Positions 1-64,000 of a stretch of DNA of 64,000 nt are shown here, one piece after another. Position 1 is the stretch's first letter; each line of letters opens with the position of its first letter. The stretch is from Nitrospira sp. GTDB lineage: Bacteria > Nitrospirota > Nitrospiria > Nitrospirales > Nitrospiraceae. The translations under genes were made by a program, and so were the position numbers. The stretch is taken from contig JARFXP010000001.1 of the NCBI GenBank assembly GCA_029194675.1, positions 1,294,501 through 1,358,500 of the forward strand, in the 5' to 3' direction. The notes below the pieces were generated by a model. It ran no database searches. It worked only from the letters and a program-made list of their open reading frames with translations, and was not told the DNA's origin.

Positions 1-366
1 GGCCATTCGTCCGATTTTCACCGTCGCTTCTTCGACACCCTGAAGGGGAATGAACCGACCGCCAAGACCGAGCACGATGACTTTCGTACCCACCACCTGT
101 GTTTCATACTTGCTCGCAATTCCCCAATTCTGTCGCGCTGTATTCGGCCTCACGATTGATTCGAGAAGCTTCCTACTTTGCGACTGAAACACCTGCCGAA
201 TAAATTGTTGTTCTCGAGTCGGCGCACCCCGGTCCATTCGGTCTATCGCTTTGCTCAATTCCTGTTCAACGAAGCGTAAATAGTCATCCATGGTCGGATT
301 CGATAAAACCAGACCGACCGCGACAGCCAGTACAACGACTATTCCGCTCAGCCGAAAGAGACTCAT
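1..366 (-). CDS. DUF4359-like exported protein, 3' end outside window
   Basis: Translating the minus strand from the ATG at 366-364 gives 122 codons open to the window edge, so the C-terminus is missing. The N-terminus has one hydrophobic helix (residues about 4-22), then NPTMDDYLRFVEQEL, which fits the start of DUF4359 proteins. The rest is a small soluble domain probably outside the membrane. Function is unknown. The family assignment comes from remembered sequence features, not a search. The next gene (480-773) is divergent, so the roughly 110 bases between them should hold both promoters. Confidence 0.6.
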   Translation of the reverse strand, partial: MSLFRLSGIVVVLAVAVGLVLSNPTMDDYLRFVEQELSKAIDRMDRGAPTREQQFIRQVFQSQSRKLLESIVRPNTARQNWGIASKYETQVVGTKVIVLGLGGRFIPLQGVEEATVKIGRMA

Positions 367-479
367 GACGTTCTCGAAGAAACTATGTCATGTTCGCGCG
401 AATCGATTTGACAAACAACGGTCGGCCAATTAGCTTAGCTCGAACTAGTTCACGCGGTCCATAAAGTCCGGAGGAGACC

Positions 480-773
480 ATGTTCGTCTGGAGCAAAAAA
501 CTCGTCACGGTCCTGTTGAGCACATTTGTTCTGTTGTTGGGAATCTTCCTTCTCCAAGGCTCTTCCGACAGTCCGAGCGGCCTGAAGATTCACACGACCC
601 AGTGGATCATCTTGAACTATGCCTGTCTACTGGTCTGGCTTTTTGTCTGGATGATCGACCAAGCGCGAGTGCGCGGCAAAAATGTCTGGTTATGGTTGTT
701 ACCGTTCATCCTCGCTCCATTGCCCACCCTTATGCTTTTCGTACTCTTCCTTCAACGGCGACTGGCCTCATAG
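480..773 (+). CDS. Small integral membrane protein, 97 aa
   Basis: Three hydrophobic segments are visible: about residues 9-27 (rich in Leu and Phe), 43-60 and 69-92. There is a short loop with charged residues (DQARVRGKN) between the last two. The start is supported by a purine-rich ribosome binding site (GGAGGA, 470-475) five bases upstream. I do not recognise the family; it could be a phospholipase_D-nuclease N-type or similar small membrane protein. The last six bases overlap the end of the convergent AmpG-like gene. No operon partner is visible on the plus strand. Confidence 0.7.
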   Translation: MFVWSKKLVTVLLSTFVLLLGIFLLQGSSDSPSGLKIHTTQWIILNYACLLVWLFVWMIDQARVRGKNVWLWLLPFILAPLPTLMLFVLFLQRRLAS

Positions 774-2060
774 CCGCTCGGAAACCGGAGAGCGTGTGGA
801 CTCTGTGAGAGAGGTACGCGCGACCGTCCGCTGTTCTGGTTCAAGAAAGCGCCGGATCCGCCATACTGCCCAAAGACCAGGCAAAGCCACCAGCACGGTC
901 AAGACAAAAAATTGTGTCCATCCGACCAGGGTCACGACATCCGCCGACGGGCGGCCGGCAAAGACCCTTCCCAACGCCTCTAACGAAGACAATAGCGCGA
1001 ACTGAGTCGCGGTATACCGGGGATCGCAAAGCGACATCACCACAGCTACAAATGCAGCGGTGCCCATTCCTCCCGTCACATTTTCAACCACAATCACCGC
1101 CGTGAGGGCAGTTGGGTTCTTGCCGGCTATGGCCAGTGCGACAAATCCGAGGTTCGAAACCGCCTGCAATACACCGAAGAGCAACAGAGACCGAACAAGC
1201 CTCCACCTCGTCATCAAGAGTCCGCCGAAAAAGGCCCCCAACAATGTTGCAAAAACCCCTACACCCTTCACGGCGCCTACATCCGTAGCGGAAAAGCCGA
1301 GTCCTCCGATCAGAAAGGCCGTCTGAAGCGTCGACGCAAAGGCGTCTCCCAGTTTATAGAGAATGATCACGGCCAAGAAGCCCAACGCGTGAGGCCGTCC
1401 AAAGAATTCCGCCAGTGGTGCGCTAACTGCTTCCCCCATACTTTTGGGAGCCTCAGCGACGAATCCAGGGTCCGGGCTGATCAGGACAGTAAGCACACCA
1501 GCCAGCATGACAGCTGCCATCGCCAGATACGTCATCTGCCATCCCACATGATCGGCAAGAACCAACGCGCCGGCTCCCGAGGCCAAAAGAGCGATCCGAT
1601 ACCCATTCACCCACACGGCGGCACCCAATCCACGCTCGTGAGGGCGGAGCGTTTCCGTTCGATAGGCATCAAAAACAATGTCTAACGAAGCGGCAAGAAA
1701 CGCGACAAGCAAGGCATAGGCCGCCATCCATCCAGGATGAATCCGCGGATTGGTCGCGGCCATAAGCACCAAGCCGATCGCGACACAGAGTTGTGTCAGG
1801 ACCATCCAGCCGCGCCGCCGCCCGAACCAGGGTGGGATCACACGATCCATCACGGGGGCCCAAAGGAACTTGAGCGTATAGGGAAGACCGACCAGCGTGA
1901 AAATGCCGATGGTCTTGAGGTCGACTCCTTCCACTGTAAGCCAGGCCTGTAAGGTCCCGGACGTGAGCGCAAGGGGGAGGCCGGACGCAAAACCCAACGG
2001 CAGCATCACGAGGATGCGCCGATTCATGAGAGCGGCTAGCTCAAAGGATGCTTGTTTCAT
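768..2060 (-). CDS. ampG: AmpG-type MFS permease
   Basis: The 430-residue protein has the 12-helix pattern of the major facilitator superfamily. Its start contains LPLGFASGLPLALTSGTLQAW, followed by FLWAPVMDR and a basic RRRGW loop, which are characteristic of AmpG, the inner-membrane importer of anhydromuropeptides in cell-wall recycling. In Gram-negative bacteria that uptake also feeds AmpR-type beta-lactamase induction; no such regulator is seen here. The ATG start at 2060 has no strong Shine-Dalgarno sequence. It runs convergent to the small membrane protein gene. A related PucC/AmpG-family carrier with another substrate cannot be excluded. Confidence 0.82.
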   Translation of the reverse strand: MKQASFELAALMNRRILVMLPLGFASGLPLALTSGTLQAWLTVEGVDLKTIGIFTLVGLPYTLKFLWAPVMDRVIPPWFGRRRGWMVLTQLCVAIGLVLMAATNPRIHPGWMAAYALLVAFLAASLDIVFDAYRTETLRPHERGLGAAVWVNGYRIALLASGAGALVLADHVGWQMTYLAMAAVMLAGVLTVLISPDPGFVAEAPKSMGEAVSAPLAEFFGRPHALGFLAVIILYKLGDAFASTLQTAFLIGGLGFSATDVGAVKGVGVFATLLGAFFGGLLMTRWRLVRSLLLFGVLQAVSNLGFVALAIAGKNPTALTAVIVVENVTGGMGTAAFVAVVMSLCDPRYTATQFALLSSLEALGRVFAGRPSADVVTLVGWTQFFVLTVLVALPGLWAVWRIRRFLEPEQRTVARTSLTESTRSPVSERL

Positions 2061-2214
2061 GGGGACTCACTCATACGAACGTAGGCTGAATCGCGCAGAC
2101 CCGCACACAATGCCAGAACAATCTTCAGCCGCAACGCAGAATACCATCGCAACCTGCTACTTCTCAGCAGAATCACAAACCAGGCGGGAGGAGCCTCACC
2201 GGCCGACGCAGAAA

Positions 2215-2619
2215 CTAACAGGGCTGTCCATTGAACACACAGGGTTTGTATCGCGAGATATCGAAGTCGGTATTTTCCTGATAGATCTTTTCGTTGCCGT
2301 TGACCCCGTCCTGCTCCGGATCGTTCCACATGGTGTGGTTCCACCAATAGAACAGCGGTTGGGCCTCGGTCTGGTAGATGGGATTACCATACGTACTGCG
2401 GGAATGCTCCTGAACCAGCCGGGCCGTCACATAGTCGACTTTGCCGTTTCCGCTAAGGGAATACAGCATGATAAAGAGACGGGCCTCATGGTCATACAGT
2501 TCATCGACGCGAGTATTGAGATCGGGCTCGACAGGAAGCGAATCCGTGCTCCATCCCGTCACAGGATGGCTCCAGAGCAGCCCTGTAAAAACAAAAACAA
2601 TGAGAGCACACAGACGCAC
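2215..2619 (-). CDS. Exported 134-aa protein of unknown function
   Basis: The first 20 residues form a typical signal peptide (RLCALIVFVFTGLLWSHPVTG). The mature part is acidic and rich in Tyr, Trp and Asn, with two cysteines near the C-terminus (KPCVFNGQPC) that could form a disulfide. Composition and codon use look like a real gene rather than a shadow. The family is not recognised. It lies upstream of and in the same direction as the AmpG-like gene, separated by about 150 bases, so co-transcription is possible but not shown. Confidence 0.55.
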   Translation of the reverse strand: MRLCALIVFVFTGLLWSHPVTGWSTDSLPVEPDLNTRVDELYDHEARLFIMLYSLSGNGKVDYVTARLVQEHSRSTYGNPIYQTEAQPLFYWWNHTMWNDPEQDGVNGNEKIYQENTDFDISRYKPCVFNGQPC

Positions 2620-2720
2620 GATCTTTACGCTCTCTCCGACGACTCGGATGTGATCCTATCAATTGGTCTTTCCGGCAAGTAGCCCCGTTCATCGCGACCG
2701 CTTGGCCGCAGGAAGCAACC

Positions 2721-2750
2721 TTGCCGGAACAGGCATGATCTCCCTATAAT
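2721..2750 (+). promoter_or_regulatory. Sigma70-type promoter of mtaB-miaB, possibly giving a leaderless mRNA
   Basis: TTGCCG at 2721-2726 and a perfect TATAAT at 2745-2750 are separated by 18 bases. The downstream ATG codons lie at 2760 and 2763. Transcription would start at about 2757-2760, so the message would have no or almost no leader. No Shine-Dalgarno sequence precedes the ATG, which fits leaderless initiation. Confidence 0.55.
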
Positions 2751-2759
2751 GCCACCCCT

Positions 2760-4097
2760 ATGATGACGACCCGTGCATCTCTTCATACGCTCGGCTGCCG
2801 ACTGAATCAAGCCGAAACCTCGGTCCTTGGGGAGGGGCTCAGGCGAAAGGGGTTTGAGCTCGTCGAGTTCGGCCAACCGACGGATCTCCTTGTGCTCAAT
2901 ACCTGTGCGGTTACGGAAGACGCCGAACGGACATCGCGATATCTGATCCGGAAGACCCTGAAACATTCTCCCCATGCCTTTATCGCAGTGACAGGGTGCT
3001 ACGCCCAAACAGGAATGGAGCGCCTCAAACAGCAAACAGGGATCGATCTCATCGTGGGTCATCAATTCAAGCTCGATCTGCCGGCCTACCTTCCTCCCGC
3101 CAACGAGCTACAGAAACGATCTGCCGCAGAGATTCGTCATACGAAAAGGATTGCGCGCGGAGACTTCGATCTGCCGCACTTCGCGGAACCAGACTCCACC
3201 CGTGCATTGCTCAAAGTACAGGACGGCTGCAGCGCGATGTGCAGCTTCTGCATCATTCCGTTTGCACGGGGTCATGAGCGAAGCAGAACTTTTGAGGACA
3301 TCCAGCGTGAAGTCGAGGCCTTAGCCGCTCGCGGATACCGGGAAATCGTGCTGACCGGAGTGAACATCGGTCAGTATTCGTACCAAGGACGGACCTTTTG
3401 TTCGCTGCTTCGTTGGCTCGATCAAGCGGCGGACTTCGAACGTATCCGCATCTCTTCAATTGAACCCACAACAGTCAGTGACGAATTACTTGATCTCCTC
3501 GCCTCGTCGAAGAAACTCTGTCCTTATCTTCACATCCCCTTGCAAAGCGGGGATGATCAGATTTTGCAGGCCATGAATCGACGCCACACGATCAAGAGCT
3601 ATACCAAACTGATCGAAAAGGCTCTCGTAACCATCCCCGACCTCGGCCTTGGAACTGATCTCTTGGTCGGATTCCCCGGCGAGACTGAAACGGCGTTTCG
3701 AAATACGTTGGCCATGGCGACAGACCTTCCATTTTCTTATCTCCACGTATTTCCATACTCCCCTCGCCCAGGGACGGCTGCAATGCGCCTGAACCAGCGG
3801 ATCTCGTCGGCATCGGTGAAGAAACGAGCCGATCTCCTCCTGGCTCTCGACCGAGCCAAGCGACTCGTCTTTCACAACAAACAAATCGGCAAAACGGTCT
3901 CGGTCCTTTTTGAAGCCGGGACTCGAGATTCCTATCGCTTCGGCACGACCCCGAACTTCACACGAGTGGGAATCACAGTTTCCGGAGATTTCCAGAATCA
4001 AATCCTGCCGGTCACGATCAGGGCTGCAACAGACCGCTGCACATTGGGCCAGGTCGTGCCTTCTAGACAGGCAAACTGTTCCATGGCAGTACAATGA
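2760..4097 (+). CDS. mtaB: tRNA N6-threonylcarbamoyladenosine(37) methylthiotransferase MtaB
   Basis: This 445-residue radical SAM enzyme adds a methylthio group to t6A37 of ANN-decoding tRNAs. The N-terminal UPF0004 domain starts with HTLGCRLNQAE, the variant that separates MtaB from MiaB (GCQMNESD). Cysteines of the auxiliary cluster include GCRLNQAE, NTCAV and GCYAQ. The radical SAM motif is CSAMCSFC near residue 160, followed by IIPFARGHERSR. A TRAM-like C-terminal domain is present but poorly conserved. The next gene, miaB, overlaps by four bases (ATGA), so the two paralogous enzymes are likely translationally coupled. Confidence 0.93.
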   Translation: MMTTRASLHTLGCRLNQAETSVLGEGLRRKGFELVEFGQPTDLLVLNTCAVTEDAERTSRYLIRKTLKHSPHAFIAVTGCYAQTGMERLKQQTGIDLIVGHQFKLDLPAYLPPANELQKRSAAEIRHTKRIARGDFDLPHFAEPDSTRALLKVQDGCSAMCSFCIIPFARGHERSRTFEDIQREVEALAARGYREIVLTGVNIGQYSYQGRTFCSLLRWLDQAADFERIRISSIEPTTVSDELLDLLASSKKLCPYLHIPLQSGDDQILQAMNRRHTIKSYTKLIEKALVTIPDLGLGTDLLVGFPGETETAFRNTLAMATDLPFSYLHVFPYSPRPGTAAMRLNQRISSASVKKRADLLLALDRAKRLVFHNKQIGKTVSVLFEAGTRDSYRFGTTPNFTRVGITVSGDFQNQILPVTIRAATDRCTLGQVVPSRQANCSMAVQ

Positions 4098-5416
4098 CCA
4101 CTCCTCAAGTCCACATTGAAACCTTCGGCTGTCAAATGAACGAGTCTGACAGCGAACTCGTTCGCTCGATGCTGAAGCGGGAAGGATTCGTTTTCACAGA
4201 AGATCGTGAACAGGCCGACGTCATATTGGTCAATACCTGCGCCATCAGAGAGAACGCCCATAACAAGATCTACGCCCATCTTTCTGAATTGAGAGCATTG
4301 AAAAAACAGCGCCCGCTCGTCGTCGGCGTCCTCGGCTGTATGGCCCAGAATCTGAAAAGCGCTCTGGCAGAAAAAGAGCCGCTCATCGACGTCCTAGCCG
4401 GCCCGGATGCGTACCGTCAACTTCCTTCGTTGCTGACGACGGCGCTCGAATCCCAAGAACAGGGACTCTCCCAGAAAGGGTTTGCCCTCGATCTATCGGA
4501 GTATGAAACCTATGAAGGGATCATGCCGGACCGCGACGGGGGGGTAAACGCCTGGATTACCGTGATGCGAGGCTGCGATAACTTCTGCTCTTTCTGTGTC
4601 GTCCCCTATACTAGGGGACGTGAACGGTCGCGTGATCCGAGATCTATTCTGCTCGAAGCTCGTGACGCTTCCGCCCGAGGATTCAGGCAGATCACGTTGC
4701 TCGGCCAGAACGTCAATTCCTACCGCCATGAAGACTGGGACTTCGCCAGACTGATCACCGCAGTGGCGGATACAGCAGGGATCGATCGAGTACGGTTTAC
4801 CTCTCCGCACCCAAAGGACTTTCCCGCCGCGCTCATCGAGGCCATTGCCACGCACCCCAAAGTCTGCAAGCACATTCATCTCCCCCTGCAGGCCGGGAGC
4901 GACCGAATTCTCGAACTGATGGGGCGAACCTATACAGGAACCGAATATCTTACCTTGGTCGATCGCATTCGAAACACGATTCCTAATGTCGTCCTGACGA
5001 CCGATATTATCTGCGGTTTCTGTTCCGAGTCGGAAGAGGACTTCCGGACCACAGCGCTCATGGTAGAACAGGCCCAGTTCGACTCAGCCTATATCTTCAA
5101 ATACTCGGAACGGAAGCATACAATCGCGGCTAGAAAGTATGCCGACGATGTCCCTGATCTGGTCAAAGGCATGCGCGTCGCTCAACTCGTAGAAGCTCAA
5201 CGCAGCATCACCTTGGAGCACAACCGCCGATACATCGGCAAAGACATGGAAATCTTGGTCGAAGGTGATGCAACCCGCTCGCCGACTCAGGGGATGGGAA
5301 AAACAGACGGTAATATCACGGTGGTCTGGGATAAGAGCACTGGCCACTGTCAGCCCGGGTCCCTCATTACGAAACATGTCTTTGATGCCTCGGCTGCGAC
5401 CCTCTATGGCGAATAA
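4094..5416 (+). CDS. miaB: tRNA-2-methylthio-N6-dimethylallyladenosine synthase MiaB
   Basis: The 440-residue protein converts i6A37 to ms2i6A37 in tRNAs reading UNN codons. It has the MiaB signature ETFGCQMNESDSE, NTCAIRENA and GCMAQ in the N-terminal domain. The radical SAM motif is CDNFCSFC followed by VVPYTRGRERSRDP. The C-terminal TRAM domain contains YIGKDMEILVEG. Its start overlaps the mtaB stop. Length and motifs match canonical MiaB, so the pair represents both methylthiotransferase branches in one transcription unit. Confidence 0.96.
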   Translation: MTTPQVHIETFGCQMNESDSELVRSMLKREGFVFTEDREQADVILVNTCAIRENAHNKIYAHLSELRALKKQRPLVVGVLGCMAQNLKSALAEKEPLIDVLAGPDAYRQLPSLLTTALESQEQGLSQKGFALDLSEYETYEGIMPDRDGGVNAWITVMRGCDNFCSFCVVPYTRGRERSRDPRSILLEARDASARGFRQITLLGQNVNSYRHEDWDFARLITAVADTAGIDRVRFTSPHPKDFPAALIEAIATHPKVCKHIHLPLQAGSDRILELMGRTYTGTEYLTLVDRIRNTIPNVVLTTDIICGFCSESEEDFRTTALMVEQAQFDSAYIFKYSERKHTIAARKYADDVPDLVKGMRVAQLVEAQRSITLEHNRRYIGKDMEILVEGDATRSPTQGMGKTDGNITVVWDKSTGHCQPGSLITKHVFDASAATLYGE

Positions 5417-5857
5417 CCCTGACAGATCCTGACGTCGTATGCTTTCTGAGACACCTGTATAAAACTTTCGGAACAATTCTGCACGCTCAACGGTTGAAAT
5501 GAACATTCTCTGAACAGCTCCATGAGCCATCCTCGGACGATTCTTCGACTGTACTTTCCCTCTCTTCGCCCCCCATTTCGCCTCGTTTAGGACAGACTGG
5601 TTGACGATTGCCCGAATCTCCCCCTCCACTCGATTGAACACTTAGACACTAACCCTATGATTATCAAAGCACCATTCACGGTCTCATTTCTGGAGCTTGG
5701 TTTCTAGTCCTGAATTTCTAGCTTCGAGTTTCATCAAGAGCATCCTCCTCACCTTGAACGACAATACAGCCTATTACTTAAAAAAGTGAGAAGGCATGAA
5801 CCTTGCTGCAAATGTCGGCGTCCATCTGTTCGGAAACCAGGGATTTCGCTTCTGGTT
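5417..5857. other. Intergenic region without a convincing gene
   Basis: Both strands were read. Open frames here are short or are antisense extensions of miaB. No strong hairpin followed by a T tract was found, so the terminator of mtaB-miaB is not identified. The region is AT-richer than the flanking coding sequence. Confidence 0.5.
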
Positions 5858-5995
5858 ATGAAGTCCACCGAATCCGATTCAAAGCCCAACCCAAACCCGT
5901 CTGAGTCCGGCATCACACTCGAAATAATCATTTCAGCCGGGGTAGTGGGATGGTTGGCGATCGGCATGGTGCTCATGGGCCTGGGTATCTGGTAG
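5858..5995 (+). CDS. Small single-pass membrane protein, 45 aa
   Basis: Starting from the ATG at 5858, the product has a hydrophilic Asn/Pro/Ser-rich N-terminus (SKPNPNPSESG) and one hydrophobic helix, VVGWLAIGMVLMGLGIW, reaching almost to the C-terminus. It is a tail-anchored type topology. A longer frame from 5786 adds a Cys/Arg-rich stretch that looks non-coding, so the internal ATG is preferred. It precedes the lipoprotein gene by about 90 bases in the same direction. Function is unknown. Confidence 0.45.
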   Translation: MKSTESDSKPNPNPSESGITLEIIISAGVVGWLAIGMVLMGLGIW

Positions 5996-6086
5996 TTCGA
6001 TATCCAAACCACAAAAATCTTCTGATCTTTCGACAAATAGCAAACACGGCCCCTCGGCCACAAGACCACATGTGAGGAGATTCGAT

Positions 6087-7097
6087 ATGCATGCCTATTT
6101 CAATGTCAGCCGTAGCCACTATATCGGTGCGTTGATATCTCTCAGCCTAGTAGTGGCAGGATGCTCGATGTTTTCCGGAGAGGCAAAGCTACACAAGAGC
6201 GCCAAAGGCTCCATCTATTTCAAGGAAATCGCCGATTGGTCATTCGAAGCCAGCCATCCAGCCACCATCGACCAGATGACGATGCTGAAAATAGTCAAAG
6301 GCGTTGTAACCGACGACGTTCAGAAGATGTCAGGCAACATGCCCGCCAGTGGCAGCAAGCCGATGAGAGTGTTCAGCGATGAAGACGCCGAGTTTCTTGC
6401 TCCCCTGCTAGCCCAAGGTTTATCGCAAGCGAAACCGGAGCAGATTGTCGGTTTCAAGGTGTCTCCATCGGCAGGGTCAGGCACTGAACCCACAGCGGGC
6501 ATCCTCTATATGCATAAAGGATCGATTTATCTGACAATCGCTCCTTCTCAAACCAGGAAGGCCTCGGGATTCACTCCTAGTTCTGCCGCTCGCCTTGAAA
6601 AAGCTCCTTCTTTCGTCGCCCTGGGAAGCGGAACGATGACGATGGTGATCGACTACCAAGCCCTCGCCAAGGGACCGATGCCGAGTTCAACTCCTGCAGT
6701 CGGAGCCTCAAAGTCTATGTCGTTTCCCTCGTCTCAGGCCGCTGCGGGCACACCAGCCGCTATGTCGGCCTCGAGCGCTTCACCTGTGAAACCAGCGCCG
6801 CCACAGGAAGAGCCTCTTCTAGACGTTCAAGAATTTCAGGGGCATAGTCGGAGCCAATCGGGAACATCTGAATTGGCCACGGAGGAACTGTTGAACAGAA
6901 AACTCGATGAGCTCCGGGAAGCGCGCGAGGCCAGCAAGCGCAAGGACTCTGAGATTGCAATGCTGAAGAAGGAAACAACGTGGATGAAAAAAGAGCTCCG
7001 CCAACGGACGGAAGAGGTGAAAGCCTTGAAGGCGAGCAAGACAATCGCCCATCCTGCTACAAAAAAGAAATCGGCGGAAGCGCATCCGAGCCGTTGA
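6087..7097 (+). CDS. Lipoprotein with C-terminal coiled coil, 336 aa
   Basis: The ATG at 6087 is preceded by AGGAGA (6075-6080) at good spacing; an in-frame GTG at 6072 is less likely. The signal peptide ends in the lipobox VVAGC, so it should be lipid-anchored. Residues about 30-200 form a globular domain that I do not recognise. Then comes a Ser/Ala/Pro-rich linker. The last 90 residues are a charged coiled coil (heptads in ELLNRKLDELREAREASKRK). It may be a periplasmic or outer-membrane scaffolding protein. It ends 11 bases from the convergent exonuclease gene. Confidence 0.65.
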   Translation: MHAYFNVSRSHYIGALISLSLVVAGCSMFSGEAKLHKSAKGSIYFKEIADWSFEASHPATIDQMTMLKIVKGVVTDDVQKMSGNMPASGSKPMRVFSDEDAEFLAPLLAQGLSQAKPEQIVGFKVSPSAGSGTEPTAGILYMHKGSIYLTIAPSQTRKASGFTPSSAARLEKAPSFVALGSGTMTMVIDYQALAKGPMPSSTPAVGASKSMSFPSSQAAAGTPAAMSASSASPVKPAPPQEEPLLDVQEFQGHSRSQSGTSELATEELLNRKLDELREAREASKRKDSEIAMLKKETTWMKKELRQRTEEVKALKASKTIAHPATKKKSAEAHPSR

Positions 7098-7108
7098 TCG
7101 ACTATCGA

Positions 7109-7825
7109 TCAACCGACATCGTAGAGCTCAGGCTGGAGCAGGACAACCTCTTTGGACAGAGGCTGACGAAAGTTCATGCGACAGTAGCAGGCATAGGTCA
7201 CATAGGTATCTTGCAGACAGTACTGTGCGAGCTCACGACCCCGTCTCCTCTCCCACATTTCGGCGACTTGTTCTCCACTGCCCGACTTCGTGTCGACCTG
7301 TAATGCGCGGGCCAATACATCCAGCTTGACCCAACCCCTCGTATCCCAATTACTCCAGATGGCCATCGTGTCATAGACCGGTTCGGTACGGAATTTTGCA
7401 AGGTTGATGTCGAGGCTGGGTTTCACTTGATTAATGATCGACCGCTTCTTGATAAAGGGAAGATCGAAGCCGAGCCCATTATGCGTGATGAATAAGGTAG
7501 GACGATCCTGGGCCAGTCTCGCCCAAAATTGGCGGAGCAGCTCATGTTCGTTCGCCCCGAACCAGGCGACGGCGCTGCGTGCTTCCATCTGATCGGAAAA
7601 CTCCAGCAGGCCGATGCAGACAATGCGGCTGAAGGTCCCGTCGAACGCTGACTTGGCATACGACTCATCCTCCGCATGACGCTGCTCTTCAGCAGCTCCC
7701 GCTGCAAAGAGATCGAAACCTCCTTCTGCGGGATAAGACTCTTCGTTTGCCGGCGGCTTCCCCAATAGACGAGCCCATTCATCGCGTGTGGCCTGGACGG
7801 TTTCAATGTCGAGCACCACCTTCAT
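7109..7825 (-). CDS. Predicted 3'-5' exonuclease related to the PolB proofreading domain
   Basis: The 238-residue protein has DEDD exonuclease motifs: DIET at residues 5-8, FITHNGLGFDLPFI in the middle and LQDTYVTYACYCR near the end. This fits the stand-alone PolB-like exonuclease family (DNA_pol_B_exo2). It would degrade DNA ends with single-strand 3' termini; the physiological substrate is unknown. Its ATG overlaps the stop of the MutT-like gene by four bases, which places it third in a MutY-MutT-exonuclease operon and suggests a role in repair of oxidised DNA. Confidence 0.8.
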   Translation of the reverse strand: MKVVLDIETVQATRDEWARLLGKPPANEESYPAEGGFDLFAAGAAEEQRHAEDESYAKSAFDGTFSRIVCIGLLEFSDQMEARSAVAWFGANEHELLRQFWARLAQDRPTLFITHNGLGFDLPFIKKRSIINQVKPSLDINLAKFRTEPVYDTMAIWSNWDTRGWVKLDVLARALQVDTKSGSGEQVAEMWERRRGRELAQYCLQDTYVTYACYCRMNFRQPLSKEVVLLQPELYDVG

Positions 7826-8226
7826 CGTGAAACTCCGAACGCATCACGCCGCAATGCTTCGATAACCGCGTAGTCTGCCGGCGGAAACTTAAACTGCGTG
7901 AGATCTGCGGGGTGCACCCATCGGATTTCTTCACAGCCGATCGGCACCGGTTCCCCCTGTCCCATGGCGCATAGAAAAAAATGCAGCTCTATGATTCGAT
8001 CCTGATAGTCGTGCCGAATGATCCGATACGGAATAGGAAGATCGACGCGAATGCTCAATTCCTCAAACAGCTCCCGTTGCAAACACTCCGTTAACGATTC
8101 GCCCGTTTCCCGTTTTCCGCCGGGGAACTCCCAGAAACCGGCTAAGTGGGCACCGGGCTTTCGACGGGCGATCAAATAGCGACCGTCACGGTGGATGAGA
8201 CCTGCCGCCACTTCGATGACTTTCAT
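7822..8226 (-). CDS. mutT: MutT-type Nudix hydrolase (8-oxo-dGTP diphosphatase)
   Basis: Translation from the ATG at 8226 gives 134 residues. The Nudix box is nearly complete: GGKRETGESLTECLQREL is followed by FEEL and SI, with Ser in place of the usual Gly after the EE pair. The start (VIEVAAGLIHRDGRYLIARR) and FWEFPGGK match MutT and the MutT-like domain of MutY. The start overlaps the mutY stop as ATGA. It should hydrolyse 8-oxo-dGTP. It could also act as the detached C-terminal domain of the short MutY upstream. A frame extending further upstream overlaps mutY and is not favoured. Confidence 0.87.
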   Translation of the reverse strand: MKVIEVAAGLIHRDGRYLIARRKPGAHLAGFWEFPGGKRETGESLTECLQRELFEELSIRVDLPIPYRIIRHDYQDRIIELHFFLCAMGQGEPVPIGCEEIRWVHPADLTQFKFPPADYAVIEALRRDAFGVSR

Positions 8227-8987
8227 AGTCGGCCGATCCTTTCCCGAGTCACCGGGCTGAACGGATATGTCTTGCAAAAAGACTTCATCGGACAAAGCAG
8301 ACAATAAGGATCGCGCGCCGTGCAGACCATCGATCCAAAGTCCATGAGAGCCTGGTTAAAGTCATAACCTTTCCCCGGCGGGATCAAGGTTTCCGATAAT
8401 TCCCATAGCATCGTCTTCTGTGCTTTGGGATCACCCGCAGCGACAAACACCCTGTGTAAGACACGGATCACGTTCGTGTCCAGAATGGGCGCATCTTCAT
8501 TGAAGGCGAAGGAACGAATTGCCCCGGCAGTATACCGCCCGATCCCTTTGAATGAGAGCAACTCGTCGGCGTCATTAGGTAATTTCCCTCCATACCGTCC
8601 CACCGTTTCGCAAGCGATTCCATGCAGTCGTTCCGGGCGAATGTTGTACCCAAGGGGATACCAAGCCTCCTTGACATCGGCGACCGGAGCTTCCGCCAGG
8701 TCCTCGAAGCTCGGATAACGTTCCAGGAATTCGTGGTACTTGGGAATGACGCGATCGACTTGCGTCTGCTGGAGCATCACTTCTGAAACAAGGATACGAT
8801 AAGGATCTGACGTTTTGCGCCAGGGTAAATCTCGGCCATATTCCCCATACCACTTTAACAGTCGTTGTTGAAATCGGCGCTTAGCAGAAAGATCCGGTAG
8901 AATCGACTTGCCGGGTTTTTTCTTGTTGGTAGGTCGTCGCGCAGGCATGCACCGAGTCCTATGATCACCGTCTCGCAACCGCGACAT
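8223..8987 (-). CDS. mutY: Adenine DNA glycosylase MutY, short form
   Basis: This 254-residue HhH glycosylase removes adenine opposite 8-oxoG. Visible elements are the catalytic Glu in SEVMLQQTQVDRV, the helix-hairpin-helix LLSFKGIGRYTAGA, the catalytic Asp in ILDTNVIRVLHR, and a 4Fe-4S site at Cys222, Cys229, Cys232 and Cys238 (spacing 6-2-5). Usual MutY is about 350 residues because of a MutT-like C-terminal domain that recognises 8-oxoG. That domain is absent here and a MutT gene follows with a four-base overlap. The start at 8987 has an AGAGGA site upstream; a second ATG at 8948 is possible. Confidence 0.92.
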   Translation of the reverse strand: MSRLRDGDHRTRCMPARRPTNKKKPGKSILPDLSAKRRFQQRLLKWYGEYGRDLPWRKTSDPYRILVSEVMLQQTQVDRVIPKYHEFLERYPSFEDLAEAPVADVKEAWYPLGYNIRPERLHGIACETVGRYGGKLPNDADELLSFKGIGRYTAGAIRSFAFNEDAPILDTNVIRVLHRVFVAAGDPKAQKTMLWELSETLIPPGKGYDFNQALMDFGSMVCTARDPYCLLCPMKSFCKTYPFSPVTRERIGRL

Positions 8988-9122
8988 TGTAGAAGTCCTC
9001 TTCCTTCAAAATCAAATGCACCTTCACCCTCTTGAGTGAAGTAACGTATGCTCAATCGTCGACGGCCTATCTGGCCAAGGAGCAATCCTCGTGGTAGTCT
9101 CTAGGTAGCTCAAGAGGGAACC

Positions 9123-9599
9123 ATGAATGTGGTGGACTTGAGAGGTCGGTTGTCGCGAACCTTGGTTTTGACTGGAAGTTTGACCTGCCTCCTCTCCCCG
9201 TTTCCATCCCTAGCGGAAACCCTCCAAGTACCATGGGAATGTTCAAACTACACAGGCGACGCACAGACCCGTTGTGTGAACGCTTTCATGGAGGCGCAAC
9301 AGAAGAAGATCGCGGAACTCGAAACGAAACTCCAAGCCCAAGAAGGGACAGTCAGTCAACTCAAAAGCCAACTCGATCGGCAAGCGACCTCGACGGCGGA
9401 TTTGCAGCGTCAGCTTGCAGAGCGGCCCACGACGAGCATTGTCACAATCCCATATTCCTATCCATACTCCTATGGCTATCCCCTCGGACTCGGACTAGGG
9501 TTCGGCCTCCGCTTCGGTAGCGCTGGGATTTATGCTTCACCCTTTTACAGTCCCTTTTGGAGCCACCGACATTACGGGTATTGGGGCTATCGCTGGTAA
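9123..9599 (+). CDS. Exported protein with coiled coil and Tyr/Gly-rich tail
   Basis: The 158-residue product begins with a signal peptide (residues about 1-31, ending SLAET). A small segment with two cysteines (WECSNYTGDAQTRC) comes next. A coiled coil follows (about 55-100, AELETKLQAQEGTVSQLKSQ). The tail is rich in Tyr, Gly, Phe and His (YPYSYGYPLGLGLG). Such tails are common in surface-exposed or self-associating envelope proteins. The family is not recognised. The start follows a weak GAGGGAA ribosome-binding site (9114-9120). Confidence 0.65.
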   Translation: MNVVDLRGRLSRTLVLTGSLTCLLSPFPSLAETLQVPWECSNYTGDAQTRCVNAFMEAQQKKIAELETKLQAQEGTVSQLKSQLDRQATSTADLQRQLAERPTTSIVTIPYSYPYSYGYPLGLGLGFGLRFGSAGIYASPFYSPFWSHRHYGYWGYRW

Positions 9600-9781
9600 C
9601 GTTCCAGATGAAGAAGCCGGCAACAATCCGTTAGTTCTGAACTCAGCCATTCCTGCTCGGATCAGTCTTTTCGTTGACAAGTAGCCTCCCCCCACATAGC
9701 CTGCTACCTGGTACCCATTAGCTACAACTGCGGTCGGCTCGGCAGACAGAGAGCCCAAGTCTCACAACACGAGGATGTACG

Positions 9782-10141
9782 ATGGTTGTTCGGAAATTCC
9801 CCCGGTTTCCCGTCGCAATCTCAAGCACGTTGGTTCAGAGAGACAAACTTCGGTACAACGCTTCGGTAAAAGACCTATCTCTGAAGGGCTGTCGGGTAGA
9901 GAGCACGATCCGCCCCTTCACCGGCATGCAGGTGGAACTGTTTCTTCAACTGGAAAGCGAATCGACACCCATCCACATCAACAAGGCGACTGTCCGATGG
10001 GCCGGCTCACAGGGCATCGGCATCGAGTTTTTCGCGATGGAACCGACAGAACATGAACGACTCAAACGGGTGGTCGACCAAGCCTCCGTTACAGCAGGGC
10101 AGGCGTTAATAGTTCCCCAAGACGAGCTACCGAAGGCGTGA
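9782..10141 (+). CDS. PilZ-domain protein (cyclic-di-GMP receptor)
   Basis: The 119-residue protein is a stand-alone PilZ domain. The c-di-GMP binding features are present: an Arg-x3-Arg element at Arg4 and Arg8 and the DLSLKG motif (D-x-S-x-x-G), followed by beta strands ending GIGIEFFAM. It probably senses c-di-GMP and acts by protein contacts. No diguanylate cyclase, flagellar or pilus gene lies nearby, so the output is unknown. Confidence 0.85.
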   Translation: MVVRKFPRFPVAISSTLVQRDKLRYNASVKDLSLKGCRVESTIRPFTGMQVELFLQLESESTPIHINKATVRWAGSQGIGIEFFAMEPTEHERLKRVVDQASVTAGQALIVPQDELPKA

Positions 10142-10197
10142 ACCAGCCCGAATCCTCAGAACAGGCTTAAGGCAAGACGTGAGCCTTTAACCAAAGA

Positions 10198-11244
10198 CTA
10201 TTCCCCAAGTTTCACGAATCGAATCATCGTCTTCAAGCTCACGACAACCTCCGGTGTCACCTCGCTCGCAACGGCGAGGTAGTTCCGGAGCTTGGAGGGC
10301 AACTTGCGCATTGATTGCTCGCTCCACGTGCGTTCCTGAGCGGCGAGATATTCAAAATCCTTCACGACTCTAGCTGCAAGCTTGGGGACGACGCCCGTGA
10401 AGTCTTGAAGGATATGGATCGGAACAGGTTCAGGCGCTTGAGTGAGTGGAGGTTTCACTGAAATCAGGTAGGGGCCTCGGTCATAGCTTTTCTCGAATTT
10501 ATTCAACAGTACCCTCGCTCTATCAAAATCGTAGACAGCTAACACCTTCTTCGCGAAGTCTGGATCGTCTTCCTTCCCCTTTGGCAGTTCTGTCACAGGG
10601 ATATGCGTCGCATTCAGCTGGCTCGGACGGACGTACCGACCGAGCTTGTCGAGCTGGCGGATGACCCGTAAGGAGGCCTCCAGCGTCTGGAGATAGCGCG
10701 CCGTTTCCTTATCACCTTGCGGCTCCGCACTCAAAAGAACATAGCTGTAAAGACCATAGTTGGGTTTTTCCTCTTGATTGGGCAACAGATAGCGCCGGGC
10801 CATAATCAGTCCACCGCGGGTCCCCTCTGTTTGGTCCTCTCCACCTGTTGGCTCCTTTTTACCAATGAACACCTCCACCATACAGCTTGAGTAGCCTGCC
10901 GTCATCGCCTTGACCGTTGCCGTCACCTTTGTATGCGACTCGCCGGCCTTGATACCGACCTTGCTCAGATTCCATTCAATCTCGGGACCACTGCCTTGAA
11001 CAGTTCCATCGCTAACGTGCCATTGAAATGAGACCGCTCGTGCGGTCGGATTGCCGTCCTGAGCCCCAACCACCACTTGCAGCCTGGTGGTCTCCCCCTC
11101 ACTGATCGTAGGACGATCCGTGAGACAGATGAGATCCATTGCATCGTTCTGAGCGTCAGTCTCGGCTAACGCTGTTGAAGAAACCAGAAGGATGACGAGA
11201 AGCGACAGACCTCCAAGAACTCTGCAGCACAAACACCACCTCAT
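10198..11244 (-). CDS. Exported protein with an Ig-like domain, in a TIR/CHAT cluster
   Basis: The 348-residue product has a signal peptide (residues about 1-28, ending ALAET). Residues about 35-130 look like an Ig-like beta-sandwich with two Cys (LICLTDRPTISEGE, then FQWHVSDG and SSCMVEVFIG). The rest is mostly helical and unfamiliar. Its ATG overlaps the TIR gene stop by four bases, so it should be made together with the TIR protein. The exported location is odd for a partner of a TIR protein, unless the two meet through the TIR protein's membrane helices. Confidence 0.7.
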   Translation of the reverse strand: MRWCLCCRVLGGLSLLVILLVSSTALAETDAQNDAMDLICLTDRPTISEGETTRLQVVVGAQDGNPTARAVSFQWHVSDGTVQGSGPEIEWNLSKVGIKAGESHTKVTATVKAMTAGYSSCMVEVFIGKKEPTGGEDQTEGTRGGLIMARRYLLPNQEEKPNYGLYSYVLLSAEPQGDKETARYLQTLEASLRVIRQLDKLGRYVRPSQLNATHIPVTELPKGKEDDPDFAKKVLAVYDFDRARVLLNKFEKSYDRGPYLISVKPPLTQAPEPVPIHILQDFTGVVPKLAARVVKDFEYLAAQERTWSEQSMRKLPSKLRNYLAVASEVTPEVVVSLKTMIRFVKLGE

Positions 11245-11951
11245 GCCACTCTCCTTCGTCGATTACTGATGAGACGCCAGAGACGTTTGCCGCCGAGCGC
11301 AAGGCCGTAGAAAAGAACGAGCACGACAGGAATTTCATTCTCGGTAAATCCACCTGAACCATACGCAACCATGGCCAGGACCACCGTGAGCACAAACGCA
11401 ATCCCGACCGCCGAGTAGTCCAACTTGTACCAAGGGGACTGTCCCTTGTCCGACTCAGCTTCCGGCATATCCGACTTTGCAGTGAGCCCACCGACTGATT
11501 CAATGCCCTTGATCAGCACCTCCAGATCCGCCTTGCGACGGGCCTTGGTATCGCCAACCTTGTAGGCTTGCTGATCGGATAGGACGCGAATGTCTTCCGG
11601 AAGTTGTTCAGCTTTTGGCATCGCGGCATCATCGACCAAGACAGGAATAACCGTCACGCCTTGATGGTTCAGCGCCAGCGCGATTTCTTGGCGATGGACA
11701 TCGTCGGGCAAACTGATCCGCGGCCGTTGCTGCTCATCGACGATCGTCAGCCATTGCCGCCCGATCACCACGAGGACGACCGAGCATTGGTTCAGCGCCC
11801 GCTCAAGCTGGTCGCGCCAATTCCCCGGGCCAAGCGCATCCTTGTCGAGAAAGACTTGATCGTCACCGAACGATTTGGCGAGGTCATCGCGTAAACCGAT
11901 CGCCCAAGCCTTCGCATCCGCTTGGCGATAACTGATGAAGATGCCAGCCAT
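11241..11951 (-). CDS. TIR-domain protein with C-terminal membrane helices
   Basis: Residues 1-140 are a TIR domain of the bacterial TIR_2 type. It starts GIFISYRQAD, has VFLDKDALGPG and VVLVVIGRQW, and carries the putative catalytic Glu in HRQEIALAL. TIR domains of this kind can hydrolyse NAD+ or make cyclic ADP-ribose signals. After a linker there are two hydrophobic helices (about residues 180-200 and 207-225) and a basic tail. The TIR domain should therefore face the cytoplasm next to the membrane. It lies between the CHAT-TPR gene (146 bases upstream) and the exported Ig-like gene (overlapping). Confidence 0.85.
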   Translation of the reverse strand: MAGIFISYRQADAKAWAIGLRDDLAKSFGDDQVFLDKDALGPGNWRDQLERALNQCSVVLVVIGRQWLTIVDEQQRPRISLPDDVHRQEIALALNHQGVTVIPVLVDDAAMPKAEQLPEDIRVLSDQQAYKVGDTKARRKADLEVLIKGIESVGGLTAKSDMPEAESDKGQSPWYKLDYSAVGIAFVLTVVLAMVAYGSGGFTENEIPVVLVLFYGLALGGKRLWRLISNRRRRVA

Positions 11952-12002
11952 GTAGCGCCTCGCCTATCTCTGGTGCAGAGTCTTAGAAATTTTTTTCCTA
12001 AT

Positions 12003-12079
12003 CCGTTCGCCCTGAGCCGGTCGAAGGACGTGTTTTTGTAAGCAGTTCCGTTCATGGTTCGACAAGCTCACCACGAACG
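12003..12079. repeat. Palindromic REP-like repeat between the CHAT and TIR genes
   Basis: The left part (CCGTTCGCCCTGAGC then GGTCGAAGGA) is nearly the reverse complement of the right part (GGTTCGACAAGCTCACCACG). The spacer contains a T tract. A related sequence with CTTCGACAAGCTCAGCACGAAC occurs inside the element at 24364-24539. Such repeats are dispersed in many genomes; here it could fold into RNA after the CHAT gene and attenuate transcription into the TIR gene. Confidence 0.65.
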
Positions 12080-12097
12080 TCTTTATGGCACAGAACA

Positions 12098-15000
12098 CTA
12101 CCGACTTTTCGCCAGCGGGGTCCAATTCCCAATGGGAACAAACGCGGCCCAATAGTACGGATGTGATCGATCTTTGCTCTTCATCATGGTGAGCTGCGCA
12201 TTGCGCAACGCTTCAGAGCGGCCTTCACCTTTCAGCAGTCGCTGGTAGTAGTCCACCATGAGATCCTTGGTCGCCTCATCCGCCACTTTCCACAAGGATG
12301 TGACTTGGGTCTCTGCCCCGGCCAATACGAGTGCGCGCCGCAGCCCATAGACTCCTTCACCGTTCTGCACATCCCCCACCCCGGTCTCGCAGGCGGAAAG
12401 CACCACGAGCTGGGTACCTCGGAGATCCATCTGCGCCACTTCAGCTGCAGTGAGGATACCGTCATCCGTCTCACCCGATCGTCGTTGATTGGCCCCGGCG
12501 AGTGCTAATCCAGACCGCAACAACGGATTCTCACCGATTGGACCCACAACTTTCTCATCAGAGACAGTGCCTAATCTGAGCGTTGCAGCAGGAAGCTCGT
12601 TGTCTCTTAAGAAAAAGCCGTGCGTGGCGATGTGGAGGAGGCGCGGTCCGTGCAGCTGTTTCAGTCGCGCCTCCGTCGCCTGGGCCTGCGTAAGGAGGTT
12701 TCCATCCTTTATCTTCAGCAGGGGTTGGAGAGCAACCGCTTCCTTTGCCGTGCCGGATAGCGGCTTGAACTGCATACCTCGACGATCCAGATCGAGTGAG
12801 CGCGTCGGTTGGACGGATGGCTCGGCTTGGGCCACCAGATTGGTGGTTGGGCCATAGTCCGGATCGGCCACGACCACAGCGTCGCTCTTTCCAGCGAATA
12901 AGGCATCGACCCGCAGCAGGTCGCGGCCACTGGTGAGGTAGCTAATGTTCAACTTTTTGGCTAGATAGGCCCCCCTCTCATCCACGAGCGCCCCAAAGGG
13001 AATCAGGTTCAGTGCGCCATCGGGCGAGATCAGCAATCGTTCAGTGTTGCGCAGAACCGGCAGCAACGGCTTCAGGAGTTTGTCTGAGAGTTCCTTCGCT
13101 ACGTCTTTCGCATAGGTGTTTGTTGAATCACTCAGCCCTGCTAGGAAATCATGGACGAGCTGTTCGATCATGTCCGCATCACCCACGTCCATCACCACCG
13201 GTTCAGCCTCATGATGTAACACATAGGCCACATAGCGAGGCTTGCCCCAATTCTTGGCCTCGGGATCAACCGGGTGATAGCGATACCACTCGACCAATGC
13301 TGCACCCTTTGGAATCGCAGCTTGGACGGCTGCAAGAGTAATGGGGGCTATCTCTTGCCGAAACTCCACACTGCGAGCGGAGAGGTCTCCTTCGAGTTGT
13401 TCCTGTCGTGCAACGAATCCCTGAAGTTGCTGGCGATAGACCTCCGGCTTGAGGTTGCCGATGCCCTGGTAGGTCAGCGTTGACCGTTGCTGAGCCACCG
13501 CGGTGAGTTCTTCCAGAATCGCCCGGTCTTCCGGTTTCAGACTCTCTCTTAACCGCGCGCGGCTCTCCGACATGGCGTCCAACACGCGCCCTTTAGTCGT
13601 CAACACGCTCTGAAATCCTAACTCTCGAGCTTGATGATCCGGCTTGATTAGAGAGAATGAAATATTTTCAGAGGTTATGCTCCACAACTGCGCGAGATAG
13701 GTATGTTTACGCGATTCTGATCCAGTCAGAAGGAATGTTGATAGATTCTTTTCCTCAATAGTCTGAGCTCGGCGTTTTAGCGATCGTGCTCTGGGCAGAT
13801 CGTCTGTTTTCCAGTAGAGCCGCGCCAGATTGTTGAGCGCCGTGGCGATTAGTGGATGCTCGGGCCCCCGCGTCTTCTCCTGGATTGCCAGCGCCCGCCG
13901 AAAAAGCGGTTCGGCCTTCACATCGGCCCCCATGGTCTGATGCAGCGTCGCCAGATTGTTGAGGGCCGCAGCTGTGTCCGGATGGTCGGGCCCCAGCGCC
14001 TTCTCTTGAATCGCCTGCGCCCGCTGATACATGGGCTCCGCCTTGTCGTAAGCCCCCATGACTCGATACAGCTCCGCCAGATTGTTGAGCGAGGTGGCCG
14101 TGGCCGGATGCTCCGGCCCCAACACCTTTTCTATGATTGCCAGCGCCCGCTGATACATGGGCTCCGCCTTGCCGTAGGCCCCCGTGGCTTGATAGAGCCC
14201 CGCCAGATTGCCGAGCGTCCTAGCTGTGTCCGGATGGTCGGGCCCCAGCGTCTTCTCCCGGATCGCCAGAGCCCGCTGGTACAAGGGCTCGGCCTGCCCA
14301 TAGGCTCCCGTGGCTTGATAGAGCCCCGCCAGATTGTCAAGCGTCACAGCCGTGTCCGGATGTTCCGCCCCGAGCACCTTCTCCCGGATCGCCAGCGCCC
14401 GCTGATAGAGCGGCTCCGCCTTCGTATAGGTCCCCGTGTTGTAATACAGCAACGCCAGATTATTGAGTGACTGAGCGTAATTCGGATGATCTGGCCGCAA
14501 CGCCTTTTCTTGGATCGCTAACGCCTGTTGATACAGCTGCTCAGCCTGCGAAAAATTCCCTCTGATGTCATTGAGCACAGCCAGGTCATTGAGTGATAGG
14601 GCCGTATCGGGATGGCTCAGCCCTATCGTTTTTTCACGTATTGCAAATACTCGTTGATAGAGCTGCTCCGCCGTGGTGTAGACCCCCATATCTTGGTACA
14701 AGTTACCCTGAAAACTCAGTGTCATAACCACGTTTGGATGCTCCGCCCCCAATGCCTTTTCCTGGATCGCCAAGGCCCGCTGTACCAAGGGCTCCGCCTT
14801 CGCATAGGCCCCTGTGCGGCGATACAGTCCCGCCAGATCGTTAAGCGTCTCGGCCGTATCGGGATGCTCCGCCCCCAATGCCTTTTCCCGGATCGCCAGC
14901 ACCCGCTGATACAGTGGCTCGGCCTTCACATAGGCCACCGTGACCAGATAGAGCCTCGCCAGACGGGTGAGCACCACAGCCGTCTCCGGATGTTCCGGCC

Positions 15001-15583
15001 CATTCTTTCTCTCCACAATCGCCAGCGCCCGCTGGTACAAGGGCTCGGCCTGCCCATAGGCCCCCGTGAGTAGATAAAACCCCGCCAGATTGGAGAGCGA
15101 GGTGGCCGTATCCGGATGTTCCGACCCGAGCACCTTCTCTCGGATTTCCAGCGCCCGCCGAAAGAGCGGCTCCGCCTTCGCATTGGCCCCTGTGGTGAGA
15201 TACAGCTCCGCCAGATTGTTGAGGGCCGTAGCTGTGGCTGGATGCTCGGGCCCCAGCGCCTTCTCCCGAATCATCAGGGCTCGCTGGAGGAGGGGCTCTG
15301 CCTGCGCATAAGCCTGCATTCCGATATGGAGGGCGGCCAGATCGATAATGGACGAAGCTGTGGTGCTCGTCTCTAGACCAAGCGTTTCTTCAAATATCCT
15401 AAGTGAACGCTCGGCCAACGGGATAGCTTCTTTATATCGGCCTACTTTTGAGAGATCGTGCACTTGGATCTCGAGCTCATATGCCTCCTGCAGCGAACCT
15501 CCTTCTCCAAGCAGCGGTAGACATCCAGGAAGGGTATGCACCAACAAACCCAAGCTTAAAAAAACTGCGGTTCCCTTAGTCAT
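12098..15583 (-). CDS. Lipoprotein with kinesin-light-chain TPR array and CHAT protease domain
   Basis: The ATG at 15583 gives 1161 residues starting with a signal peptide and lipobox (HTLPGC), so the protein is predicted to be exported and lipid-anchored. Residues about 50-600 contain around a dozen 42-residue TPR repeats of the kinesin-light-chain type (units like EPLYQRALAIREKALGPEHP and DTAxTLNNLAGLY). After a helical linker, the C-terminal CHAT (caspase-like) domain has the catalytic pair: His988 in HIATHGFFL and Cys1065 in LSACETG. The protein should bind a partner through TPRs and cleave substrates. An upstream in-frame extension overlaps the tail of the truncated CHAT copy and is rejected. 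The TIR gene follows 146 bases downstream. Confidence 0.88.
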   Translation of the reverse strand: MTKGTAVFLSLGLLVHTLPGCLPLLGEGGSLQEAYELEIQVHDLSKVGRYKEAIPLAERSLRIFEETLGLETSTTASSIIDLAALHIGMQAYAQAEPLLQRALMIREKALGPEHPATATALNNLAELYLTTGANAKAEPLFRRALEIREKVLGSEHPDTATSLSNLAGFYLLTGAYGQAEPLYQRALAIVERKNGPEHPETAVVLTRLARLYLVTVAYVKAEPLYQRVLAIREKALGAEHPDTAETLNDLAGLYRRTGAYAKAEPLVQRALAIQEKALGAEHPNVVMTLSFQGNLYQDMGVYTTAEQLYQRVFAIREKTIGLSHPDTALSLNDLAVLNDIRGNFSQAEQLYQQALAIQEKALRPDHPNYAQSLNNLALLYYNTGTYTKAEPLYQRALAIREKVLGAEHPDTAVTLDNLAGLYQATGAYGQAEPLYQRALAIREKTLGPDHPDTARTLGNLAGLYQATGAYGKAEPMYQRALAIIEKVLGPEHPATATSLNNLAELYRVMGAYDKAEPMYQRAQAIQEKALGPDHPDTAAALNNLATLHQTMGADVKAEPLFRRALAIQEKTRGPEHPLIATALNNLARLYWKTDDLPRARSLKRRAQTIEEKNLSTFLLTGSESRKHTYLAQLWSITSENISFSLIKPDHQARELGFQSVLTTKGRVLDAMSESRARLRESLKPEDRAILEELTAVAQQRSTLTYQGIGNLKPEVYRQQLQGFVARQEQLEGDLSARSVEFRQEIAPITLAAVQAAIPKGAALVEWYRYHPVDPEAKNWGKPRYVAYVLHHEAEPVVMDVGDADMIEQLVHDFLAGLSDSTNTYAKDVAKELSDKLLKPLLPVLRNTERLLISPDGALNLIPFGALVDERGAYLAKKLNISYLTSGRDLLRVDALFAGKSDAVVVADPDYGPTTNLVAQAEPSVQPTRSLDLDRRGMQFKPLSGTAKEAVALQPLLKIKDGNLLTQAQATEARLKQLHGPRLLHIATHGFFLRDNELPAATLRLGTVSDEKVVGPIGENPLLRSGLALAGANQRRSGETDDGILTAAEVAQMDLRGTQLVVLSACETGVGDVQNGEGVYGLRRALVLAGAETQVTSLWKVADEATKDLMVDYYQRLLKGEGRSEALRNAQLTMMKSKDRSHPYYWAAFVPIGNWTPLAKSR

Positions 15584-15606
15584 TCTACTTTTCGCACTTT
15601 CCACGG

Positions 15607-15965
15607 CTATTGGGGATTTTGCGCCAGCGGTCGCCAATCGCCGATGGGAACAAACGCAGCCCAAGAGTAGGGATGCGAGCGATCCTTGCTCTTCATCATC
15701 GTCAGTTGGGCGTTCCGCAAGGCCTCTGAACGGCCTTCACCTTTCAACAGTCGGTGGTAGTAGTCGACCATCAGGTCCTTCGTCGCGTCATCTGCCACTT
15801 TCCATAAGGAAGTCACTTGGGATTCTGCCCCGGCCAGTACGAGGGCACGGCGCAGCCCATAGACGCCTTCGCCGTTCTGCACATCGCCCACAGCGGTCTC
15901 GCAAGCCGAGAGCACCACGAGCTGCGTCCCGCGTAGATCCATCTGCGCCAGCTCCGCCGCGGTGA
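15607..15965 (-). pseudogene. Truncated CHAT-domain copy (C-terminal end only)
   Basis: The last 119 residues of a second CHAT protein remain, almost identical to the end of the intact gene next to it (both have AAExAQMDLRGTQLVVLSACET and LVLAGAExQVTSLWKVAD). The catalytic Cys is kept but the His-containing half and all TPRs are missing. Similarity stops abruptly at about 15965, where a short inverted repeat lies. This looks like the remnant of a tandem duplication after a deletion. A methionine at 15972 could start a tiny protein, but function is unlikely. Confidence 0.85.
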
Positions 15966-15982
15966 GCCTCACATCGGCTCAC
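15962..15982. repeat. Inverted repeat at the breakpoint of the truncated CHAT copy
   Basis: GTGAGCC (15962-15968) and GGCTCAC (15976-15982) form a perfect 7-bp stem with a 7-base loop. It sits where similarity to the intact CHAT gene ends, so it may mark the deletion junction. Confidence 0.5.
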
Positions 15983-16277
15983 CCGCGCTCGACGGACACC
16001 TTTGTATACCGAAACAGTACCCTAAGCAATCACTTTGCCAGCATGGGAACAGTCCCACGGTGGGCGATTTTCGGATGGATAGGCCGAGACCGTCACCGCC
16101 TGATCGCTACGTACCCGTATCTAAATAGATACTGGAGTGTATCGAAATGTATCGGCGGTTGCGCACTATCGCGTCTGTGCGACACCTATGATGCGAGCAC
16201 GGCGGGGTATGCCCAGGTTTAACACGCACCACACCCGCCTTTAGGAAGAGTGGAACGATCGCAGCGTGACTGATCGA
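15983..16277. promoter_or_regulatory. Gene-free stretch with an operator-like palindrome
   Basis: No credible coding frame is present. A perfect palindrome with 7-base arms (GTATCTA, AA, TAGATAC) occupies 16117-16132. It is followed by a direct repeat of TGTATCG separated by four bases (about 16138-16155). The layout resembles a binding site for a dimeric repressor, but no adjacent regulator gene identifies the protein. Confidence 0.3.
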
Positions 16278-16675
16278 CTAGGGATGACAGCTCTGAGGAA
16301 GGCGTTGAAGCACGGCGGCATAGAGTGCTGTGGCGACATCCAGCGATTCGCGCGCTTCTTTGATGGACGGGACCTGGCTGTCGCCGGGATAGCGGAATTC
16401 CCACGCGAAGACGGTCAAGGGAATAGCGGGCTGAGGCGCGTCTGCTAATTCCGTATCAAGCTCAAGACAGGCACGTCCCAACTCATCGAGATCATGAGTT
16501 TTCTTGAAAGGAGTGTCGTGTGCAGTGAGGAATCCCTTGAGAGATTTTCCGCCGCTTGTTGACAATGAAACAAGACGTCTTCAATGTCGACATCCAAGTC
16601 GATGCGAGCTCCTCGCAGGTCGTCGGCGGCTTTGCTCAGCCAACCACGAACTACCACTGCCTTCTCAGCCTGCAT
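16278..16675 (-). pseudogene. HEPN-domain gene of a HEPN/MNT module, frameshifted
   Basis: Two frames join into one HEPN protein of about 132 residues: the first reads GWLSKAADDLRGARIDL to FHCQQAAE, the second continues KSLKGFLTAHDTPFKKTHDL to the end. The break is at the T4 tract 16545-16548 (A4 on the coding strand); one extra A restores the frame, and the total length (398) is one base short of a multiple of three. The HEPN active-site-like region would be near the C-terminus. HEPN proteins with MNT partners act as RNase toxins. It overlaps the MNT gene by 11 bases. A sequencing error cannot be excluded. Confidence 0.75.
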
Positions 16676-16997
16676 AGAGGAGCGTTCCTTCTCGCTCCAC
16701 CGTAGTTGGGAGGGAGCACACGACCGTACGTTGTCGTTCGAATTCCTCGTGAGTCAGGACTAACACGGCTTTGGCGACCCCTATGCCTCGGAGCGTTTCG
16801 AATGCGGCTTGGTCCCGGCGATATCGCGGCAATGACGACGTGGGGACGACGACGAGCAGATTGTAGTCACTCTCTGGTCCCGCCTCTCCACGAGCCTGGG
16901 AACCGAAGAGATAAATGCGCTCCGGTGCAAGAGCCTCAATGAGGCGATGCACCATCGTGTCTAGTGGAGGGGGTAGGGGTAGGTCGTGCTGCGGCAT
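16665..16997 (-). CDS. MNT-type minimal nucleotidyltransferase
   Basis: This 110-residue protein has the nucleotidyltransferase signature LFGSQARGEAGPESDYNLLVV. In active members the end of the motif is D-x-D; here the second Asp is Asn (SDYNL), so catalysis may be impaired. In HEPN/MNT toxin-antitoxin systems the MNT protein inactivates the HEPN toxin by adding AMP to a Tyr. The HEPN partner is encoded just downstream but is frameshifted. The ATG at 16997 was chosen because it gives the normal family length. Confidence 0.8.
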   Translation of the reverse strand: MPQHDLPLPPPLDTMVHRLIEALAPERIYLFGSQARGEAGPESDYNLLVVVPTSSLPRYRRDQAAFETLRGIGVAKAVLVLTHEEFERQRTVVCSLPTTVEREGTLLYAG

Positions 16998-17147
16998 CCG
17001 CTCACTCCAATGGCAGCAATTATACCTGGCGTGAACGCATATTGTCTAAGATACGGGAGAAACACATAGCTGGTCCGGAATCATTTTCTGAACGGCGTGG
17101 AGACCGATGATCATGATGATCATCTTGCCGTGACTGAACAATCGTTA

Positions 17148-17690
17148 TTAGAACACCGGTTTGTCCGGTAGGCTGTCGAGATGGAGCCGAAACTCTCCGC
17201 TTTTCGCATCGGCCACGTAGCGCCTGAGGGCTTCGCTGACCACGGGGAAGGCCATTGTCTCCCATGGAATGTCTGAGAGAGGAAACAATCGGACATCCAA
17301 GCTTTCCGGTCCCGCCCGAAACACCGGCCTGTTCATTCGGCCACGAAACACCAGGTAGACCTGTCCGATATTGGGTAGACTCAGCACGGCATAGAGCCCG
17401 GTAATGGTGACATCTGCATGCGCCTCTTCCACGGTTTCGCGCACCGCCGCTTGTTCCGTACTTTCGCCGAGCTCCATGAATCCAGCCGGAAACGTCCAGA
17501 GCCCTAGACGAGGCTCAATGGCGCGACGGCATAAGAGAATTTGATCTTCCCATTCCGGAATACAGCCTGCGACGATTTTGGGGTTGTGATAATGAATGCG
17601 CTCGCACCGGTCGCACACGTGCCTGGGCAGAGTGTCTCCGAGGGGAATTTTATGCGTGACCGATGCGCCACAGTGGCTGCAGTAGTTCAT
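17148..17690 (-). CDS. Zinc-ribbon Nudix hydrolase (NudC/ADP-ribose pyrophosphatase-like)
   Basis: From the ATG at 17690 the protein has 180 residues. The N-terminal zinc ribbon has CSHCG and CDRCERIHYHNPK. The Nudix box is GFMELGESTEQAAVRETVEE, followed by AHADV. This combination is typical of Nudix enzymes acting on NADH, ADP-ribose or related nucleotide sugars. In-frame methionines 4 and 21 codons upstream are possible starts, but family length favours the chosen one. It is divergent from lon. Confidence 0.82.
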   Translation of the reverse strand: MNYCSHCGASVTHKIPLGDTLPRHVCDRCERIHYHNPKIVAGCIPEWEDQILLCRRAIEPRLGLWTFPAGFMELGESTEQAAVRETVEEAHADVTITGLYAVLSLPNIGQVYLVFRGRMNRPVFRAGPESLDVRLFPLSDIPWETMAFPVVSEALRRYVADAKSGEFRLHLDSLPDKPVF

Positions 17691-17938
17691 GAGAACATGC
17701 ATCGAGTCCGGACACGAACGACTCACGAACCAAGCACTGAGCATGGATAGCACAAATGCGCGTTGCTTTGCACGCCGGCCTCAAGCCTCGGTCTCGAGCA
17801 ATGACTGCGCAAGTGAGCGGGCTTCCAGAGAGTAAGTGATGACCGCGAGTCGATTAGAAACCTTTCAAGATCCCCGGCATACAGCGATACGAGCCCCCGG
17901 TCCTTCCGATAGTTATTGCTCGTCCTAAATTCCCTCCC

Positions 17939-17977
17939 TTGACTTCCACGACGGGAAACCTATCAAGTTGTTATAAT
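17939..17977 (+). promoter_or_regulatory. Possible lon promoter
   Basis: A perfect TATAAT lies at 17972-17977, 30 bases before the lon start codon. TTGACT at 17939-17944 is too far upstream (27-base spacer) to pair with it in the usual way, so the -35 element is uncertain. No CIRCE repeat or clear sigma32 element was recognised. Confidence 0.35.
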
Positions 17978-18007
17978 GTCTTGAACATTGAGCAAGGATG
18001 GACTCCT

Positions 18008-20422
18008 ATGGAAAATAATAGTCTGTTGTCGACATTGCCGATACTCCCCGTCAAACGGACGGTGTTGTTTCCAGGGGTGATGATGCCACTGACGGTCGGG
18101 CGAGAGCGGTCCGTCGCTGCGGTCAACGCCGCCATGAAGACCGAAGAGAAGATCATTGTCGTGGTCGCGCAGCGGGATCCTCAAACTGAAGAACCCGAGC
18201 TGGCCGATTTGTATTCCATCGGCACGAAGGCGACCGTCAAACAAATCGGTCAGTCGTCCGAAGGATCGATCCATGCGCTGGTTCAAGGGCTGGATCGCGT
18301 CGTGCTGCTGAAAGAAGAACAGTCCACCCCCTACTCCATCGTGCGTGTCCGTTCTTTGGGGCGTCCTACGGACGACGGACCGGAAGTCCAAGCGCTTCAC
18401 CGAACCATCCAGGAACTCGTAGCCGACTTACCGAGACTGATCCAAGCTCCCGGCATCCAGGAAGTCGGCGCGGTGCTGAGCAACGAGGATGATTCCGTGG
18501 CGCTTGCCTATCGCATCGCTTCGCTCGTCAATCTTGACGTGGTGGAAGAACAGCGCTTGCTCGAAAGTTCTTCGACATTGGACCTTCTTCGCAGCCTCTA
18601 CACCGCGCTGTCGAAGGAAATCCAAATACTGCAGTTGCGTGAAAAGATCGCCAAGGATGCGCAGACCAAAATCGGCAAGAATCAAAGAGAGTACATCCTG
18701 CGCGAACAACTGAAAGCGATCCAGGACGAGCTTGGCGAAGGCGAGGGCGAGGAGAACGAGGCCGCTCGGTTGAAAAAGCAGATCGCTGAAGCCGACTTAC
18801 CCGAGCCTATTCGCAAGGAAGTCGAACGCGAAGCCGCTCGGTTGAGCAAGGTACCGCCGACGTCGCCCGACCATCAGGTCCTTCGGACCTACCTTGAGCT
18901 GGTTCTCGAACTCCCGTGGAAGAAGGCATCCGAAGAACATTTGAATCTTTCAACGGTCCGGCAGGTGTTGGAAGAAGACCACTATGGGATCAAGGAAGTG
19001 AAAGAACGCATCGTCGAACACCTGGCGGTCTTGAAGCTCAACCCGAAGGCGAAAGCCCCCATTCTCTGCCTCGTCGGTCCTCCCGGCGTCGGTAAAACAA
19101 GCTTGGGGCAATCGATTGCGAGGGCGATGGGCCGGAAGTTCGAACGATTCAGCCTCGGCGGCGTCCATGATGAAGCAGAACTGCGCGGCCATCGCCGCAC
19201 GTACGTCGGTTCTCTGCCAGGCCGCATCATTCAGGCCATCCGTCGGGCCGGAGTCAACAATCCGGTCCTGATGCTTGACGAAGTAGACAAGTTGGGGCGT
19301 GATTTCCGTGGCGATCCCGCTTCGGCGCTGTTGGAAATCCTGGATCCGGCACAGAATCACACATTCCGTGACCATTACCTGGATCTTCCGTTTGATCTGT
19401 CGAAGGTGTTCTTTATCACCACCGCCAACACCCTCGATACGATCAGCCAACCCTTGTTGGATCGGATGGAAGTGATTCGCCTGCAGGGTTACAGCGAGCG
19501 TGAGAAGGCCGAAATTGCCCGACGCTATCTGTGGCCGAGACGGCTCAAAGAAGCCGGCATCGAGGGTAGCCAAGCAGTGCTCACGGACGAGGTGCTGAAT
19601 CTCGTTATCTCGCGCTACACCCGTGAGGCCGGCGTGCGCCAGCTCGAACAGATGCTGGGACGGTTGACCAGAAAAGTAGCCTTGACGTTCGCCGACCTTC
19701 CGGAAGATCAGGAGCGACAGCCCGTCGCCATTCGGACAGACCTTCTCGGCGAGTGGTTAGGCTCCGAACGGTTCATGCCGGAAGAGGCACGAAAGAATCT
19801 GCCGCCCGGCGTCGCAACCGGCCTGGCCTGGACCCCGACCGGAGGCGATGTGCTCTATATCGAAACAACCTTGCTGCCAGGCAGCCATGAGTTGACTCTG
19901 ACGGGCCAGTTGGGCGACGTCATGCAGGAATCCGCGCGTGCAGCCAGGAGCTATCTTTGGTCGCATGCTGAAAGCATGGGTTTGGACATTTCCCGATTTA
20001 AACGGAACGGGATCCATATTCACGTCCCTTCCGGAGCCATTCCGAAAGACGGTCCATCGGCCGGTATCACAATGGCGACTGCACTGGCGTCCGCCTACGA
20101 GGGCAAAGCCGTGCGGAGCGACACGGCCATGACAGGGGAAATCAGCTTGAGCGGACTCGTCTTGCCGGTGGGCGGCATCAAAGAAAAAGTGCTGGCGGCC
20201 CATCGTGCTGGAATCAAACGGATCATTCTGCCGAAGGCCAATGAGAAAGATCTCAAGGATGTCCCGCAAGAAGTTCGTGACCACCTCACTTTCATCCTGA
20301 CCGAACGGATTGAAGAGGTGCTGCCCGCGGCCTTTAATTCGGACTCGAAGTACGGGCCGGCCGGAAGCGGGAGTGAGCCTGTGGCGTTTCTCGGTGCCGC
20401 AGGGAATGCTCAAGACTCATAA
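18008..20422 (+). CDS. lon: ATP-dependent protease Lon
   Basis: The start ATG at 18008 follows AAGGA and gives 804 residues, the usual length for LonA. The N-terminal substrate-binding domain begins LPILPVKRTVLFPGVMMPL. The AAA+ module has Walker A GPPGVGKT at residues about 357-364 and Walker B VLMLDEVDK. The protease domain carries the Ser684 (DGPSAG) and Lys725 (GGIKEK) dyad. Lon degrades misfolded and regulatory proteins, including many antitoxins. That is relevant beside the toxin-antitoxin modules here. The gene end overlaps the convergent 422-aa gene by 13 bases. Confidence 0.97.
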   Translation: MENNSLLSTLPILPVKRTVLFPGVMMPLTVGRERSVAAVNAAMKTEEKIIVVVAQRDPQTEEPELADLYSIGTKATVKQIGQSSEGSIHALVQGLDRVVLLKEEQSTPYSIVRVRSLGRPTDDGPEVQALHRTIQELVADLPRLIQAPGIQEVGAVLSNEDDSVALAYRIASLVNLDVVEEQRLLESSSTLDLLRSLYTALSKEIQILQLREKIAKDAQTKIGKNQREYILREQLKAIQDELGEGEGEENEAARLKKQIAEADLPEPIRKEVEREAARLSKVPPTSPDHQVLRTYLELVLELPWKKASEEHLNLSTVRQVLEEDHYGIKEVKERIVEHLAVLKLNPKAKAPILCLVGPPGVGKTSLGQSIARAMGRKFERFSLGGVHDEAELRGHRRTYVGSLPGRIIQAIRRAGVNNPVLMLDEVDKLGRDFRGDPASALLEILDPAQNHTFRDHYLDLPFDLSKVFFITTANTLDTISQPLLDRMEVIRLQGYSEREKAEIARRYLWPRRLKEAGIEGSQAVLTDEVLNLVISRYTREAGVRQLEQMLGRLTRKVALTFADLPEDQERQPVAIRTDLLGEWLGSERFMPEEARKNLPPGVATGLAWTPTGGDVLYIETTLLPGSHELTLTGQLGDVMQESARAARSYLWSHAESMGLDISRFKRNGIHIHVPSGAIPKDGPSAGITMATALASAYEGKAVRSDTAMTGEISLSGLVLPVGGIKEKVLAAHRAGIKRIILPKANEKDLKDVPQEVRDHLTFILTERIEEVLPAAFNSDSKYGPAGSGSEPVAFLGAAGNAQDS

Positions 20423-21678
20423 AAAGCGCGGACTATCTGCGTCGTGTTGAACAGCAGGGCGTGCCGGCGCGTATAGACTGCGTGGCCGTAGTAATGGTCG
20501 CGGGGGTTCGTCGAGCCGGTGCTGTCCTTGTAATCGACGAGGAGACAGTGTCCTTCGCTGGGAAAACGCACGGCTCGCCTGGCACATTCCAACCACCGTT
20601 CGAACCCATCGTACGGCTCGACCATTTCCCAAATCCTCTTAATCGCCGCCTTGGCAGGCTCAGTCGGAGGAACGGCATCGCTAGCCGCGACCGCCAATTC
20701 TTGTACATAGTCTCCGCCCCAGGCAATCGGCATCTCCATGGTAATTTGAGGCAGCTCCATCTTCGCCAGCCAGCTCTTCCCATCCGTCCGCAAGTTTCGG
20801 TGATTCACGACGTGCAGCAGCTTCCCGATACCGGAAGGATCCCACCCATAGCGCACCGGCGTGCCGAACGTGACCATGTCGAGCGCGACTCCGTTAAGGG
20901 GTGATGCCGTCGCGAGCAAGGACTCAACGAGTTTGATGGTGCCGGTGAGTTTGGCCTGATTTGTCTGGTCGGCATAGGCGGTGAGAATCTCGATGAACCT
21001 TGGTCGACCGGTGATAGGGCTTGAACAGAGCAGATTCGATACAAGCGCCAGAATCAGGCCGGCTTGTCCATGAGCCTGTATCAGAACTCGGTGCCCCTTT
21101 TCCAAGTTCTGATGTTTACAGAGCTTGTGTAGTTCGGCGAGCAGAGACAGGGCGGCGACGGCCCGCCCAAGATGGTGGTGCTCCGATGACCAGAGCAGCC
21201 TGATGCATGAGATCGGCTGTGTCAGATTCCTATTGATAGCCTTCTTGATCGATTCGACAGCGGCATTGGTAAAATTACCCGCGTCCCCGATCTGTTCGTC
21301 CAGAAGTGTCTTCGTCGCATCATCGTCCGTGAGAGGCGGCTTGAGCCCACCAGGCAGCAACGGAATCCCATTGTCGCCTTCGCGCATGGCTGCGAGCAGC
21401 GCATCAACACCGGACACGCCCCTCGAATAGCCCCGCTTGAGTCCGCCTGCTTCATCCAACCGCTGCATGCCGAATACATCTGTCCCATTAATCGATCCAT
21501 GCAAAAAGACAATAGCTGCGACCCCAGCCTCAGACAAGTTTACCCCGCACTTGGCCATGGTCTCGGCCCAAATCGGCGAATCAGGAGGGACGACATCTGT
21601 CAGGTCGGCGACCGTCAACCGCTCGCCGGGGTTCTTCCGCGACAGCTCGTCGTGCTGAAAATTGTTTTCGATCGGCAT
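20410..21678 (-). CDS. Alpha/beta-hydrolase-like protein without an obvious nucleophile, 422 aa
   Basis: The fold resembles a lipase-type alpha/beta hydrolase: IVFLHGSINGTD resembles an oxyanion strand, VLIQAHGQAG sits where the nucleophile elbow (G-x-S-x-G) is expected, and MVTFGTPVRYGWDPSG follows as in lipase_3-like proteins. The elbow has Gln instead of Ser, so it may be a non-catalytic binding protein. It lies 126 bases downstream of the broken STAND gene on the same strand and could have been its partner. The fold call is tentative. Confidence 0.6.
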   Translation of the reverse strand: MPIENNFQHDELSRKNPGERLTVADLTDVVPPDSPIWAETMAKCGVNLSEAGVAAIVFLHGSINGTDVFGMQRLDEAGGLKRGYSRGVSGVDALLAAMREGDNGIPLLPGGLKPPLTDDDATKTLLDEQIGDAGNFTNAAVESIKKAINRNLTQPISCIRLLWSSEHHHLGRAVAALSLLAELHKLCKHQNLEKGHRVLIQAHGQAGLILALVSNLLCSSPITGRPRFIEILTAYADQTNQAKLTGTIKLVESLLATASPLNGVALDMVTFGTPVRYGWDPSGIGKLLHVVNHRNLRTDGKSWLAKMELPQITMEMPIAWGGDYVQELAVAASDAVPPTEPAKAAIKRIWEMVEPYDGFERWLECARRAVRFPSEGHCLLVDYKDSTGSTNPRDHYYGHAVYTRRHALLFNTTQIVRAFYES

Positions 21679-21804
21679 GGGAAGACGTTCTTACCTGAAA
21701 GAGCGGCCGGAGCGCAATGCGCTAGATGCGGAGAATCGCTCGATACAGTCAGCGATCGCGCATTTGAAAATTGCAAGGAGATGGCGATCGTGGGCTCGAC
21801 GTCT

Positions 21805-24219
21805 TTACGCTTGCTTGCCTGATGAAATCCCGTAGGGCTGGGCGATGGCATTGACTGTGGCCAGAACCTCTTGGGGGCTGTGGCCCATCGCCTCAAGCAG
21901 ACCGGCATAGTAGTTGATGGCCGCCGGAAGATGCGGATAATGAAGGTCGGGGGTTTGGCCGACCTTCAGTAATATTGTCACGACTCGCCGCATCAACGGC
22001 TTCGCCTCCGCGAGCCGATTCGTGGCCTGGAGCAGCTGCGCCAGGTTGTTGAGTCGGATGGCCACGTAGGGATGCTCCGTTCCAGAGCTCCGCTCAGCGA
22101 TGGTCAAGGCTCGGCGCATCAGGGGCTCCGCCTCGTGGTGCAGGGCCGCAACGGCTAGAAAATGCGCCAACTGGTTTGCGACAAATGAGAGCCGTTCTGG
22201 CCCCAGATCGGTATGCCCAGCCCAGTGATCAAAGGAGCCCAGGTACGGCGCTCCCATCGTCCGTTCTTCCTTCAATCCCACCCAGTAGGCCATCAGCTCC
22301 CTCTTGTCGGGATGATGGATGGCGAGAAAGCGGTCGAGATCGAGCAGGCAGGCGCGAAGGCGAGATCGTGAATTGGTCTGCCACAAAAGCCAGGGCAGCT
22401 CGTCGGAATTTCTCTCAGAGACCGCCTGGGCTTCGAAGTAATCGGCAAGCTGAATCCGGAATGTGTCCTACCGGTCTTGATCCCGCACGAAGGCCGCCTC
22501 GACGGCGCTTCGGAGGTATTCATGGGCGAAGTTGAGAATCCCGCCACGGTCCACCAGCAGGTCTTCCATGGCGTGACGCAACGGCGCCCAGATGGCCTGG
22601 GGCAACTTCGGCTGATCAGCTGGTTTCAGGAGTTCGAGCAGCTCTGATTCAGATAGTCCTCGTCTGGCCGCCCAAATCAAGCCCAGCGCCTCGCCGACCA
22701 ATCCAGGCCGGTCGCGCCCATAGTCCTGCTGTTAGCAGGCCAACACGAGCGTGAGCAAGGCCGGAATATCGGGCGCGGCGAGATATTCGCGCAGTCGTTC
22801 ATCGAGCCGCTCATGGGTACCGGCGACGCGGAGTTCATCCAGGAGGATCTTGAGATAGAGCGGATTGGCTGTGGCGGGTGCGGCGGCATCCGCGTCGGCC
22901 AAACGTTCGATGCGCGGATGATCCAGCTGCTTGCTGAAGCGTTTCAGATAGGCCGTGATCATGCGGTGGCGTTCTTCTTTAGTCAGCGGTTCGACTTTGG
23001 GCATGGCCCACCCTCGCGATCCCGCCGCGTGGAGCGTTTCTCCCGGCAAGGTCGAGGTCATCAATCGGAGCGGACCGGTGAAGGCATGCGCCGGGAGCCA
23101 ACCGAGGAGCCGCGCTCGATCCTGGTCCGCCAGTTGATTAAGCGCGTCCAAGACGAGGATGCAGCGGACGTGCTCGCGCTCGGCCTTACTCCGACCCTTG
23201 GCGAGCCAAACCGGGAAGGTCTTGAGCAGGTCGACGTGCGAATGGGAGACTTCTTCTGGATCATCGGTCCAGCGTTTGATCTCTTCGATGAGGCGGCGCA
23301 TGAGCCGCCAATGGTCGGCACTGTCGGGCGTGCTGCCGATGTAATGCTGGATGATGAGATCCTGAGGATGCTGCTCTCGCCAGCGCCCCACCCAGTTGGC
23401 CAGTAGCGCGGACTTGCCTCCGCCGGAGTCGCCCAATAGGACAAGCGGCCCGCTGTCGCCCCTCGCATGGCGGTCGAGCGTCTCGAAATAGTCCGGTCGT
23501 CCAATGTAGGTGCGGCGACGGATTTCGGCAAAGGCCTCGTGTTCCCGCGCCTCGCGGGTGAGGGCATCGGGGGTGGCTTCCTTTGGGTAGTCGGCTTCGA
23601 TGACGGCCTGGAGATCCTCCACCATCAATTCCCCTAACCGCCGAGGATCGGGATAGTTCTCCCGTAGCGGGATCTGGTGCGCGGCGCAGGCCTTCCGGAT
23701 GGCGGCCTTGAGGTTGGCTTGCTGAGCGGCTGCTTCGGCGCTTTCGGGCAGACAGTCCGAACCTCGCTCCCGGGCATACGCCGGTTCGCGAAAATAGAAA
23801 AAGGCGCGCCCGGCCATGTCAGGATTGTTCAGCACGCCGTGGAGAATTTCGAGTTCGGTGATGCTCTTGTCCGTGAAGTCGGCGCGCCAGGGCTGCTCTT
23901 CTCTAAGATCGGCCGTGATTGCCTCCGGGCCCGGCACCCAGCCGTAGCGTTCGCCGACCAGGCCGATGAAATAGGGCCGGCAGGCCTGGATTTCGTTCAG
24001 GCAGAGCGTAAGGGTCTCATGTCTCATACTCTGCGCTTCGGGAATGCCCCAGCGGAGGTCCACCTCGACGAACTCCACCTGGCGCTCCCGACAGAACTGT
24101 CGGAGCGCGGGCCAGGTGTGCGGCATCAATTGCTCCCGCTCTTCCACCATGTCCCGAAATGTAGAAGAAATGAAGATGCGGATGGAGCGGTTGCGGGAAG
24201 GACCGACCGGCTGAGCCAC
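21805..24219 (-). pseudogene. DUF4062-NACHT-TPR STAND protein interrupted by two in-frame stops
   Basis: One frame of 805 codons has exactly two internal stops: TAA at 22734-22732 (codon 496) and TAG at 22470-22468 (codon 584). Coding character is normal on both sides. Residues about 11-120 are a DUF4062 domain (RIFISSTFRDM, then GERYGWVPG). Residues about 240-500 are a NACHT-like NTPase with Walker A GDSGGGKS (263-270) and Walker B ILVLDALNQL. The C-terminus has winged-helix-like sequence and a kinesin-light-chain TPR (ALTIAERSSGTEHPYVA). Such STAND proteins sense invasion and trigger an effector. Both stops could come from single C-to-T changes in Gln codons. It may be a recent pseudogene, or truncated products may be made. 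Confidence 0.88.
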
Positions 24220-24363
24220 GTGGCACCACTCGTTTTTACAATCTGACAGTCAAAGGCCAGAACCGCATGAGCCGAGACCGGCACCGCGATGGGCAATATA
24301 CTCCTTGATCTACCCATCGTCATCCCAATTTGTTCTCCGGATGACAGAATCCCGCGCTGTCGG

Positions 24364-24539
24364 GTTAGCAGGCTGCGGAAAATTCGATTTGTCTGCTTCG
24401 ACAAGCTTGTCCTGAGTCAGGCGAAGGGCTCATGCTTCGACAAGCTCAGCACGAACAGAAAACCTCAGTAAATTCAATGAGCGCTCGTTCGTCCTGAGGC
24501 TCTCGAAGGAGGAACGGGAGGTTTTCCGCGACTTGCTAG
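24364..24539. repeat. MITE-like element with imperfect terminal inverted repeats and nested REP palindromes
   Basis: The left end (GTTAGCAGGCTGCGGAAAA, 24364-24382) and the right end (TTTTCCGCGACTTGCTAG, 24522-24539) are imperfect inverted repeats. Nested inside are CTTCGACAAGCTTGTCCTGA and CTTCGACAAGCTCAGCACGA in direct order. Then GTTCGTCCTGAGGCTCTCGA follows in inverse order. The element encodes nothing. Sequences of this kind are, from memory, frequent between Nitrospira genes. It lies upstream of the STAND gene. Confidence 0.7.
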
Positions 24540-24709
24540 AAGCGGAGTGACCTGTCTCGGGGCATACCGTCTTTATGGAGCGTCTACAGGTGGCTTGAGC
24601 GCCATGTCCTTCTTCGGCATGACGGCGGTGGATGTGAGTCATGTGAATATGTTGGGTGCTGGTAACCCGCCGTGGCTCTGGCGGGTGCCTGGCCCTCTCC
24701 TCGCGCCCG
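24540..24709. other. Intergenic sequence without a gene
   Basis: The stretch between the repeat element and the TumE-like gene holds no convincing open frame on either strand. Confidence 0.4.
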
Positions 24710-25099
24710 TTAGGGAAGCCGAATCAAACCCTCGATCTGCTTGAGAACAGCGGCCAGGTCTTGAGGGGAGGAGGCGACAATCCGGTTTTCTTCCCCCTCA
24801 TGTTTGTGATGAGGGTACGTCAGCAGGTGCCTATCTCGCTGGTGTCGGGTATTGTCATAGCGAAACACCAGTTTGCCGGTCTGATCCATGTACTGAAAGA
24901 CGTACGTCAGTCGCTCAACGGAAGTCTCGGCGTCGATGAACTCTCGAAGGTGGAGGAGGGACCCGTCGCGAAAGTACAGATTCCCGCGAAGAAATCCTTC
25001 GTGGCTGCTTCGTTGGTCGAATGTCAGTTCGGAGGATTGGATGAATGGACAGGTATCGAGAATCTCGCGGATGCGTTGGAAGTAGGATTCAATTCGCAA
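24710..25099 (-). CDS. TumE-type toxin (DUF6516)
   Basis: The protein of about 129 residues fits the TumE/DUF6516 toxin family: SYFQRIREIL at the start, then GFLRGNLYFRDGSLLHLREFID and LVFRYDNTRHQ. I place the start at the TTG codon 25099-25097, overlapping the antitoxin stop by 11 bases. The frame stays open upstream to 25144, but those residues are a shadow of the antitoxin gene. The toxin activity of the family is poorly characterised. The antitoxin gene comes first, as in most type II pairs. Confidence 0.75.
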   Translation of the reverse strand: MRIESYFQRIREILDTCPFIQSSELTFDQRSSHEGFLRGNLYFRDGSLLHLREFIDAETSVERLTYVFQYMDQTGKLVFRYDNTRHQRDRHLLTYPHHKHEGEENRIVASSPQDLAAVLKQIEGLIRLP

Positions 25100-25379
25100 T
25101 GTGGAGCGTCTGCAAGGTGCCCGCTTTTTCCCGGAGCCGCTCAATCAGGCGCCATTCTCCTTCCCATTCGGCAAAGTCGAGGGACTCCGGCACTTCGCCG
25201 GCTTCGGCACGCCGCAGAAATTCTTGCGTCGACATTCCGTAGCGGGCTTCGAAGTCGCGCAGCCGTTGCTCGGTCCGCTGAATGCCGGCCTCCACTATCC
25301 GCAATTCGTTCTGGATCGCCGATTCGACCAATGGCTTCAGCGGATGCGAGCCGGAGGAGGTCAACGTCAGCTGTGTCAT
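25089..25379 (-). CDS. TumA-like antitoxin partner of the TumE toxin
   Basis: The 96-residue, helix-rich protein (LRIVEAGIQRTEQRLRDFEA, then STQEFLRRAEAGEVPESLD) matches the antitoxins usually found before TumE genes. Its ATG follows AAGGA at good distance. The stop overlaps the start of the toxin gene. It should neutralise the toxin and may repress the operon. The DUF2283 frame upstream runs into this gene in another frame. Confidence 0.72.
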   Translation of the reverse strand: MTQLTLTSSGSHPLKPLVESAIQNELRIVEAGIQRTEQRLRDFEARYGMSTQEFLRRAEAGEVPESLDFAEWEGEWRLIERLREKAGTLQTLHIAN

Positions 25380-25695
25380 CGCAAATCCTTTTCCATGATG
25401 CCGTAATTGCCTGCATTATGGCAGGGATATCGAACATGGTCAATTGTACCATTCCGTCCGGAGGTGGGCTCATGAGGATACGCGCCTGCACCGGCAACGT
25501 CCTGGACGGACGTCGCTCCTGCTTGCTGAGAAAGTTCAGAATCTCAAAACCGAGGACCGATCTATCGGACGCAATGGAGTAAACGACTTCTTTTTTGCCG
25601 ACGTCGGATTCTCGGCAGACGACTTCTTTCTTTTTGCTGAACCGTACGGAGAGCACATTGCCTCTACGATCATAAGTGATCCGAATCGGCGTCAT
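25141..25695 (-). CDS. DUF2283-family protein with an anomalous C-terminal extension
   Basis: The first 60 residues (RITYDRRGNVLSVRFS, then VLGFEILNFL) match DUF2283, a small family often found near toxin-antitoxin genes. Normal members have 60-90 residues. Here the frame stays open for another 100 codons. About 80 of these overlap the antitoxin gene in another frame and look non-coding. A nearby alternative frame ends with TGA exactly overlapping the antitoxin ATG, so a single-base indel near 25440-25520 may have removed the natural stop. Confidence 0.55.
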   Translation of the reverse strand: MTPIRITYDRRGNVLSVRFSKKKEVVCRESDVGKKEVVYSIASDRSVLGFEILNFLSKQERRPSRTLPVQARILMSPPPDGMVQLTMFDIPAIMQAITASWKRICDDTADVDLLRLASAEAIGRIGDPERIADSGGRHSADRATAARLRSPLRNVDARISAACRSRRSAGVPRLCRMGRRMAPD

Positions 25696-25765
25696 AGACC
25701 GTGGCTACTTTCTTGATTCGATCGGTCAGATAGGCCGTGATGATGAACCCGTCACCGATTAATAG

Positions 25766-26317
25766 TTAACGGTCGGGGCCGGGTTCTTGATCCGTGGCAG
25801 GCTTCACCTGAATACGAGTTTTCGGCATCACCGCTGTGGCAGTACAAATCTTATTCTCTTCATCGATCCGGTGGTCGATGATCTTCACATCTTGCAAATA
25901 TTCCTGAACAATCTCTTCACGAGTCAGCTCGATATCCTGTTCGCTCTCACGCCCCGATCGTTCGCGGACACGATCGATCATGTGCTCCTTGACCAACACG
26001 CGAATTTGCTTGGCCAAATCCGTCCGAGCCGAAAGCTCCGAGACACGGCGGCAGACGACCGCGCCTTTGCTTAAATCCCCCTGGCCCTTGCCGACCCAAT
26101 AATGATCTGAAGAATACGAGTCGTGGCCGACCTCGGCTGAATACCTGACCGAGGAAGAGTCTGCTGTTTCCCCCCCCTGGTGGTTCTTGAGCTGATCGAA
26201 CGATCGTTCAGCCCTTGTCCTGACATCCTCCGTGTCAGTCGCCTGCACGCTGGTGACGACCAGTCCCTCGATAAGGCACAGACCCACGACGATGGCGATC
26301 TTGACCGATCCCTTCAC
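25766..26317 (-). CDS. Exported 183-aa protein
   Basis: A signal peptide (residues about 1-27, ending VQATD) precedes a soluble domain rich in charged residues. It contains ELSARTDLAKQIRVLVKEHM, which resembles the helix seen in LPP20- or FlgT-like periplasmic proteins. A strand follows with DHRIDEENKICTATAVM. The start overlaps the end of the 324-aa exported protein by four bases, so the two are translationally coupled and may form a complex. Function is unknown. Confidence 0.65.
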   Translation of the reverse strand: MKGSVKIAIVVGLCLIEGLVVTSVQATDTEDVRTRAERSFDQLKNHQGGETADSSSVRYSAEVGHDSYSSDHYWVGKGQGDLSKGAVVCRRVSELSARTDLAKQIRVLVKEHMIDRVRERSGRESEQDIELTREEIVQEYLQDVKIIDHRIDEENKICTATAVMPKTRIQVKPATDQEPGPDR

Positions 26318-27288
26318 GGCCTCCCTCCACGATAGTACTGGCCTGGCTGCTGCTGAACCGGACCTTGTCCTGGTTGGATCATGGGCTGATGATCGCTCTG
26401 AAGCCGTCCCTGAGGTGCTCGATGAATGATCTCGTTCGACGTGCGTGGGACGCCCGACAGCCCGGGAGGGGGAACAAGCTCATGGTTCGGCATTCGAGGA
26501 GGCCTGCTCCCAGGCCTCGGTGGCTGGGGCGGACCCTGTGGTTGCCGGTTGGTGATAATCTGCTGCGCGATTGCGACGTGTGAATTGGCCGGCGAAAGAC
26601 CGCTGGCGCTGTTCAGCAAACCCTGGGAGATACCAACCGGCGAGACCAGCACCCAATTCGTCCAGGCTTGCGACACCATCGCGTTGGATTGCACACGATT
26701 GAGAATTTCCTTCCGCTTTTGGGCTGCCTGCTGCACTTGATCCGGCGTTGCCGCATTTCCGAGAGTCTGATTGATGGCATTGAGTTCCTCTTGCAGCTGT
26801 TCATTTTCTTGTTTGAGCGCAGCCAGCTGAACACGGGCATCTTCGTTTTCGCGAAGCGCTGCGATCGCCCTCGCCACCTCGTCCGTATCCATCTGTGCGA
26901 GAAGATCCACTTTCACGACGACGACATCGCCATCCAACGTCGTGGCGACCTGTTGGTTGAGCACGATCGCCAATCCGGCCGTATAGGACCGGATTTCGTC
27001 TTTGGTCACATCCATATCATGAACGACCGTGACGCTCTCCAGGTACGTTGCAACCTGTTCGAGCGCATTCCGTTTGGCCACTTCTGTGGCGAGCCTGATT
27101 GCGTCTTCCCGGGTGTCGCGGTTCCCCATGCGATGCTCACCCTGGGCATTGACGACCCTGATTTCAGCGAGCGCAGGGCAAGCGGCCACGCACGCCGCGA
27201 GCGCGAGAAAATAGGCAATAGGTCGATAGGATTTATAAGCAGGCAGAAACCGGGAAAGAGGCGGTTGATGGAATGATCGATCGAACAT
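26314..27288 (-). CDS. Exported protein with FlgT-N-like domain and Pro/Gln-rich tail
   Basis: From the ATG at 27288 the product has 324 residues. After a signal peptide (cleavage near ALAEI, residue about 40), the domain RVVNAQGEHRMGNRDTRED with ATEVAKRNALEQVATYLESV resembles the FlgT N-terminal fold or related periplasmic repeats. A coiled coil follows (LAALKQENEQLQEELNAI), and the last 100 residues are rich in Pro, Gln and Gly. An upstream ATG at 27390 lacks support. It is coupled to the next gene by an ATGA overlap. Confidence 0.65.
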   Translation of the reverse strand: MFDRSFHQPPLSRFLPAYKSYRPIAYFLALAACVAACPALAEIRVVNAQGEHRMGNRDTREDAIRLATEVAKRNALEQVATYLESVTVVHDMDVTKDEIRSYTAGLAIVLNQQVATTLDGDVVVVKVDLLAQMDTDEVARAIAALRENEDARVQLAALKQENEQLQEELNAINQTLGNAATPDQVQQAAQKRKEILNRVQSNAMVSQAWTNWVLVSPVGISQGLLNSASGLSPANSHVAIAQQIITNRQPQGPPQPPRPGSRPPRMPNHELVPPPGLSGVPRTSNEIIHRAPQGRLQSDHQPMIQPGQGPVQQQPGQYYRGGRP

Positions 27289-27462
27289 CGCCCACCCCTT
27301 CTCGCCCCGCGCGTGGATGGAAACGGTCAGCGGTTTCAGCATAGCACCCGGAAGGCGGTTCCGCCAGCAATCGCCAGATGCCTCCCCCACCTTGCCTTCT
27401 GGAAAATTTGCATGTTAGGGTACCATTCTTACGTTTAGGATACATGCGGGTGATACTTCGCT

Positions 27463-28482
27463 ATGACACATCCCTCACAGCTTCTTCGCTCGATCCTTGT
27501 CGGTCTCCTGACCGTTTTGCTTGAAACCGGGCTCCACGCGTCTGTTGATGCGGCCACTACACTTGGAAGGGAAACCATTCCTACCGGCTCTCCTACGGAA
27601 TTTGTCATCCTTTTCGTCTTGGAGGGGTTGAGCCAGGAGTCGCTTAATGGTGGCACGATGCCGGTCCTGGGCAAGCTCATCAAGGAAGGGTCGGTGACCT
27701 GGTCCGCGAGCGGGGTCAAGCCGGCCCTACGCTTGCCTACAATGGCCTCGCTGGTGACCGGGATGCCGGTCGAAAAACACGGGATTACCTGGAATTTCTT
27801 CGAATTCAGCCGAGGCTACCCTCGCTCACCCAGCCTATTCGACTATCTGGATTTGAGTGGAGGTCGCGACAGTGCCATCTTTTATATGGATGAGTCCCTG
27901 TATCAGCTCGCCAAGCCGGAGCCCTACACCGACTATCAGCTCTGCGGGGCATTGCGGCCCGAGTGCGGCTCTCAGAAACTCGTCGCCTACATCCAGCAGT
28001 ATCTACAAAAGGCAACCAGCGGACACGGATATGGGCATGCGATTCTCTCATTGCCTCATTTGTTGGTTGTTCATCTTCCGGAAGCCGGTCGGGCCGGTGT
28101 GGCACAGGGTTGGAATTCCAAAGAGTATCGTGACGCGTTGCGAACCGTCGATACTGCGATGAAGTCTATACTTGACCTATTCAAAGAATACTCACTCTTA
28201 GACCGCACAACCATCCTCGTCACTGCCCTGAGCGGGAAGGGAACCGACGCCGGAGCCGAGTCCCCAACGACCGATTCACCGGTTGTTCCATGGATTGTCT
28301 CCGGTGTTGGGATTAAGCAGGGACAGACCATCCGCCAACCGGTATCAATCATCGATACCGGGGCCACCGTCATGCGAATCCTAGGACTCAACACCCACAC
28401 GGAGTGGGACAGCAAAGTCGTGGAAGAAATCTTCAAAACCGCTGCGGCGACGTCTGCGATGCCGCCCGTCAAGAAACCCTGA
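27463..28482 (+). CDS. Alkaline-phosphatase-superfamily protein with degenerate metal sites
   Basis: The 339-residue protein has a signal peptide (about 1-31) and the overall order of a nucleotide pyrophosphatase/phosphodiesterase. The nucleophile region LPTMASLVTGMPVEKHGI is well kept. Metal ligands are not: the first Asp is Glu (FVLEGL), the D-x3-D-x3-H element reads LPEAGRAGVA, and the usual SDHG is replaced by ALSGKG. The C-terminal PVSIIDTGATVMRILGL is family-like. It is probably a binding protein rather than an enzyme. It heads a plus-strand run of seven genes with HEAT-repeat proteins. Confidence 0.75.
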   Translation: MTHPSQLLRSILVGLLTVLLETGLHASVDAATTLGRETIPTGSPTEFVILFVLEGLSQESLNGGTMPVLGKLIKEGSVTWSASGVKPALRLPTMASLVTGMPVEKHGITWNFFEFSRGYPRSPSLFDYLDLSGGRDSAIFYMDESLYQLAKPEPYTDYQLCGALRPECGSQKLVAYIQQYLQKATSGHGYGHAILSLPHLLVVHLPEAGRAGVAQGWNSKEYRDALRTVDTAMKSILDLFKEYSLLDRTTILVTALSGKGTDAGAESPTTDSPVVPWIVSGVGIKQGQTIRQPVSIIDTGATVMRILGLNTHTEWDSKVVEEIFKTAAATSAMPPVKKP

Positions 28483-28487
28483 TATCC

Positions 28488-28955
28488 ATGCTCCACAATA
28501 TTGCGATACGACACTGGTTCCCGGTATTCAGTCTGGTGCTGACAGGCCTGGTGACCATGGGCTCTACCGACGCAGGGTTCGCCGGAGAGCCGCCGCCCAC
28601 CCGACTCACAGAACACCCGATCATCATCGATGCGACCAAGTTGGTCCCTGTTTCATGGTGGCAGGTACCGGGCGTGACACCGTCGATTTGGGGCTCGGAT
28701 CCTGAGTCGCTCGACGCTCCCAAAACGTCGGAACTCCGCGAACTGCGGCTGAAACCTGGCAAGTACAAATTCATCAGCTTTACCTTCGATTTTCCCTTTA
28801 CGGTGAATCTCAACGGCACTCTCGACTTTTCAAAATCCTTGGATCAATGTGTCGAAGGTCGCGGAACACAGACCTTGGTGGTGTTGTGCAAACGCACGTA
28901 CCCACATGGCGGGCAGCGCGACGCCTATTACGATCAGAAGCCGAACGATGGCTGA
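28488..28955 (+). CDS. Exported 155-aa protein of the HEAT gene cluster
   Basis: The ATG at 28488 lies five bases after the preceding stop. Residues about 1-33 are a signal peptide (ending GFAGEPP). The mature domain is beta-rich, with VPVSWWQVPGVTPSIWG, LRLKPGKYKFISFTF and two cysteines (DQCVEGRG, VVLCKRT), and could be a small beta-sandwich. The stop overlaps the start of the first HEAT gene by eight bases. That overlap argues that this exported protein and the HEAT proteins belong to one system. Confidence 0.65.
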   Translation: MLHNIAIRHWFPVFSLVLTGLVTMGSTDAGFAGEPPPTRLTEHPIIIDATKLVPVSWWQVPGVTPSIWGSDPESLDAPKTSELRELRLKPGKYKFISFTFDFPFTVNLNGTLDFSKSLDQCVEGRGTQTLVVLCKRTYPHGGQRDAYYDQKPNDG

Positions 28956-30303
28956 CGTGCTCGAAGATCTTTTAGAAGCGCTTGAAGATGTGGACGATGC
29001 CACCCGTGAGGAGGCGGCAAGGACGCTTGCCGACATGGCCGATCCAGCTACCTTGGACGCGCTGATCGGCGCCTGCGACGATGACTTCTGGTCCGTGCGG
29101 GCCCATGCCGGCTGCGGCCTCGCAAAAATCGGCGGACCGAAGGCGTTCGAAGCCCTGATCGGCCTGTTCAACGATTCCATCATGGAGGTTCGCGATCAGG
29201 CCGTCGAGGCCACGGCGAGGATGGGCCCGATCGTGCTTGATCGGCTGGTGACCGCCGTGAAAGATGAGCGTTGGCGTGTACGGGAACATGCCGCCAAGGC
29301 GGCCGGCAAAATCAAGGATTCAAGAGCCGTCGACGCGCTGATCGGCGCCTGTCGCGACAGGGACGGGGCCGTCAAGAGCGCGGCGGCGGAAGCCTTGGGC
29401 AGAATCGCCGATCCGAAAGCCATCCCGGCTCTGATCAAGCTGTTTCGAGATTCTTCTAAAATCGTGCGCGAGACGGCCGGAACGGCGTTGGTCTACATCG
29501 GGCATCCCTCGGTCGATCCGTTGATCGAAAGTCTCAAGGACAAAGATTTTGTGGTTCGATGTCACGCGGCTCGTGCGTTGGGCGGGATGACCACCGACTA
29601 TCAAATCGGCAGATCCTGGGTACGAGACGCAAAGGTCGTGGATGCCTTGATCGGCATCTTGAAGGATCCTGATCGAGCCGTTCGCGAAGACGCGACCATC
29701 GCGTTAGGCATGATCGGCGACCCCCGGGCGATCGATGCGCTGGTAGAAGCCATGAAGGACGGAGCGGTGAAGCGCCATGCCATTGCCTCACTCGGCATGA
29801 TCGGCGATTCGCGCGCCCTCCCAGCCGTATTGGACGCCTTGAAGGGCAAAGGCATCAAGCAAGAGGGCTCGCCGACACCCGGTTGCATCGTCAGCGAAGA
29901 TGCGTTCATCAAGGAGGCCGCAGCCACCGCTCTCGGTCAATTTCGCGACCCTCTCGTGATTCCGGATTTGATTATGTTGCTGAAGGACGGGGTCTTGCGG
30001 GAAAAAGCGGCGGCGGCGCTGGCGGTGATCGGTGACGCGGCCATCGAACCCTTGATTGCTTTTCTCTATGACCCCAAAGCCTCTGAAGTTGAGGCTGAGA
30101 AGGAACGGGTGCTTTCTTATGCGTCTGTTCGACTGACCGCAAAAGACGCCTTGAAGCAGATCACGCTCGAGACTTTGGAAAAGCTTGGATGGACGCCTCC
30201 TGATGAACAGATAGAAATCAGCTCGAGCCAGGCCGACAATCTGCGCGTCGATCGGCCGTTAGGTCAAACCGGGCGCTTTGGCCCGTCCGGCGACCTCGTG
30301 TGA
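28948..30303 (+). CDS. HEAT-repeat protein 1 (PBS-lyase type), 451 aa
   Basis: The ATG at 28948 gives a protein made almost entirely of about 30-residue HEAT repeats, with units like VDALIGACRDRDGAVKSAAA, EALGRIADPKAIPALIKLF. No signal peptide is present, so it is cytoplasmic. One repeat junction carries an insertion with a Cys (GSPTPGCIVSEDAFIKEAAA) whose counterpart occurs in the next paralogue. PBS-lyase-like HEAT proteins attach bilins in cyanobacteria, but no phycobilin genes are present. A scaffold role is more likely. The C-terminal 40 residues are non-repetitive. Confidence 0.85.
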   Translation: MADVLEDLLEALEDVDDATREEAARTLADMADPATLDALIGACDDDFWSVRAHAGCGLAKIGGPKAFEALIGLFNDSIMEVRDQAVEATARMGPIVLDRLVTAVKDERWRVREHAAKAAGKIKDSRAVDALIGACRDRDGAVKSAAAEALGRIADPKAIPALIKLFRDSSKIVRETAGTALVYIGHPSVDPLIESLKDKDFVVRCHAARALGGMTTDYQIGRSWVRDAKVVDALIGILKDPDRAVREDATIALGMIGDPRAIDALVEAMKDGAVKRHAIASLGMIGDSRALPAVLDALKGKGIKQEGSPTPGCIVSEDAFIKEAAATALGQFRDPLVIPDLIMLLKDGVLREKAAAALAVIGDAAIEPLIAFLYDPKASEVEAEKERVLSYASVRLTAKDALKQITLETLEKLGWTPPDEQIEISSSQADNLRVDRPLGQTGRFGPSGDLV

Positions 30304-30357
30304 GGATGCCGCAAGAGTTTCCTGAAGTGACCCGCTGAATTCTGTACGGACAACCAT

Positions 30358-31458
30358 ATGATCGATGCGGTCGCAGAGCAGATTGCGGCACTCAAGGACC
30401 AAGATTGGGCTATCCGCCAGGAGGCAGCCGGTCTTCTCGGTACCTTCAAAGACCCCTGTGCTGTCGCTCCTCTGGTGTCGCTACTACGAGACCCGGACCG
30501 TTCAGTCCGGGACGCGGCAATTGAAGCCTTGCGCTCGATCGGAGCACCGGCCGTCGAGACGGTGGGGACCTGCCTCACTGAACCGGATCTCTCTATCCAG
30601 GAATCAGCGTCCGCAATCTTAGCCGCCATCGCGGATGAGCGGGTGCTCGCTCCGCTCATCAAGGCGCTGCACAGCGGCGACTGGATCGTTCGAATGCAGG
30701 CCGCCAAGGCCTTGGGTCGGGTACGGAACGCAGACGCGGTCGAGCCGCTCATTCCACTGCTTCAAGACAAGGTCAAAGCGGTTCGTGAGGAGGCGGCTCT
30801 CGCTCTGGCCGCCATCGGCGATGCGGCGATTCCATCCCTCTTGAAGGCGTTGCGGCATGAGGACTGGCTCGTTCGTCTCCACGCGGTGGAATCGTTGGGG
30901 AAGGCTAAATCGAAACAGGCTGTGGAAGCTCTGTTGTCGGTGTTGTTCAACGATCGAGATTCGGCGGTTCGCGAAGATGCCGTGCGAGCGCTCGGCGAGA
31001 TCGGCGACCCGCGAGCAGTCGAATTCCTATTGACGGCGATGCGGGAGCCGGGATTGCGGACATTGGCGGTTGAAGCGCTTGGCCGCATCGGTGATGCTCG
31101 TGCGGTTCCCCTGCTGATCGACGTCCTTCTAGGAGCCGGCCGTCCACCTGTGACGAGAACAGTGGCCGGCTGCGGGGACCAGTGGAATGAAGAATTCATA
31201 ACACAAGACGCGGCGGCGCGAGCGCTCGGGGCGATCGGCGACGAGAGGGCAATCCCTTCGCTCGTCTCGGCACTGAACCAGACCTTTACGAGAACTGAAG
31301 CGGCGGCGGCTCTGGCCAAATTCGGGGCGAAAGTTATTCCATTGCTGCTTCCACTGCTGAACGAGCCTCGCGATGAAAATCTCCTGTTTCACGTCCGTGA
31401 AACGTTGGCGTCAGCAGGATGGAAAACCGGCAGGCGATCACAGACCGGTAAAACATAG
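30358..31458 (+). CDS. HEAT-repeat protein 2, 366 aa
   Basis: HEAT repeats run from residue about 3 to the end (DQDWAIRQEAAGLLGTFKDP, then ALHSGDWIVRMQAAKALGRV). Around residue 265-285 an insertion contains RTVAGCGDQWNEEFITQDAA, matching in position and pattern the Cys insertion of HEAT protein 1. There is no signal peptide. The gene starts 54 bases after HEAT 1, and the first frame-compatible ATG was chosen. Confidence 0.85.
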   Translation: MIDAVAEQIAALKDQDWAIRQEAAGLLGTFKDPCAVAPLVSLLRDPDRSVRDAAIEALRSIGAPAVETVGTCLTEPDLSIQESASAILAAIADERVLAPLIKALHSGDWIVRMQAAKALGRVRNADAVEPLIPLLQDKVKAVREEAALALAAIGDAAIPSLLKALRHEDWLVRLHAVESLGKAKSKQAVEALLSVLFNDRDSAVREDAVRALGEIGDPRAVEFLLTAMREPGLRTLAVEALGRIGDARAVPLLIDVLLGAGRPPVTRTVAGCGDQWNEEFITQDAAARALGAIGDERAIPSLVSALNQTFTRTEAAAALAKFGAKVIPLLLPLLNEPRDENLLFHVRETLASAGWKTGRRSQTGKT

Positions 31459-31491
31459 TTTCAGGATTAGGCCGTTCCGCTACTGAATGTC

Positions 31492-32592
31492 ATGTCGAAA
31501 GAAGCGATTGAGACGCTGGTCTCCGAATTGATCCATGAAGAGGATTGGCGCCGTATGCGAGCGACGGCCGCCTGTGTGGCCGGCGGTCCTCGTTCGGTTC
31601 AGGCGCTCATCGAAGCTTTACGGTCCGGGCCTACCGAGCTGAAGAAAGAAGCGGCGGCGATGCTGGCGCGAATCAAGGATCCACATGCCGGTGTTGCCCT
31701 CGTCGGACTCCTTGAAGATCATGAAGAGGTCGTCCGGAAAGCAGGTGCGGCAGCCCTTGAACAGATGGCGGGTGTGCTCGACACGGACACAGCCAGGGCA
31801 TTAGTTTCATTGCTGCCGAAGACTTCGGAAAGCCATGAACGGCAGACCTTGACCCACCTGATTGGGGCGATTCCCACATCCGTCCTCCCCCTATGCGAAA
31901 TGCTCAAACATCCGGATCAGGATGCGCAAGTCGCGGCCGCATTGATGCTGGATCAATTATTGGATCCTCGTTCCATCGATGCATTCATCGATGCCATGGG
32001 CCAGCCGGCTGTGCGGAATATCGCCGTTGGGACATTGAAGAAGCTGAGCGCAATCCGCGAACGAATCGATGGGACGTTCGATGCGTTGCGGGAGGTCGAA
32101 GGAGCCGGCGAGCGCGAGGAAGCGCGGATGGCGACGGTCATCGACCTACTCGGGATCGGGCGCCCGAGCGTGGGGATCCTTATCGAGTATCTGGAAGACG
32201 ACGACTGGCTCGTGCGCGAGGCAGCGGCTGACCTACTGGGGAAAATCGGCGATGTGCGAGCCGTCGAACCATTAATGAAGCGGCTGGAACAGGACAAGGA
32301 TACCGGAGTCAAGGAGTTGGCGATCAAAGCCCTTGGACTGATCGGCGATGCGCGCCCCTCCCGGCTCTATCTAGAGGCCATTCCCATCCGCCCACTGCGG
32401 GTGTATGCCATGGAGGCCTTGGCCAAGATCAAGGAGGTGGGGGTCCTGCGTCCGCACAAGGAACTCTTCGACCGACTCCGAACGGATCGTGACGGCCTGG
32501 TGGCCTATAATGCCGGCTTGATCGCCGACAAGCTCGAAGCCATCACGGCCATGGAAAGCCAGGCCCACAAAGAGGATATTAAGAATGACTGA
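31492..32592 (+). CDS. HEAT-repeat protein 3, 366 aa
   Basis: The repeats are more diverged than in the neighbours. The N-terminal half has ELIHEEDWRRMRATAACVAG and ALIEALRSGPTELKKEAAA. The centre has a non-HEAT helical segment, and the C-terminal half returns to ILIEYLEDDDWLVREAAADL and EPLMKRLEQDKDTGVKELAI. It is cytoplasmic. The stop overlaps the next HEAT start by eight bases, the same overlap length as between the exported 155-aa protein and HEAT 1. Confidence 0.85.
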   Translation: MSKEAIETLVSELIHEEDWRRMRATAACVAGGPRSVQALIEALRSGPTELKKEAAAMLARIKDPHAGVALVGLLEDHEEVVRKAGAAALEQMAGVLDTDTARALVSLLPKTSESHERQTLTHLIGAIPTSVLPLCEMLKHPDQDAQVAAALMLDQLLDPRSIDAFIDAMGQPAVRNIAVGTLKKLSAIRERIDGTFDALREVEGAGEREEARMATVIDLLGIGRPSVGILIEYLEDDDWLVREAAADLLGKIGDVRAVEPLMKRLEQDKDTGVKELAIKALGLIGDARPSRLYLEAIPIRPLRVYAMEALAKIKEVGVLRPHKELFDRLRTDRDGLVAYNAGLIADKLEAITAMESQAHKEDIKND

Positions 32593-33352
32593 ACAGGGCG
32601 CATCCGAGCGAATCGAACAACTCATACAGGCATTGCACGACGAGAACGAAGCGTTGCGCGAGCACGCCATCGCGAGCCTCGGCCAAAGCGGACCGGAGGC
32701 ACTGCCTCGGCTGATCGACCTGATGACCGATGAAGATGCGGTGATTCGAGAGGCGGCCACCAGTGCGGTCGTACGGATAGGCCCCTCGGTCATCGAACCG
32801 ATGATCGACGCGCTGCAAGATGACTCTTGGGCGATCCGAGAACAGGCAGCCTCGGCTCTCGGCAAGTTGCGGGACCGACGCGCCGTCGAACCTCTCGTCA
32901 GGGCGATTAAGGATCGAGACGGAGCGGTGCGGACGGCAGCGGTGTGGGCGCTCGAACGAATCGGCGATCCACAAGCAGTGCCCGGGCTCATCGAGGCCCT
33001 CATGGACAGCACTCTGCGCGAGGATGCAGCCCGAGTCTTGAAGAAGATCGGCGACGTGCGGGCGGTCGAGGCGCTGATCGACGGACTCTTGGGTTCCAAT
33101 TGGATGGTTCGCCGCCATGCGGCTGAGGCGCTGGGCAAGATCGGCGATCATCGAGGAGTCACCCCATTGATAGAGTCGCTGCAAGACGAGGACTGGCTGG
33201 TCAGACGCAATGCCGCCGAATCACTCGCGCGGCTTGGCGCGAAAGAAGCCATTCAACCCTTGCTGGTGCTGCGCGAGGACGAGAACACCATGGTCCAGGA
33301 AACAGTCGAGGCCGTGCTGGCCAGTCTTGGCTGGACCCCCGAACCGCAATAA
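32585..33352 (+). CDS. HEAT-repeat protein 4, 255 aa
   Basis: This is a compact array of about eight HEAT units (for example EPMIDALQDDSWAIREQAA and EALIDGLLGSNWMVRRHAAE) covering almost the whole protein. It has the cleanest repeats of the cluster. There is no signal peptide or extra domain. The ATG at 32585 overlaps the preceding gene; the next gene follows 19 bases after the stop. Confidence 0.87.
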   Translation: MTEQGASERIEQLIQALHDENEALREHAIASLGQSGPEALPRLIDLMTDEDAVIREAATSAVVRIGPSVIEPMIDALQDDSWAIREQAASALGKLRDRRAVEPLVRAIKDRDGAVRTAAVWALERIGDPQAVPGLIEALMDSTLREDAARVLKKIGDVRAVEALIDGLLGSNWMVRRHAAEALGKIGDHRGVTPLIESLQDEDWLVRRNAAESLARLGAKEAIQPLLVLREDENTMVQETVEAVLASLGWTPEPQ

Positions 33353-33371
33353 CTCAAACCAAAGGGGACAC

Positions 33372-34082
33372 ATGCCCATGGCAGATGAAGCTCCGAAGCT
33401 GATTCAGATCGCTCCGAAAGGCGGAGACAAGAAAGACGGTTTCAACTTGGTGACAGAGCGTGTCGTGGCGGTCAACCCTGAGAGCAGACAGCTCGAGGTC
33501 GAACTCTTGGCCTACGATGGTAAGACGGTCTTGCTGGAGGTGGCCGAAGAGGCGCTGGAGGACCTCAAAAGGATCAGGGCGGGAGACGGCGCCACGATTC
33601 GAGTGGTGGAAGAAAACGGCAAGCGCATCGCGAAGAGCTTCAGGATTCGCCCCAAAGATCCGAACGCCGCCAGGGCCGACGCCATGTTGCTCGACCTAAG
33701 AGATTCGCACTGGCTGAATCGGAAGTATGCGGCGGAGGTCTTGGGTGAGTTGAAAGATCCCCGCGCCGTCGATCCCTTGGTAGAGGCGTTGACCGATGAA
33801 GTCGGTGACGTGCGGCAACGGGCCTATGATTCGTTGATCAAACTCGGTGGCCCATCCGTGCCTTCACTGATTCCGTTATTGGTGTCCGAAGAGGACGAAA
33901 TTCGTCAATCCGCCACCGAGATTCTCCGGAAGATCGGCAAACCGGCCGTCGAGCCGCTGGCCACCGCACTGGCCGAAGCCGATGATCGGCTGAAGACCCG
34001 AATCATGAAGGTGCTCGATCGAATGGGGTACAAGCCGAAAACCAAAGACCAGGCCAAGCCCGAGTTGCCGAGGCTGACCTAG
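33372..34082 (+). CDS. HEAT-repeat protein 5 with an N-terminal beta domain, 236 aa
   Basis: The start at 33372 follows AAGGGG; a second ATG two codons later is possible. Residues about 1-105 form a separate beta-rich domain (KDGFNLVTERVVAVNPESRQ, then ATIRVVEENGKRIAKSFRI), perhaps OB- or barrel-like. Residues about 110-215 are three to four HEAT repeats (DLRDSHWLNRKYAAEVLGEL). The C-terminus is basic. It closes the cluster and ends five bases before the convergent ugd gene. Confidence 0.82.
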   Translation: MPMADEAPKLIQIAPKGGDKKDGFNLVTERVVAVNPESRQLEVELLAYDGKTVLLEVAEEALEDLKRIRAGDGATIRVVEENGKRIAKSFRIRPKDPNAARADAMLLDLRDSHWLNRKYAAEVLGELKDPRAVDPLVEALTDEVGDVRQRAYDSLIKLGGPSVPSLIPLLVSEEDEIRQSATEILRKIGKPAVEPLATALAEADDRLKTRIMKVLDRMGYKPKTKDQAKPELPRLT

Positions 34083-34087
34083 CCTTA

Positions 34088-35419
34088 CTAGGACTGTCCG
34101 GATGTTGAAGGATGTTTGCTGGGTCGGCCCACCGAGATGTGGTGGAATCCATGACTGACGACACGGTCAGGATCGTAGACGTTCCGCAAATCGATGAGGA
34201 CGGGCGATTTCATGATCCTTTTCAGTCTTTCAAAGTCGAGATTCCTGAATTGATTCCATTCGGTCATAATGATCAGCGCGTCCGTTCCCTCAGCAGCGTC
34301 ATAGGGATCTGCACAGGGCTTTAGTGCCGATAGCGTCCGGTACGCTTCATCGAGCGCGATCGGATCATAGGCGCGTACGGTCGCCCCTTCGCTCAACAAT
34401 TTCTGACTGATAACCAGCGCAGGGGCCTCCCGTAAATCATTCGTGTTGGGTTTGAACGAGAGTCCCAGCAGGCCCAAGGTTTTTCCCTTGAGCCCTCCCA
34501 CCGCATCACGAATCTTGTCGACCATTCGACGTCGCTGATCATCGTTCACCTTGGATGCGGCAAGGGCAACCTGCACTGGATACCCAACTCGCTCTCCGGT
34601 CTGAATCAGCGCCGCCAAATCCTTTGGGAAGCAGGAACCTCCAAATCCGGCTCCAGCATGCAGAAACTTTGAGCCGATGCGGTTGTCCAGTCCCATCCCT
34701 TTGGCCACCATCTGCACGTTGGCCCCTAACCGTTCACATAGATTGGCCATTTCGTTGATGAATGAAATCTTCGTGGCCAAGAAGGCGTTTGAAGCATATT
34801 TGATCAGTTCAGCCGTGGGAATATCCGTGACGACGATCGGCGTCTCAATCAGGTACAGCGGACGATAGAGATCTTTCATAATGGCGACGGCCTGATCGCT
34901 GTCGGCTCCGATCACCACGCGATTCGGGCGCAGGAAGTCCTCGATCGCCGATCCTTCCCGTAGAAACTCCGGATTCGACACAATGTCGAACCGAAAGGCA
35001 CTCGCTTGAGTTTTCGTGATGACTTCACGAAGTCGTTTACCAGTACCTACCGGCACCGTGGACTTGGTCACGATAACCTTGTATCCGGTCATGTGGCGCG
35101 CAATCCCTTTACCAACTTCTTCGACGTACGAGAGATCGGCGGAACCATCACCCCTCGGCGGAGTTCCAACGGCAATAAAGATAACCAGCGCTTTATCGAC
35201 AGCCTTGGCAATATCGGTGGTGAAGCTCAGTCGGCCTTCTCGAACCCCCTTGGCCACCAATTCCGTAATCCCCGGCTCATAGAACGGGACTTCGCCTTTT
35301 TCGAGCTTTTCAATTCTTCGGCTGTCGCTGTCCATGCAGGTGACGTGGACGCCGAACTCGGCAAAGCAGGCGCCCGTCACCAAGCCGACATACCCGGTGC
35401 CAATCACACTAATGTGCAT
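34088..35419 (-). CDS. ugd: UDP-glucose 6-dehydrogenase
   Basis: The 443-residue enzyme oxidises UDP-glucose to UDP-glucuronate for exopolysaccharide or envelope glycans. The Rossmann motif is VIGTGYVGLVTGACFAE at the N-terminus. The catalytic Cys lies in GAGFGGSCFPKD. LGLSFKPNTNDLREAP marks the C-terminal domain. The ATG at 35419 follows a strong GAGGAGGG site; an upstream in-frame extension to 35494 is not supported. It is a single gene here, divergent from the spermidine-synthase-like gene. Confidence 0.95.
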   Translation of the reverse strand: MHISVIGTGYVGLVTGACFAEFGVHVTCMDSDSRRIEKLEKGEVPFYEPGITELVAKGVREGRLSFTTDIAKAVDKALVIFIAVGTPPRGDGSADLSYVEEVGKGIARHMTGYKVIVTKSTVPVGTGKRLREVITKTQASAFRFDIVSNPEFLREGSAIEDFLRPNRVVIGADSDQAVAIMKDLYRPLYLIETPIVVTDIPTAELIKYASNAFLATKISFINEMANLCERLGANVQMVAKGMGLDNRIGSKFLHAGAGFGGSCFPKDLAALIQTGERVGYPVQVALAASKVNDDQRRRMVDKIRDAVGGLKGKTLGLLGLSFKPNTNDLREAPALVISQKLLSEGATVRAYDPIALDEAYRTLSALKPCADPYDAAEGTDALIIMTEWNQFRNLDFERLKRIMKSPVLIDLRNVYDPDRVVSHGFHHISVGRPSKHPSTSGQS

Positions 35420-35602
35420 CGAACGACCCTCCTCAATGGCTGAATCGGGAGAAAGTATAGCAGTCAGTGCAAGGAGGGAGCAACGAATCCACACCTACTT
35501 ATCACCGCTGTCCTTTCGTTGACTCTCGGAAAATGCGTTGAGTACAATCCGACGCCCTCTCTGACTCGATAATGAGAGAGACTCTGCACCTTCATCGAAT
35601 CG

Positions 35603-37150
35603 ATGACTGTTCATCCTCCACGAATTCCCCGCTGGTTCTTGCTCGTGACCGCCCTCGTCACCGGTGCGGTGGTGATGGCCTTGGAAATTTTGGGCAGTCG
35701 GCTGTTGGCTCCCGTATTTGGCAGCTCGCTGTTTGTCTGGGGCGCGTTGATAGGAGTGATCTTGGCCGCCATGAGCAGTGGGTACGCGTTCGGTGGGTGG
35801 ATCTCCGACCGCTATACCGGCGGACATGTGTTGGCGGCCTTGCTCCTTTTTTCAGGAAGCTGGACGTTTATAGTCGCGTGGGCGAACCAACCCATTCTGT
35901 TTGAGATCGAGAAGATGGCGCAAGACCCTCGCTGGGGCCCTTGCCTCGCCGCGACTGTGCTCCTCGCCCCTCCTGCGTTCGGGCTTAGCGGCGTCTTGCC
36001 GGCCATGTTGCGTTTGGCGGTCGCAGACATGGATCACCTTGGTCGCCAGACAGGCCGCATGATCGCCCTGTCGACCGTCGGCAGTCTGGCCGGCACCTGG
36101 GGCACTGCATTCTTTCTCTTATCGTGGATCGGAAGCCAATCGTTGATCGCCTGGCTGGGTGGCATTCAGCTAGGGCTTGGAGTCTTATGGCTTGTAAAAG
36201 GCACCTCGACCGGCCGGTTCGTACTGCTGATCATTCTCGGCTGTTGCACGCTCCTGGGAGCCATAGCCCTCCACCCACTCCAACGATTGAAGGTCCCCAT
36301 CTATCAAGAGGAGAGTCCTTATCAGCAGGTCCGTATTCGCGAAGATGATCTCTTCCGGTATCTCGTGTTGGATCGTACCTTTCACGCTACGATGTGGAAA
36401 GTCGACCCGACTTCCCTTTTTCTCCCCTACAGCCAAATGATGGTGGCTTCGCTGGCACTGGTGTCCGAGCCGAAGCGCGGCCTCATTCTCGGTCATGGCG
36501 GTGGTTCGTTGGCGAAATGGTTGGCACGGCACTGGCCGGCGTTGGAATTGGACATCGTGGAATTCGACCCAGTCGTCGTCCGCATGGCCGAAGAGTATTT
36601 TGATTATCGCCCGCCGGCCAATCATCATGTCTTTGTGAAGGACGGTCGAGCCTTTCTCAACTCGACGGATCACACGTACGATGTCATGTGGATCGATGCG
36701 TTCGCGCGAGACATGATCCCTTTTCACCTCACCACGACGGAGTTTTACTCCTTAGTCCGAACGCACCTGAACCCGGAGGGCATCGTCGCTGTTAATCTGG
36801 CCTCGTCCGGCAAGGAAGGTGATCTCGCTCGAGCTGCCGCAGTCGTACAAACCATGAAACAGGCTTTTCCCGTTCTCACCACCTTCGCTGTCGAGGGGCC
36901 GTGGAAGACAGGCATGACCCCGGCAAAAAATCTGGTCTTCTTTGGAGGCCGTCTCATCGAACGCGAATCAGTCGACCATCTCGTGGCAAAGATTACCGAG
37001 ATGGCGATGAATCAGCGCCTGCCGCGTGAGGCGATCGCGCTGTTGACCACTCGTCGGACCGAGCCTTGGCCGACCGGCGTCGTCTTGAGCGACGATTTTG
37101 CTCCCTACGATCTTCTCCTCGGGCGAGAACGATCACGATTGATGGAATGA
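35603..37150 (+). CDS. Membrane-fused spermidine-synthase-like protein
   Basis: The 515-residue protein has about seven membrane helices in residues 8-220 (starting [20 protein letters not shown], with [17 protein letters not shown]). The soluble domain resembles spermidine synthase: [19 protein letters not shown] for nucleotide binding, IVEFDPVVV and DGRAFL. This fused architecture is widespread. Whether it makes polyamines is uncertain, because the catalytic Asp region reads MWIDAF. It may export or modify a polyamine-like substrate. The truncated integrase follows directly. Confidence 0.85.
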
Positions 37151-37162
37151 GGTCCGCGTCCA

Positions 37163-37778
37163 ATGGCGCACAGTAACGAAGGGACGACCCCTGCACTGTC
37201 CGATGACCACACGCGTCGACCCTTGGAAGCCCCACCCCCAAGACACACTCAAGGACATGCGCGATCGCGCGATTCTCGCCACCCTGCTCTATCACGGGAT
37301 ACGGCGGGAAGAACTGTGCAGTCTCAAAGTGAAAGATCTGCAGAGCCGCCAGGGCGTGATTCACTTCAAGGTGAAGGGCAAGCGCGGGAAGATTCGCTTC
37401 GTGCCGGCGCACGCGCAGGCCCAGCGGTTGATCGAAAGCTATCTCCTCATGGCTGGCCACGGCGACGATAAGGACGGTCCGCTCTTCCGGCCGGTGCGCA
37501 ACAACCGCACGGGTGAGCTGGAGCGGCCGCTCAATCCGAATTCGCTTTATAGAAACGTGGTCAGGAAATACGGGCAAGCAACCGGTTTGAATATCGAAGT
37601 GAACGGGCTGTGTGTACATTCGATGCGAGCGACGGCCGCCACGAACGCGCTTTCGCATGAAGCCGACATCGCGAAGGTGCAGGAATGGCTCGGCCATGCG
37701 AATGTTTCGACGACCCGACTCTACGATCGGCGGAAAACAAGGCCGGAGGACTCGCCTACCTTTCGGGTGCGGTATTAA
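37163..37778 (+). pseudogene. Tyrosine integrase remnant, 5'-truncated and frameshifted
   Basis: The C-terminal catalytic domain is recognisable: Arg in GIRREELC, Lys in VKGKRGKIR, the HSMRATAA box, LGHANVSTT and the Tyr in LYDRR. The core-binding domain is missing. Upstream in another frame is [15 protein letters not shown], which normally precedes [20 protein letters not shown] single extra base in the C5A2 tract at 37235-37241 separates them, and the length is one base more than a multiple of three. It is probably dead, although the downstream frame could produce a 191-residue fragment. Confidence 0.85.
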
Positions 37779-37864
37779 AGCGCGAGGGAGTGGCGGATGC
37801 TTCCGCTCCTCAAAAGCATATCTCTCACATCAACTAAGGGGTAATTTCCTAGCCAAAGATGGGA

Positions 37865-37904
37865 TGAGAGGAGGGCTTGTACGTTCGTGCAAGCCCTCCT
37901 CTCA
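37865..37904. terminator. Strong hairpin between convergent genes
   Basis: A perfect 15-bp stem (TGAGAGGAGGGCTTG and CAAGCCCTCCTCTCA) encloses a 10-base loop. It lies between the integrase remnant and the stop of the 214-aa gene. No clear T tract follows on either strand, so termination is inferred from position and stability. Confidence 0.6.
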
Positions 37905-37906
37905 CC

Positions 37907-38551
37907 TTACGCCACCAGCGCAATAGCTGCTCCTATATAAGGACCGTATGTCTTGCAGGCTTCAATCGCCGCGTCTAGAGGTGCCGTCCAATCCATGCTA
38001 GCTCTTGCAGATGCTTCTAAATGCCACCCTTCGGATAAAGCGTCCCAGTTCGCCGCTATATCAGGATTATTTCCAGTGTTATTCCAGTCATAATCGCGAG
38101 ATCCGGCAGTGATTGTACCCCCCATGTGGCCACTCGTCGCCATGGTAAATAGCCGCCCATTATTGGCTCTTATCGCTACCCCGAGAGATACGCTTTCGTC
38201 AGGAAAGCCTGAGTTATGGAAATGACCGCTGAACTGAAAGGACCCGTCTGGGTATAATGCCACATGCGCATTGCCACCTACAGGTATACCGTTACCAAAC
38301 ACGATCGGTCCCCAATCCCAAACTACATTAGGGATGAATGGCTTGGGTGGCGGAGGAGGAGCCTGCGGTGGATCCTCGGTAGGATGCAAAGCTAACCATA
38401 TAGCGCTATTCTTCTTATCTAAAGCGGCTAGGTCTAGGGTAGGCTTGTAAGTGTGACCGAAGCGCACCATGTGGTTTTCAGCATGTAAGTGGGCTTGTGT
38501 CATGTTATGGAAAAGATTCCCTTTTTGTTTTTTGGGTTCGGTAGGCGGCAT
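37907..38551 (-). CDS. Orphan 214-aa protein, probably horizontally acquired
   Basis: The ATG at 38551 follows AGGAAGGA at good spacing. The protein has no signal peptide. It starts with a basic/Gln-rich stretch (PTEPKKQKGNLFHNMTQAH), has a Pro-rich linker and a Gly/Asn-rich beta domain (GNAHVALYPDGSFQFSGHFH, then SLGVAIRANNGRLF). It ends in a small hydrophobic helix (GPYIGAAIALVA). The sequence is AT-richer than its neighbours. The family is not recognised. Position next to an integrase remnant suggests transfer. Confidence 0.6.
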   Translation of the reverse strand: MPPTEPKKQKGNLFHNMTQAHLHAENHMVRFGHTYKPTLDLAALDKKNSAIWLALHPTEDPPQAPPPPPKPFIPNVVWDWGPIVFGNGIPVGGNAHVALYPDGSFQFSGHFHNSGFPDESVSLGVAIRANNGRLFTMATSGHMGGTITAGSRDYDWNNTGNNPDIAANWDALSEGWHLEASARASMDWTAPLDAAIEACKTYGPYIGAAIALVA

Positions 38552-38992
38552 GAGTTATTTCCTTCCTATAAAAGGTTACTACGTTAAGAGTTAGCGTTCG
38601 ATCATCTAAGCCGTGTACCTCACTTATATTGGTATTATTACCTGTATTGAGACGCCAACAGAAAATGAAGTGACCGTAGATGGATTGCCAATTTCATGAT
38701 CCTTGCTCTTTACGATCCAAGTGTGAACTCCTTTCTGGTCAATTGTTGTTTGCTGCTCACATCGTTGCTCCCTCCATTGCCTGGCGAATTCGCCATCGAG
38801 ATACTCATCATGCTAGCTTTGTCTCGTGATCACGTGGCCATCGTACCAACGTGGACGTTACAGATGGGTGACGGATAGGATGATTTATTTGAATTGAACT
38901 CAGTGAAGACGGACATGGCTTCAGCCATCGCCCCAAGATCAAATGGACGAAGGCGAGCCCAATTTCGAGCGAGGATGTGAAACCGAGCAGGA
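38552..38992. other. Intergenic region without a convincing gene
   Basis: Only a short hydrophobic frame (38696-38878) is open and it lacks a ribosome binding site. The region is AT-rich and presumably includes the promoter of the 214-aa gene and the 3' flank of the large regulator. Confidence 0.45.
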
Positions 38993-41900
38993 TTATTCTT
39001 TGGATAGTGCTTGGTAAAGGGCTTGAGTCTCTTGGGTGGGATTTATGCCCAGTCGAGACCGGATGGAATGGCCGAAACGCTGATAGATAGCCAGGGCCTC
39101 GGTCCGTCGGCCGAGCCGACCATAGATGATCATAATCCTACGGCAGAAAACTTCAGCGACGGGCTCGACTTCAAATGCTTTGAGATAGCAATCAACCGCA
39201 CCTGTCAAATTACCATCCTCTTCAAGGCTGATCCCGAGCCGTTCCGCCAGGCTCATATAATGCGCGCGTAATCGCTCGCGATAGGTCAAGGCCCAGGGTG
39301 CTGGTTCACCCTGAAGAAAATGGCCGTGATAAAGGTTCATGACGCGCTCCAGTGCACCTCGATCGGTCATGTCGGCCTGTGCTACGGCACGTTCGAACCT
39401 TAAACAATCGGCCCAGATATAGCGGGGATCTAAAAACAATTGCCGATCCTCGAGGCGAACGGCCTGTTCATGTTGCAATAGTTTTCGCAAACGATGCAAA
39501 GTGGTTCTGAGCGCCTGGGCCGCAGCATCACCCTCGGCGTCTGGCCATAGGGCATCGGTCACGCGGTCCTGATGCACCGCTTGTCCTCCGAAGGCACACA
39601 AACATTGAAGCAGTTCAAGCGGCTTCCGCTGAGACTTCCCTGGTGTGCGGAGCGGCTTGTCATCGCACATCAGTTCGAACCGACCCAATGTGTAGAGCCT
39701 GATTGGCCACGGCCAGTTCTCGATGTGCGGTGAGTCGGCTGTAAGATTACGGCGATGAATAACACTTTTGACGTATACCACTTCGATTTCAGACTGGAGT
39801 GCTTGAGAAAGCAGACGTACCATGACATGCGGGCGCCACCAAAGGTCGAGGGCAAGATAATCGTTTTCTCGTGCGATCCGCAGCCCCTCGCGCAAAGGAG
39901 TCAGTGCCTTCTGCTTTTCGCCATCTTTTATCCACGAATACGCTTCAACGAGTAGACTTTTATGTTCTAGAAATGAGCTGTTCATCTTTCGGGCATATTG
40001 AATTGCCTTCTCGAGGTAGTGACGCGCTTTTTCTCCATTGCCGGATTCAATTAAGATCTGAGCAAACCCAATGCGGTTGGCCGTTAGTGTAAACGGTCGT
40101 CCTAGTGCTTCATGCATCTCCATGCCTTTCAATGCATGGTCGTGTGCGTTGGCCAAATCATTTTGTAATAATGCGATGCCAGCTCTGAGAAAACAGAATT
40201 GTGAAGTCGCATGCTTAAGCTGTAAGTGGTTGGATGCTTCCGCCTTATCCAGGTATGCTTCGGCCTTTCGTGAGTCGCCTTCAGCAAGTGCGTTGTACAC
40301 ATTGAGTCCGTACAACATGCATTCCAGAAGTGGCATGCCAGCTTTTTGTGCGATATGGAGTCCCTCGCGAAGCTTTTCCTCGGCGAGCGAGTGGGAGGCC
40401 GTATTCCAGGCATAATTTCCCTCCGTCACCCGCCAGAGGACAAGCAATATTGGCGGTATAGGCCCGGCCGCTAACAAGGGATTAATTTCAGCCAGAACCC
40501 GTCGCGCTTTGCGAAAATCGCCCCGCCAAATAATGAGTTTCAAAAAGGTGCATGCCACCCAAATTCTGGCAATTGGGTCGGCGGCGGATCGGAGAAAATC
40601 ATCCGCTCGCTTTTCCAGAGCAATGAGCAATGGATGATGTGGCGCCGCATACACAAGGCCCTGGAGGCTACCCAGCACCTTGGCCTCGATTTGCATCGAT
40701 GGAAACCCTTTATAGCGAGTCAAGAGCTGTTGGAGCCGTTCTGCCCATGCCACCACAGGGGTCATCTCCCCCTCTGCATAGAAATAGGCATCCATGATGG
40801 CACCACAGGTGAGAAACAATCCTGCGCTATCGCCCACGATCTGAAATTCGTCATAGGCCAACTCTAGGTCTGCTATCGCTGCCGGGGGATTGAAATTCGT
40901 ATGACTGAGGCCCAGCCAGTACAGCAACCACGGCATGCGTTCCACTATGGGGAGAGGGCAGAGAGCGATTAATCCCTGAAGGGCCTGATGACGACCCTGA
41001 GCGAGTAAGGCGGCAGCATGGTCGCAAATCAGCTGGGTGAGCTTAGCCCATTCTTCCGCTTCGGCAAGCAGGGCCGCAGCGGCTTCGATCTGACCGTCCT
41101 GGGCGGCGAGGGTCGCCCCGAGATACCGGATTTCACGGAGTTGCGACACGGACAAATAGCGACTGGCACGGTCAAGCAAGAATTTACGGAACAGATCGTG
41201 ATACTGATAGTGGATCTCCTCACCGTCTCGTCGATCTATAAAGAGCCGACGGCGGTAGAGATCGTTTAGCAAATCACTCGCCTGGGCATTGCCACTAATC
41301 TCCATCGCCATGCTCACCGTCATCTGCGGCACAACGGCGGTGCGCATCAGAAATTCTTGCAACTCCACGGTGGCTTGATCGAACATCAGCCCAGCAAAGT
41401 AACTGAATACGGATTCCATAGTTTCGGACCGAGAAGAATGGTCAGCCCTCGCGGTGCCCTTGAACCGATCCAGCACGAGAATCAATCCGGCAACCCACCC
41501 ATTGGTTTGATTCTGCAGTGAATGAAATAGTGTCTCCTCACTGAGTCCCTTTACGGCGCGGCTTATAATGGTAGTTTCTTCAAGCGTTAAGCGCAGTTCA
41601 TCCCAACTCACCTGTCCTATGAGGTTGTTAGCAAGAATCCTCGCATACTGCGGCGGCGGTGGCGTGCGGCTGATGACGAGGAGGTTTATGCCCGCAGGAA
41701 GCTCCAGCACTGCTCCCTGGATGACGTTGTGGAAAGAGGAATCAGCGATAACGTCCTGGTAGTTGTCTAGAACCAGTGTCGTGGTTGTTGGCAGACCGGC
41801 AAATAGTTCGCGGAAGTAGCGCCTTGTGAATCCGGGGAGATCGGGCGCGTACTCAGGTCTCAAGACGGGCAATCGCAGTCGCTTTTTTCCTGCCGCCGTT

Positions 41901-42178
41901 TGGCCCGCTAGGGTCAGATAGTGGAAAAAGGTCGCGGGATCGGCATCACCACCGTCAACTTGATACCAGATATTTGGTAATCTGCGTGTTTCTGTATAAC
42001 TTGCCGCAAGTGCTGTCTTTCCAGATCCAGGAGGCCCGGCAATCCATACAACGGGATGGCTCTGGCGCTCTTGATCCAACCGTGTGAACAATCGATCACG
42101 AGCAACCACCCGGAAGAGTTTCGGGCGGGTTAGCTTCGCAAGGGTGGTCGGCTGTCTTGGCATTTCCGCATCGCTCAC
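38993..42178 (-). CDS. Large MalT/SARP-type regulator: NTPase, TPR-like array and BTAD domain
   Basis: The 1061-residue protein has an N-terminal STAND-type NTPase like MalT (LTRPKLFRVVARDRL, Walker A GPPGSGKT at 48-55, then LVLDNYQDV). Residues about 370-790 are helical TPR-like repeats. The C-terminus (about 810-1060) has a winged-helix DNA-binding segment (LYTLGRFELMCDDKPL) and a bacterial transcriptional activation domain (YHGHFLQGEPAPWALTYRER). Such proteins activate transcription when a small ligand loads the sensor. The closest same-strand genes are otsB and otsA upstream, but its target is unknown. Confidence 0.88.
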   Translation of the reverse strand: MSDAEMPRQPTTLAKLTRPKLFRVVARDRLFTRLDQERQSHPVVWIAGPPGSGKTALAASYTETRRLPNIWYQVDGGDADPATFFHYLTLAGQTAAGKKRLRLPVLRPEYAPDLPGFTRRYFRELFAGLPTTTTLVLDNYQDVIADSSFHNVIQGAVLELPAGINLLVISRTPPPPQYARILANNLIGQVSWDELRLTLEETTIISRAVKGLSEETLFHSLQNQTNGWVAGLILVLDRFKGTARADHSSRSETMESVFSYFAGLMFDQATVELQEFLMRTAVVPQMTVSMAMEISGNAQASDLLNDLYRRRLFIDRRDGEEIHYQYHDLFRKFLLDRASRYLSVSQLREIRYLGATLAAQDGQIEAAAALLAEAEEWAKLTQLICDHAAALLAQGRHQALQGLIALCPLPIVERMPWLLYWLGLSHTNFNPPAAIADLELAYDEFQIVGDSAGLFLTCGAIMDAYFYAEGEMTPVVAWAERLQQLLTRYKGFPSMQIEAKVLGSLQGLVYAAPHHPLLIALEKRADDFLRSAADPIARIWVACTFLKLIIWRGDFRKARRVLAEINPLLAAGPIPPILLVLWRVTEGNYAWNTASHSLAEEKLREGLHIAQKAGMPLLECMLYGLNVYNALAEGDSRKAEAYLDKAEASNHLQLKHATSQFCFLRAGIALLQNDLANAHDHALKGMEMHEALGRPFTLTANRIGFAQILIESGNGEKARHYLEKAIQYARKMNSSFLEHKSLLVEAYSWIKDGEKQKALTPLREGLRIARENDYLALDLWWRPHVMVRLLSQALQSEIEVVYVKSVIHRRNLTADSPHIENWPWPIRLYTLGRFELMCDDKPLRTPGKSQRKPLELLQCLCAFGGQAVHQDRVTDALWPDAEGDAAAQALRTTLHRLRKLLQHEQAVRLEDRQLFLDPRYIWADCLRFERAVAQADMTDRGALERVMNLYHGHFLQGEPAPWALTYRERLRAHYMSLAERLGISLEEDGNLTGAVDCYLKAFEVEPVAEVFCRRIMIIYGRLGRRTEALAIYQRFGHSIRSRLGINPTQETQALYQALSKE

Positions 42179-42416
42179 TGCAGAAACAGTCTTGAGATTT
42201 ATGAGATCAGTGAGATTACAGACCCAACCCGCTTGAGCAAGGGGCAGAGCGGACGAGGCGCAGTTACTTTCCCAATGGTCAGCTTACCGGTGTCCGTTCG
42301 TGATGATGACGTGGTTCGCTAATTTTAGTATCTATCGTATTCCAACACATTAGCATGATCGCCTGCGAGTCTTCACCCACTCCAGGGAGACAGCTGTGTG
42401 CCTTGAGAACGAAACT

Positions 42417-42471
42417 GGGGAACTTTTTCAACATCCGGCTGGATCTATTCGTCGGAATGTTGAGCAGGCCG
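42417..42471. repeat. Intergenic inverted repeat upstream of the large regulator
   Basis: TCAACATCCG near 42429-42438 pairs imperfectly with CGGAATGTTGA near 42455-42465, flanked by GGAACTTTTT on the left. It resembles the ends of Nitrospira intergenic repeats. A perfect 8-bp hairpin (CCACGGCT, TGAC, AGCCGTGG) follows at 42513-42532 with a pyrimidine-rich flank. No gene lies between 42179 and 42622. Confidence 0.45.
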
Positions 42472-42622
42472 CGAAACTCCCTGTTCGTGGCAGCCGCTCC
42501 AGGTGTGGAGCCCCACGGCTTGACAGCCGTGGTTCCTCTTGGTTCTTCGGCGACACCTCGCCGCAGTGTGTCATCCTTTGCCTAGGCTTCGAAGGACGGC
42601 CGTTGCGCATTCCTCCATGGCT

Positions 42623-43450
42623 TCATCCTCCGCCGGAGACTACTTTGGAGAGACGGGCAACTGTGGCTTCCTGCGGAAGCGGGTGAATGTTTTGGTCACC
42701 ACCCTCGACAAGAAGTCGAAGCACCTCGGCGATTTCTGCCTGTCTTTTTAGGAAATACCGCGCCGAGGACCCGTTCTTCTTGCCGATTCTCACGGTGACG
42801 ATGCGGGCATCTCGTAGCGCAAAGACATCTTCATCGGTTTCGTCATCTCCCACATAGAGAGCGCTGCTACAATTAAGTCGACGCATGTACTCCAACAAGG
42901 CCGTACCCTTGTGCGACGCCGTCGGCGGCATCACATTGACGACGGATTTCCCAAGGACAATGCGGGGAGGAGGAGACAGTTCGGCAACGATTCGCGAGAT
43001 CAGCGCCCGGGCCTCATCTCGGTGATCGACGGTTCGATAATGGAATGAGAGCGAGTAGAACTTCTCCTCGACGAGCACTCCACTTCGAGCCAGTTCGTCC
43101 TGAAATCGTTCGTTGATCAATTGCAGCCATCCGGAACTGGTTTCTCGGACTTGCTGTATATCCTCTTGGCGCGTATGAGGGCCTTCTGAGCCATGGTTCC
43201 CGATCAAGTGGGGAACGGCAGTCCCGACACGTGAGCGCAAGTCCTCCACCGAGCGTCCCGAGATGATCGCGGTGGGAGCGCGCTTCGCGAGTTCCTCAAG
43301 CCGGACACGGATGGGACGCGTCATCCTGGCAGCGGGAGGATCTCGGACGATTTTCGCCAATGTCCCGTCGAAATCAAACGCAAACAGAGAACGCCCTTTC
43401 AGAAGCGCCCCGAGGTCGTTTCTTCCTGTTTCCGTCAACAAATAGTCCAT
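42623..43450 (-). CDS. otsB: Trehalose-6-phosphate phosphatase OtsB
   Basis: The 275-residue HAD phosphatase has motif I FDFDGTLA near the N-terminus, IISGRS, GNHGSEG and the motif IV GDDETDEDVF, all typical of OtsB. It removes phosphate from trehalose-6-phosphate to give trehalose, an osmoprotectant. It starts 10 bases after the otsA stop, so the two are one operon. The C-terminus is about 20 residues longer than usual. Confidence 0.93.
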   Translation of the reverse strand: MDYLLTETGRNDLGALLKGRSLFAFDFDGTLAKIVRDPPAARMTRPIRVRLEELAKRAPTAIISGRSVEDLRSRVGTAVPHLIGNHGSEGPHTRQEDIQQVRETSSGWLQLINERFQDELARSGVLVEEKFYSLSFHYRTVDHRDEARALISRIVAELSPPPRIVLGKSVVNVMPPTASHKGTALLEYMRRLNCSSALYVGDDETDEDVFALRDARIVTVRIGKKNGSSARYFLKRQAEIAEVLRLLVEGGDQNIHPLPQEATVARLSKVVSGGG

Positions 43451-43460
43451 CGTCTACCCA

Positions 43461-45704
43461 TCAATTCAGCAGGTTGGGCCCCCGGCGCACATGTTTCATG
43501 ACTCGCTCCTTTTGTCTCATGCGTGCCGCATCGATAAGCATACGACCGGCCCAACGATACACATTGAACTCCTGAATCAGCCCCCTCATACTCTGCATCC
43601 TGGCCCGCTGTTCCACCTTCGGCATCGTCAGGCCAAGGTGAAGCGCGGCCGCAAACTGATCGATGTCGTAGGGATTGATCACGAGCGCCTCCGTCAGTTC
43701 CCGCGCGGCTCCGGTGAATTGACTCAGAATCAACACTCCCTGCTCGTCGTCCCGAGCACCGACGAACTCTTTGGCGACCAGATTCATGCCGTCATGGAGA
43801 CTACTCACCACGCACAGGTCTGCGCCACGGTAACACTCATGGACCTGTGCCGGCTCATGATGGTGAATCCGCAGGCAGATCGGTTCATAGTCGTCCCGCC
43901 CAAACCGCTTGTTGATCTGCTCTGCCAGCGTAGAGACTTGGCCGGTAAAATGGTGGTACTGCTCGATCGTTGACCGGCTGGGGGCTGCGATCTGGACAAA
44001 CGTAAATTTTCCGATCCATTCAGGCTGGAGCTCCAGCAACCGTTCCACGGCCATAAACCGTTCCAGGATCCCCTTCGTATAATCCAGACGTTCCACGCCA
44101 AGGCCGACCAGACGATCAGGAGGCATCCCATAGGTCTCCCGGAGTTTGATTCGGCATTCCGGGACCGACCGTTGATCATGAAGCCATCGCAACGGCCACT
44201 CGATGGAAATCGGATAGGGGTTGACCGCCGTCATCTTGCCCCCATAGGAGACCGTTGAACTGTTTCGATCGATCCGCGCCTCAAGCAACCGATCGATACT
44301 ATCGATAAAATTGTTGCAATGAACTCTGGTGTGGAATCCCAGAATACTGCTTCCGAGCAGCCCTTCCAGAATTTCTTCACGCCAGGGACAGATCCCAAAG
44401 CTTTCCGCGTTCGGCCATGGAATGTGCCAGAACATGATGATCGTCGCGGTCGGCAACTTATCTCGAATCAGCTTCGGAAGCAGGGCAAGATGGTAATCCT
44501 GAACGAGGACAACCGGATTGTCGCTCGTGGCCTCCTCGTAGACGGCCTGAGAAAATCGCTCGTTGATGGCCACATAGTGTTTCCAATCCGATGAACGGAA
44601 CGTGGGCCGGACATGGGCGATATGACAGAGCGGCCACAATCCCTCGTTGGCGAACCCATAATAGTATCCGGCCTCCTCTTCCGCAGTGAGCCACACGCGG
44701 CGGATCTCATAGCTGGGATGTGCCGGCGGCACACGGACATGGTCTCGTCCGTCCACCACTTCCCGATCGGCGGAACCGTTCCCATGCGCGACCCATACGC
44801 CGGAGCAGGCACGCATCACCGGCTCCAGCGCCGAAACGAGCCCGCTCGCCGGTACCTGTAGGACGATGTTTCGATCCTGCCAGTAGTGGGCATAGGGCTG
44901 TCGGTTGGAGACAATCAACACCTGATCGCCGGCGAGTTGCTCATGCAGGATCGTCTTGAGGCTGGCTGGGGTCCATGAAATCTGGCTCTCATCGCGCATG
45001 CGGCGGTCAGCTTCAAGAGCCTGCACCAACGAGCGCAAGTCCTTCGCCAACGGCCGGAGTTCCGGCGCATGCTGCTCGTGCGCCAGCGGGGTCAGCAGCC
45101 TTTCTCCCTTCAACATGGCCCGAACTCCGGCCATCCATCCTTTCCAACTGAAATGTGCCACCAACACGGTGACCAGCGAGATGACGGCCGTAAGCCCCGC
45201 AAACAGATAGAAGACATACCATTTTGTGTCGCTGCTCCGTTGCTGAATAAAACTCATGTCGTGGATGAGCAGGAGGCGCCCCAGCCGGCGCCCGTTTGCT
45301 TCGATCAAGGCAGAAGTGATATGGAGCGGTCCGCTACTGAATGACCGAACAGTGGACGAGTCGGATGCAAGGTCGCGTGTAGCTTTACAGGTGACGTCCT
45401 GCGGGTAGGCCTGCGTCTCATAGAGCAGCTGGTGGTCGAGATCACAAAATCCCAGGGCGTACAATCGTTCGTCCTGAAGAATGCGCGTAAAATAGGCCAG
45501 GATCTTGTCCTTTGAATCGGATACCAGAAGATCCGCAAGCGGTCCCTCCATCGTATTGATCATGACTTTGGACCGCATGTCGAGATCTCGAACAAACCAT
45601 TTCAATTCAAGCGAGTCGACAAGAGGGATTACGCCATAGGCGATCACTCCCAACACGATCGCCAACGGGAGAACGAATCGAAATGAGAGCCTCAAGAGCC
45701 TCAT
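43461..45704 (-). CDS. otsA: Trehalose-6-phosphate synthase OtsA fused to a membrane sensor module
   Basis: Residues about 262-745 are a GT20 glycosyltransferase (IVSNRQPYAHYW, VWVAHGNG, VLVQDYHLALLP, FWHIPWPNAE, GVERLDYTKGI, SLHDGMNLVAKEFV), which joins UDP-glucose (or another NDP-glucose) to glucose-6-phosphate. OtsA of E. coli lacks the first 250 residues. Here they consist of a membrane helix (10-30), an extracytoplasmic sensor of about 135 residues, a second helix (about 165-190) and a HAMP-like helical segment. The enzyme should therefore be membrane-bound and could respond to an external signal. The LVSALEP loop that binds substrate is present. Confidence 0.92.
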   Translation of the reverse strand: MRLLRLSFRFVLPLAIVLGVIAYGVIPLVDSLELKWFVRDLDMRSKVMINTMEGPLADLLVSDSKDKILAYFTRILQDERLYALGFCDLDHQLLYETQAYPQDVTCKATRDLASDSSTVRSFSSGPLHITSALIEANGRRLGRLLLIHDMSFIQQRSSDTKWYVFYLFAGLTAVISLVTVLVAHFSWKGWMAGVRAMLKGERLLTPLAHEQHAPELRPLAKDLRSLVQALEADRRMRDESQISWTPASLKTILHEQLAGDQVLIVSNRQPYAHYWQDRNIVLQVPASGLVSALEPVMRACSGVWVAHGNGSADREVVDGRDHVRVPPAHPSYEIRRVWLTAEEEAGYYYGFANEGLWPLCHIAHVRPTFRSSDWKHYVAINERFSQAVYEEATSDNPVVLVQDYHLALLPKLIRDKLPTATIIMFWHIPWPNAESFGICPWREEILEGLLGSSILGFHTRVHCNNFIDSIDRLLEARIDRNSSTVSYGGKMTAVNPYPISIEWPLRWLHDQRSVPECRIKLRETYGMPPDRLVGLGVERLDYTKGILERFMAVERLLELQPEWIGKFTFVQIAAPSRSTIEQYHHFTGQVSTLAEQINKRFGRDDYEPICLRIHHHEPAQVHECYRGADLCVVSSLHDGMNLVAKEFVGARDDEQGVLILSQFTGAARELTEALVINPYDIDQFAAALHLGLTMPKVEQRARMQSMRGLIQEFNVYRWAGRMLIDAARMRQKERVMKHVRRGPNLLN

Positions 45705-46074
45705 GGGAACAAGGTAGTGTACTTCCAGAGAGAAATCAAATGCGTTCCGGTGTGGACTCGTACTGACTCATCGGTGATTGCCCGGTAATTTCCCACAGGC
45801 GTAATCAGCTCCGCCTTCGCCGTCAGTCCTCCGTGGGGTGACGTGCTACACCTTCCACCTATCGACTGACCGATCCGTCGTCTTCCTCTGCATCTGTCAA
45901 CACCCTCGACCATCTTCGTAAAGGCTCGCTCACCGGCACCGCCATACCACTCGTCAAAGGAAGTCCCCGCTCGGGGGGTGTGCCCCGACCTTTGACCGAT
46001 ACCCTTGGGAGCGCCCACTCGGCGACGCTTTGCCCATCAATGCTGACGCTCAAACTCCAGACGAAAGGTGGGTC
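45705..46074. other. Divergent intergenic region without a gene
   Basis: Open frames are short and lack codon signatures. The stretch likely holds the promoters of otsA and of the receiver-domain gene; no hexamer pair stands out. Confidence 0.4.
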
Positions 46075-46644
46075 ATGACCACAGCAGCACGGAAGCGATC
46101 CTCCGGCCCCTTGCTGATCTATCTCATCGATGCACATCCAGTCGCTCGACTCGGGCTGTGTTCTTTTTTCGAGAACCAGCCGTCCGTCTCCGTCGTAGGT
46201 GACGCTTCCACGCTCGCCGCTGCCCTACCGGATTTACGACGCTGCAAGCCTGATGTGCTGATTACAGATATCTTCCCGATCCCAAAACGAGTGTTGGGTC
46301 GAATGCGCACTCTCCGTGTGCTCTACACCTTCGAGACGCTGGAACAGTGCTCGCTGCCTAGACTTATGGAGGATCTCACCCATGGACAAGCCGGCTTTGC
46401 GTTGAAGAGTCTGTCATTGGACAGCCTCCTGAAGGCCGTGCGTCAGGTGGCAGCAGGCCGAAGGTATAGAGACCCAGCCTTCATGCGCCTTGTCAAAGCA
46501 GAGCAGCAACGGCGGGCCCGGAGTCACCAGGTGAGGGCTCTCTCGTCGAAGAAGCATGGACGCCAACCTAACTTGGCTCACGGTCAGAAAAAGGCGCAGA
46601 AAAGAACGACAAAGAGCAGAACACAGGCGAAAAGAAAGAGGTAA
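46075..46644 (+). CDS. Receiver-domain protein with a basic tail, no HTH output
   Basis: From the ATG at 46075 the product has 189 residues. Residues about 12-130 resemble a response-regulator receiver of the NarL type (LIYLIDAHPVARLGL, DVLITDIF with the phosphoacceptor Asp). Later conserved positions, including the usual Lys, are poorly kept. The typical LuxR helix-turn-helix is absent and the last 40 residues are very basic (KKAQKRTTKSRTQAKRKR). It may bind nucleic acid non-specifically, or be a decayed regulator. No histidine kinase is adjacent. Confidence 0.6.
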   Translation: MTTAARKRSSGPLLIYLIDAHPVARLGLCSFFENQPSVSVVGDASTLAAALPDLRRCKPDVLITDIFPIPKRVLGRMRTLRVLYTFETLEQCSLPRLMEDLTHGQAGFALKSLSLDSLLKAVRQVAAGRRYRDPAFMRLVKAEQQRRARSHQVRALSSKKHGRQPNLAHGQKKAQKRTTKSRTQAKRKR

Positions 46645-46804
46645 ATCAAGGTGCAGCTTCTTGGCTTGCGCCGCCAAGCCAGTTTTTCTCCTGAGAACCC
46701 CGCTTTCACGCGAGTCGAATGGTGAGCCAGCCCTCCCACCTGAGATATCATTAGTGCTATTCTTCGCTGGCCAATACCCGTATCTCGATCATAGACAAGT
46801 CGTT

Positions 46805-47030
46805 ATGGGCCGATGGATGAGACTGACGGACTACCACGCGAAATACTCCGCCCATGAGCCGACCAAACGCTGCCCATCGGACAGCGTCGAGAAGCTTGCG
46901 AGCGTGCTCGCTGATGCGCAGGTCGACCTCAAGCCTCACCAGGTGGAGGCGACACTCTTCGCCTTCCGCAGTCCCTTCTCGAAAGGGGCCATCCTTGCCG
47001 ACGAAGTGGGCCTTGGGAAAACGATTAGCG
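46805..47030 (+). pseudogene. N-terminal fragment of an SNF2/RapA-like helicase
   Basis: The fragment reads MGRWMRLTDYHAKYSAHEPT, then LKPHQVEATLFAF and the Walker A region ILADEVGLGKTI, which is the typical start of a large SNF2-type helicase of phage-defence or restriction loci. Coding character ends right after the Walker A motif, and the following sequence belongs to a methyltransferase tail. The gene is therefore lost by an internal deletion. Confidence 0.7.
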
Positions 47031-47059
47031 TACCTTCGTCAACCCCTTGCGGAATCCGT

Positions 47060-47381
47060 TCTCTCCCCCCTAATCTTGCAATTAGCCGCTCCTACAGTTC
47101 TGAGAGTGATATCTGGCGATCCTGGCGACAAGCTCGACTTCAGGCACCTGAAGCTCGCACTCGGCGAGGCGCTATCAGTGGGCAAGGAGCACTACGGCAT
47201 GACCCGGCCGGGCAAGACCGCGCACTTCGACACCATCCTGGAACTGATCCGCGTCATGGCAGAGAAGAAACCCGAGCACGTGGTCTACCTCGACGAAGGC
47301 TTTGCCGGCGACGACCTGCTCAAGGCCAACGCCGTACAGATTTTCAAAACCAAAGGCGTGACGAGCTTTAAGACGGTGTGA
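47060..47381 (+). pseudogene. C-terminal remnant of a type III DNA methyltransferase (Mod)
   Basis: About 80 residues at the 3' end (KTAHFDTILELIRVM, then VVYLDEGFAGDDLLKANAVQ) match the end of type III Mod subunits, which finish with a similar LK-N-V motif and F-TV. The catalytic part is missing. It is joined directly to the helicase fragment. Its stop is 4 bases before the DUF4160 gene, the normal gene order of a type III locus. Confidence 0.72.
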
Positions 47382-47385
47382 CCTG

Positions 47386-47645
47386 ATGCCCACGATCAGC
47401 ACGTTCCTCGGCGTCGTGATTCAGATGTTCTGGGCCGAGCATGGACCACCGCACTTCCATGCCGTCTATGCGGAGCACGAGCCTATCATTGACATCCGTG
47501 AGTTGCGGGTAACCCGGGGGCGCTTCCCCGCAGGGCGCTCGCGTTGGGGCTAGAATGGGCTGCTGAATATCGGGAAGCATTGATGGAGGACTGGGAGCTA
47601 TGCCGCCAACTCAAACCACCAAAACCGATTCCACCTCTGGAGTAG
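47386..47645 (+). pseudogene. DUF4160 gene, frameshifted at a G5 tract
   Basis: The first frame reads PTISTFLGVVIQMF and PPHFHAVYAEHEPIID, a clear DUF4160 start. The rest (ALPRRALALGLEWAAEYREA to PIPPLE) is in another frame. One missing G at the G5 tract 47516-47520 explains the shift; total length is one base short of a multiple of three. DUF4160 is normally paired with DUF2442, and both often sit inside restriction loci. A sequencing error at the homopolymer is possible. Confidence 0.8.
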
Positions 47646-47706
47646 TTCCACCCCCCCCAGGCCGGCAACGCCTTGGCGCGTCGCGCGCGTCACGGCCAAG
47701 CCAGGC

Positions 47707-47940
47707 ATGCGGCTGCACGTCGAATTTGCCGATGGAACTGCCGGGGAAGTACGGCTCGATCCGTTTCTGAGCGCGTCGCGCGTCGCCGGAACGGTCTTCG
47801 AGGCGCTTCGGGACACGGCATTCTTTCCGCAGGTCCGCATCGAGCTTGGGGTGGTCACCTGGCCCAACGGTACCGACCTCGCTCCGGATGCGATGTACGA
47901 CAACATTCGAACGGAGGGATACTGGACAGTCGAGCCGTGA
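47707..47940 (+). CDS. DUF2442-family protein
   Basis: The product has VEFADGTAGEVRLDPFL and a C-terminal NIRTEGYWTVEP typical of DUF2442 (about 80 residues). Homologous residues (PWRVARVTAKPG) extend upstream of the first ATG, without a good start codon, so the true start may be lost or an unusual ACG. The upstream partner is DUF4160. This pair resembles a toxin-antitoxin or accessory module; its function is unknown. Confidence 0.72.
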   Translation: MRLHVEFADGTAGEVRLDPFLSASRVAGTVFEALRDTAFFPQVRIELGVVTWPNGTDLAPDAMYDNIRTEGYWTVEP

Positions 47941-48128
47941 AGCTTCAATTCGACGCGAACCAGCAATTCCAAATCGACGCTATCGCCGCCGTCACGGACC
48001 TCCTCGATGGCCAGCCCCTGTGTGCTCCCGATTATTCCGTCAGCAACAAGCTGCCGCGGTGGTTCGAGGTCGGCACACCGGTCGGGAAGTACAATCCTGA
48101 GTGGGCGATTCTCAAACAACGAGGCTGA
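47937..48128 (+). pseudogene. Internally deleted type III restriction enzyme (Res) remnant
   Basis: A GTG at 47937, overlapping the DUF2442 stop, begins KLQFDANQQFQIDAIAAVTD, the usual N-terminus of Res. After about 36 residues the frame jumps to LPRWFEVGTPVGKYNPEWAI, which normally lies near the Res C-terminus. The whole helicase core and nuclease domain (more than 800 residues) have been deleted cleanly in frame, leaving 63 codons. Confidence 0.75.
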
Positions 48129-48129
48129 C

Positions 48130-48708
48130 ATGAAACAAGGCAAGGATAAGAAGACTAAGATCGGCGCGTCCGTGCACCAGCTCAAGGTCTCTTTGCGAGA
48201 GATCAAGCCCACGATTTGGCGACGCGTGCAAGTGCCCGGCGACATCACCTTGGCGAAGCTGCACCTGGTGTTACAGATCGTGATGGGATGGACCAATTCA
48301 CACCTCCATAAGTTCAGCATCGGAGGGGTGGACTATGCCGAGCCGGACCCGGACGGGTTCCTGAATTTTCAGAGCGACCGGCGCGCTCGCCTGAACAATG
48401 TGCCTCGCGCAAAGCAGACGTTCGAGTACGAATATGACTTCGGAGATGGCTGGAAGCACGACCTCGTCGTCGAGAAGACGCTTCAGCCTGAGCCCGGAGT
48501 CTCCTACCCCATCTGTGTGGCCGGCGAGCGGGCATGTCCGCCTGAGGATTGCGGTGGTGTCTGGGGCTATGAGAAGTTTTTAGAAACCATCATGGACCCG
48601 GCTAATGAAGAGCACGAGGAGATGTTAGCTTGGGTCGGCGGCAGCTTTGATCCGGAGGCATTCGATCTGGACGCCGTCAACACATCACTCCGGCGTCTAC
48701 GGGTCTGA
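48130..48708 (+). CDS. Plasmid pRiA4b Orf3-like protein
   Basis: The 192-residue protein matches the pRiA4b ORF-3 family: HQLKVSLREIKPTIWRRVQV, LHLVLQIVMGWTNSHLHKF, YEYDFGDGWKHDL and CPPEDCGGVWGYE. The family is widespread on mobile DNA and its function is unknown; the fold is thought to be nucleic-acid related. The ATG at 48130 lies one base after the Res remnant stop. It appears intact, unlike its left neighbours. Confidence 0.88.
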   Translation: MKQGKDKKTKIGASVHQLKVSLREIKPTIWRRVQVPGDITLAKLHLVLQIVMGWTNSHLHKFSIGGVDYAEPDPDGFLNFQSDRRARLNNVPRAKQTFEYEYDFGDGWKHDLVVEKTLQPEPGVSYPICVAGERACPPEDCGGVWGYEKFLETIMDPANEEHEEMLAWVGGSFDPEAFDLDAVNTSLRRLRV

Positions 48709-48722
48709 AGCAATGGCGACTG

Positions 48723-48983
48723 TTAGTTGGCGGAGTCCTTCAGACCCCACTCCCGTAACGCGCGCTCGTTCACGACGCGAAGGAATCGGGGCCGCAGCAC
48801 CAGGTCGAAGACGTCTTCCTTGCCCGGACAGAGACGCAGGATCTCGCTCCGCGCATGCTCGATCACACTCAACGCGTCGGAACGGCCCAGTAGTGTCCTG
48901 GCCAACAGATAGAGCGTCACATCCGCGACCCGGCGGACCCGATCTATCCGGTGCTGTTCCTCTTGGAGTTCCGTCAGATCCAT
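48723..48983 (-). CDS. Small alpha-helical protein, 86 aa
   Basis: A longer frame starts at 49262, inside the tmRNA gene, so the internal ATG at 48983 is preferred. It gives DLTELQEEQHRIDRVRRVAD followed by helices (TLLGRSDALSVIEHARSEIL). Codon use looks genuine. No family is recognised. Confidence 0.45.
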   Translation of the reverse strand: MDLTELQEEQHRIDRVRRVADVTLYLLARTLLGRSDALSVIEHARSEILRLCPGKEDVFDLVLRPRFLRVVNERALREWGLKDSAN

Positions 48984-49161
48984 GTGGAAGTGGTACCTGG
49001 TTGACAACTCTATCCGGCAGCATTTCTCACGATACTTCGATGCGAAGCCGCCGGTACGCGCAAACAGAATATATGGGAAGCAAGTAGGTTGAAGACTCCT
49101 TCCGCCGACCTCAATTGCAAAAAGACGATAAAGAGGCCGGCGGTACGCACGAAGTGCGGTT
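48984..49161. other. Spacer downstream of ssrA
   Basis: The 3' flank of the tmRNA is a common target for integrating elements. No integrase lies in this interval, and no second copy of the ssrA end was seen. Confidence 0.35.
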
Positions 49162-49510
49162 TGGTGGAGGCGAGGGGAGTTGAACCCCTGTCCGAAGATC
49201 GTCAGTGCACTGCGTCTACATGTGTAGCCGACAATTTGAGTTTCGCGGCCATCCACGCCCATCGGCAGGCTTAGAACAGCCCCCTAGCCCAGAAAAGTCT
49301 CATCCTTAGCCGCTGAGCACCGGCTTGGGACCAGCCCGCTGCATCGCGCTCTTCCACCCCCGCGGGCATCAGATGGAAGAACGTCGCAGTTAATTAAGCT
49401 GCGAGTGCCAGTTCTTGATTGGCAGTTGCGTTTTCTCGGACTTTTACGAGTTCCCGAGAGCTCGACATGCGACAGTGACCTCAGTATCCCCGTCGAAACC
49501 GGTCGCCCCC
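49162..49510 (-). ncRNA. ssrA: tmRNA
   Basis: The 349-base gene starts GGGGGCGACC and ends in CGCCTCCACCA (positions on the minus strand). The seven-base acceptor stem pairs fully (GGGGGCG with CGCCTCC, one G-U). The 5' part has the GGTTTCGACGGGG element, and the T arm GGTTCAACTCCC is at the 3' end. The tag reading frame ends ...NQELALAA followed by TAA; before it lies AAAAGTC, so the resume codon is probably CGA or shortly after. tmRNA rescues stalled ribosomes with SmpB. The gene ends the accessory block. Confidence 0.96.
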
Positions 49511-49516
49511 TTTGTT

Positions 49517-49638
49517 CAGGTTGTTGAAAATGACCACCAGCTGCGTTCTCGCTTCGCTCAACGCCTCAACGTACTGAGAAGTACGCCTCGCCATCTCGCT
49601 CGCTGCGGCCTTGCTGGACAGCCATTTTGGACAACCTG
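49517..49638. repeat. Intergenic inverted-repeat element touching the tmRNA 5' end
   Basis: The ends CAGGTTGTTGAAAATG (49517-49532) and CATTTTGGACAACCTG (about 49623-49638) are inverted repeats with 14 of 16 matches. The interior has CGTACTGAGAAGTACG, a nested palindrome. The element lies between nnrS and ssrA, right before the first base of tmRNA, and may act as a terminator for nnrS or affect ssrA transcription. Confidence 0.7.
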
Positions 49639-49742
49639 CTCACCACAATGAGGCAGGCATTTCAGGCATGTCCAACGCTATTACAGATACCCATCATACC
49701 GCACGGGTCAACATGACGCCAATTGTTTGTCCGCGCGGGTCT

Positions 49743-50987
49743 CTACTCATCGAGGCTCGGACGGACAAGGAAGGGTCCATAGTGGAACGCGAAGAGCAGA
49801 TACGCCCCACTCCAGCTGAGTGCCGACAGGCCAAGTAACGCATGAGTAAGGGTCGTCGGTGTCTCGGGGTTCGGGGTAAAAATTCGCAGTAATGCTCCGA
49901 CATTGACGAGCATGTAGATCGCCGCCGTGAGCCGATCAGCATGCCGCGGTCGTCCTGTGTGGCCCAGGCTCGCGCGGGTCATCACCGCCAAGGTCATCGC
50001 GCCCATTGCTCCGGCAGTGAGGAGATGAACCGCGTTTTCGGGAGAGAAGCCGATGCCTAGAATCGATCCACCCAGCGCTATCAAAAACAATCCCACCCAT
50101 CCATAGCCAATATGGAGAATCAGCACGAGCGGCTCGCCCCAGGTCCGCCACCCTCCCCAGCGCAGCAAACGCACCACACTTGCCACTCCGGCGACAAGCA
50201 GCATGGCCCCTGCCCACACACTTTGCGCTTCAGCGATCCAGGCAATCGCAGCCACGAGGACCAGCAGAATGGTCGCAGCATCCATCGGAGAAAATACTTC
50301 CGGCAGCGTTGCCACGTTCCTACCAGCCAAGAGCTCGCGCGTAAAAGTGGGCGTGAGACGCCCGCCGATGATCGTCAACAGCAGCGTCATCACCGACAGG
50401 GCAACGCGTTCGGGGAAATCAGTGGGTACACCAGGCAGTGCCGATATGTGAAAGAGAATGTTCGCACAGGCATAGAGACTGACCAGTACACCGATCGGTG
50501 CCCGGTCCCAACATCCTGCTGCGATAATCTCCCGCCAGACGTAGGCCGCCAGCAGGACCAAGAAAGCTCCGTCGATCGCGGCGACCGCAGGACCCCCTGT
50601 CCACGGGAAAACCAACAACAGTCGCCCAGCCAGCCACAGGAGAAACATGGCGAGCAACGGGGCGCCCCTGAGCGGCATGCGATCGGTCCAATTCGGCATC
50701 GCCGTCAGCAGAAATCCTGCAATCAACGCCGGTATGAATCCGAACAGCATCTCATGGACATGCCATTCGCGCGGGCGATAAAGAAATTCAACATGCACAC
50801 CGCCCGCGAACAGGGCAACCCAGAAGAGGACGGTGAGACCCGCAAAGAGCGCGGCACCCAGAAAGAACGGCCGGAATCCGTACGACAAAAATGCTGGTCC
50901 CGCGTAAAGGGGAAACGATGGTTCGTCGTCCCCTTCGGTGGAGGCGGCTACCGGCTGATTTACAATCTGAATTTCCTTTGTTGCCAT
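49743..50987 (-). CDS. nnrS: NnrS family membrane protein
   Basis: The 414-residue protein has about 12 hydrophobic helices. Signature elements are AFLSYGFRPFFLGAALFAG, REWHVHEMLFGF (His residues for heme/copper), GRRLTPTFTR-like GGRLTPTFTRE, and the C-terminal GAMGAMTLAVMTRASLGHTG. NnrS proteins bind heme and copper and reduce toxicity of nitric oxide, consistent with a nitrogen-cycling bacterium. No NO reductase gene is adjacent. Confidence 0.93.
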   Translation of the reverse strand: MATKEIQIVNQPVAASTEGDDEPSFPLYAGPAFLSYGFRPFFLGAALFAGLTVLFWVALFAGGVHVEFLYRPREWHVHEMLFGFIPALIAGFLLTAMPNWTDRMPLRGAPLLAMFLLWLAGRLLLVFPWTGGPAVAAIDGAFLVLLAAYVWREIIAAGCWDRAPIGVLVSLYACANILFHISALPGVPTDFPERVALSVMTLLLTIIGGRLTPTFTRELLAGRNVATLPEVFSPMDAATILLVLVAAIAWIAEAQSVWAGAMLLVAGVASVVRLLRWGGWRTWGEPLVLILHIGYGWVGLFLIALGGSILGIGFSPENAVHLLTAGAMGAMTLAVMTRASLGHTGRPRHADRLTAAIYMLVNVGALLRIFTPNPETPTTLTHALLGLSALSWSGAYLLFAFHYGPFLVRPSLDE

Positions 50988-51178
50988 TGTCTGATTCTCG
51001 CCGGGGAATCGGAGTCATGTCAATCCTGAGAACTGCGTTACCACAGCTGACTCTGTCCCCGATCGTCCAGGCGCCGATCATCCCATCTCCGTGCCGACAC
51101 AGCTGCAGGCTGCCTTGATAACTCGATCAACTTTTCAACCAATAGGTTCGACCGGTTACATTCCTTTCAACCCTGTCT
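50988..51178. other. Short intergenic spacer between lipoprotein and nnrS
   Basis: The stretch carries no coding frame; it probably contains the nnrS promoter. No dyad typical of an NnrR/FNR site was recognised with confidence. Confidence 0.35.
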
Positions 51179-51613
51179 TTATTGAGTGACACCCGGCATA
51201 GCTCCGAAGGGCGTCCGGCATCCGCAGGGGAGTCCGGTCGGCACGCGCGTTTCCAGTGGACAGCTCCCATACTGAGTGGCGCAGAAAGTTGCGTTTCTGC
51301 TTGAGAACGCGGGAACATTGAATGGTAGGTTCGTCTGACCTCCTCCTGTGCTTGAATTGGCTTCCCCGGAACGGTTCTGCTTGAATGGGTCTGCCGCAAT
51401 GGGCGCCACGACCTTTATCACATCGGCAACGGCCTTGATGGACTCGTCTCTTACTTTAAAGGTGGTACACATGTTGTCGATGTCATCAACGCTGAACCCC
51501 TTCTCTTTCATTGCGATCATCTCCTGACTATTGCAGGTGCGATGCCTCTCCACACACCCGCTCATGAGGGTTAGCATCCCCATGGCGAACATCACATTCG
51601 GTATGAATCTCAT
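51179..51613 (-). CDS. Small lipoprotein, 144 aa
   Basis: The ATG at 51613 follows the strong site GAGGAGGTG. The signal peptide ends in a lipobox (LMSGC). The mature protein has CNSQEMIAMKEKGFSVDDID, resembling a short helical repeat, and a C-terminal domain with four to five cysteines (FCATQYGSCPLETRV, CGCRTPFG) that could form disulfides. The function is unknown. Confidence 0.65.
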   Translation of the reverse strand: MRFIPNVMFAMGMLTLMSGCVERHRTCNSQEMIAMKEKGFSVDDIDNMCTTFKVRDESIKAVADVIKVVAPIAADPFKQNRSGEANSSTGGGQTNLPFNVPAFSSRNATFCATQYGSCPLETRVPTGLPCGCRTPFGAMPGVTQ

Positions 51614-52352
51614 AAAGCACCTCCTCGTATGACCCACTTCGATTTGTTGACCACGCAATTGTCATAGGTCCTCGGCGCGCCGGGTTCGCACGGTCTTCCG
51701 TTCGAAAACCTGAACCTCGATCGCTGCCTGAAATAAAGTCTCATAGGATTCCAGTGTTAGGTGACCCATAACCGACCAACAACCGTGCAAAGATCGTGCG
51801 GAGACTCGGGGCTCCAATATACGCAATTTGTCATACGCAGTTCTAATATAAGTAACCGACAGAGGCGACGTCATGCTTTGTAATATGCTCTTAGGATGAA
51901 CGACTTCGAGCGGTGCTGAATCGAATACGATTCATAGCAAATCTCTCCGGATTCAGCAGCCGTCTAGGGAGCCAAACCCAATACCCGTGGAATCACCGAT
52001 AGTTCAGACAAAAGAGGTACCATATGGAATCGACCAGGGCCGACCATTTACGTTGAGAAACATACGCCTTTCAACCTATGCGCATGACCTCATAGCACCG
52101 TTCTACAATCGCAGAGACCTGTATCATTTTGTCTCTCGGAGCGTATCGATTGAGATACGATCTCCACATGGAATCCTCGTCATAGCGTCCGATAGAGCAA
52201 ACCATGGAAGGGCGCTCAGATCCCGCATTGATTGCCGATAGCCCTCGCCCACCATCGGCGATTTCTTGGTGGCATCATCATTGCTTAGTTTGATGATCAA
52301 TGGATGGATCGAGAATCAGCGGTTCTCAACTGCTTACCGAGGAGGGATTCCG
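51614..52352. other. Region without a convincing gene, with one inverted repeat
   Basis: Short frames at 51662-51874 (minus) and 51987-52241 (plus) lack ribosome sites and known motifs. A perfect inverted repeat, TGAATCG-AATA-CGATTCA, lies at 51917-51934. Sequence is AT-richer than average. Confidence 0.4.
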
Positions 52353-52580
52353 ATGACGTGTACTAGATGCAGCGGGCTCATGGTCGTGGACCATTTACTG
52401 GATATGAAAGAAAGTTATCTGCCGATGTGGATGTCGGCACTCCGGTGTCTGGCTTGCGGCAATATCGTGGACCCATTGATTCATTATCACCGCACGGAGC
52501 GGCGCGCTCGCAGAGCCAAGCAGCTCGCGTCACGCTTGGCCTTGGCTAAAAAGACACTTCGACCGGCAGCAGCGGCGTAG
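52353..52580 (+). CDS. Small zinc-ribbon protein, 75 aa
   Basis: The ATG at 52353 follows GAGGAGGG at good spacing. Two Cys pairs (CTRCSG near the N-terminus and CLACGN near residue 38) form a zinc ribbon. The C-terminus is basic (RRARRAKQLASRLAL). Such small proteins often bind nucleic acid or a protein partner. There is no neighbour on the same strand. Confidence 0.7.
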   Translation: MTCTRCSGLMVVDHLLDMKESYLPMWMSALRCLACGNIVDPLIHYHRTERRARRAKQLASRLALAKKTLRPAAAA

Positions 52581-52742
52581 TCGGATAGCGAACTACTCTA
52601 CCGAGGCTTGGCACAGGTGGAAATTTCTGGTGGCATTCGCGTGTAGCAAGCTTTGCACAACCAGCCGTCAGGAACTAAGAGGATCTCCTCAGCCTGACAA
52701 AGACCTTTCACTGGGTGTGAGTCGATAGCTGAACGCTGATCG

Positions 52743-54605
52743 CTATTGATGTCCATTGACCACGGCCAACACTCGCCGGCCATAGCGTTCTGCTTTTATC
52801 TCGCCGATACCCGGAATCTCTAACAAGGCTGCCGGCGTCCCCGGCTTGGAACCCGCAATGGCCTTCAACGTTCGATCGTGAAAAATGAGAAACGGCGCGA
52901 CACCCTCTTCCTCGGCAAGTTCAGAGCGGAGTTGTCTGAGCCGCTCAACAAGCTGTCGATCCGGCGGGGAAGCCTGAGGGATATTCACCAAGGCGGCCTG
53001 CGGACGATCCGGTTGCTTCCCCGATCTACCGGCTGGATAGTCCTTCACCTGTTCCAGGGCTAACGTGCGAAGCCCTTGCAGAACTTCTCGTCCTTTGGGC
53101 GTCACATCGATGGTGGGATACTCCGTACCTTGTACATGGAGATACCCGGAGGCAATGAGAGTCTTCGCGAGATTCGTCAGCGACACCTTCGTCTGGGCAC
53201 GACAGACGCCGTAGGTCGGACAGTCTTCTCCGCCATAGGCCAGCAGCGACTTTGAACGGCTTCCACGAAGAATGTCGACGATTCGGCCCATGCCGAACCG
53301 TCCCCTGCACCAGGACACGGTCTCCACGATTGCCTTCGCGGACAGGACGGTCTCCTGGGAGATCATCCGGCTCGGCTGGCGCACCGGCGCAACACAGCGA
53401 TCGCACAGGCCGCAAGGCCCCAGGGCCAGCTCAGTTTGATCGCTAAAGTAGTCAAGAATCGCGAGCTGGCGGCAGGTCGACGCCGACACGTACCCCAGCA
53501 ATTCTTGCAGCATAGTCGCCATGCGTTTCCCACGTTCGGCGCCTTCAGAATCCTTCGACGCCTGCGCGATGAAATATTCCTGCGTAGCCACATCACGTTC
53601 GTGGAACAGCAACACACAGGCAGCGGGCTGTCCATCACGGCCCGCACGCCCTGCCTCCTGGTAATAGGCCTCCAGACTGCCCGGAATGTCGAAATGGAGG
53701 ACCAGTCGGACATCCGGCTTATCGATCCCCATGCCGAAAGCATTCGTCGCCACCAGGATTCTCAACCTCCCCCGGCGAAACTTGTCATGCACGAGCCGCC
53801 GCTCTTCATCCGAGAGCCCGGCATGGTAGTAGCCGACCGACGAGTGGGATTGTCCCAACCAGGCCGCCACCTCCTCCACCGCTCGGCGGGTCGCGCAATA
53901 GATCAGGATCGTGCCCTTCTCTGTTCCGCAAACCAAGCGCTCCACCGTCCCCAGTTTCTCTCGGAGGGTCTGACAATGATGGACGGACAGGGCCAGATTC
54001 GTCCGCCGAAAACCCGCGACCAATCGGAACGGATCACGAAGCGACAACCGTTGGCACAGATCCGTCTGCACACGAGCGGTGGCCGTGGCCGTCAAGGCCA
54101 AACAGGGTGGATTCGTGATCTCCCGGCGCAGGCGACCGATCTTGAGATAGTCGGGCCTGAAATCATGACCCCACTGGGAAATACAGTGCGCCTCATCGAC
54201 CACCAGCAACGACACCCAGAGGGAACGCAACAGTCGGAGAAACTCTTCATGCTGCATCCGTTCCGGCGCCAGATAGAGCAACTGAACTCGCCGCTGCTGA
54301 AGATCCTGCATCACGCGGCTCTTTTCCAAACCGCTGAGGCCGGAGTGAAACGCCGCCACGGCAATCTTCCGCTGCCTCATGGCCGTCACCTGATCTTGCA
54401 TCAACGCGATCAGCGGAGAAATCACCAGCGTCAGCCCCGGCAAAAGGGTCGCCGGTAATTGATAGCAGAGCGACTTCCCCTGCCCTGTCGGCATGACGGC
54501 CATCGCATCGCGCCCCGCTAACACGGCGCGAATGACGTCTTCCTGACCCGACCGGAACGTCGCAAACCCGAACCGGTCGTTGAGCTGTCGAGTCAGATCA
54601 TCCAC
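52743..54605 (-). CDS. recQ: ATP-dependent DNA helicase RecQ
   Basis: The 620-residue helicase has motif 0 and I (FGFATFRSGQEDVIR, MPTGQGKS), DEAH in VVDEAHCISQWGHDFRPDY, the RecQ helicase C-terminal motifs (ATNAFGMGIDKPDV, YQEAGRAGRDG), the zinc site with CGLCDRCV, a winged-helix RQC region and an HRDC domain at the C-terminus (LLEIPGIGEIKAERYG). It unwinds recombination intermediates and helps suppress illegitimate recombination. It is complete and apparently monocistronic. Confidence 0.95.
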   Translation of the reverse strand: MDDLTRQLNDRFGFATFRSGQEDVIRAVLAGRDAMAVMPTGQGKSLCYQLPATLLPGLTLVISPLIALMQDQVTAMRQRKIAVAAFHSGLSGLEKSRVMQDLQQRRVQLLYLAPERMQHEEFLRLLRSLWVSLLVVDEAHCISQWGHDFRPDYLKIGRLRREITNPPCLALTATATARVQTDLCQRLSLRDPFRLVAGFRRTNLALSVHHCQTLREKLGTVERLVCGTEKGTILIYCATRRAVEEVAAWLGQSHSSVGYYHAGLSDEERRLVHDKFRRGRLRILVATNAFGMGIDKPDVRLVLHFDIPGSLEAYYQEAGRAGRDGQPAACVLLFHERDVATQEYFIAQASKDSEGAERGKRMATMLQELLGYVSASTCRQLAILDYFSDQTELALGPCGLCDRCVAPVRQPSRMISQETVLSAKAIVETVSWCRGRFGMGRIVDILRGSRSKSLLAYGGEDCPTYGVCRAQTKVSLTNLAKTLIASGYLHVQGTEYPTIDVTPKGREVLQGLRTLALEQVKDYPAGRSGKQPDRPQAALVNIPQASPPDRQLVERLRQLRSELAEEEGVAPFLIFHDRTLKAIAGSKPGTPAALLEIPGIGEIKAERYGRRVLAVVNGHQ

Positions 54606-54662
54606 TGGGAAGGTGAATCAGAAAGAAAGCATGCCGGTCACACACACTTGCACATTGATCGA

Positions 54663-55475
54663 TTATACGAAAACAGTCACCCGCAGGAAGGTCGCCGGAA
54701 CAGAGGTGACCTGCTTATTTGTGCTTTGGTTCTGGTTCTCGAACAGAGTCTCAAGCTCCCTCTGCAGATCAGCCGCCCGACCATTCTTCTCTGCGGCATC
54801 GAACGCGTTCATCGTGGGTCCATAGTATCTTCTGAAGGTATCGACGAACGCAGCTGGCGTGCCTGGATAATTGAACGTATAGGTATCTCGGACGAACGTG
54901 ATCCGTTCTTGGGGAACCCCTGCGCTCGTGAATCGCTCGACCACATGGTTCTCGATACCCCAGGTCATCGGACTGATAAAGCCTTCCGGCGGAGGTGGGG
55001 AGTAAGCGGCGCTGATCTTCAAGATCTGCGCGACCAGCGTCGGGTCATTAGGGATCCAGTTGCCCATCACCGCCCGGCCTCCGGGCTTGGTCACCCGTAC
55101 CATCTCCTTGGCCACATCAAACGGCTTCGGTGCAAACATGGCGCCAAAAATGCTGATGGCCAGGTCAAACGTCTGACTGTTCAATTCATGTAAATTGGTT
55201 GCATCGCCCTCCTGAAACCTGAGGTTTGTGAGGCCTTCCGTCCGTGCCCGCTTATTCCCCGCATCCACCAGATTCCTGGCGATATCGACGCCTAGGACCT
55301 CCGCACCGAGTTTTGCCGCCGGGACCGCCGTCGTGCCGTCGCCGCATCCCAGATCCAGCACCTTGAGTCCTCGCGTGATTCCGAGCGCATTGATGAGTGC
55401 TTCTCCGCTTTCCCTCATGCTCGCCGCGATGCGCGTAAAGTCGCCTTTTTCCCAGAGTGCCTTATTAGGATTCAT
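54663..55475 (-). CDS. Class I SAM-dependent methyltransferase
   Basis: From the ATG at 55475 the protein has 270 residues. Motif I is VLDLGCGDGTTA, motif II VLGVDIA, and motif IV FDLAISIFGAMFAP, all of the type 11/25 methyltransferase family (ubiquinone-methylase-like). The substrate is not predictable; the C-terminal half (FNYPGTPAAFVDTFRRYYGP) resembles bacterial proteins annotated only as methyltransferases. Residues upstream of this ATG are not family-like. Confidence 0.85.
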   Translation of the reverse strand: MNPNKALWEKGDFTRIAASMRESGEALINALGITRGLKVLDLGCGDGTTAVPAAKLGAEVLGVDIARNLVDAGNKRARTEGLTNLRFQEGDATNLHELNSQTFDLAISIFGAMFAPKPFDVAKEMVRVTKPGGRAVMGNWIPNDPTLVAQILKISAAYSPPPPEGFISPMTWGIENHVVERFTSAGVPQERITFVRDTYTFNYPGTPAAFVDTFRRYYGPTMNAFDAAEKNGRAADLQRELETLFENQNQSTNKQVTSVPATFLRVTVFV

Positions 55476-55585
55476 GGACGTACTCCCTTGTGTACCCACA
55501 ATCGTCGCAGGACAGGAGTGGAGAGTAGGCAGTTCAGAGAGAGCAGTCAAGAGAGCGGAGCGGGAGGGCTACGTAACGCAGACTG

Positions 55586-56110
55586 TCATGCCGCCAGTGA
55601 ATTGGCTGCGGTGGCTTGGTTTCCCACCATGTTCAGTCCATCGTGTCGCTGAATATTCGGCTGATAAACACTCACTTTGCGTAAGATCATGGCTCTCAAG
55701 TCTTCATCATCAATGTGAGAGAGCGCGTCTCGCACCCCTTCGAGATCTCCGTCTTGCGCCAGGTGGGCGGCGATGCCGATGAGCGGCAAGACTCCTGCAT
55801 CGCCCATGGCTTTGGCAATTTCGATGGCTCCAGACCTATCCCCGGCCTTGACAAAGACTTGAGGAAGCTCAAGGTAAAAGTGGCTGGCCAAGAGCGACGG
55901 ATCAGGGCATGAGAGGATCGTGTCTGTCACGGCCTGTACATTCCCCCGCTCCGATTCGACGAACAGCACCATCTGCCACGCCTCTCTCAAGTACCGTCTG
56001 TTAACGATCTCATTCGCAGTTTGTCGCGCCCCAGCGGCCTCGCCCACCAACGCCTGCCTGATCGCCTGGTCCTTCAACTGTTCATCCGTGAGGGTTTGGG
56101 TTGGCATCAT
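55586..56110 (-). CDS. Alpha-helical repeat protein, 174 aa
   Basis: The ATG codons at 56110 and 56107 follow a GAGGCGAGAG stretch. The protein is entirely helical, with 30-35-residue units like AGDRSGAIEIAKAMGDAG and AQDGDLEGVRDALSHIDD, similar to PPR/TPR-like solenoids. There is no signal peptide. The C-terminus is Asn/Ala rich. It is not a known family to me. It lies about 110 bases upstream of the methyltransferase on the same strand. Confidence 0.55.
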   Translation of the reverse strand: MMPTQTLTDEQLKDQAIRQALVGEAAGARQTANEIVNRRYLREAWQMVLFVESERGNVQAVTDTILSCPDPSLLASHFYLELPQVFVKAGDRSGAIEIAKAMGDAGVLPLIGIAAHLAQDGDLEGVRDALSHIDDEDLRAMILRKVSVYQPNIQRHDGLNMVGNQATAANSLAA

Positions 56111-56305
56111 CTCTCGCCTCCTCTCTGCATTCGATCGGAGTACCAAAATGGAAATTCACAACGCCTGTTTCGAAATGTAGCGGCGAAAGCCGTTCTTGTC
56201 GATCTTTTCACGCCAAATTGACAGACCCCACGAGCGTTTCACTTGAGTGACGAACCAGAATTGGAATCTATCTCTGAGGGGTGATGTGCAAACGAAATGA
56301 CGAGG

Positions 56306-56722
56306 TCACGAAGTATGGTTCACGGCAAGAAACCATTTCGGCCTCATGCGGCTGAAATCCGTCCGTACATGACGTTTGAGACTCGGACTCGAATCCAGCA
56401 CGTAGGCTCTATCCGGATCTCGAACAAAAACAACCCAATGCCAAAATGCCCGACCCCTCAGCCGATGCCACTTGATTGCCAGGAGTGCTCGATTCGGCAA
56501 CGCACCCCAGGAGACAAACGGCAGCGCCCTTGACGACGTGTGATGCCGATAATGCTTGAGGAGTCGACGCACATGGGCCGTCTCCGACCACAATCGGCTG
56601 TCCGCCGCAGAGATGCCCATCCGATTCGCTACACGCTTTGCGGCTCTATAACTCACACCGGAAAGCGCCGCAACACTGGCAATACCACAACCAGTTCTTT
56701 CCTGTTGAATCACCGGCTTCAT
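56306..56722 (-). CDS. C39-like papain-fold cysteine peptidase
   Basis: The ATG at 56722 overlaps the stop of the GNAT gene by one base (TGATG). The product has 138 residues with the catalytic Cys in QQERTGCGIASVAALSGV, His in FWHWVVFVRD and Asp in YVLDSS, the order of C39-type peptidases. It has no signal peptide and no transporter domain. The fusion-like coupling with an acetyltransferase suggests that both act on the same peptide or protein substrate. Confidence 0.75.
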   Translation of the reverse strand: MKPVIQQERTGCGIASVAALSGVSYRAAKRVANRMGISAADSRLWSETAHVRRLLKHYRHHTSSRALPFVSWGALPNRALLAIKWHRLRGRAFWHWVVFVRDPDRAYVLDSSPSLKRHVRTDFSRMRPKWFLAVNHTS

Positions 56723-57197
56723 CACAACTCCAGTTTCAGCTTGCGTCCACCGGAGAGAGCAAAGTGGTTCCGCTGATAGAAGCACAGCGTCCGATCAAAA
56801 TGCGGTAATGGAGGAGTTGTGACTTCGAGACGTTTCCACCCTCGTTGCCGACTAATCCTTTTGGCCTCGGCCAGCAATGCCGATCCAATCCCCTGCGAAC
56901 GGTACGCCGACCGGACATAGAACTCCGGGATCGTTCCATACACACCCCCGGTGTACAATGCATAGCATAACTCTCGTAGAGAGCAAGCACTCCAACCGGC
57001 TTGTTTTCCATCCGTGCGAGCAACACGGTGTACAGTCCTTCCTCCAACCAGGAGCGAGCCCGACCTACAGTCTCGGCAAAATCAAACCCAAAGCTCTTGA
57101 CGCTCACGAGGGTCATGATTTCATGCAACAGTTCCCCCACCATGGTCGCGATGGCCTCCGCATCATCAGCTTTTGCAAGCGCCAGGTAAAATGTCAT
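56722..57197 (-). pseudogene. GNAT acetyltransferase broken by a 5-bp tandem duplication
   Basis: The N-terminal half (AIATMVGELLHEIMT to GVLALYESYA) and the C-terminal half (GTIPEFYVRSAYRSQGIGSALL, the acetyl-CoA-binding motif) are in different frames. The break coincides with a tandem duplication of TATGC on the coding strand (GCATA twice at 56960-56969). Removing one copy gives SYALYTGGVYGTIPE, a normal GNAT sequence, and a length divisible by three (157 codons). It could be a phase-variable site. The stop overlaps the C39-like peptidase start. Confidence 0.88.
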
Positions 57198-57282
57198 AGG
57201 GCATTCACCACGCCAGGCTACTGGCGTAACAGCCCGAAGAAATTAGAACACACTCCCAACCTATACCTTCCCTCTTTCCAAA

Positions 57283-60200
57283 CTACCGCTCGTCTTTATT
57301 ACGAGAATTGTCGTCCGATTCGTCATCTCTGTCATAGCTCCTGTTTCGCATTTCCGTTTCGGACTCGACGCGACGACCTTCTGATGCAATCATGAGGTCG
57401 AGTTCTGCAATATGCTTTTCGGCGAACGCTTTGACCGCCGGTCGATTGTCTGTCAGCCATTCCGCCAAGGATTCCTTCTTGGTCTGCCATACTTCCGCAA
57501 GACCAAATTCACCAGAGACCACACCAGTACTGTCGATGCTGACCCGAACTCCACGCAATTTGTGTTGGTCGTCTGGAAAGCGCGACACAATTTCCTTCAA
57601 GACAACGTAAGTGGAAGCCTCACCGCGATAGTTCTGGAGAATCGACAGTACGAAATCCGCCTCCATATCACCGCCGGCTTTTATCAAGTCGGCAAGTGCG
57701 GTAGCGAACTCCGGGGGGCAGGTGGGAAACGCAATACTAAGCAGACGCCCTCCTCGAAACTGAAATAGCTTCCGGTCTCGATCGAACCACGACCGCCCCT
57801 TGCTGATTGCGAGCTGTGGGTTGTTCGAAAGCTCCTTTTCAAGACCATGGAACTGAAACGGCACCGCCTCGAATCGCTCTGCATAGTCGGTTGGCTCGTC
57901 GTCTGCAGTGTCCTTGGCAAGCCGAGCCCCAAAGTAGTCCCAAACCGCCTCTAAATGATGCTTGGCAAGTCTGGCTAAAACTCGATCGGTTCGATAGTCA
58001 ATCTTGCGTAGATAGCCAAGATTCTGTAGGACCTGTACCGTCCTCTCTGTAGTTAATTGCCCATAGAACTTTGTTGCCCTTTCGAGAAACCAGCCTTCAG
58101 AGACCCAGCTCGCGTTTTGTCGGTTATTCAAGAAATGCAGAGCGTCTCGCACGAATATGTCTGCGTCTGGAAGTTTTTCCGTTCCGTAATGCTCCAAAGC
58201 GAAGAGGAAACACCCAGTGACAGCTCTTTGATCGCCCTTCTCAATCGCGCGCTTCAGCAGGCGGGCTGCAAAGTCTGGTTTCTTAACATCTGACTTACGA
58301 ATGTGCCAAGTGACGCTCGAAAGGTCCCTCGCTGATTCAAGTTCACCCTCCATGATTCGCTCATAAATGTCAGGTCGGCTACTTTTGGCAAATCCATTGA
58401 GGAAGCCTGGGAGAAAGTTTCGTAAGTCGTCCGAGGTCTTTGCCAAAAGCCTCTCGGCTACTTCGGGCTTACGCTCAACCAGCTTACTGATGAAATTGCC
58501 GAAAACTGGGAAGGTGGCAAGATCGTTCGACTTGGTTTCCGCGCAACGCTCAATCAGGTCGAACCAATCGCTCTCATTCGCCGCATTGATTTCGTCGATA
58601 TAGCGGTCAGCTTCCCCGCGCCGATATTCGTCGGCCCCCTTGTAGTCGAACCCCTCGTCAGTCCAGTGGTCAGGGTAGACAGATTCGAATCCTACCAGAA
58701 CCTTGTATCGAACAAACCGAACATCGACGTTGATTGTGTCGCGAAACTTAAAGATGGCGAACACGAGCGCATTGGCTTCGGCCTGACAACCGAACCGATT
58801 TCCTGGGTCTTCCGTGAGAGGCTTCACCCGGCGATAATCGTAGAGGAATCGGTGTTCCATGTGCTGCAGCAGCTCGTAACTTGTAGCCTTGGCACGTTCC
58901 GTCACAAAATCGACAATGCGCGCGGCATCTTTGAGCGTCGTAGCCAGGAGCTCGTTCGAATATTGCGTCTGATTGGGAGTCCTTGTTGCAGCGTCCATGG
59001 CTGAAAGAACTGCGCGCTTCTGCGCATCGTCGGTCGATCGATCAAAGGCTGCGAAAAGGGCTTTGATCGCCTTATCGCGAATGTCCTTGAGCTGATCAGA
59101 TACGGGCACAGCTCCCGTACTCAAGACCACGGAGTCTGCCTTCCACTTCGTGCCGGTGATGTCTGATTGAATCGCTTTGGTTCAGACGGTAAGAGCGATG
59201 GGCCGAATATTGTCCACCTCGGCATCGCTCATTCCGGCAAGGTGATCTACCAATGCCATCTGGAGCATCGGCCCGACCTGTTTGTACGCGTCGATGTTGT
59301 ACTCGGACAGTTTTTTGACGGCGTTCACAATCTGTCGTTGAATGTTATCGTTTGGCTCGTCTCTATAAATGTCGATAAGCAGTTGCAGAGTTCCAACTAC
59401 GTCGGCGTAGCGCAGATTCTCAATGATCTCCACGACAAGCCTCGTCACTGCATCGGCCTTGAAGCCATCCATATTTCCGTAGGTCGTTTCCATCGGAACG
59501 GGCTCCGTGGCACGTGCGGCTTTGACTGCCCTCAGCAAGGGGCCTTTCAGTCCCTCGTAGGCAGCCGACAGGTCGCCGTAATTAGGAATGGCGAAATCCT
59601 TCAGTCCTGACAGAATCTCGTAACGCTCGTTGTTGTTTTGCGCATTATCCAGCAGGTTAGCGATGTTCTTGTCGAAGAGCACCTTGCCCTGGATAACCCG
59701 TTCATACTCCTGCTGAGCCTTCTGGATCTCAAAGCCAGCCGGAATCAGGTATTTGTCCATGATCCGCGCGAATCGGCTGGCGATACCTTTCATGGCCTTC
59801 TCGCCGTAGCCTTCGTTCAGTTTGTTCTTGTAGACGATGTCGTGGGAAGTCTCGGACCAAGCGTGCTCCAGAATGGTTTGGACTTGAATTTCACAGCGCA
59901 GGCCAGTGAATCTCGCATACTCTGGAAGGCGTAGGCGATCCTCACGAAGCCGGATCGTGTAGTGGACTGCGCGGTATCTGGCGCCTTGGTTTTCCTGGGT
60001 GGGATGGTGGATTTTGAGTGAGTCCTCCTCAATCTCGAAGTTGTCGCGGATCAGTGGCGATGCCAGGAAGCGGTCAACGTCATTGTTGGTGTAGAAGATG
60101 AGTCGGGCGCCGGCGAGATCGCGCCGGTCACACTCTAACGTCTGTGTGTCCAGCTTGTCCTCTTTGGCCAAGCGGCGCCGCAGGCTTTCGATCCCTTTTG

Positions 60201-60333
60201 CGCGGCATTGAATCGACTGAGACCGAGGCAGGTTTTCTGCCGATAGCAACGCCTTCTCCAGGATGAAGCGGACCGTCTCAGCGAAGGCTTTGTAGGTCAG
60301 AAAAAACTTCTGCTCGTACTCGTCAAGGTTCAC
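57283..60333 (-). pseudogene. Giant RelA/SpoT-domain protein interrupted by one in-frame TGA
   Basis: The reading frame has 1017 codons with a single internal stop, TGA at 59184-59182 (codon 384). The start is GTG at 60333. Residues about 60-200 are a RelA/SpoT synthetase-like domain (DRRDLAGARLIFYTNND, YRAVHYTIRL, EIQVQTILEHAWSE then HDIVYK). The residues around the stop, LTV-stop-TKAIQSDITG, continue smoothly, and a Trp codon (TGG) could have been TGA by one change. The C-terminal 600 residues are a helical domain I do not recognise. It may be a toxin-like (p)ppGpp or related nucleotide synthetase in defence. Either it is a recent nonsense mutant, or two proteins are made. Confidence 0.8.
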
Positions 60334-60685
60334 AACGGTCGAATCTCACTTCCAATCCAATTCAGCATCCTCATTGAAATAACCGAAGGTTTCGTACTAC
60401 TTACGAGTGGCGCCAATTTCTACGCCGAGCGTTGGTGGAAGTCAACAGAACAGAGGGGACAACGTGCATTCTCTCCATCCTCTCCATGCATTCGCCTAGA
60501 AGCCTGGCGTACAGCTATTGAAGAATCATTTTCTTGTTAGAACCGATGTCTAAAAGACTTGCCACGGAAGGAATGATATCGGCTTAACTCATTGGCTTCC
60601 CTAATACTTTCCAAGATCGGAATCCTAAGAAGTTCATTTCTTCTGTTCACTTGCGCATCTGAAATGACCAGCTATACTTTCCCTG
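60334..60685. other. Intergenic region between the RelA/SpoT-domain gene and the HicB-like genes
   Basis: No coding frame with support is present. A possible promoter for the first HicB-like gene is TTGCGC (60651-60656) and TATACT (60673-60678) with a 16-base spacer; the ATG at 60686 is only 7 bases after the -10 box, suggesting a leaderless start. Confidence 0.4.
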
Positions 60686-61030
60686 ATGCAGTCCACGAAA
60701 TACATCATTATGCAAGACGGAAACGGGTGGCGCGGCTATCTGCAGGGCTACCCGGAGCACGAGACCCATGGGGACTCGTTCGAAGACTTACAGGTTAAGC
60801 TGTGGCAACTGCACCAGGAGCTCATCGTCCAAGAATCGGAAGGGGACCAAGACCGGTACCACAACAGAGAACACGGCCAATACGGGAACGGAGCGCAGAA
60901 CCGGCAGGATAATCACACGTCCACGCTACCCCGTCGCACGCCCACGAGGTCCCGCCCCCTGTCGCGCGCCCAGATCAAGCGCCGAGCCCGGGTGGAACAG
61001 CTCCTCTTTGCGATGATCAGTAATCGCTGA
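60686..61030 (+). CDS. HicB-like antitoxin homologue, orphan, with basic tail
   Basis: The N-terminal 48 residues (KYIIMQDGNGWRGYLQGYPE, then GDSFEDLQVKLWQLHQEL) match the RNase-H-like fold of HicB antitoxins. The C-terminal half is rich in Arg, Asn, Gln and Thr and is not a normal HicB DNA-binding domain. No HicA toxin gene precedes or follows. The ATG at 60686 lies directly after a -10-like TATACT. It may be a remnant or a stand-alone regulator. Confidence 0.6.
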   Translation: MQSTKYIIMQDGNGWRGYLQGYPEHETHGDSFEDLQVKLWQLHQELIVQESEGDQDRYHNREHGQYGNGAQNRQDNHTSTLPRRTPTRSRPLSRAQIKRRARVEQLLFAMISNR

Positions 61031-61242
61031 ACGCAGCCGATCGCTGTCCCGGATCATTTCATGTCTCGACACAGAATTCGACTCAATCGAGACCACGCCA
61101 TCCTCCCTGAACGGCCACAGATTTTGGTTTCATGGGGATTCTTGATCCATCGACAAGGGCGTGTTGGAATGAACCTAGCACCCCTGGAGGCCGGGACGGC
61201 GCGTCGGCGGTCCAGGTCCATAGCCTAGAAACGAGGTGCCTT

Positions 61243-61428
61243 GTGCAGACGTTCAAATGTTTCTATCTGGATAATGAGAAACAGTGGCTGGGCTATTTGC
61301 CGAATTTTCCTGACCATTGGGCACAAGGAGAGACCTTCGAGGCGCTGCAACTCAACCTATCCCGTCTAAATTTTGACCTGACGTTGCTGGAAGCGCTGCG
61401 CAAAGTTTCTGAACTCAGCCTTCCATAA
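61243..61428 (+). CDS. Second HicB-like protein, 61 aa
   Basis: The GTG at 61243 follows GAGGTG at short distance. The product (CFYLDNEKQWLGYLPNFPDH, then GETFEALQLNLSRLNFDL) is a HicB-type half domain related to the first one. It lacks a DNA-binding domain and a HicA partner. An ATG at 61132 would add non-conserved residues and is not chosen. Confidence 0.55.
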   Translation: MQTFKCFYLDNEKQWLGYLPNFPDHWAQGETFEALQLNLSRLNFDLTLLEALRKVSELSLP

Positions 61429-61720
61429 GCGGCCATAGAGTACGCTCGACAACGCGAGACCAACGACTGATGCACCGACAGAGGTGATCAGCCGGCATCA
61501 CGCTGACCGTAAGGCCTCCTTTACGCTCCTGACCTCGAGCTATCCCGGATGTTTCTCCGCCCATGCTAGGTCGTAGCCTGCCTGCCGAAGTCGCATCTCC
61601 TATCCGATTACTTTGAAACACCAGTAAGACCTGTAACATTGGGGTCCCGAAACCGACTCTGGAAGAGAACCGATCGGATGTTCTATTTACCAATGGCTGT
61701 GGACCCTGGGGAAACTCAGA

Positions 61721-61748
61721 TTGACCCGATGGGTGGAGTGTTGATACA
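61721..61748 (+). promoter_or_regulatory. Possible promoter of the arsenic operon
   Basis: TTGACC (61721-61726) and GATACA (61743-61748) are separated by 16 bases, about 42 bases before the arsM ATG. The AT-rich stretch GATACACATATTTTG could also be the ArsR operator, but no clear dyad is visible. Confidence 0.35.
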
Positions 61749-61789
61749 CATATTTTGCAGTTTTCCTGACCAATTCTGCGAGGCCGACC

Positions 61790-62977
61790 ATGCCCACTGA
61801 TGAAATCACACAAAAAGTCAGCGACCGGTATGCCAAGGCCGCTACTACGGGCGAGCAGATGTGTTGCCCCACCAGCTACGACATGGGACATCTCAAGACC
61901 TTCATTCCCGAAGAAGTGCTGAAGGTCTCCTATGGCTGCGGGACACCGGCTGGGCTCCAGACGGTGCAAGCGGGTGAAACGGTGTTGGACATCGGTTCGG
62001 GCGGAGGCATCGACTGTTTCGAGGCTTCCCGCTTGGTGGGCCCCGCTGGACGGGTGATCGGGATCGACATGACCGATACGATGCTGGAGATCGCCTGCAG
62101 GAATGCTGCGGTGGTGGCTGCAAATCTGGGCTATCCGACATCGAACGTGGAATTTCGCAAAGGCCTGGCCGATGCGATGCCGGTCGACGGCGGGACGATC
62201 GATCTCATCATCTCCAATTGCGTGATCAACCTCGCGCCGGACAAGCGGAAAGTGTTTCAGGAAATGTATCGGGTCGCCAAGCCCGGGGGACGGTTCACCA
62301 TCTCCGACATCGTGTCGGATCAAACCGTCCCACAATACCTCGTCCACGATACGCAGAAATGGGGAGACTGTCTATCCGGCGCTTTGACGCTGACCGACTA
62401 CATGAACGGCATGGCGGCAGCCGGTTTTCTCGGCATTCACCTCGTCAAGTTTTCACCCTGGCGCGTCATCGACGGTATCCATTTCTTTTCCGTGACATTG
62501 ACCGGCTACAAACTATCCCAGACGCTCGCCTCCTCATCCATTCGTTACGCCACCCTTCGGGGGCCTTTCAGCCGCGTCGTGGATGAACGAGGGACAACGT
62601 ACCGGCGTGGCATTCCGAAGCCTATCACACTAGAAGAGGCACTGTTGCTTAGCACTTCTCCCTTCGCCGACCATTTCCTTCTGACCACCGAATCTGTCCA
62701 CCTCGACAGCGAAGATCCACGCTGGACCGCCATCTTCCCAGCTGATGCTCCTTGCACCTGGCAAGGCCATTATGCGCTGCTGGCCGGACCCTTCGTCGAA
62801 GCGGCCGACGACGACGACCATCTCTATCGCCGTGGAGAGCCGCTGGAGATTTGCTCTAAAACAGTGGCCGTCCTAGAAACGGCAGGATACCAACCCCATT
62901 TCGTCATTCTGAATCGGGCCGGCGATCGTGTGAGCGGCGAAGCCGTGACCTGTTCGCCGGACGAAGGCTGCTGCTAG
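61790..62977 (+). CDS. arsM: Arsenite methyltransferase ArsM
   Basis: The 395-residue SAM methyltransferase has motif I VLDIGSGGGIDC and the Cys residues of ArsM-type enzymes: MCCPTSYD, VSYGCG, SNCVIN and GDCLSGAL. It converts As(III) to methylated arsenicals; in the arsenosugar pathway it works with the radical SAM enzyme ArsS. The C-terminus has a long extension ending CSPDEGCC, which may bind metal. The next gene, an ArsR-family regulator, begins directly after its stop. Confidence 0.87.
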   Translation: MPTDEITQKVSDRYAKAATTGEQMCCPTSYDMGHLKTFIPEEVLKVSYGCGTPAGLQTVQAGETVLDIGSGGGIDCFEASRLVGPAGRVIGIDMTDTMLEIACRNAAVVAANLGYPTSNVEFRKGLADAMPVDGGTIDLIISNCVINLAPDKRKVFQEMYRVAKPGGRFTISDIVSDQTVPQYLVHDTQKWGDCLSGALTLTDYMNGMAAAGFLGIHLVKFSPWRVIDGIHFFSVTLTGYKLSQTLASSSIRYATLRGPFSRVVDERGTTYRRGIPKPITLEEALLLSTSPFADHFLLTTESVHLDSEDPRWTAIFPADAPCTWQGHYALLAGPFVEAADDDDHLYRRGEPLEICSKTVAVLETAGYQPHFVILNRAGDRVSGEAVTCSPDEGCC

Positions 62978-63349
62978 ATGAAATCCGTGTCGAGAGGCGA
63001 AATTCTGAACCCGCGCCAATGCGCGACGGTTCTGAAGGCGTTGGCAGATGAGACCAGACTGCGCATCCTCGAGTCGCTCCTGGTCGAAGAGAAATGCGTC
63101 ATGGACCTCGTGCGGGAGTTGGGCTGTTCACAGCCGCATGTCTCGCACCACCTGCGCATTCTGCGGGATTGCGGCGTGGTGGAAGGCATACGAGAAGGGA
63201 AGCAGGTCTGCTATCGGATCGCCCCGATCGTGCAGCGGGCGCTGGCCAACCGTGAAGGGAAAGCCTTGAATTTCGGCTGCTGCGAACTGCGTTTTCCCGA
63301 ATCTGTTCTGACCACAATGAAATCTCGCACGCTAAGTGTTCATTCCTGA
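62978..63349 (+). CDS. arsR: ArsR-family winged-helix regulator
   Basis: The 123-residue protein has the winged helix VLKALADETRLRILESLLVE, LGCSQPHVSHHLRILRDCGVV and EGKQVCYRIAP. Several Cys (KCVMD, GCSQ, DCG, VCY, GCCE) could bind As(III). It should derepress this operon when arsenic is present. It is located between arsM and arsS, with its ATG directly after the arsM stop. Confidence 0.9.
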   Translation: MKSVSRGEILNPRQCATVLKALADETRLRILESLLVEEKCVMDLVRELGCSQPHVSHHLRILRDCGVVEGIREGKQVCYRIAPIVQRALANREGKALNFGCCELRFPESVLTTMKSRTLSVHS

Positions 63350-63379
63350 TGGACATCCGACGTTGATGCGAGTGTAAAT

Positions 63380-64000
63380 ATGCCGCTGACCCTGCTTGGA
63401 CGAGACAATCCGCTTGCCTCCTCGTCCGAACAACTCAAGTTGTTGGAACAATCGGGCACCCGTCTCCCCTTTGAAGCACAGCTGAATCAGGCCGGCTTAT
63501 ATCCGCTACGTGCCACTGGGATCACCGTCTTCCAGATCAATGTCGGGAAACTCTGTAACCAGACTTGCCGCCACTGTCACGTGGATGCCGGACCGGATCG
63601 TCTCGAGACCATGTCCTTGGAAACGGCTGAACAATGTATTCACGCTCTGGCGAAAACCGATATTCCGACGATGGACATCACAGGAGGCGCGCCGGAACTG
63701 AACCCTCACTTCCGTTGGCTGGTCGAACAGGCTCAGAAACTCGATCGACACGTGATGGATCGCTGTAACCTATCTGTGTTGCTGCTTCCTTCGCAGGCGG
63801 ACCTGGCGGAATTCCTGGCCAGTCACCGAGTCGAGATTATCGCGTCGCTTCCGTCTTACCGGGCCAGCCAGACCGATGCGCAGCGAGGCAATGGCGTCTT
63901 TGAGAAATCGATCGAAGCACTCCGTCTCTTAAATCGTTTCGGCTATGGACGACCGGACAGCGGGCTCTCGCTGAACCTGGTCTACAACCCTGTAGGAGCG
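63380..64000 (+). CDS. arsS: Arsenosugar radical SAM enzyme ArsS, 3' end outside window
   Basis: From the ATG at 63380 the frame is open to the end of the window (207 codons). The radical SAM motif is CNQTCRHCHVDAGP, preceded by TVFQINVGKLC, as in ArsS. The enzyme is thought to add a 5'-deoxyadenosyl group to dimethylarsenite to make arsenosugar precursors. It follows arsR by 30 bases. The C-terminus lies outside the window. Confidence 0.9.
   Translation, partial: MPLTLLGRDNPLASSSEQLKLLEQSGTRLPFEAQLNQAGLYPLRATGITVFQINVGKLCNQTCRHCHVDAGPDRLETMSLETAEQCIHALAKTDIPTMDITGGAPELNPHFRWLVEQAQKLDRHVMDRCNLSVLLLPSQADLAEFLASHRVEIIASLPSYRASQTDAQRGNGVFEKSIEALRLLNRFGYGRPDSGLSLNLVYNPVGA

Follow-up and report, generated by a model that had tools for sequence, protein, structure and literature searches.

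The window, a 64,000-nucleotide stretch of a Nitrospira sp. contig, carries on its reverse strand a gene in which a trehalose-6-phosphate (T6P) synthase of glycosyltransferase family 20 (GT20) is fused to an N-terminal membrane module (hereafter sensor-OtsA), followed by otsB. The features of the locus are:

42623..43450, reverse strand: otsB, trehalose-6-phosphate phosphatase, 275 aa, starting 10 bp downstream of otsA
43461..45704, reverse strand: membrane sensor-OtsA fusion gene (P0001), ATG start, intact reading frame, 747 aa
43533..44924, reverse strand: GT20 trehalose-6-phosphate synthase domain, residues 261-724 (PF00982; E. coli OtsA catalytic positions kept)
44925..45152, reverse strand: cytoplasmic linker, residues 185-260, about 75 aa, helix-loop-helix, divergent HAMP-like (pLDDT 43-65; hhalign)
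45153..45215, reverse strand: transmembrane helix TM2, residues ~164-184 (Kyte-Doolittle peak 2.42 at 164-182; model helix 151-202)
45222..45614, reverse strand: periplasmic PDC/Cache-type sensor domain, residues ~31-161, 130 aa (AlphaFold2, VIA-align, dN/dS)
45387..45389, reverse strand: Cys106, probable disulfide partner, co-occurring with Cys87
45444..45446, reverse strand: Cys87, probable disulfide partner, co-occurring with Cys106
45618..45674, reverse strand: transmembrane helix TM1, residues ~11-29 (Kyte-Doolittle peak 2.53; model helix 2-62)

Sensor-OtsA is the sole GT20 gene of the genome (5.2 Mb, 99% complete). A misread frame, a wrong start codon or an accidental joining of reading frames could be ruled out, as the layout and frame are kept in hundreds of relatives, and misassembly was likewise excluded by the presence of the same gene in many independent assemblies. 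The product of otsB scores 119.4 bits against TIGR00685 (cut-off 68), and otsB is the next gene after otsA in nearly all relatives. In most relatives a GH15 hydrolase gene, encoding a putative glucoamylase or trehalase whose start has no evident signal peptide, lies divergently upstream of otsA; it is absent at the window locus, and of the GH15 genes elsewhere in the genome the nearest is only 36% identical. TreS and TreZ are encoded in the same genome, which rules out sensor-OtsA as the only trehalose route; it would therefore control one of several. A report on Antarctic Nitrospira notes OtsAB alongside other trehalose routes of the genus, in passages without comment on architecture (PMC11014942).

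Several further genes flank the pair. Downstream of otsB on the same strand (38993-42178) is a MalT-like STAND ATPase/TPR regulator that ends in a SARP-type (BTAD) domain; it is also found downstream in one relative (L037, 65%) and was not detected at the loci of other relatives, many of which end before that point. Divergent from otsA, at the position where most relatives have GH15, a forward-strand gene (46030-46644) encodes a short protein resembling response regulators, which has a weak receiver match and a tail rich in Lys and Arg. It is followed on the forward strand by an SNF2-type helicase fragment that appears to be divided between two frames and is probably what is left of a decayed gene (46556-47381), and near this fragment by a plasmid pRiA4b ORF-3-like protein (PF07929; 48007-48708), a possible mobile remnant on a chromosomal contig.

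The enzyme part matches PF00982 with an E-value of 4e-118 (395.6 bits, gathering cut-off 32.5), and no other Pfam domain was found in sensor-OtsA. In an alignment with E. coli K-12 OtsA, R268, G288, W357, D403, H427, R539, K544, R577, D638, N641, K645 and E646 are identical; these correspond to the catalytic and NDP-glucose/G6P-binding residues of the E. coli enzyme, and the predicted catalytic site is thus intact at every position checked. Against the OtsA equivalog model TIGR02400, sensor-OtsA reaches 397.9 bits, under the cut-off of 564.85. It belongs by domain to a divergent GT20 subfamily, for which we infer T6P synthase function. The kinase and ATPase domains of a sensor histidine kinase are absent according to Pfam and NCBIfam, the cytoplasmic part consisting of GT20 only.

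Ahead of this domain, two hydropathy peaks and AlphaFold2 models agree with the layout proposed in the preliminary description, namely helix, periplasmic domain, helix, linker and GT20. Arg2, Arg5 and Arg9 precede TM1, which predicts a cytoplasmic location for the N terminus and GT20 and a periplasmic one for residues ~31-161. In the AlphaFold2 model of residues 1-258, built on 39 relatives, a long helix (2-62) runs through TM1 and is followed by another helix, by five strands and by a long helix that passes through TM2. Its pLDDT values are ~85-93 from residue 11 to ~180 and drop to 43-65 in the linker; a second, full-length model agrees with it. In these models two N-terminal helices and an antiparallel five-stranded sheet are predicted between the two TM helices, and this order of helices and strands is that of a classic PDC/Cache domain.

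Structure searches of the N-terminal module with Foldseek and VIA-align ranked extracytoplasmic sensor domains of sensor kinases and chemoreceptors at the top. For the periplasmic domain, VIA-align Z-scores were 13 (LuxQ), 12.4 (CitA), 12.1 (WalK), 11 (DctB), 10.8 (DcuS) and 10.1 (CusS), and a modelled WalK (9a5d) matches from TM1 through the domain to TM2 (Foldseek E 1e-8; VIA-align Z 12.5 over 184 residues), values to be read with the tool's warning that Z-scores below about 13 may lack specificity for long-helix models. Nearly all of the matches shown are sensor domains, and they span the α/β domain (models 25-153 or 31-161), from which we conclude that the periplasmic part is a folded sensor-type domain. 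The N-terminal region is thus not a mere anchor devoid of a folded periplasmic domain, given the confident model and the fold matches to LuxQ, CitA and WalK.

At the level of sequence, Pfam, NCBIfam and PADLOC returned no usable family for the N-terminal part. The window protein has no Pfam match to Cache, CHASE or PAS, and among the 39 relatives a Pfam CHASE4 match of at best 0.0015 occurs in four. A weak Adeno_E3B match was dismissed as a product of TM-helix composition. A sequence profile of the periplasmic domain found no match in the PDB, so the kinship to sensor domains is visible by fold only, and the domain is placed in PDC/Cache on that ground, with no family assignment claimed from sequence.

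Both AlphaFold models are at their weakest in the linker. Searched for PF00672 (HAMP), the window protein gives no match at E ≤ 10 and the 39 relatives none at E ≤ 1. When the linker was compared by hhalign with the 12 HAMP domains that the genome encodes, it scored 17.1, with an hhalign probability of only 7%; in a null of 200 column shuffles (mean 8.9, maximum 14.2), none reached this value. The alignment, at the same 7% probability, falls in the expected register of AS1, Gly-Glu, connector, Glu-Leu and AS2. The HAMP likeness proposed earlier is therefore only partly borne out, with length, register and a score above all shuffles in its favour and the negative Pfam search and low hhalign probability against it; taken together, the evidence is suggestive of a divergent HAMP-like linker.

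Among 57 divergent, non-redundant relatives, no variation is seen at D40, R44, R80, R156 or W244, and almost none at H148 and D149. Of the 57, 51 carry both Cys87 and Cys106 and the other six carry neither, a pattern that a disulfide would produce and that makes the two probable partners. Comparison of sensor-OtsA with six Nitrospira homologues gave dN/dS values of 0.06-0.15 for the periplasmic part, 0.04-0.21 for the linker and 0.04-0.08 for GT20. The periplasmic part is thus constrained nearly as closely as the enzyme, and these low values mean that the N-terminal module is maintained by purifying selection.

Full-length relatives occur in 24 of the 34 other sampled Nitrospira genomes and in two other genera of the order among those sampled. 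A scan of genome contigs with two short peptide patterns recovered 534 relatives. With few exceptions the 80 best are either full length or ended by a contig edge, and they come from Nitrospirota, Bdellovibrionota, Betaproteobacteria, Deltaproteobacteria/Myxococcota and Nitrospinota. The N-terminal profile matches 11 of 369 genomes in the class of a betaproteobacterial relative and 28 of 144 in the phylum of a Bdellovibrionota relative. A plasmid collection searched with the N-terminal part gave no match. An Acidobacteriota-labelled contig with 83% identity (L061) may be misbinned. In one genome (G034, L031) a TGA lies within the N-terminal part and the C-terminal part is found elsewhere only as a fragment, which may reflect a broken copy or a break in the assembly.

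Among the GT20 reading frames listed, all 22 that are ≤ 43% identical to the window GT20 have no TM segment. Those that are ≥ 48% identical have two throughout, apart from a pair of Aminobacter plasmid copies and the locus L123/L129, which have one. In a maximum-likelihood tree of GT20 domains, all TM-bearing sequences fall in one clade (support 100/99), and the soluble OtsAs of the same class, the soluble set that was included (E. coli OtsA is not in the tree), lie outside it. The tree indicates that the N-terminal module was gained once and later reduced twice to a single TM, and sensor-OtsA is accordingly a widespread subfamily of single origin, not one odd gene. The reduced lineages, represented by Aminobacter plasmids (L033/L034) and L129, have kept the enzyme with one TM helix. 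Because these two lineages shed most of the module yet retain the enzyme, the module would be dispensable for catalysis, and the Aminobacter copies provide a natural anchor-only version for comparison. The Aminobacter members (L033:5022-6869 and L034) adjoin amylo-α-1,6-glucosidase and GT4 genes. The fused clade itself consists of two branches, and the sister branch (L125, L126, L130, L154, L163 and L164) keeps the TM spacing and lacks the cysteine pair; its dCache/HAMP module is more recognisable, with matches to dCache_1 (1.8e-5, below cut-off) and HAMP (0.11) that are both weak.

The computed topology, sensor fold, catalytic site, operon-like adjacency of otsB, purifying selection and single-origin clade together make it probable, in our judgement, that sensor-OtsA is an inner-membrane T6P synthase whose activity or assembly is controlled by the extracytoplasmic sensor of PDC/Cache type to which it is fused. 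A sensor fold alone does not prove sensing; from the architecture taken with purifying selection, however, we can reasonably infer control by an outside signal, as the preliminary description had proposed, and the signalling, its direction and the nature of its cue are put forward conditionally. The PDC/Cache module would probably dimerise, as in sensor kinases, and may perceive a periplasmic cue in the form of a small ligand, a partner protein or a redox state. Helix movement could then travel through TM2 and the HAMP-like two-helix linker into GT20, whose activity or assembly would change, and the T6P formed would be dephosphorylated by the neighbouring OtsB. For the more specific proposal of a one-component receptor enzyme, of single origin and present in several phyla, in which an external ligand or state allosterically gates compatible-solute synthesis within one polypeptide, we judge the chances to be about even. 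Accounts of how external stress acts on compatible-solute synthesis in bacteria usually invoke transcription, transporters, or cytoplasmic ions that act on soluble enzymes. A receptor enzyme, if real, would bypass phosphorelay, second messenger and transcription altogether, and the coupling would be direct and open to test in a single purified protein. Trehalose regulation would then also have to be read differently in Nitrospira (comammox organisms and nitrite oxidisers), whose records list the gene simply as OtsA.

The same architecture could instead serve as a scaffold, in which the folded domain and two helices hold the synthase at the membrane or engage an envelope or periplasmic partner without allosteric signalling. 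The poorly predicted linker with its weak HAMP likeness, and the tolerance of a single-TM anchor in Aminobacter and L129, are consistent with this reading, to which we nevertheless give rather less than even weight and regard as somewhat doubtful: two-helix PDC modules with such spacing are almost always sensors, purifying selection acts strongly on the domain as well as on the linker, and the sensor-kinase-like matches run from TM1 to TM2. A product other than T6P, for example glucosylglycerol phosphate, might be read from the sub-cut-off TIGR02400 score and from the separation of the fused clade from soluble OtsA, but the glucosylglycerol model scores lower still (282.8), the catalytic positions match E. 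coli OtsA and a trehalose-phosphatase gene is adjacent, which makes such a product very improbable.

If the module does act as a sensor, more than one cue may be considered. The preliminary description suggested osmolarity, and perception of osmolarity or turgor would fit trehalose as an osmoprotectant. Precedents exist in the Arthrobacter A3 OtsA, for which a role in sensing osmotic stress has been proposed through a different mechanism (PMC5685639), and in Thermoproteus tenax, where TPSP is coupled with a mechanosensitive channel gene (PMC3634074). Sensor-OtsA, however, has no sequence feature that points to osmosensing and matches no osmosensory family, and the fused genes have otsB and GH15 as neighbours rather than osmotic genes. 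The folds closest to it bind citrate, dicarboxylates, metals or partner proteins, in line with a fold class whose usual ligands are small molecules or partner proteins; an osmotic signal is thus without support and appears unlikely. Alternatively, the state of the Cys87-Cys106 disulfide could report envelope oxidation, as the paired presence or absence of the two cysteines would allow, yet a disulfide with a structural role would account for that pattern equally well, and in the sister clade the module persists without the pair, so that redox sensing seems decidedly improbable. The reading we prefer remains that of a sensor-controlled synthase.

In the open-access literature we found no description of a membrane, HAMP or Cache trehalose-6-phosphate synthase, and the sensor-OtsA architecture is real, widespread and apparently undescribed. 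With E. coli OtsA it shares the GT20 fold, the otsB neighbour and the conserved residues R10, G23, D131, H155, R263, K268, R301, D362, N365, K369 and E370, whereas the E. coli enzyme is soluble and has neither membrane nor periplasmic module. The sensor domains of LuxQ, CitA, DcuS and WalK have the same PDC/Cache fold between two flanking TM helices; their output, however, is a histidine kinase, and at a sequence identity of only about 7-16% the likeness is one of fold. The TPSP-GT-MSC operon of T. tenax also ties trehalose synthesis genetically to an osmotic-response membrane protein, but through separate proteins, with activation by a partner glycosyltransferase and no sensor fusion (PMC3634074). 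Arthrobacter A3 OtsA is itself proposed to sense stress, yet it is self-assembling with a morphogenetic role, and its description mentions no TM helix or sensor domain (PMC5685639). A parallel in overall plan exists with receptor-type diguanylate cyclases and chemoreceptors, which likewise join an extracytoplasmic sensor through a TM segment and linker to a cytoplasmic output; in those proteins the output is a signalling domain, while in sensor-OtsA it is a metabolic, biosynthetic enzyme.
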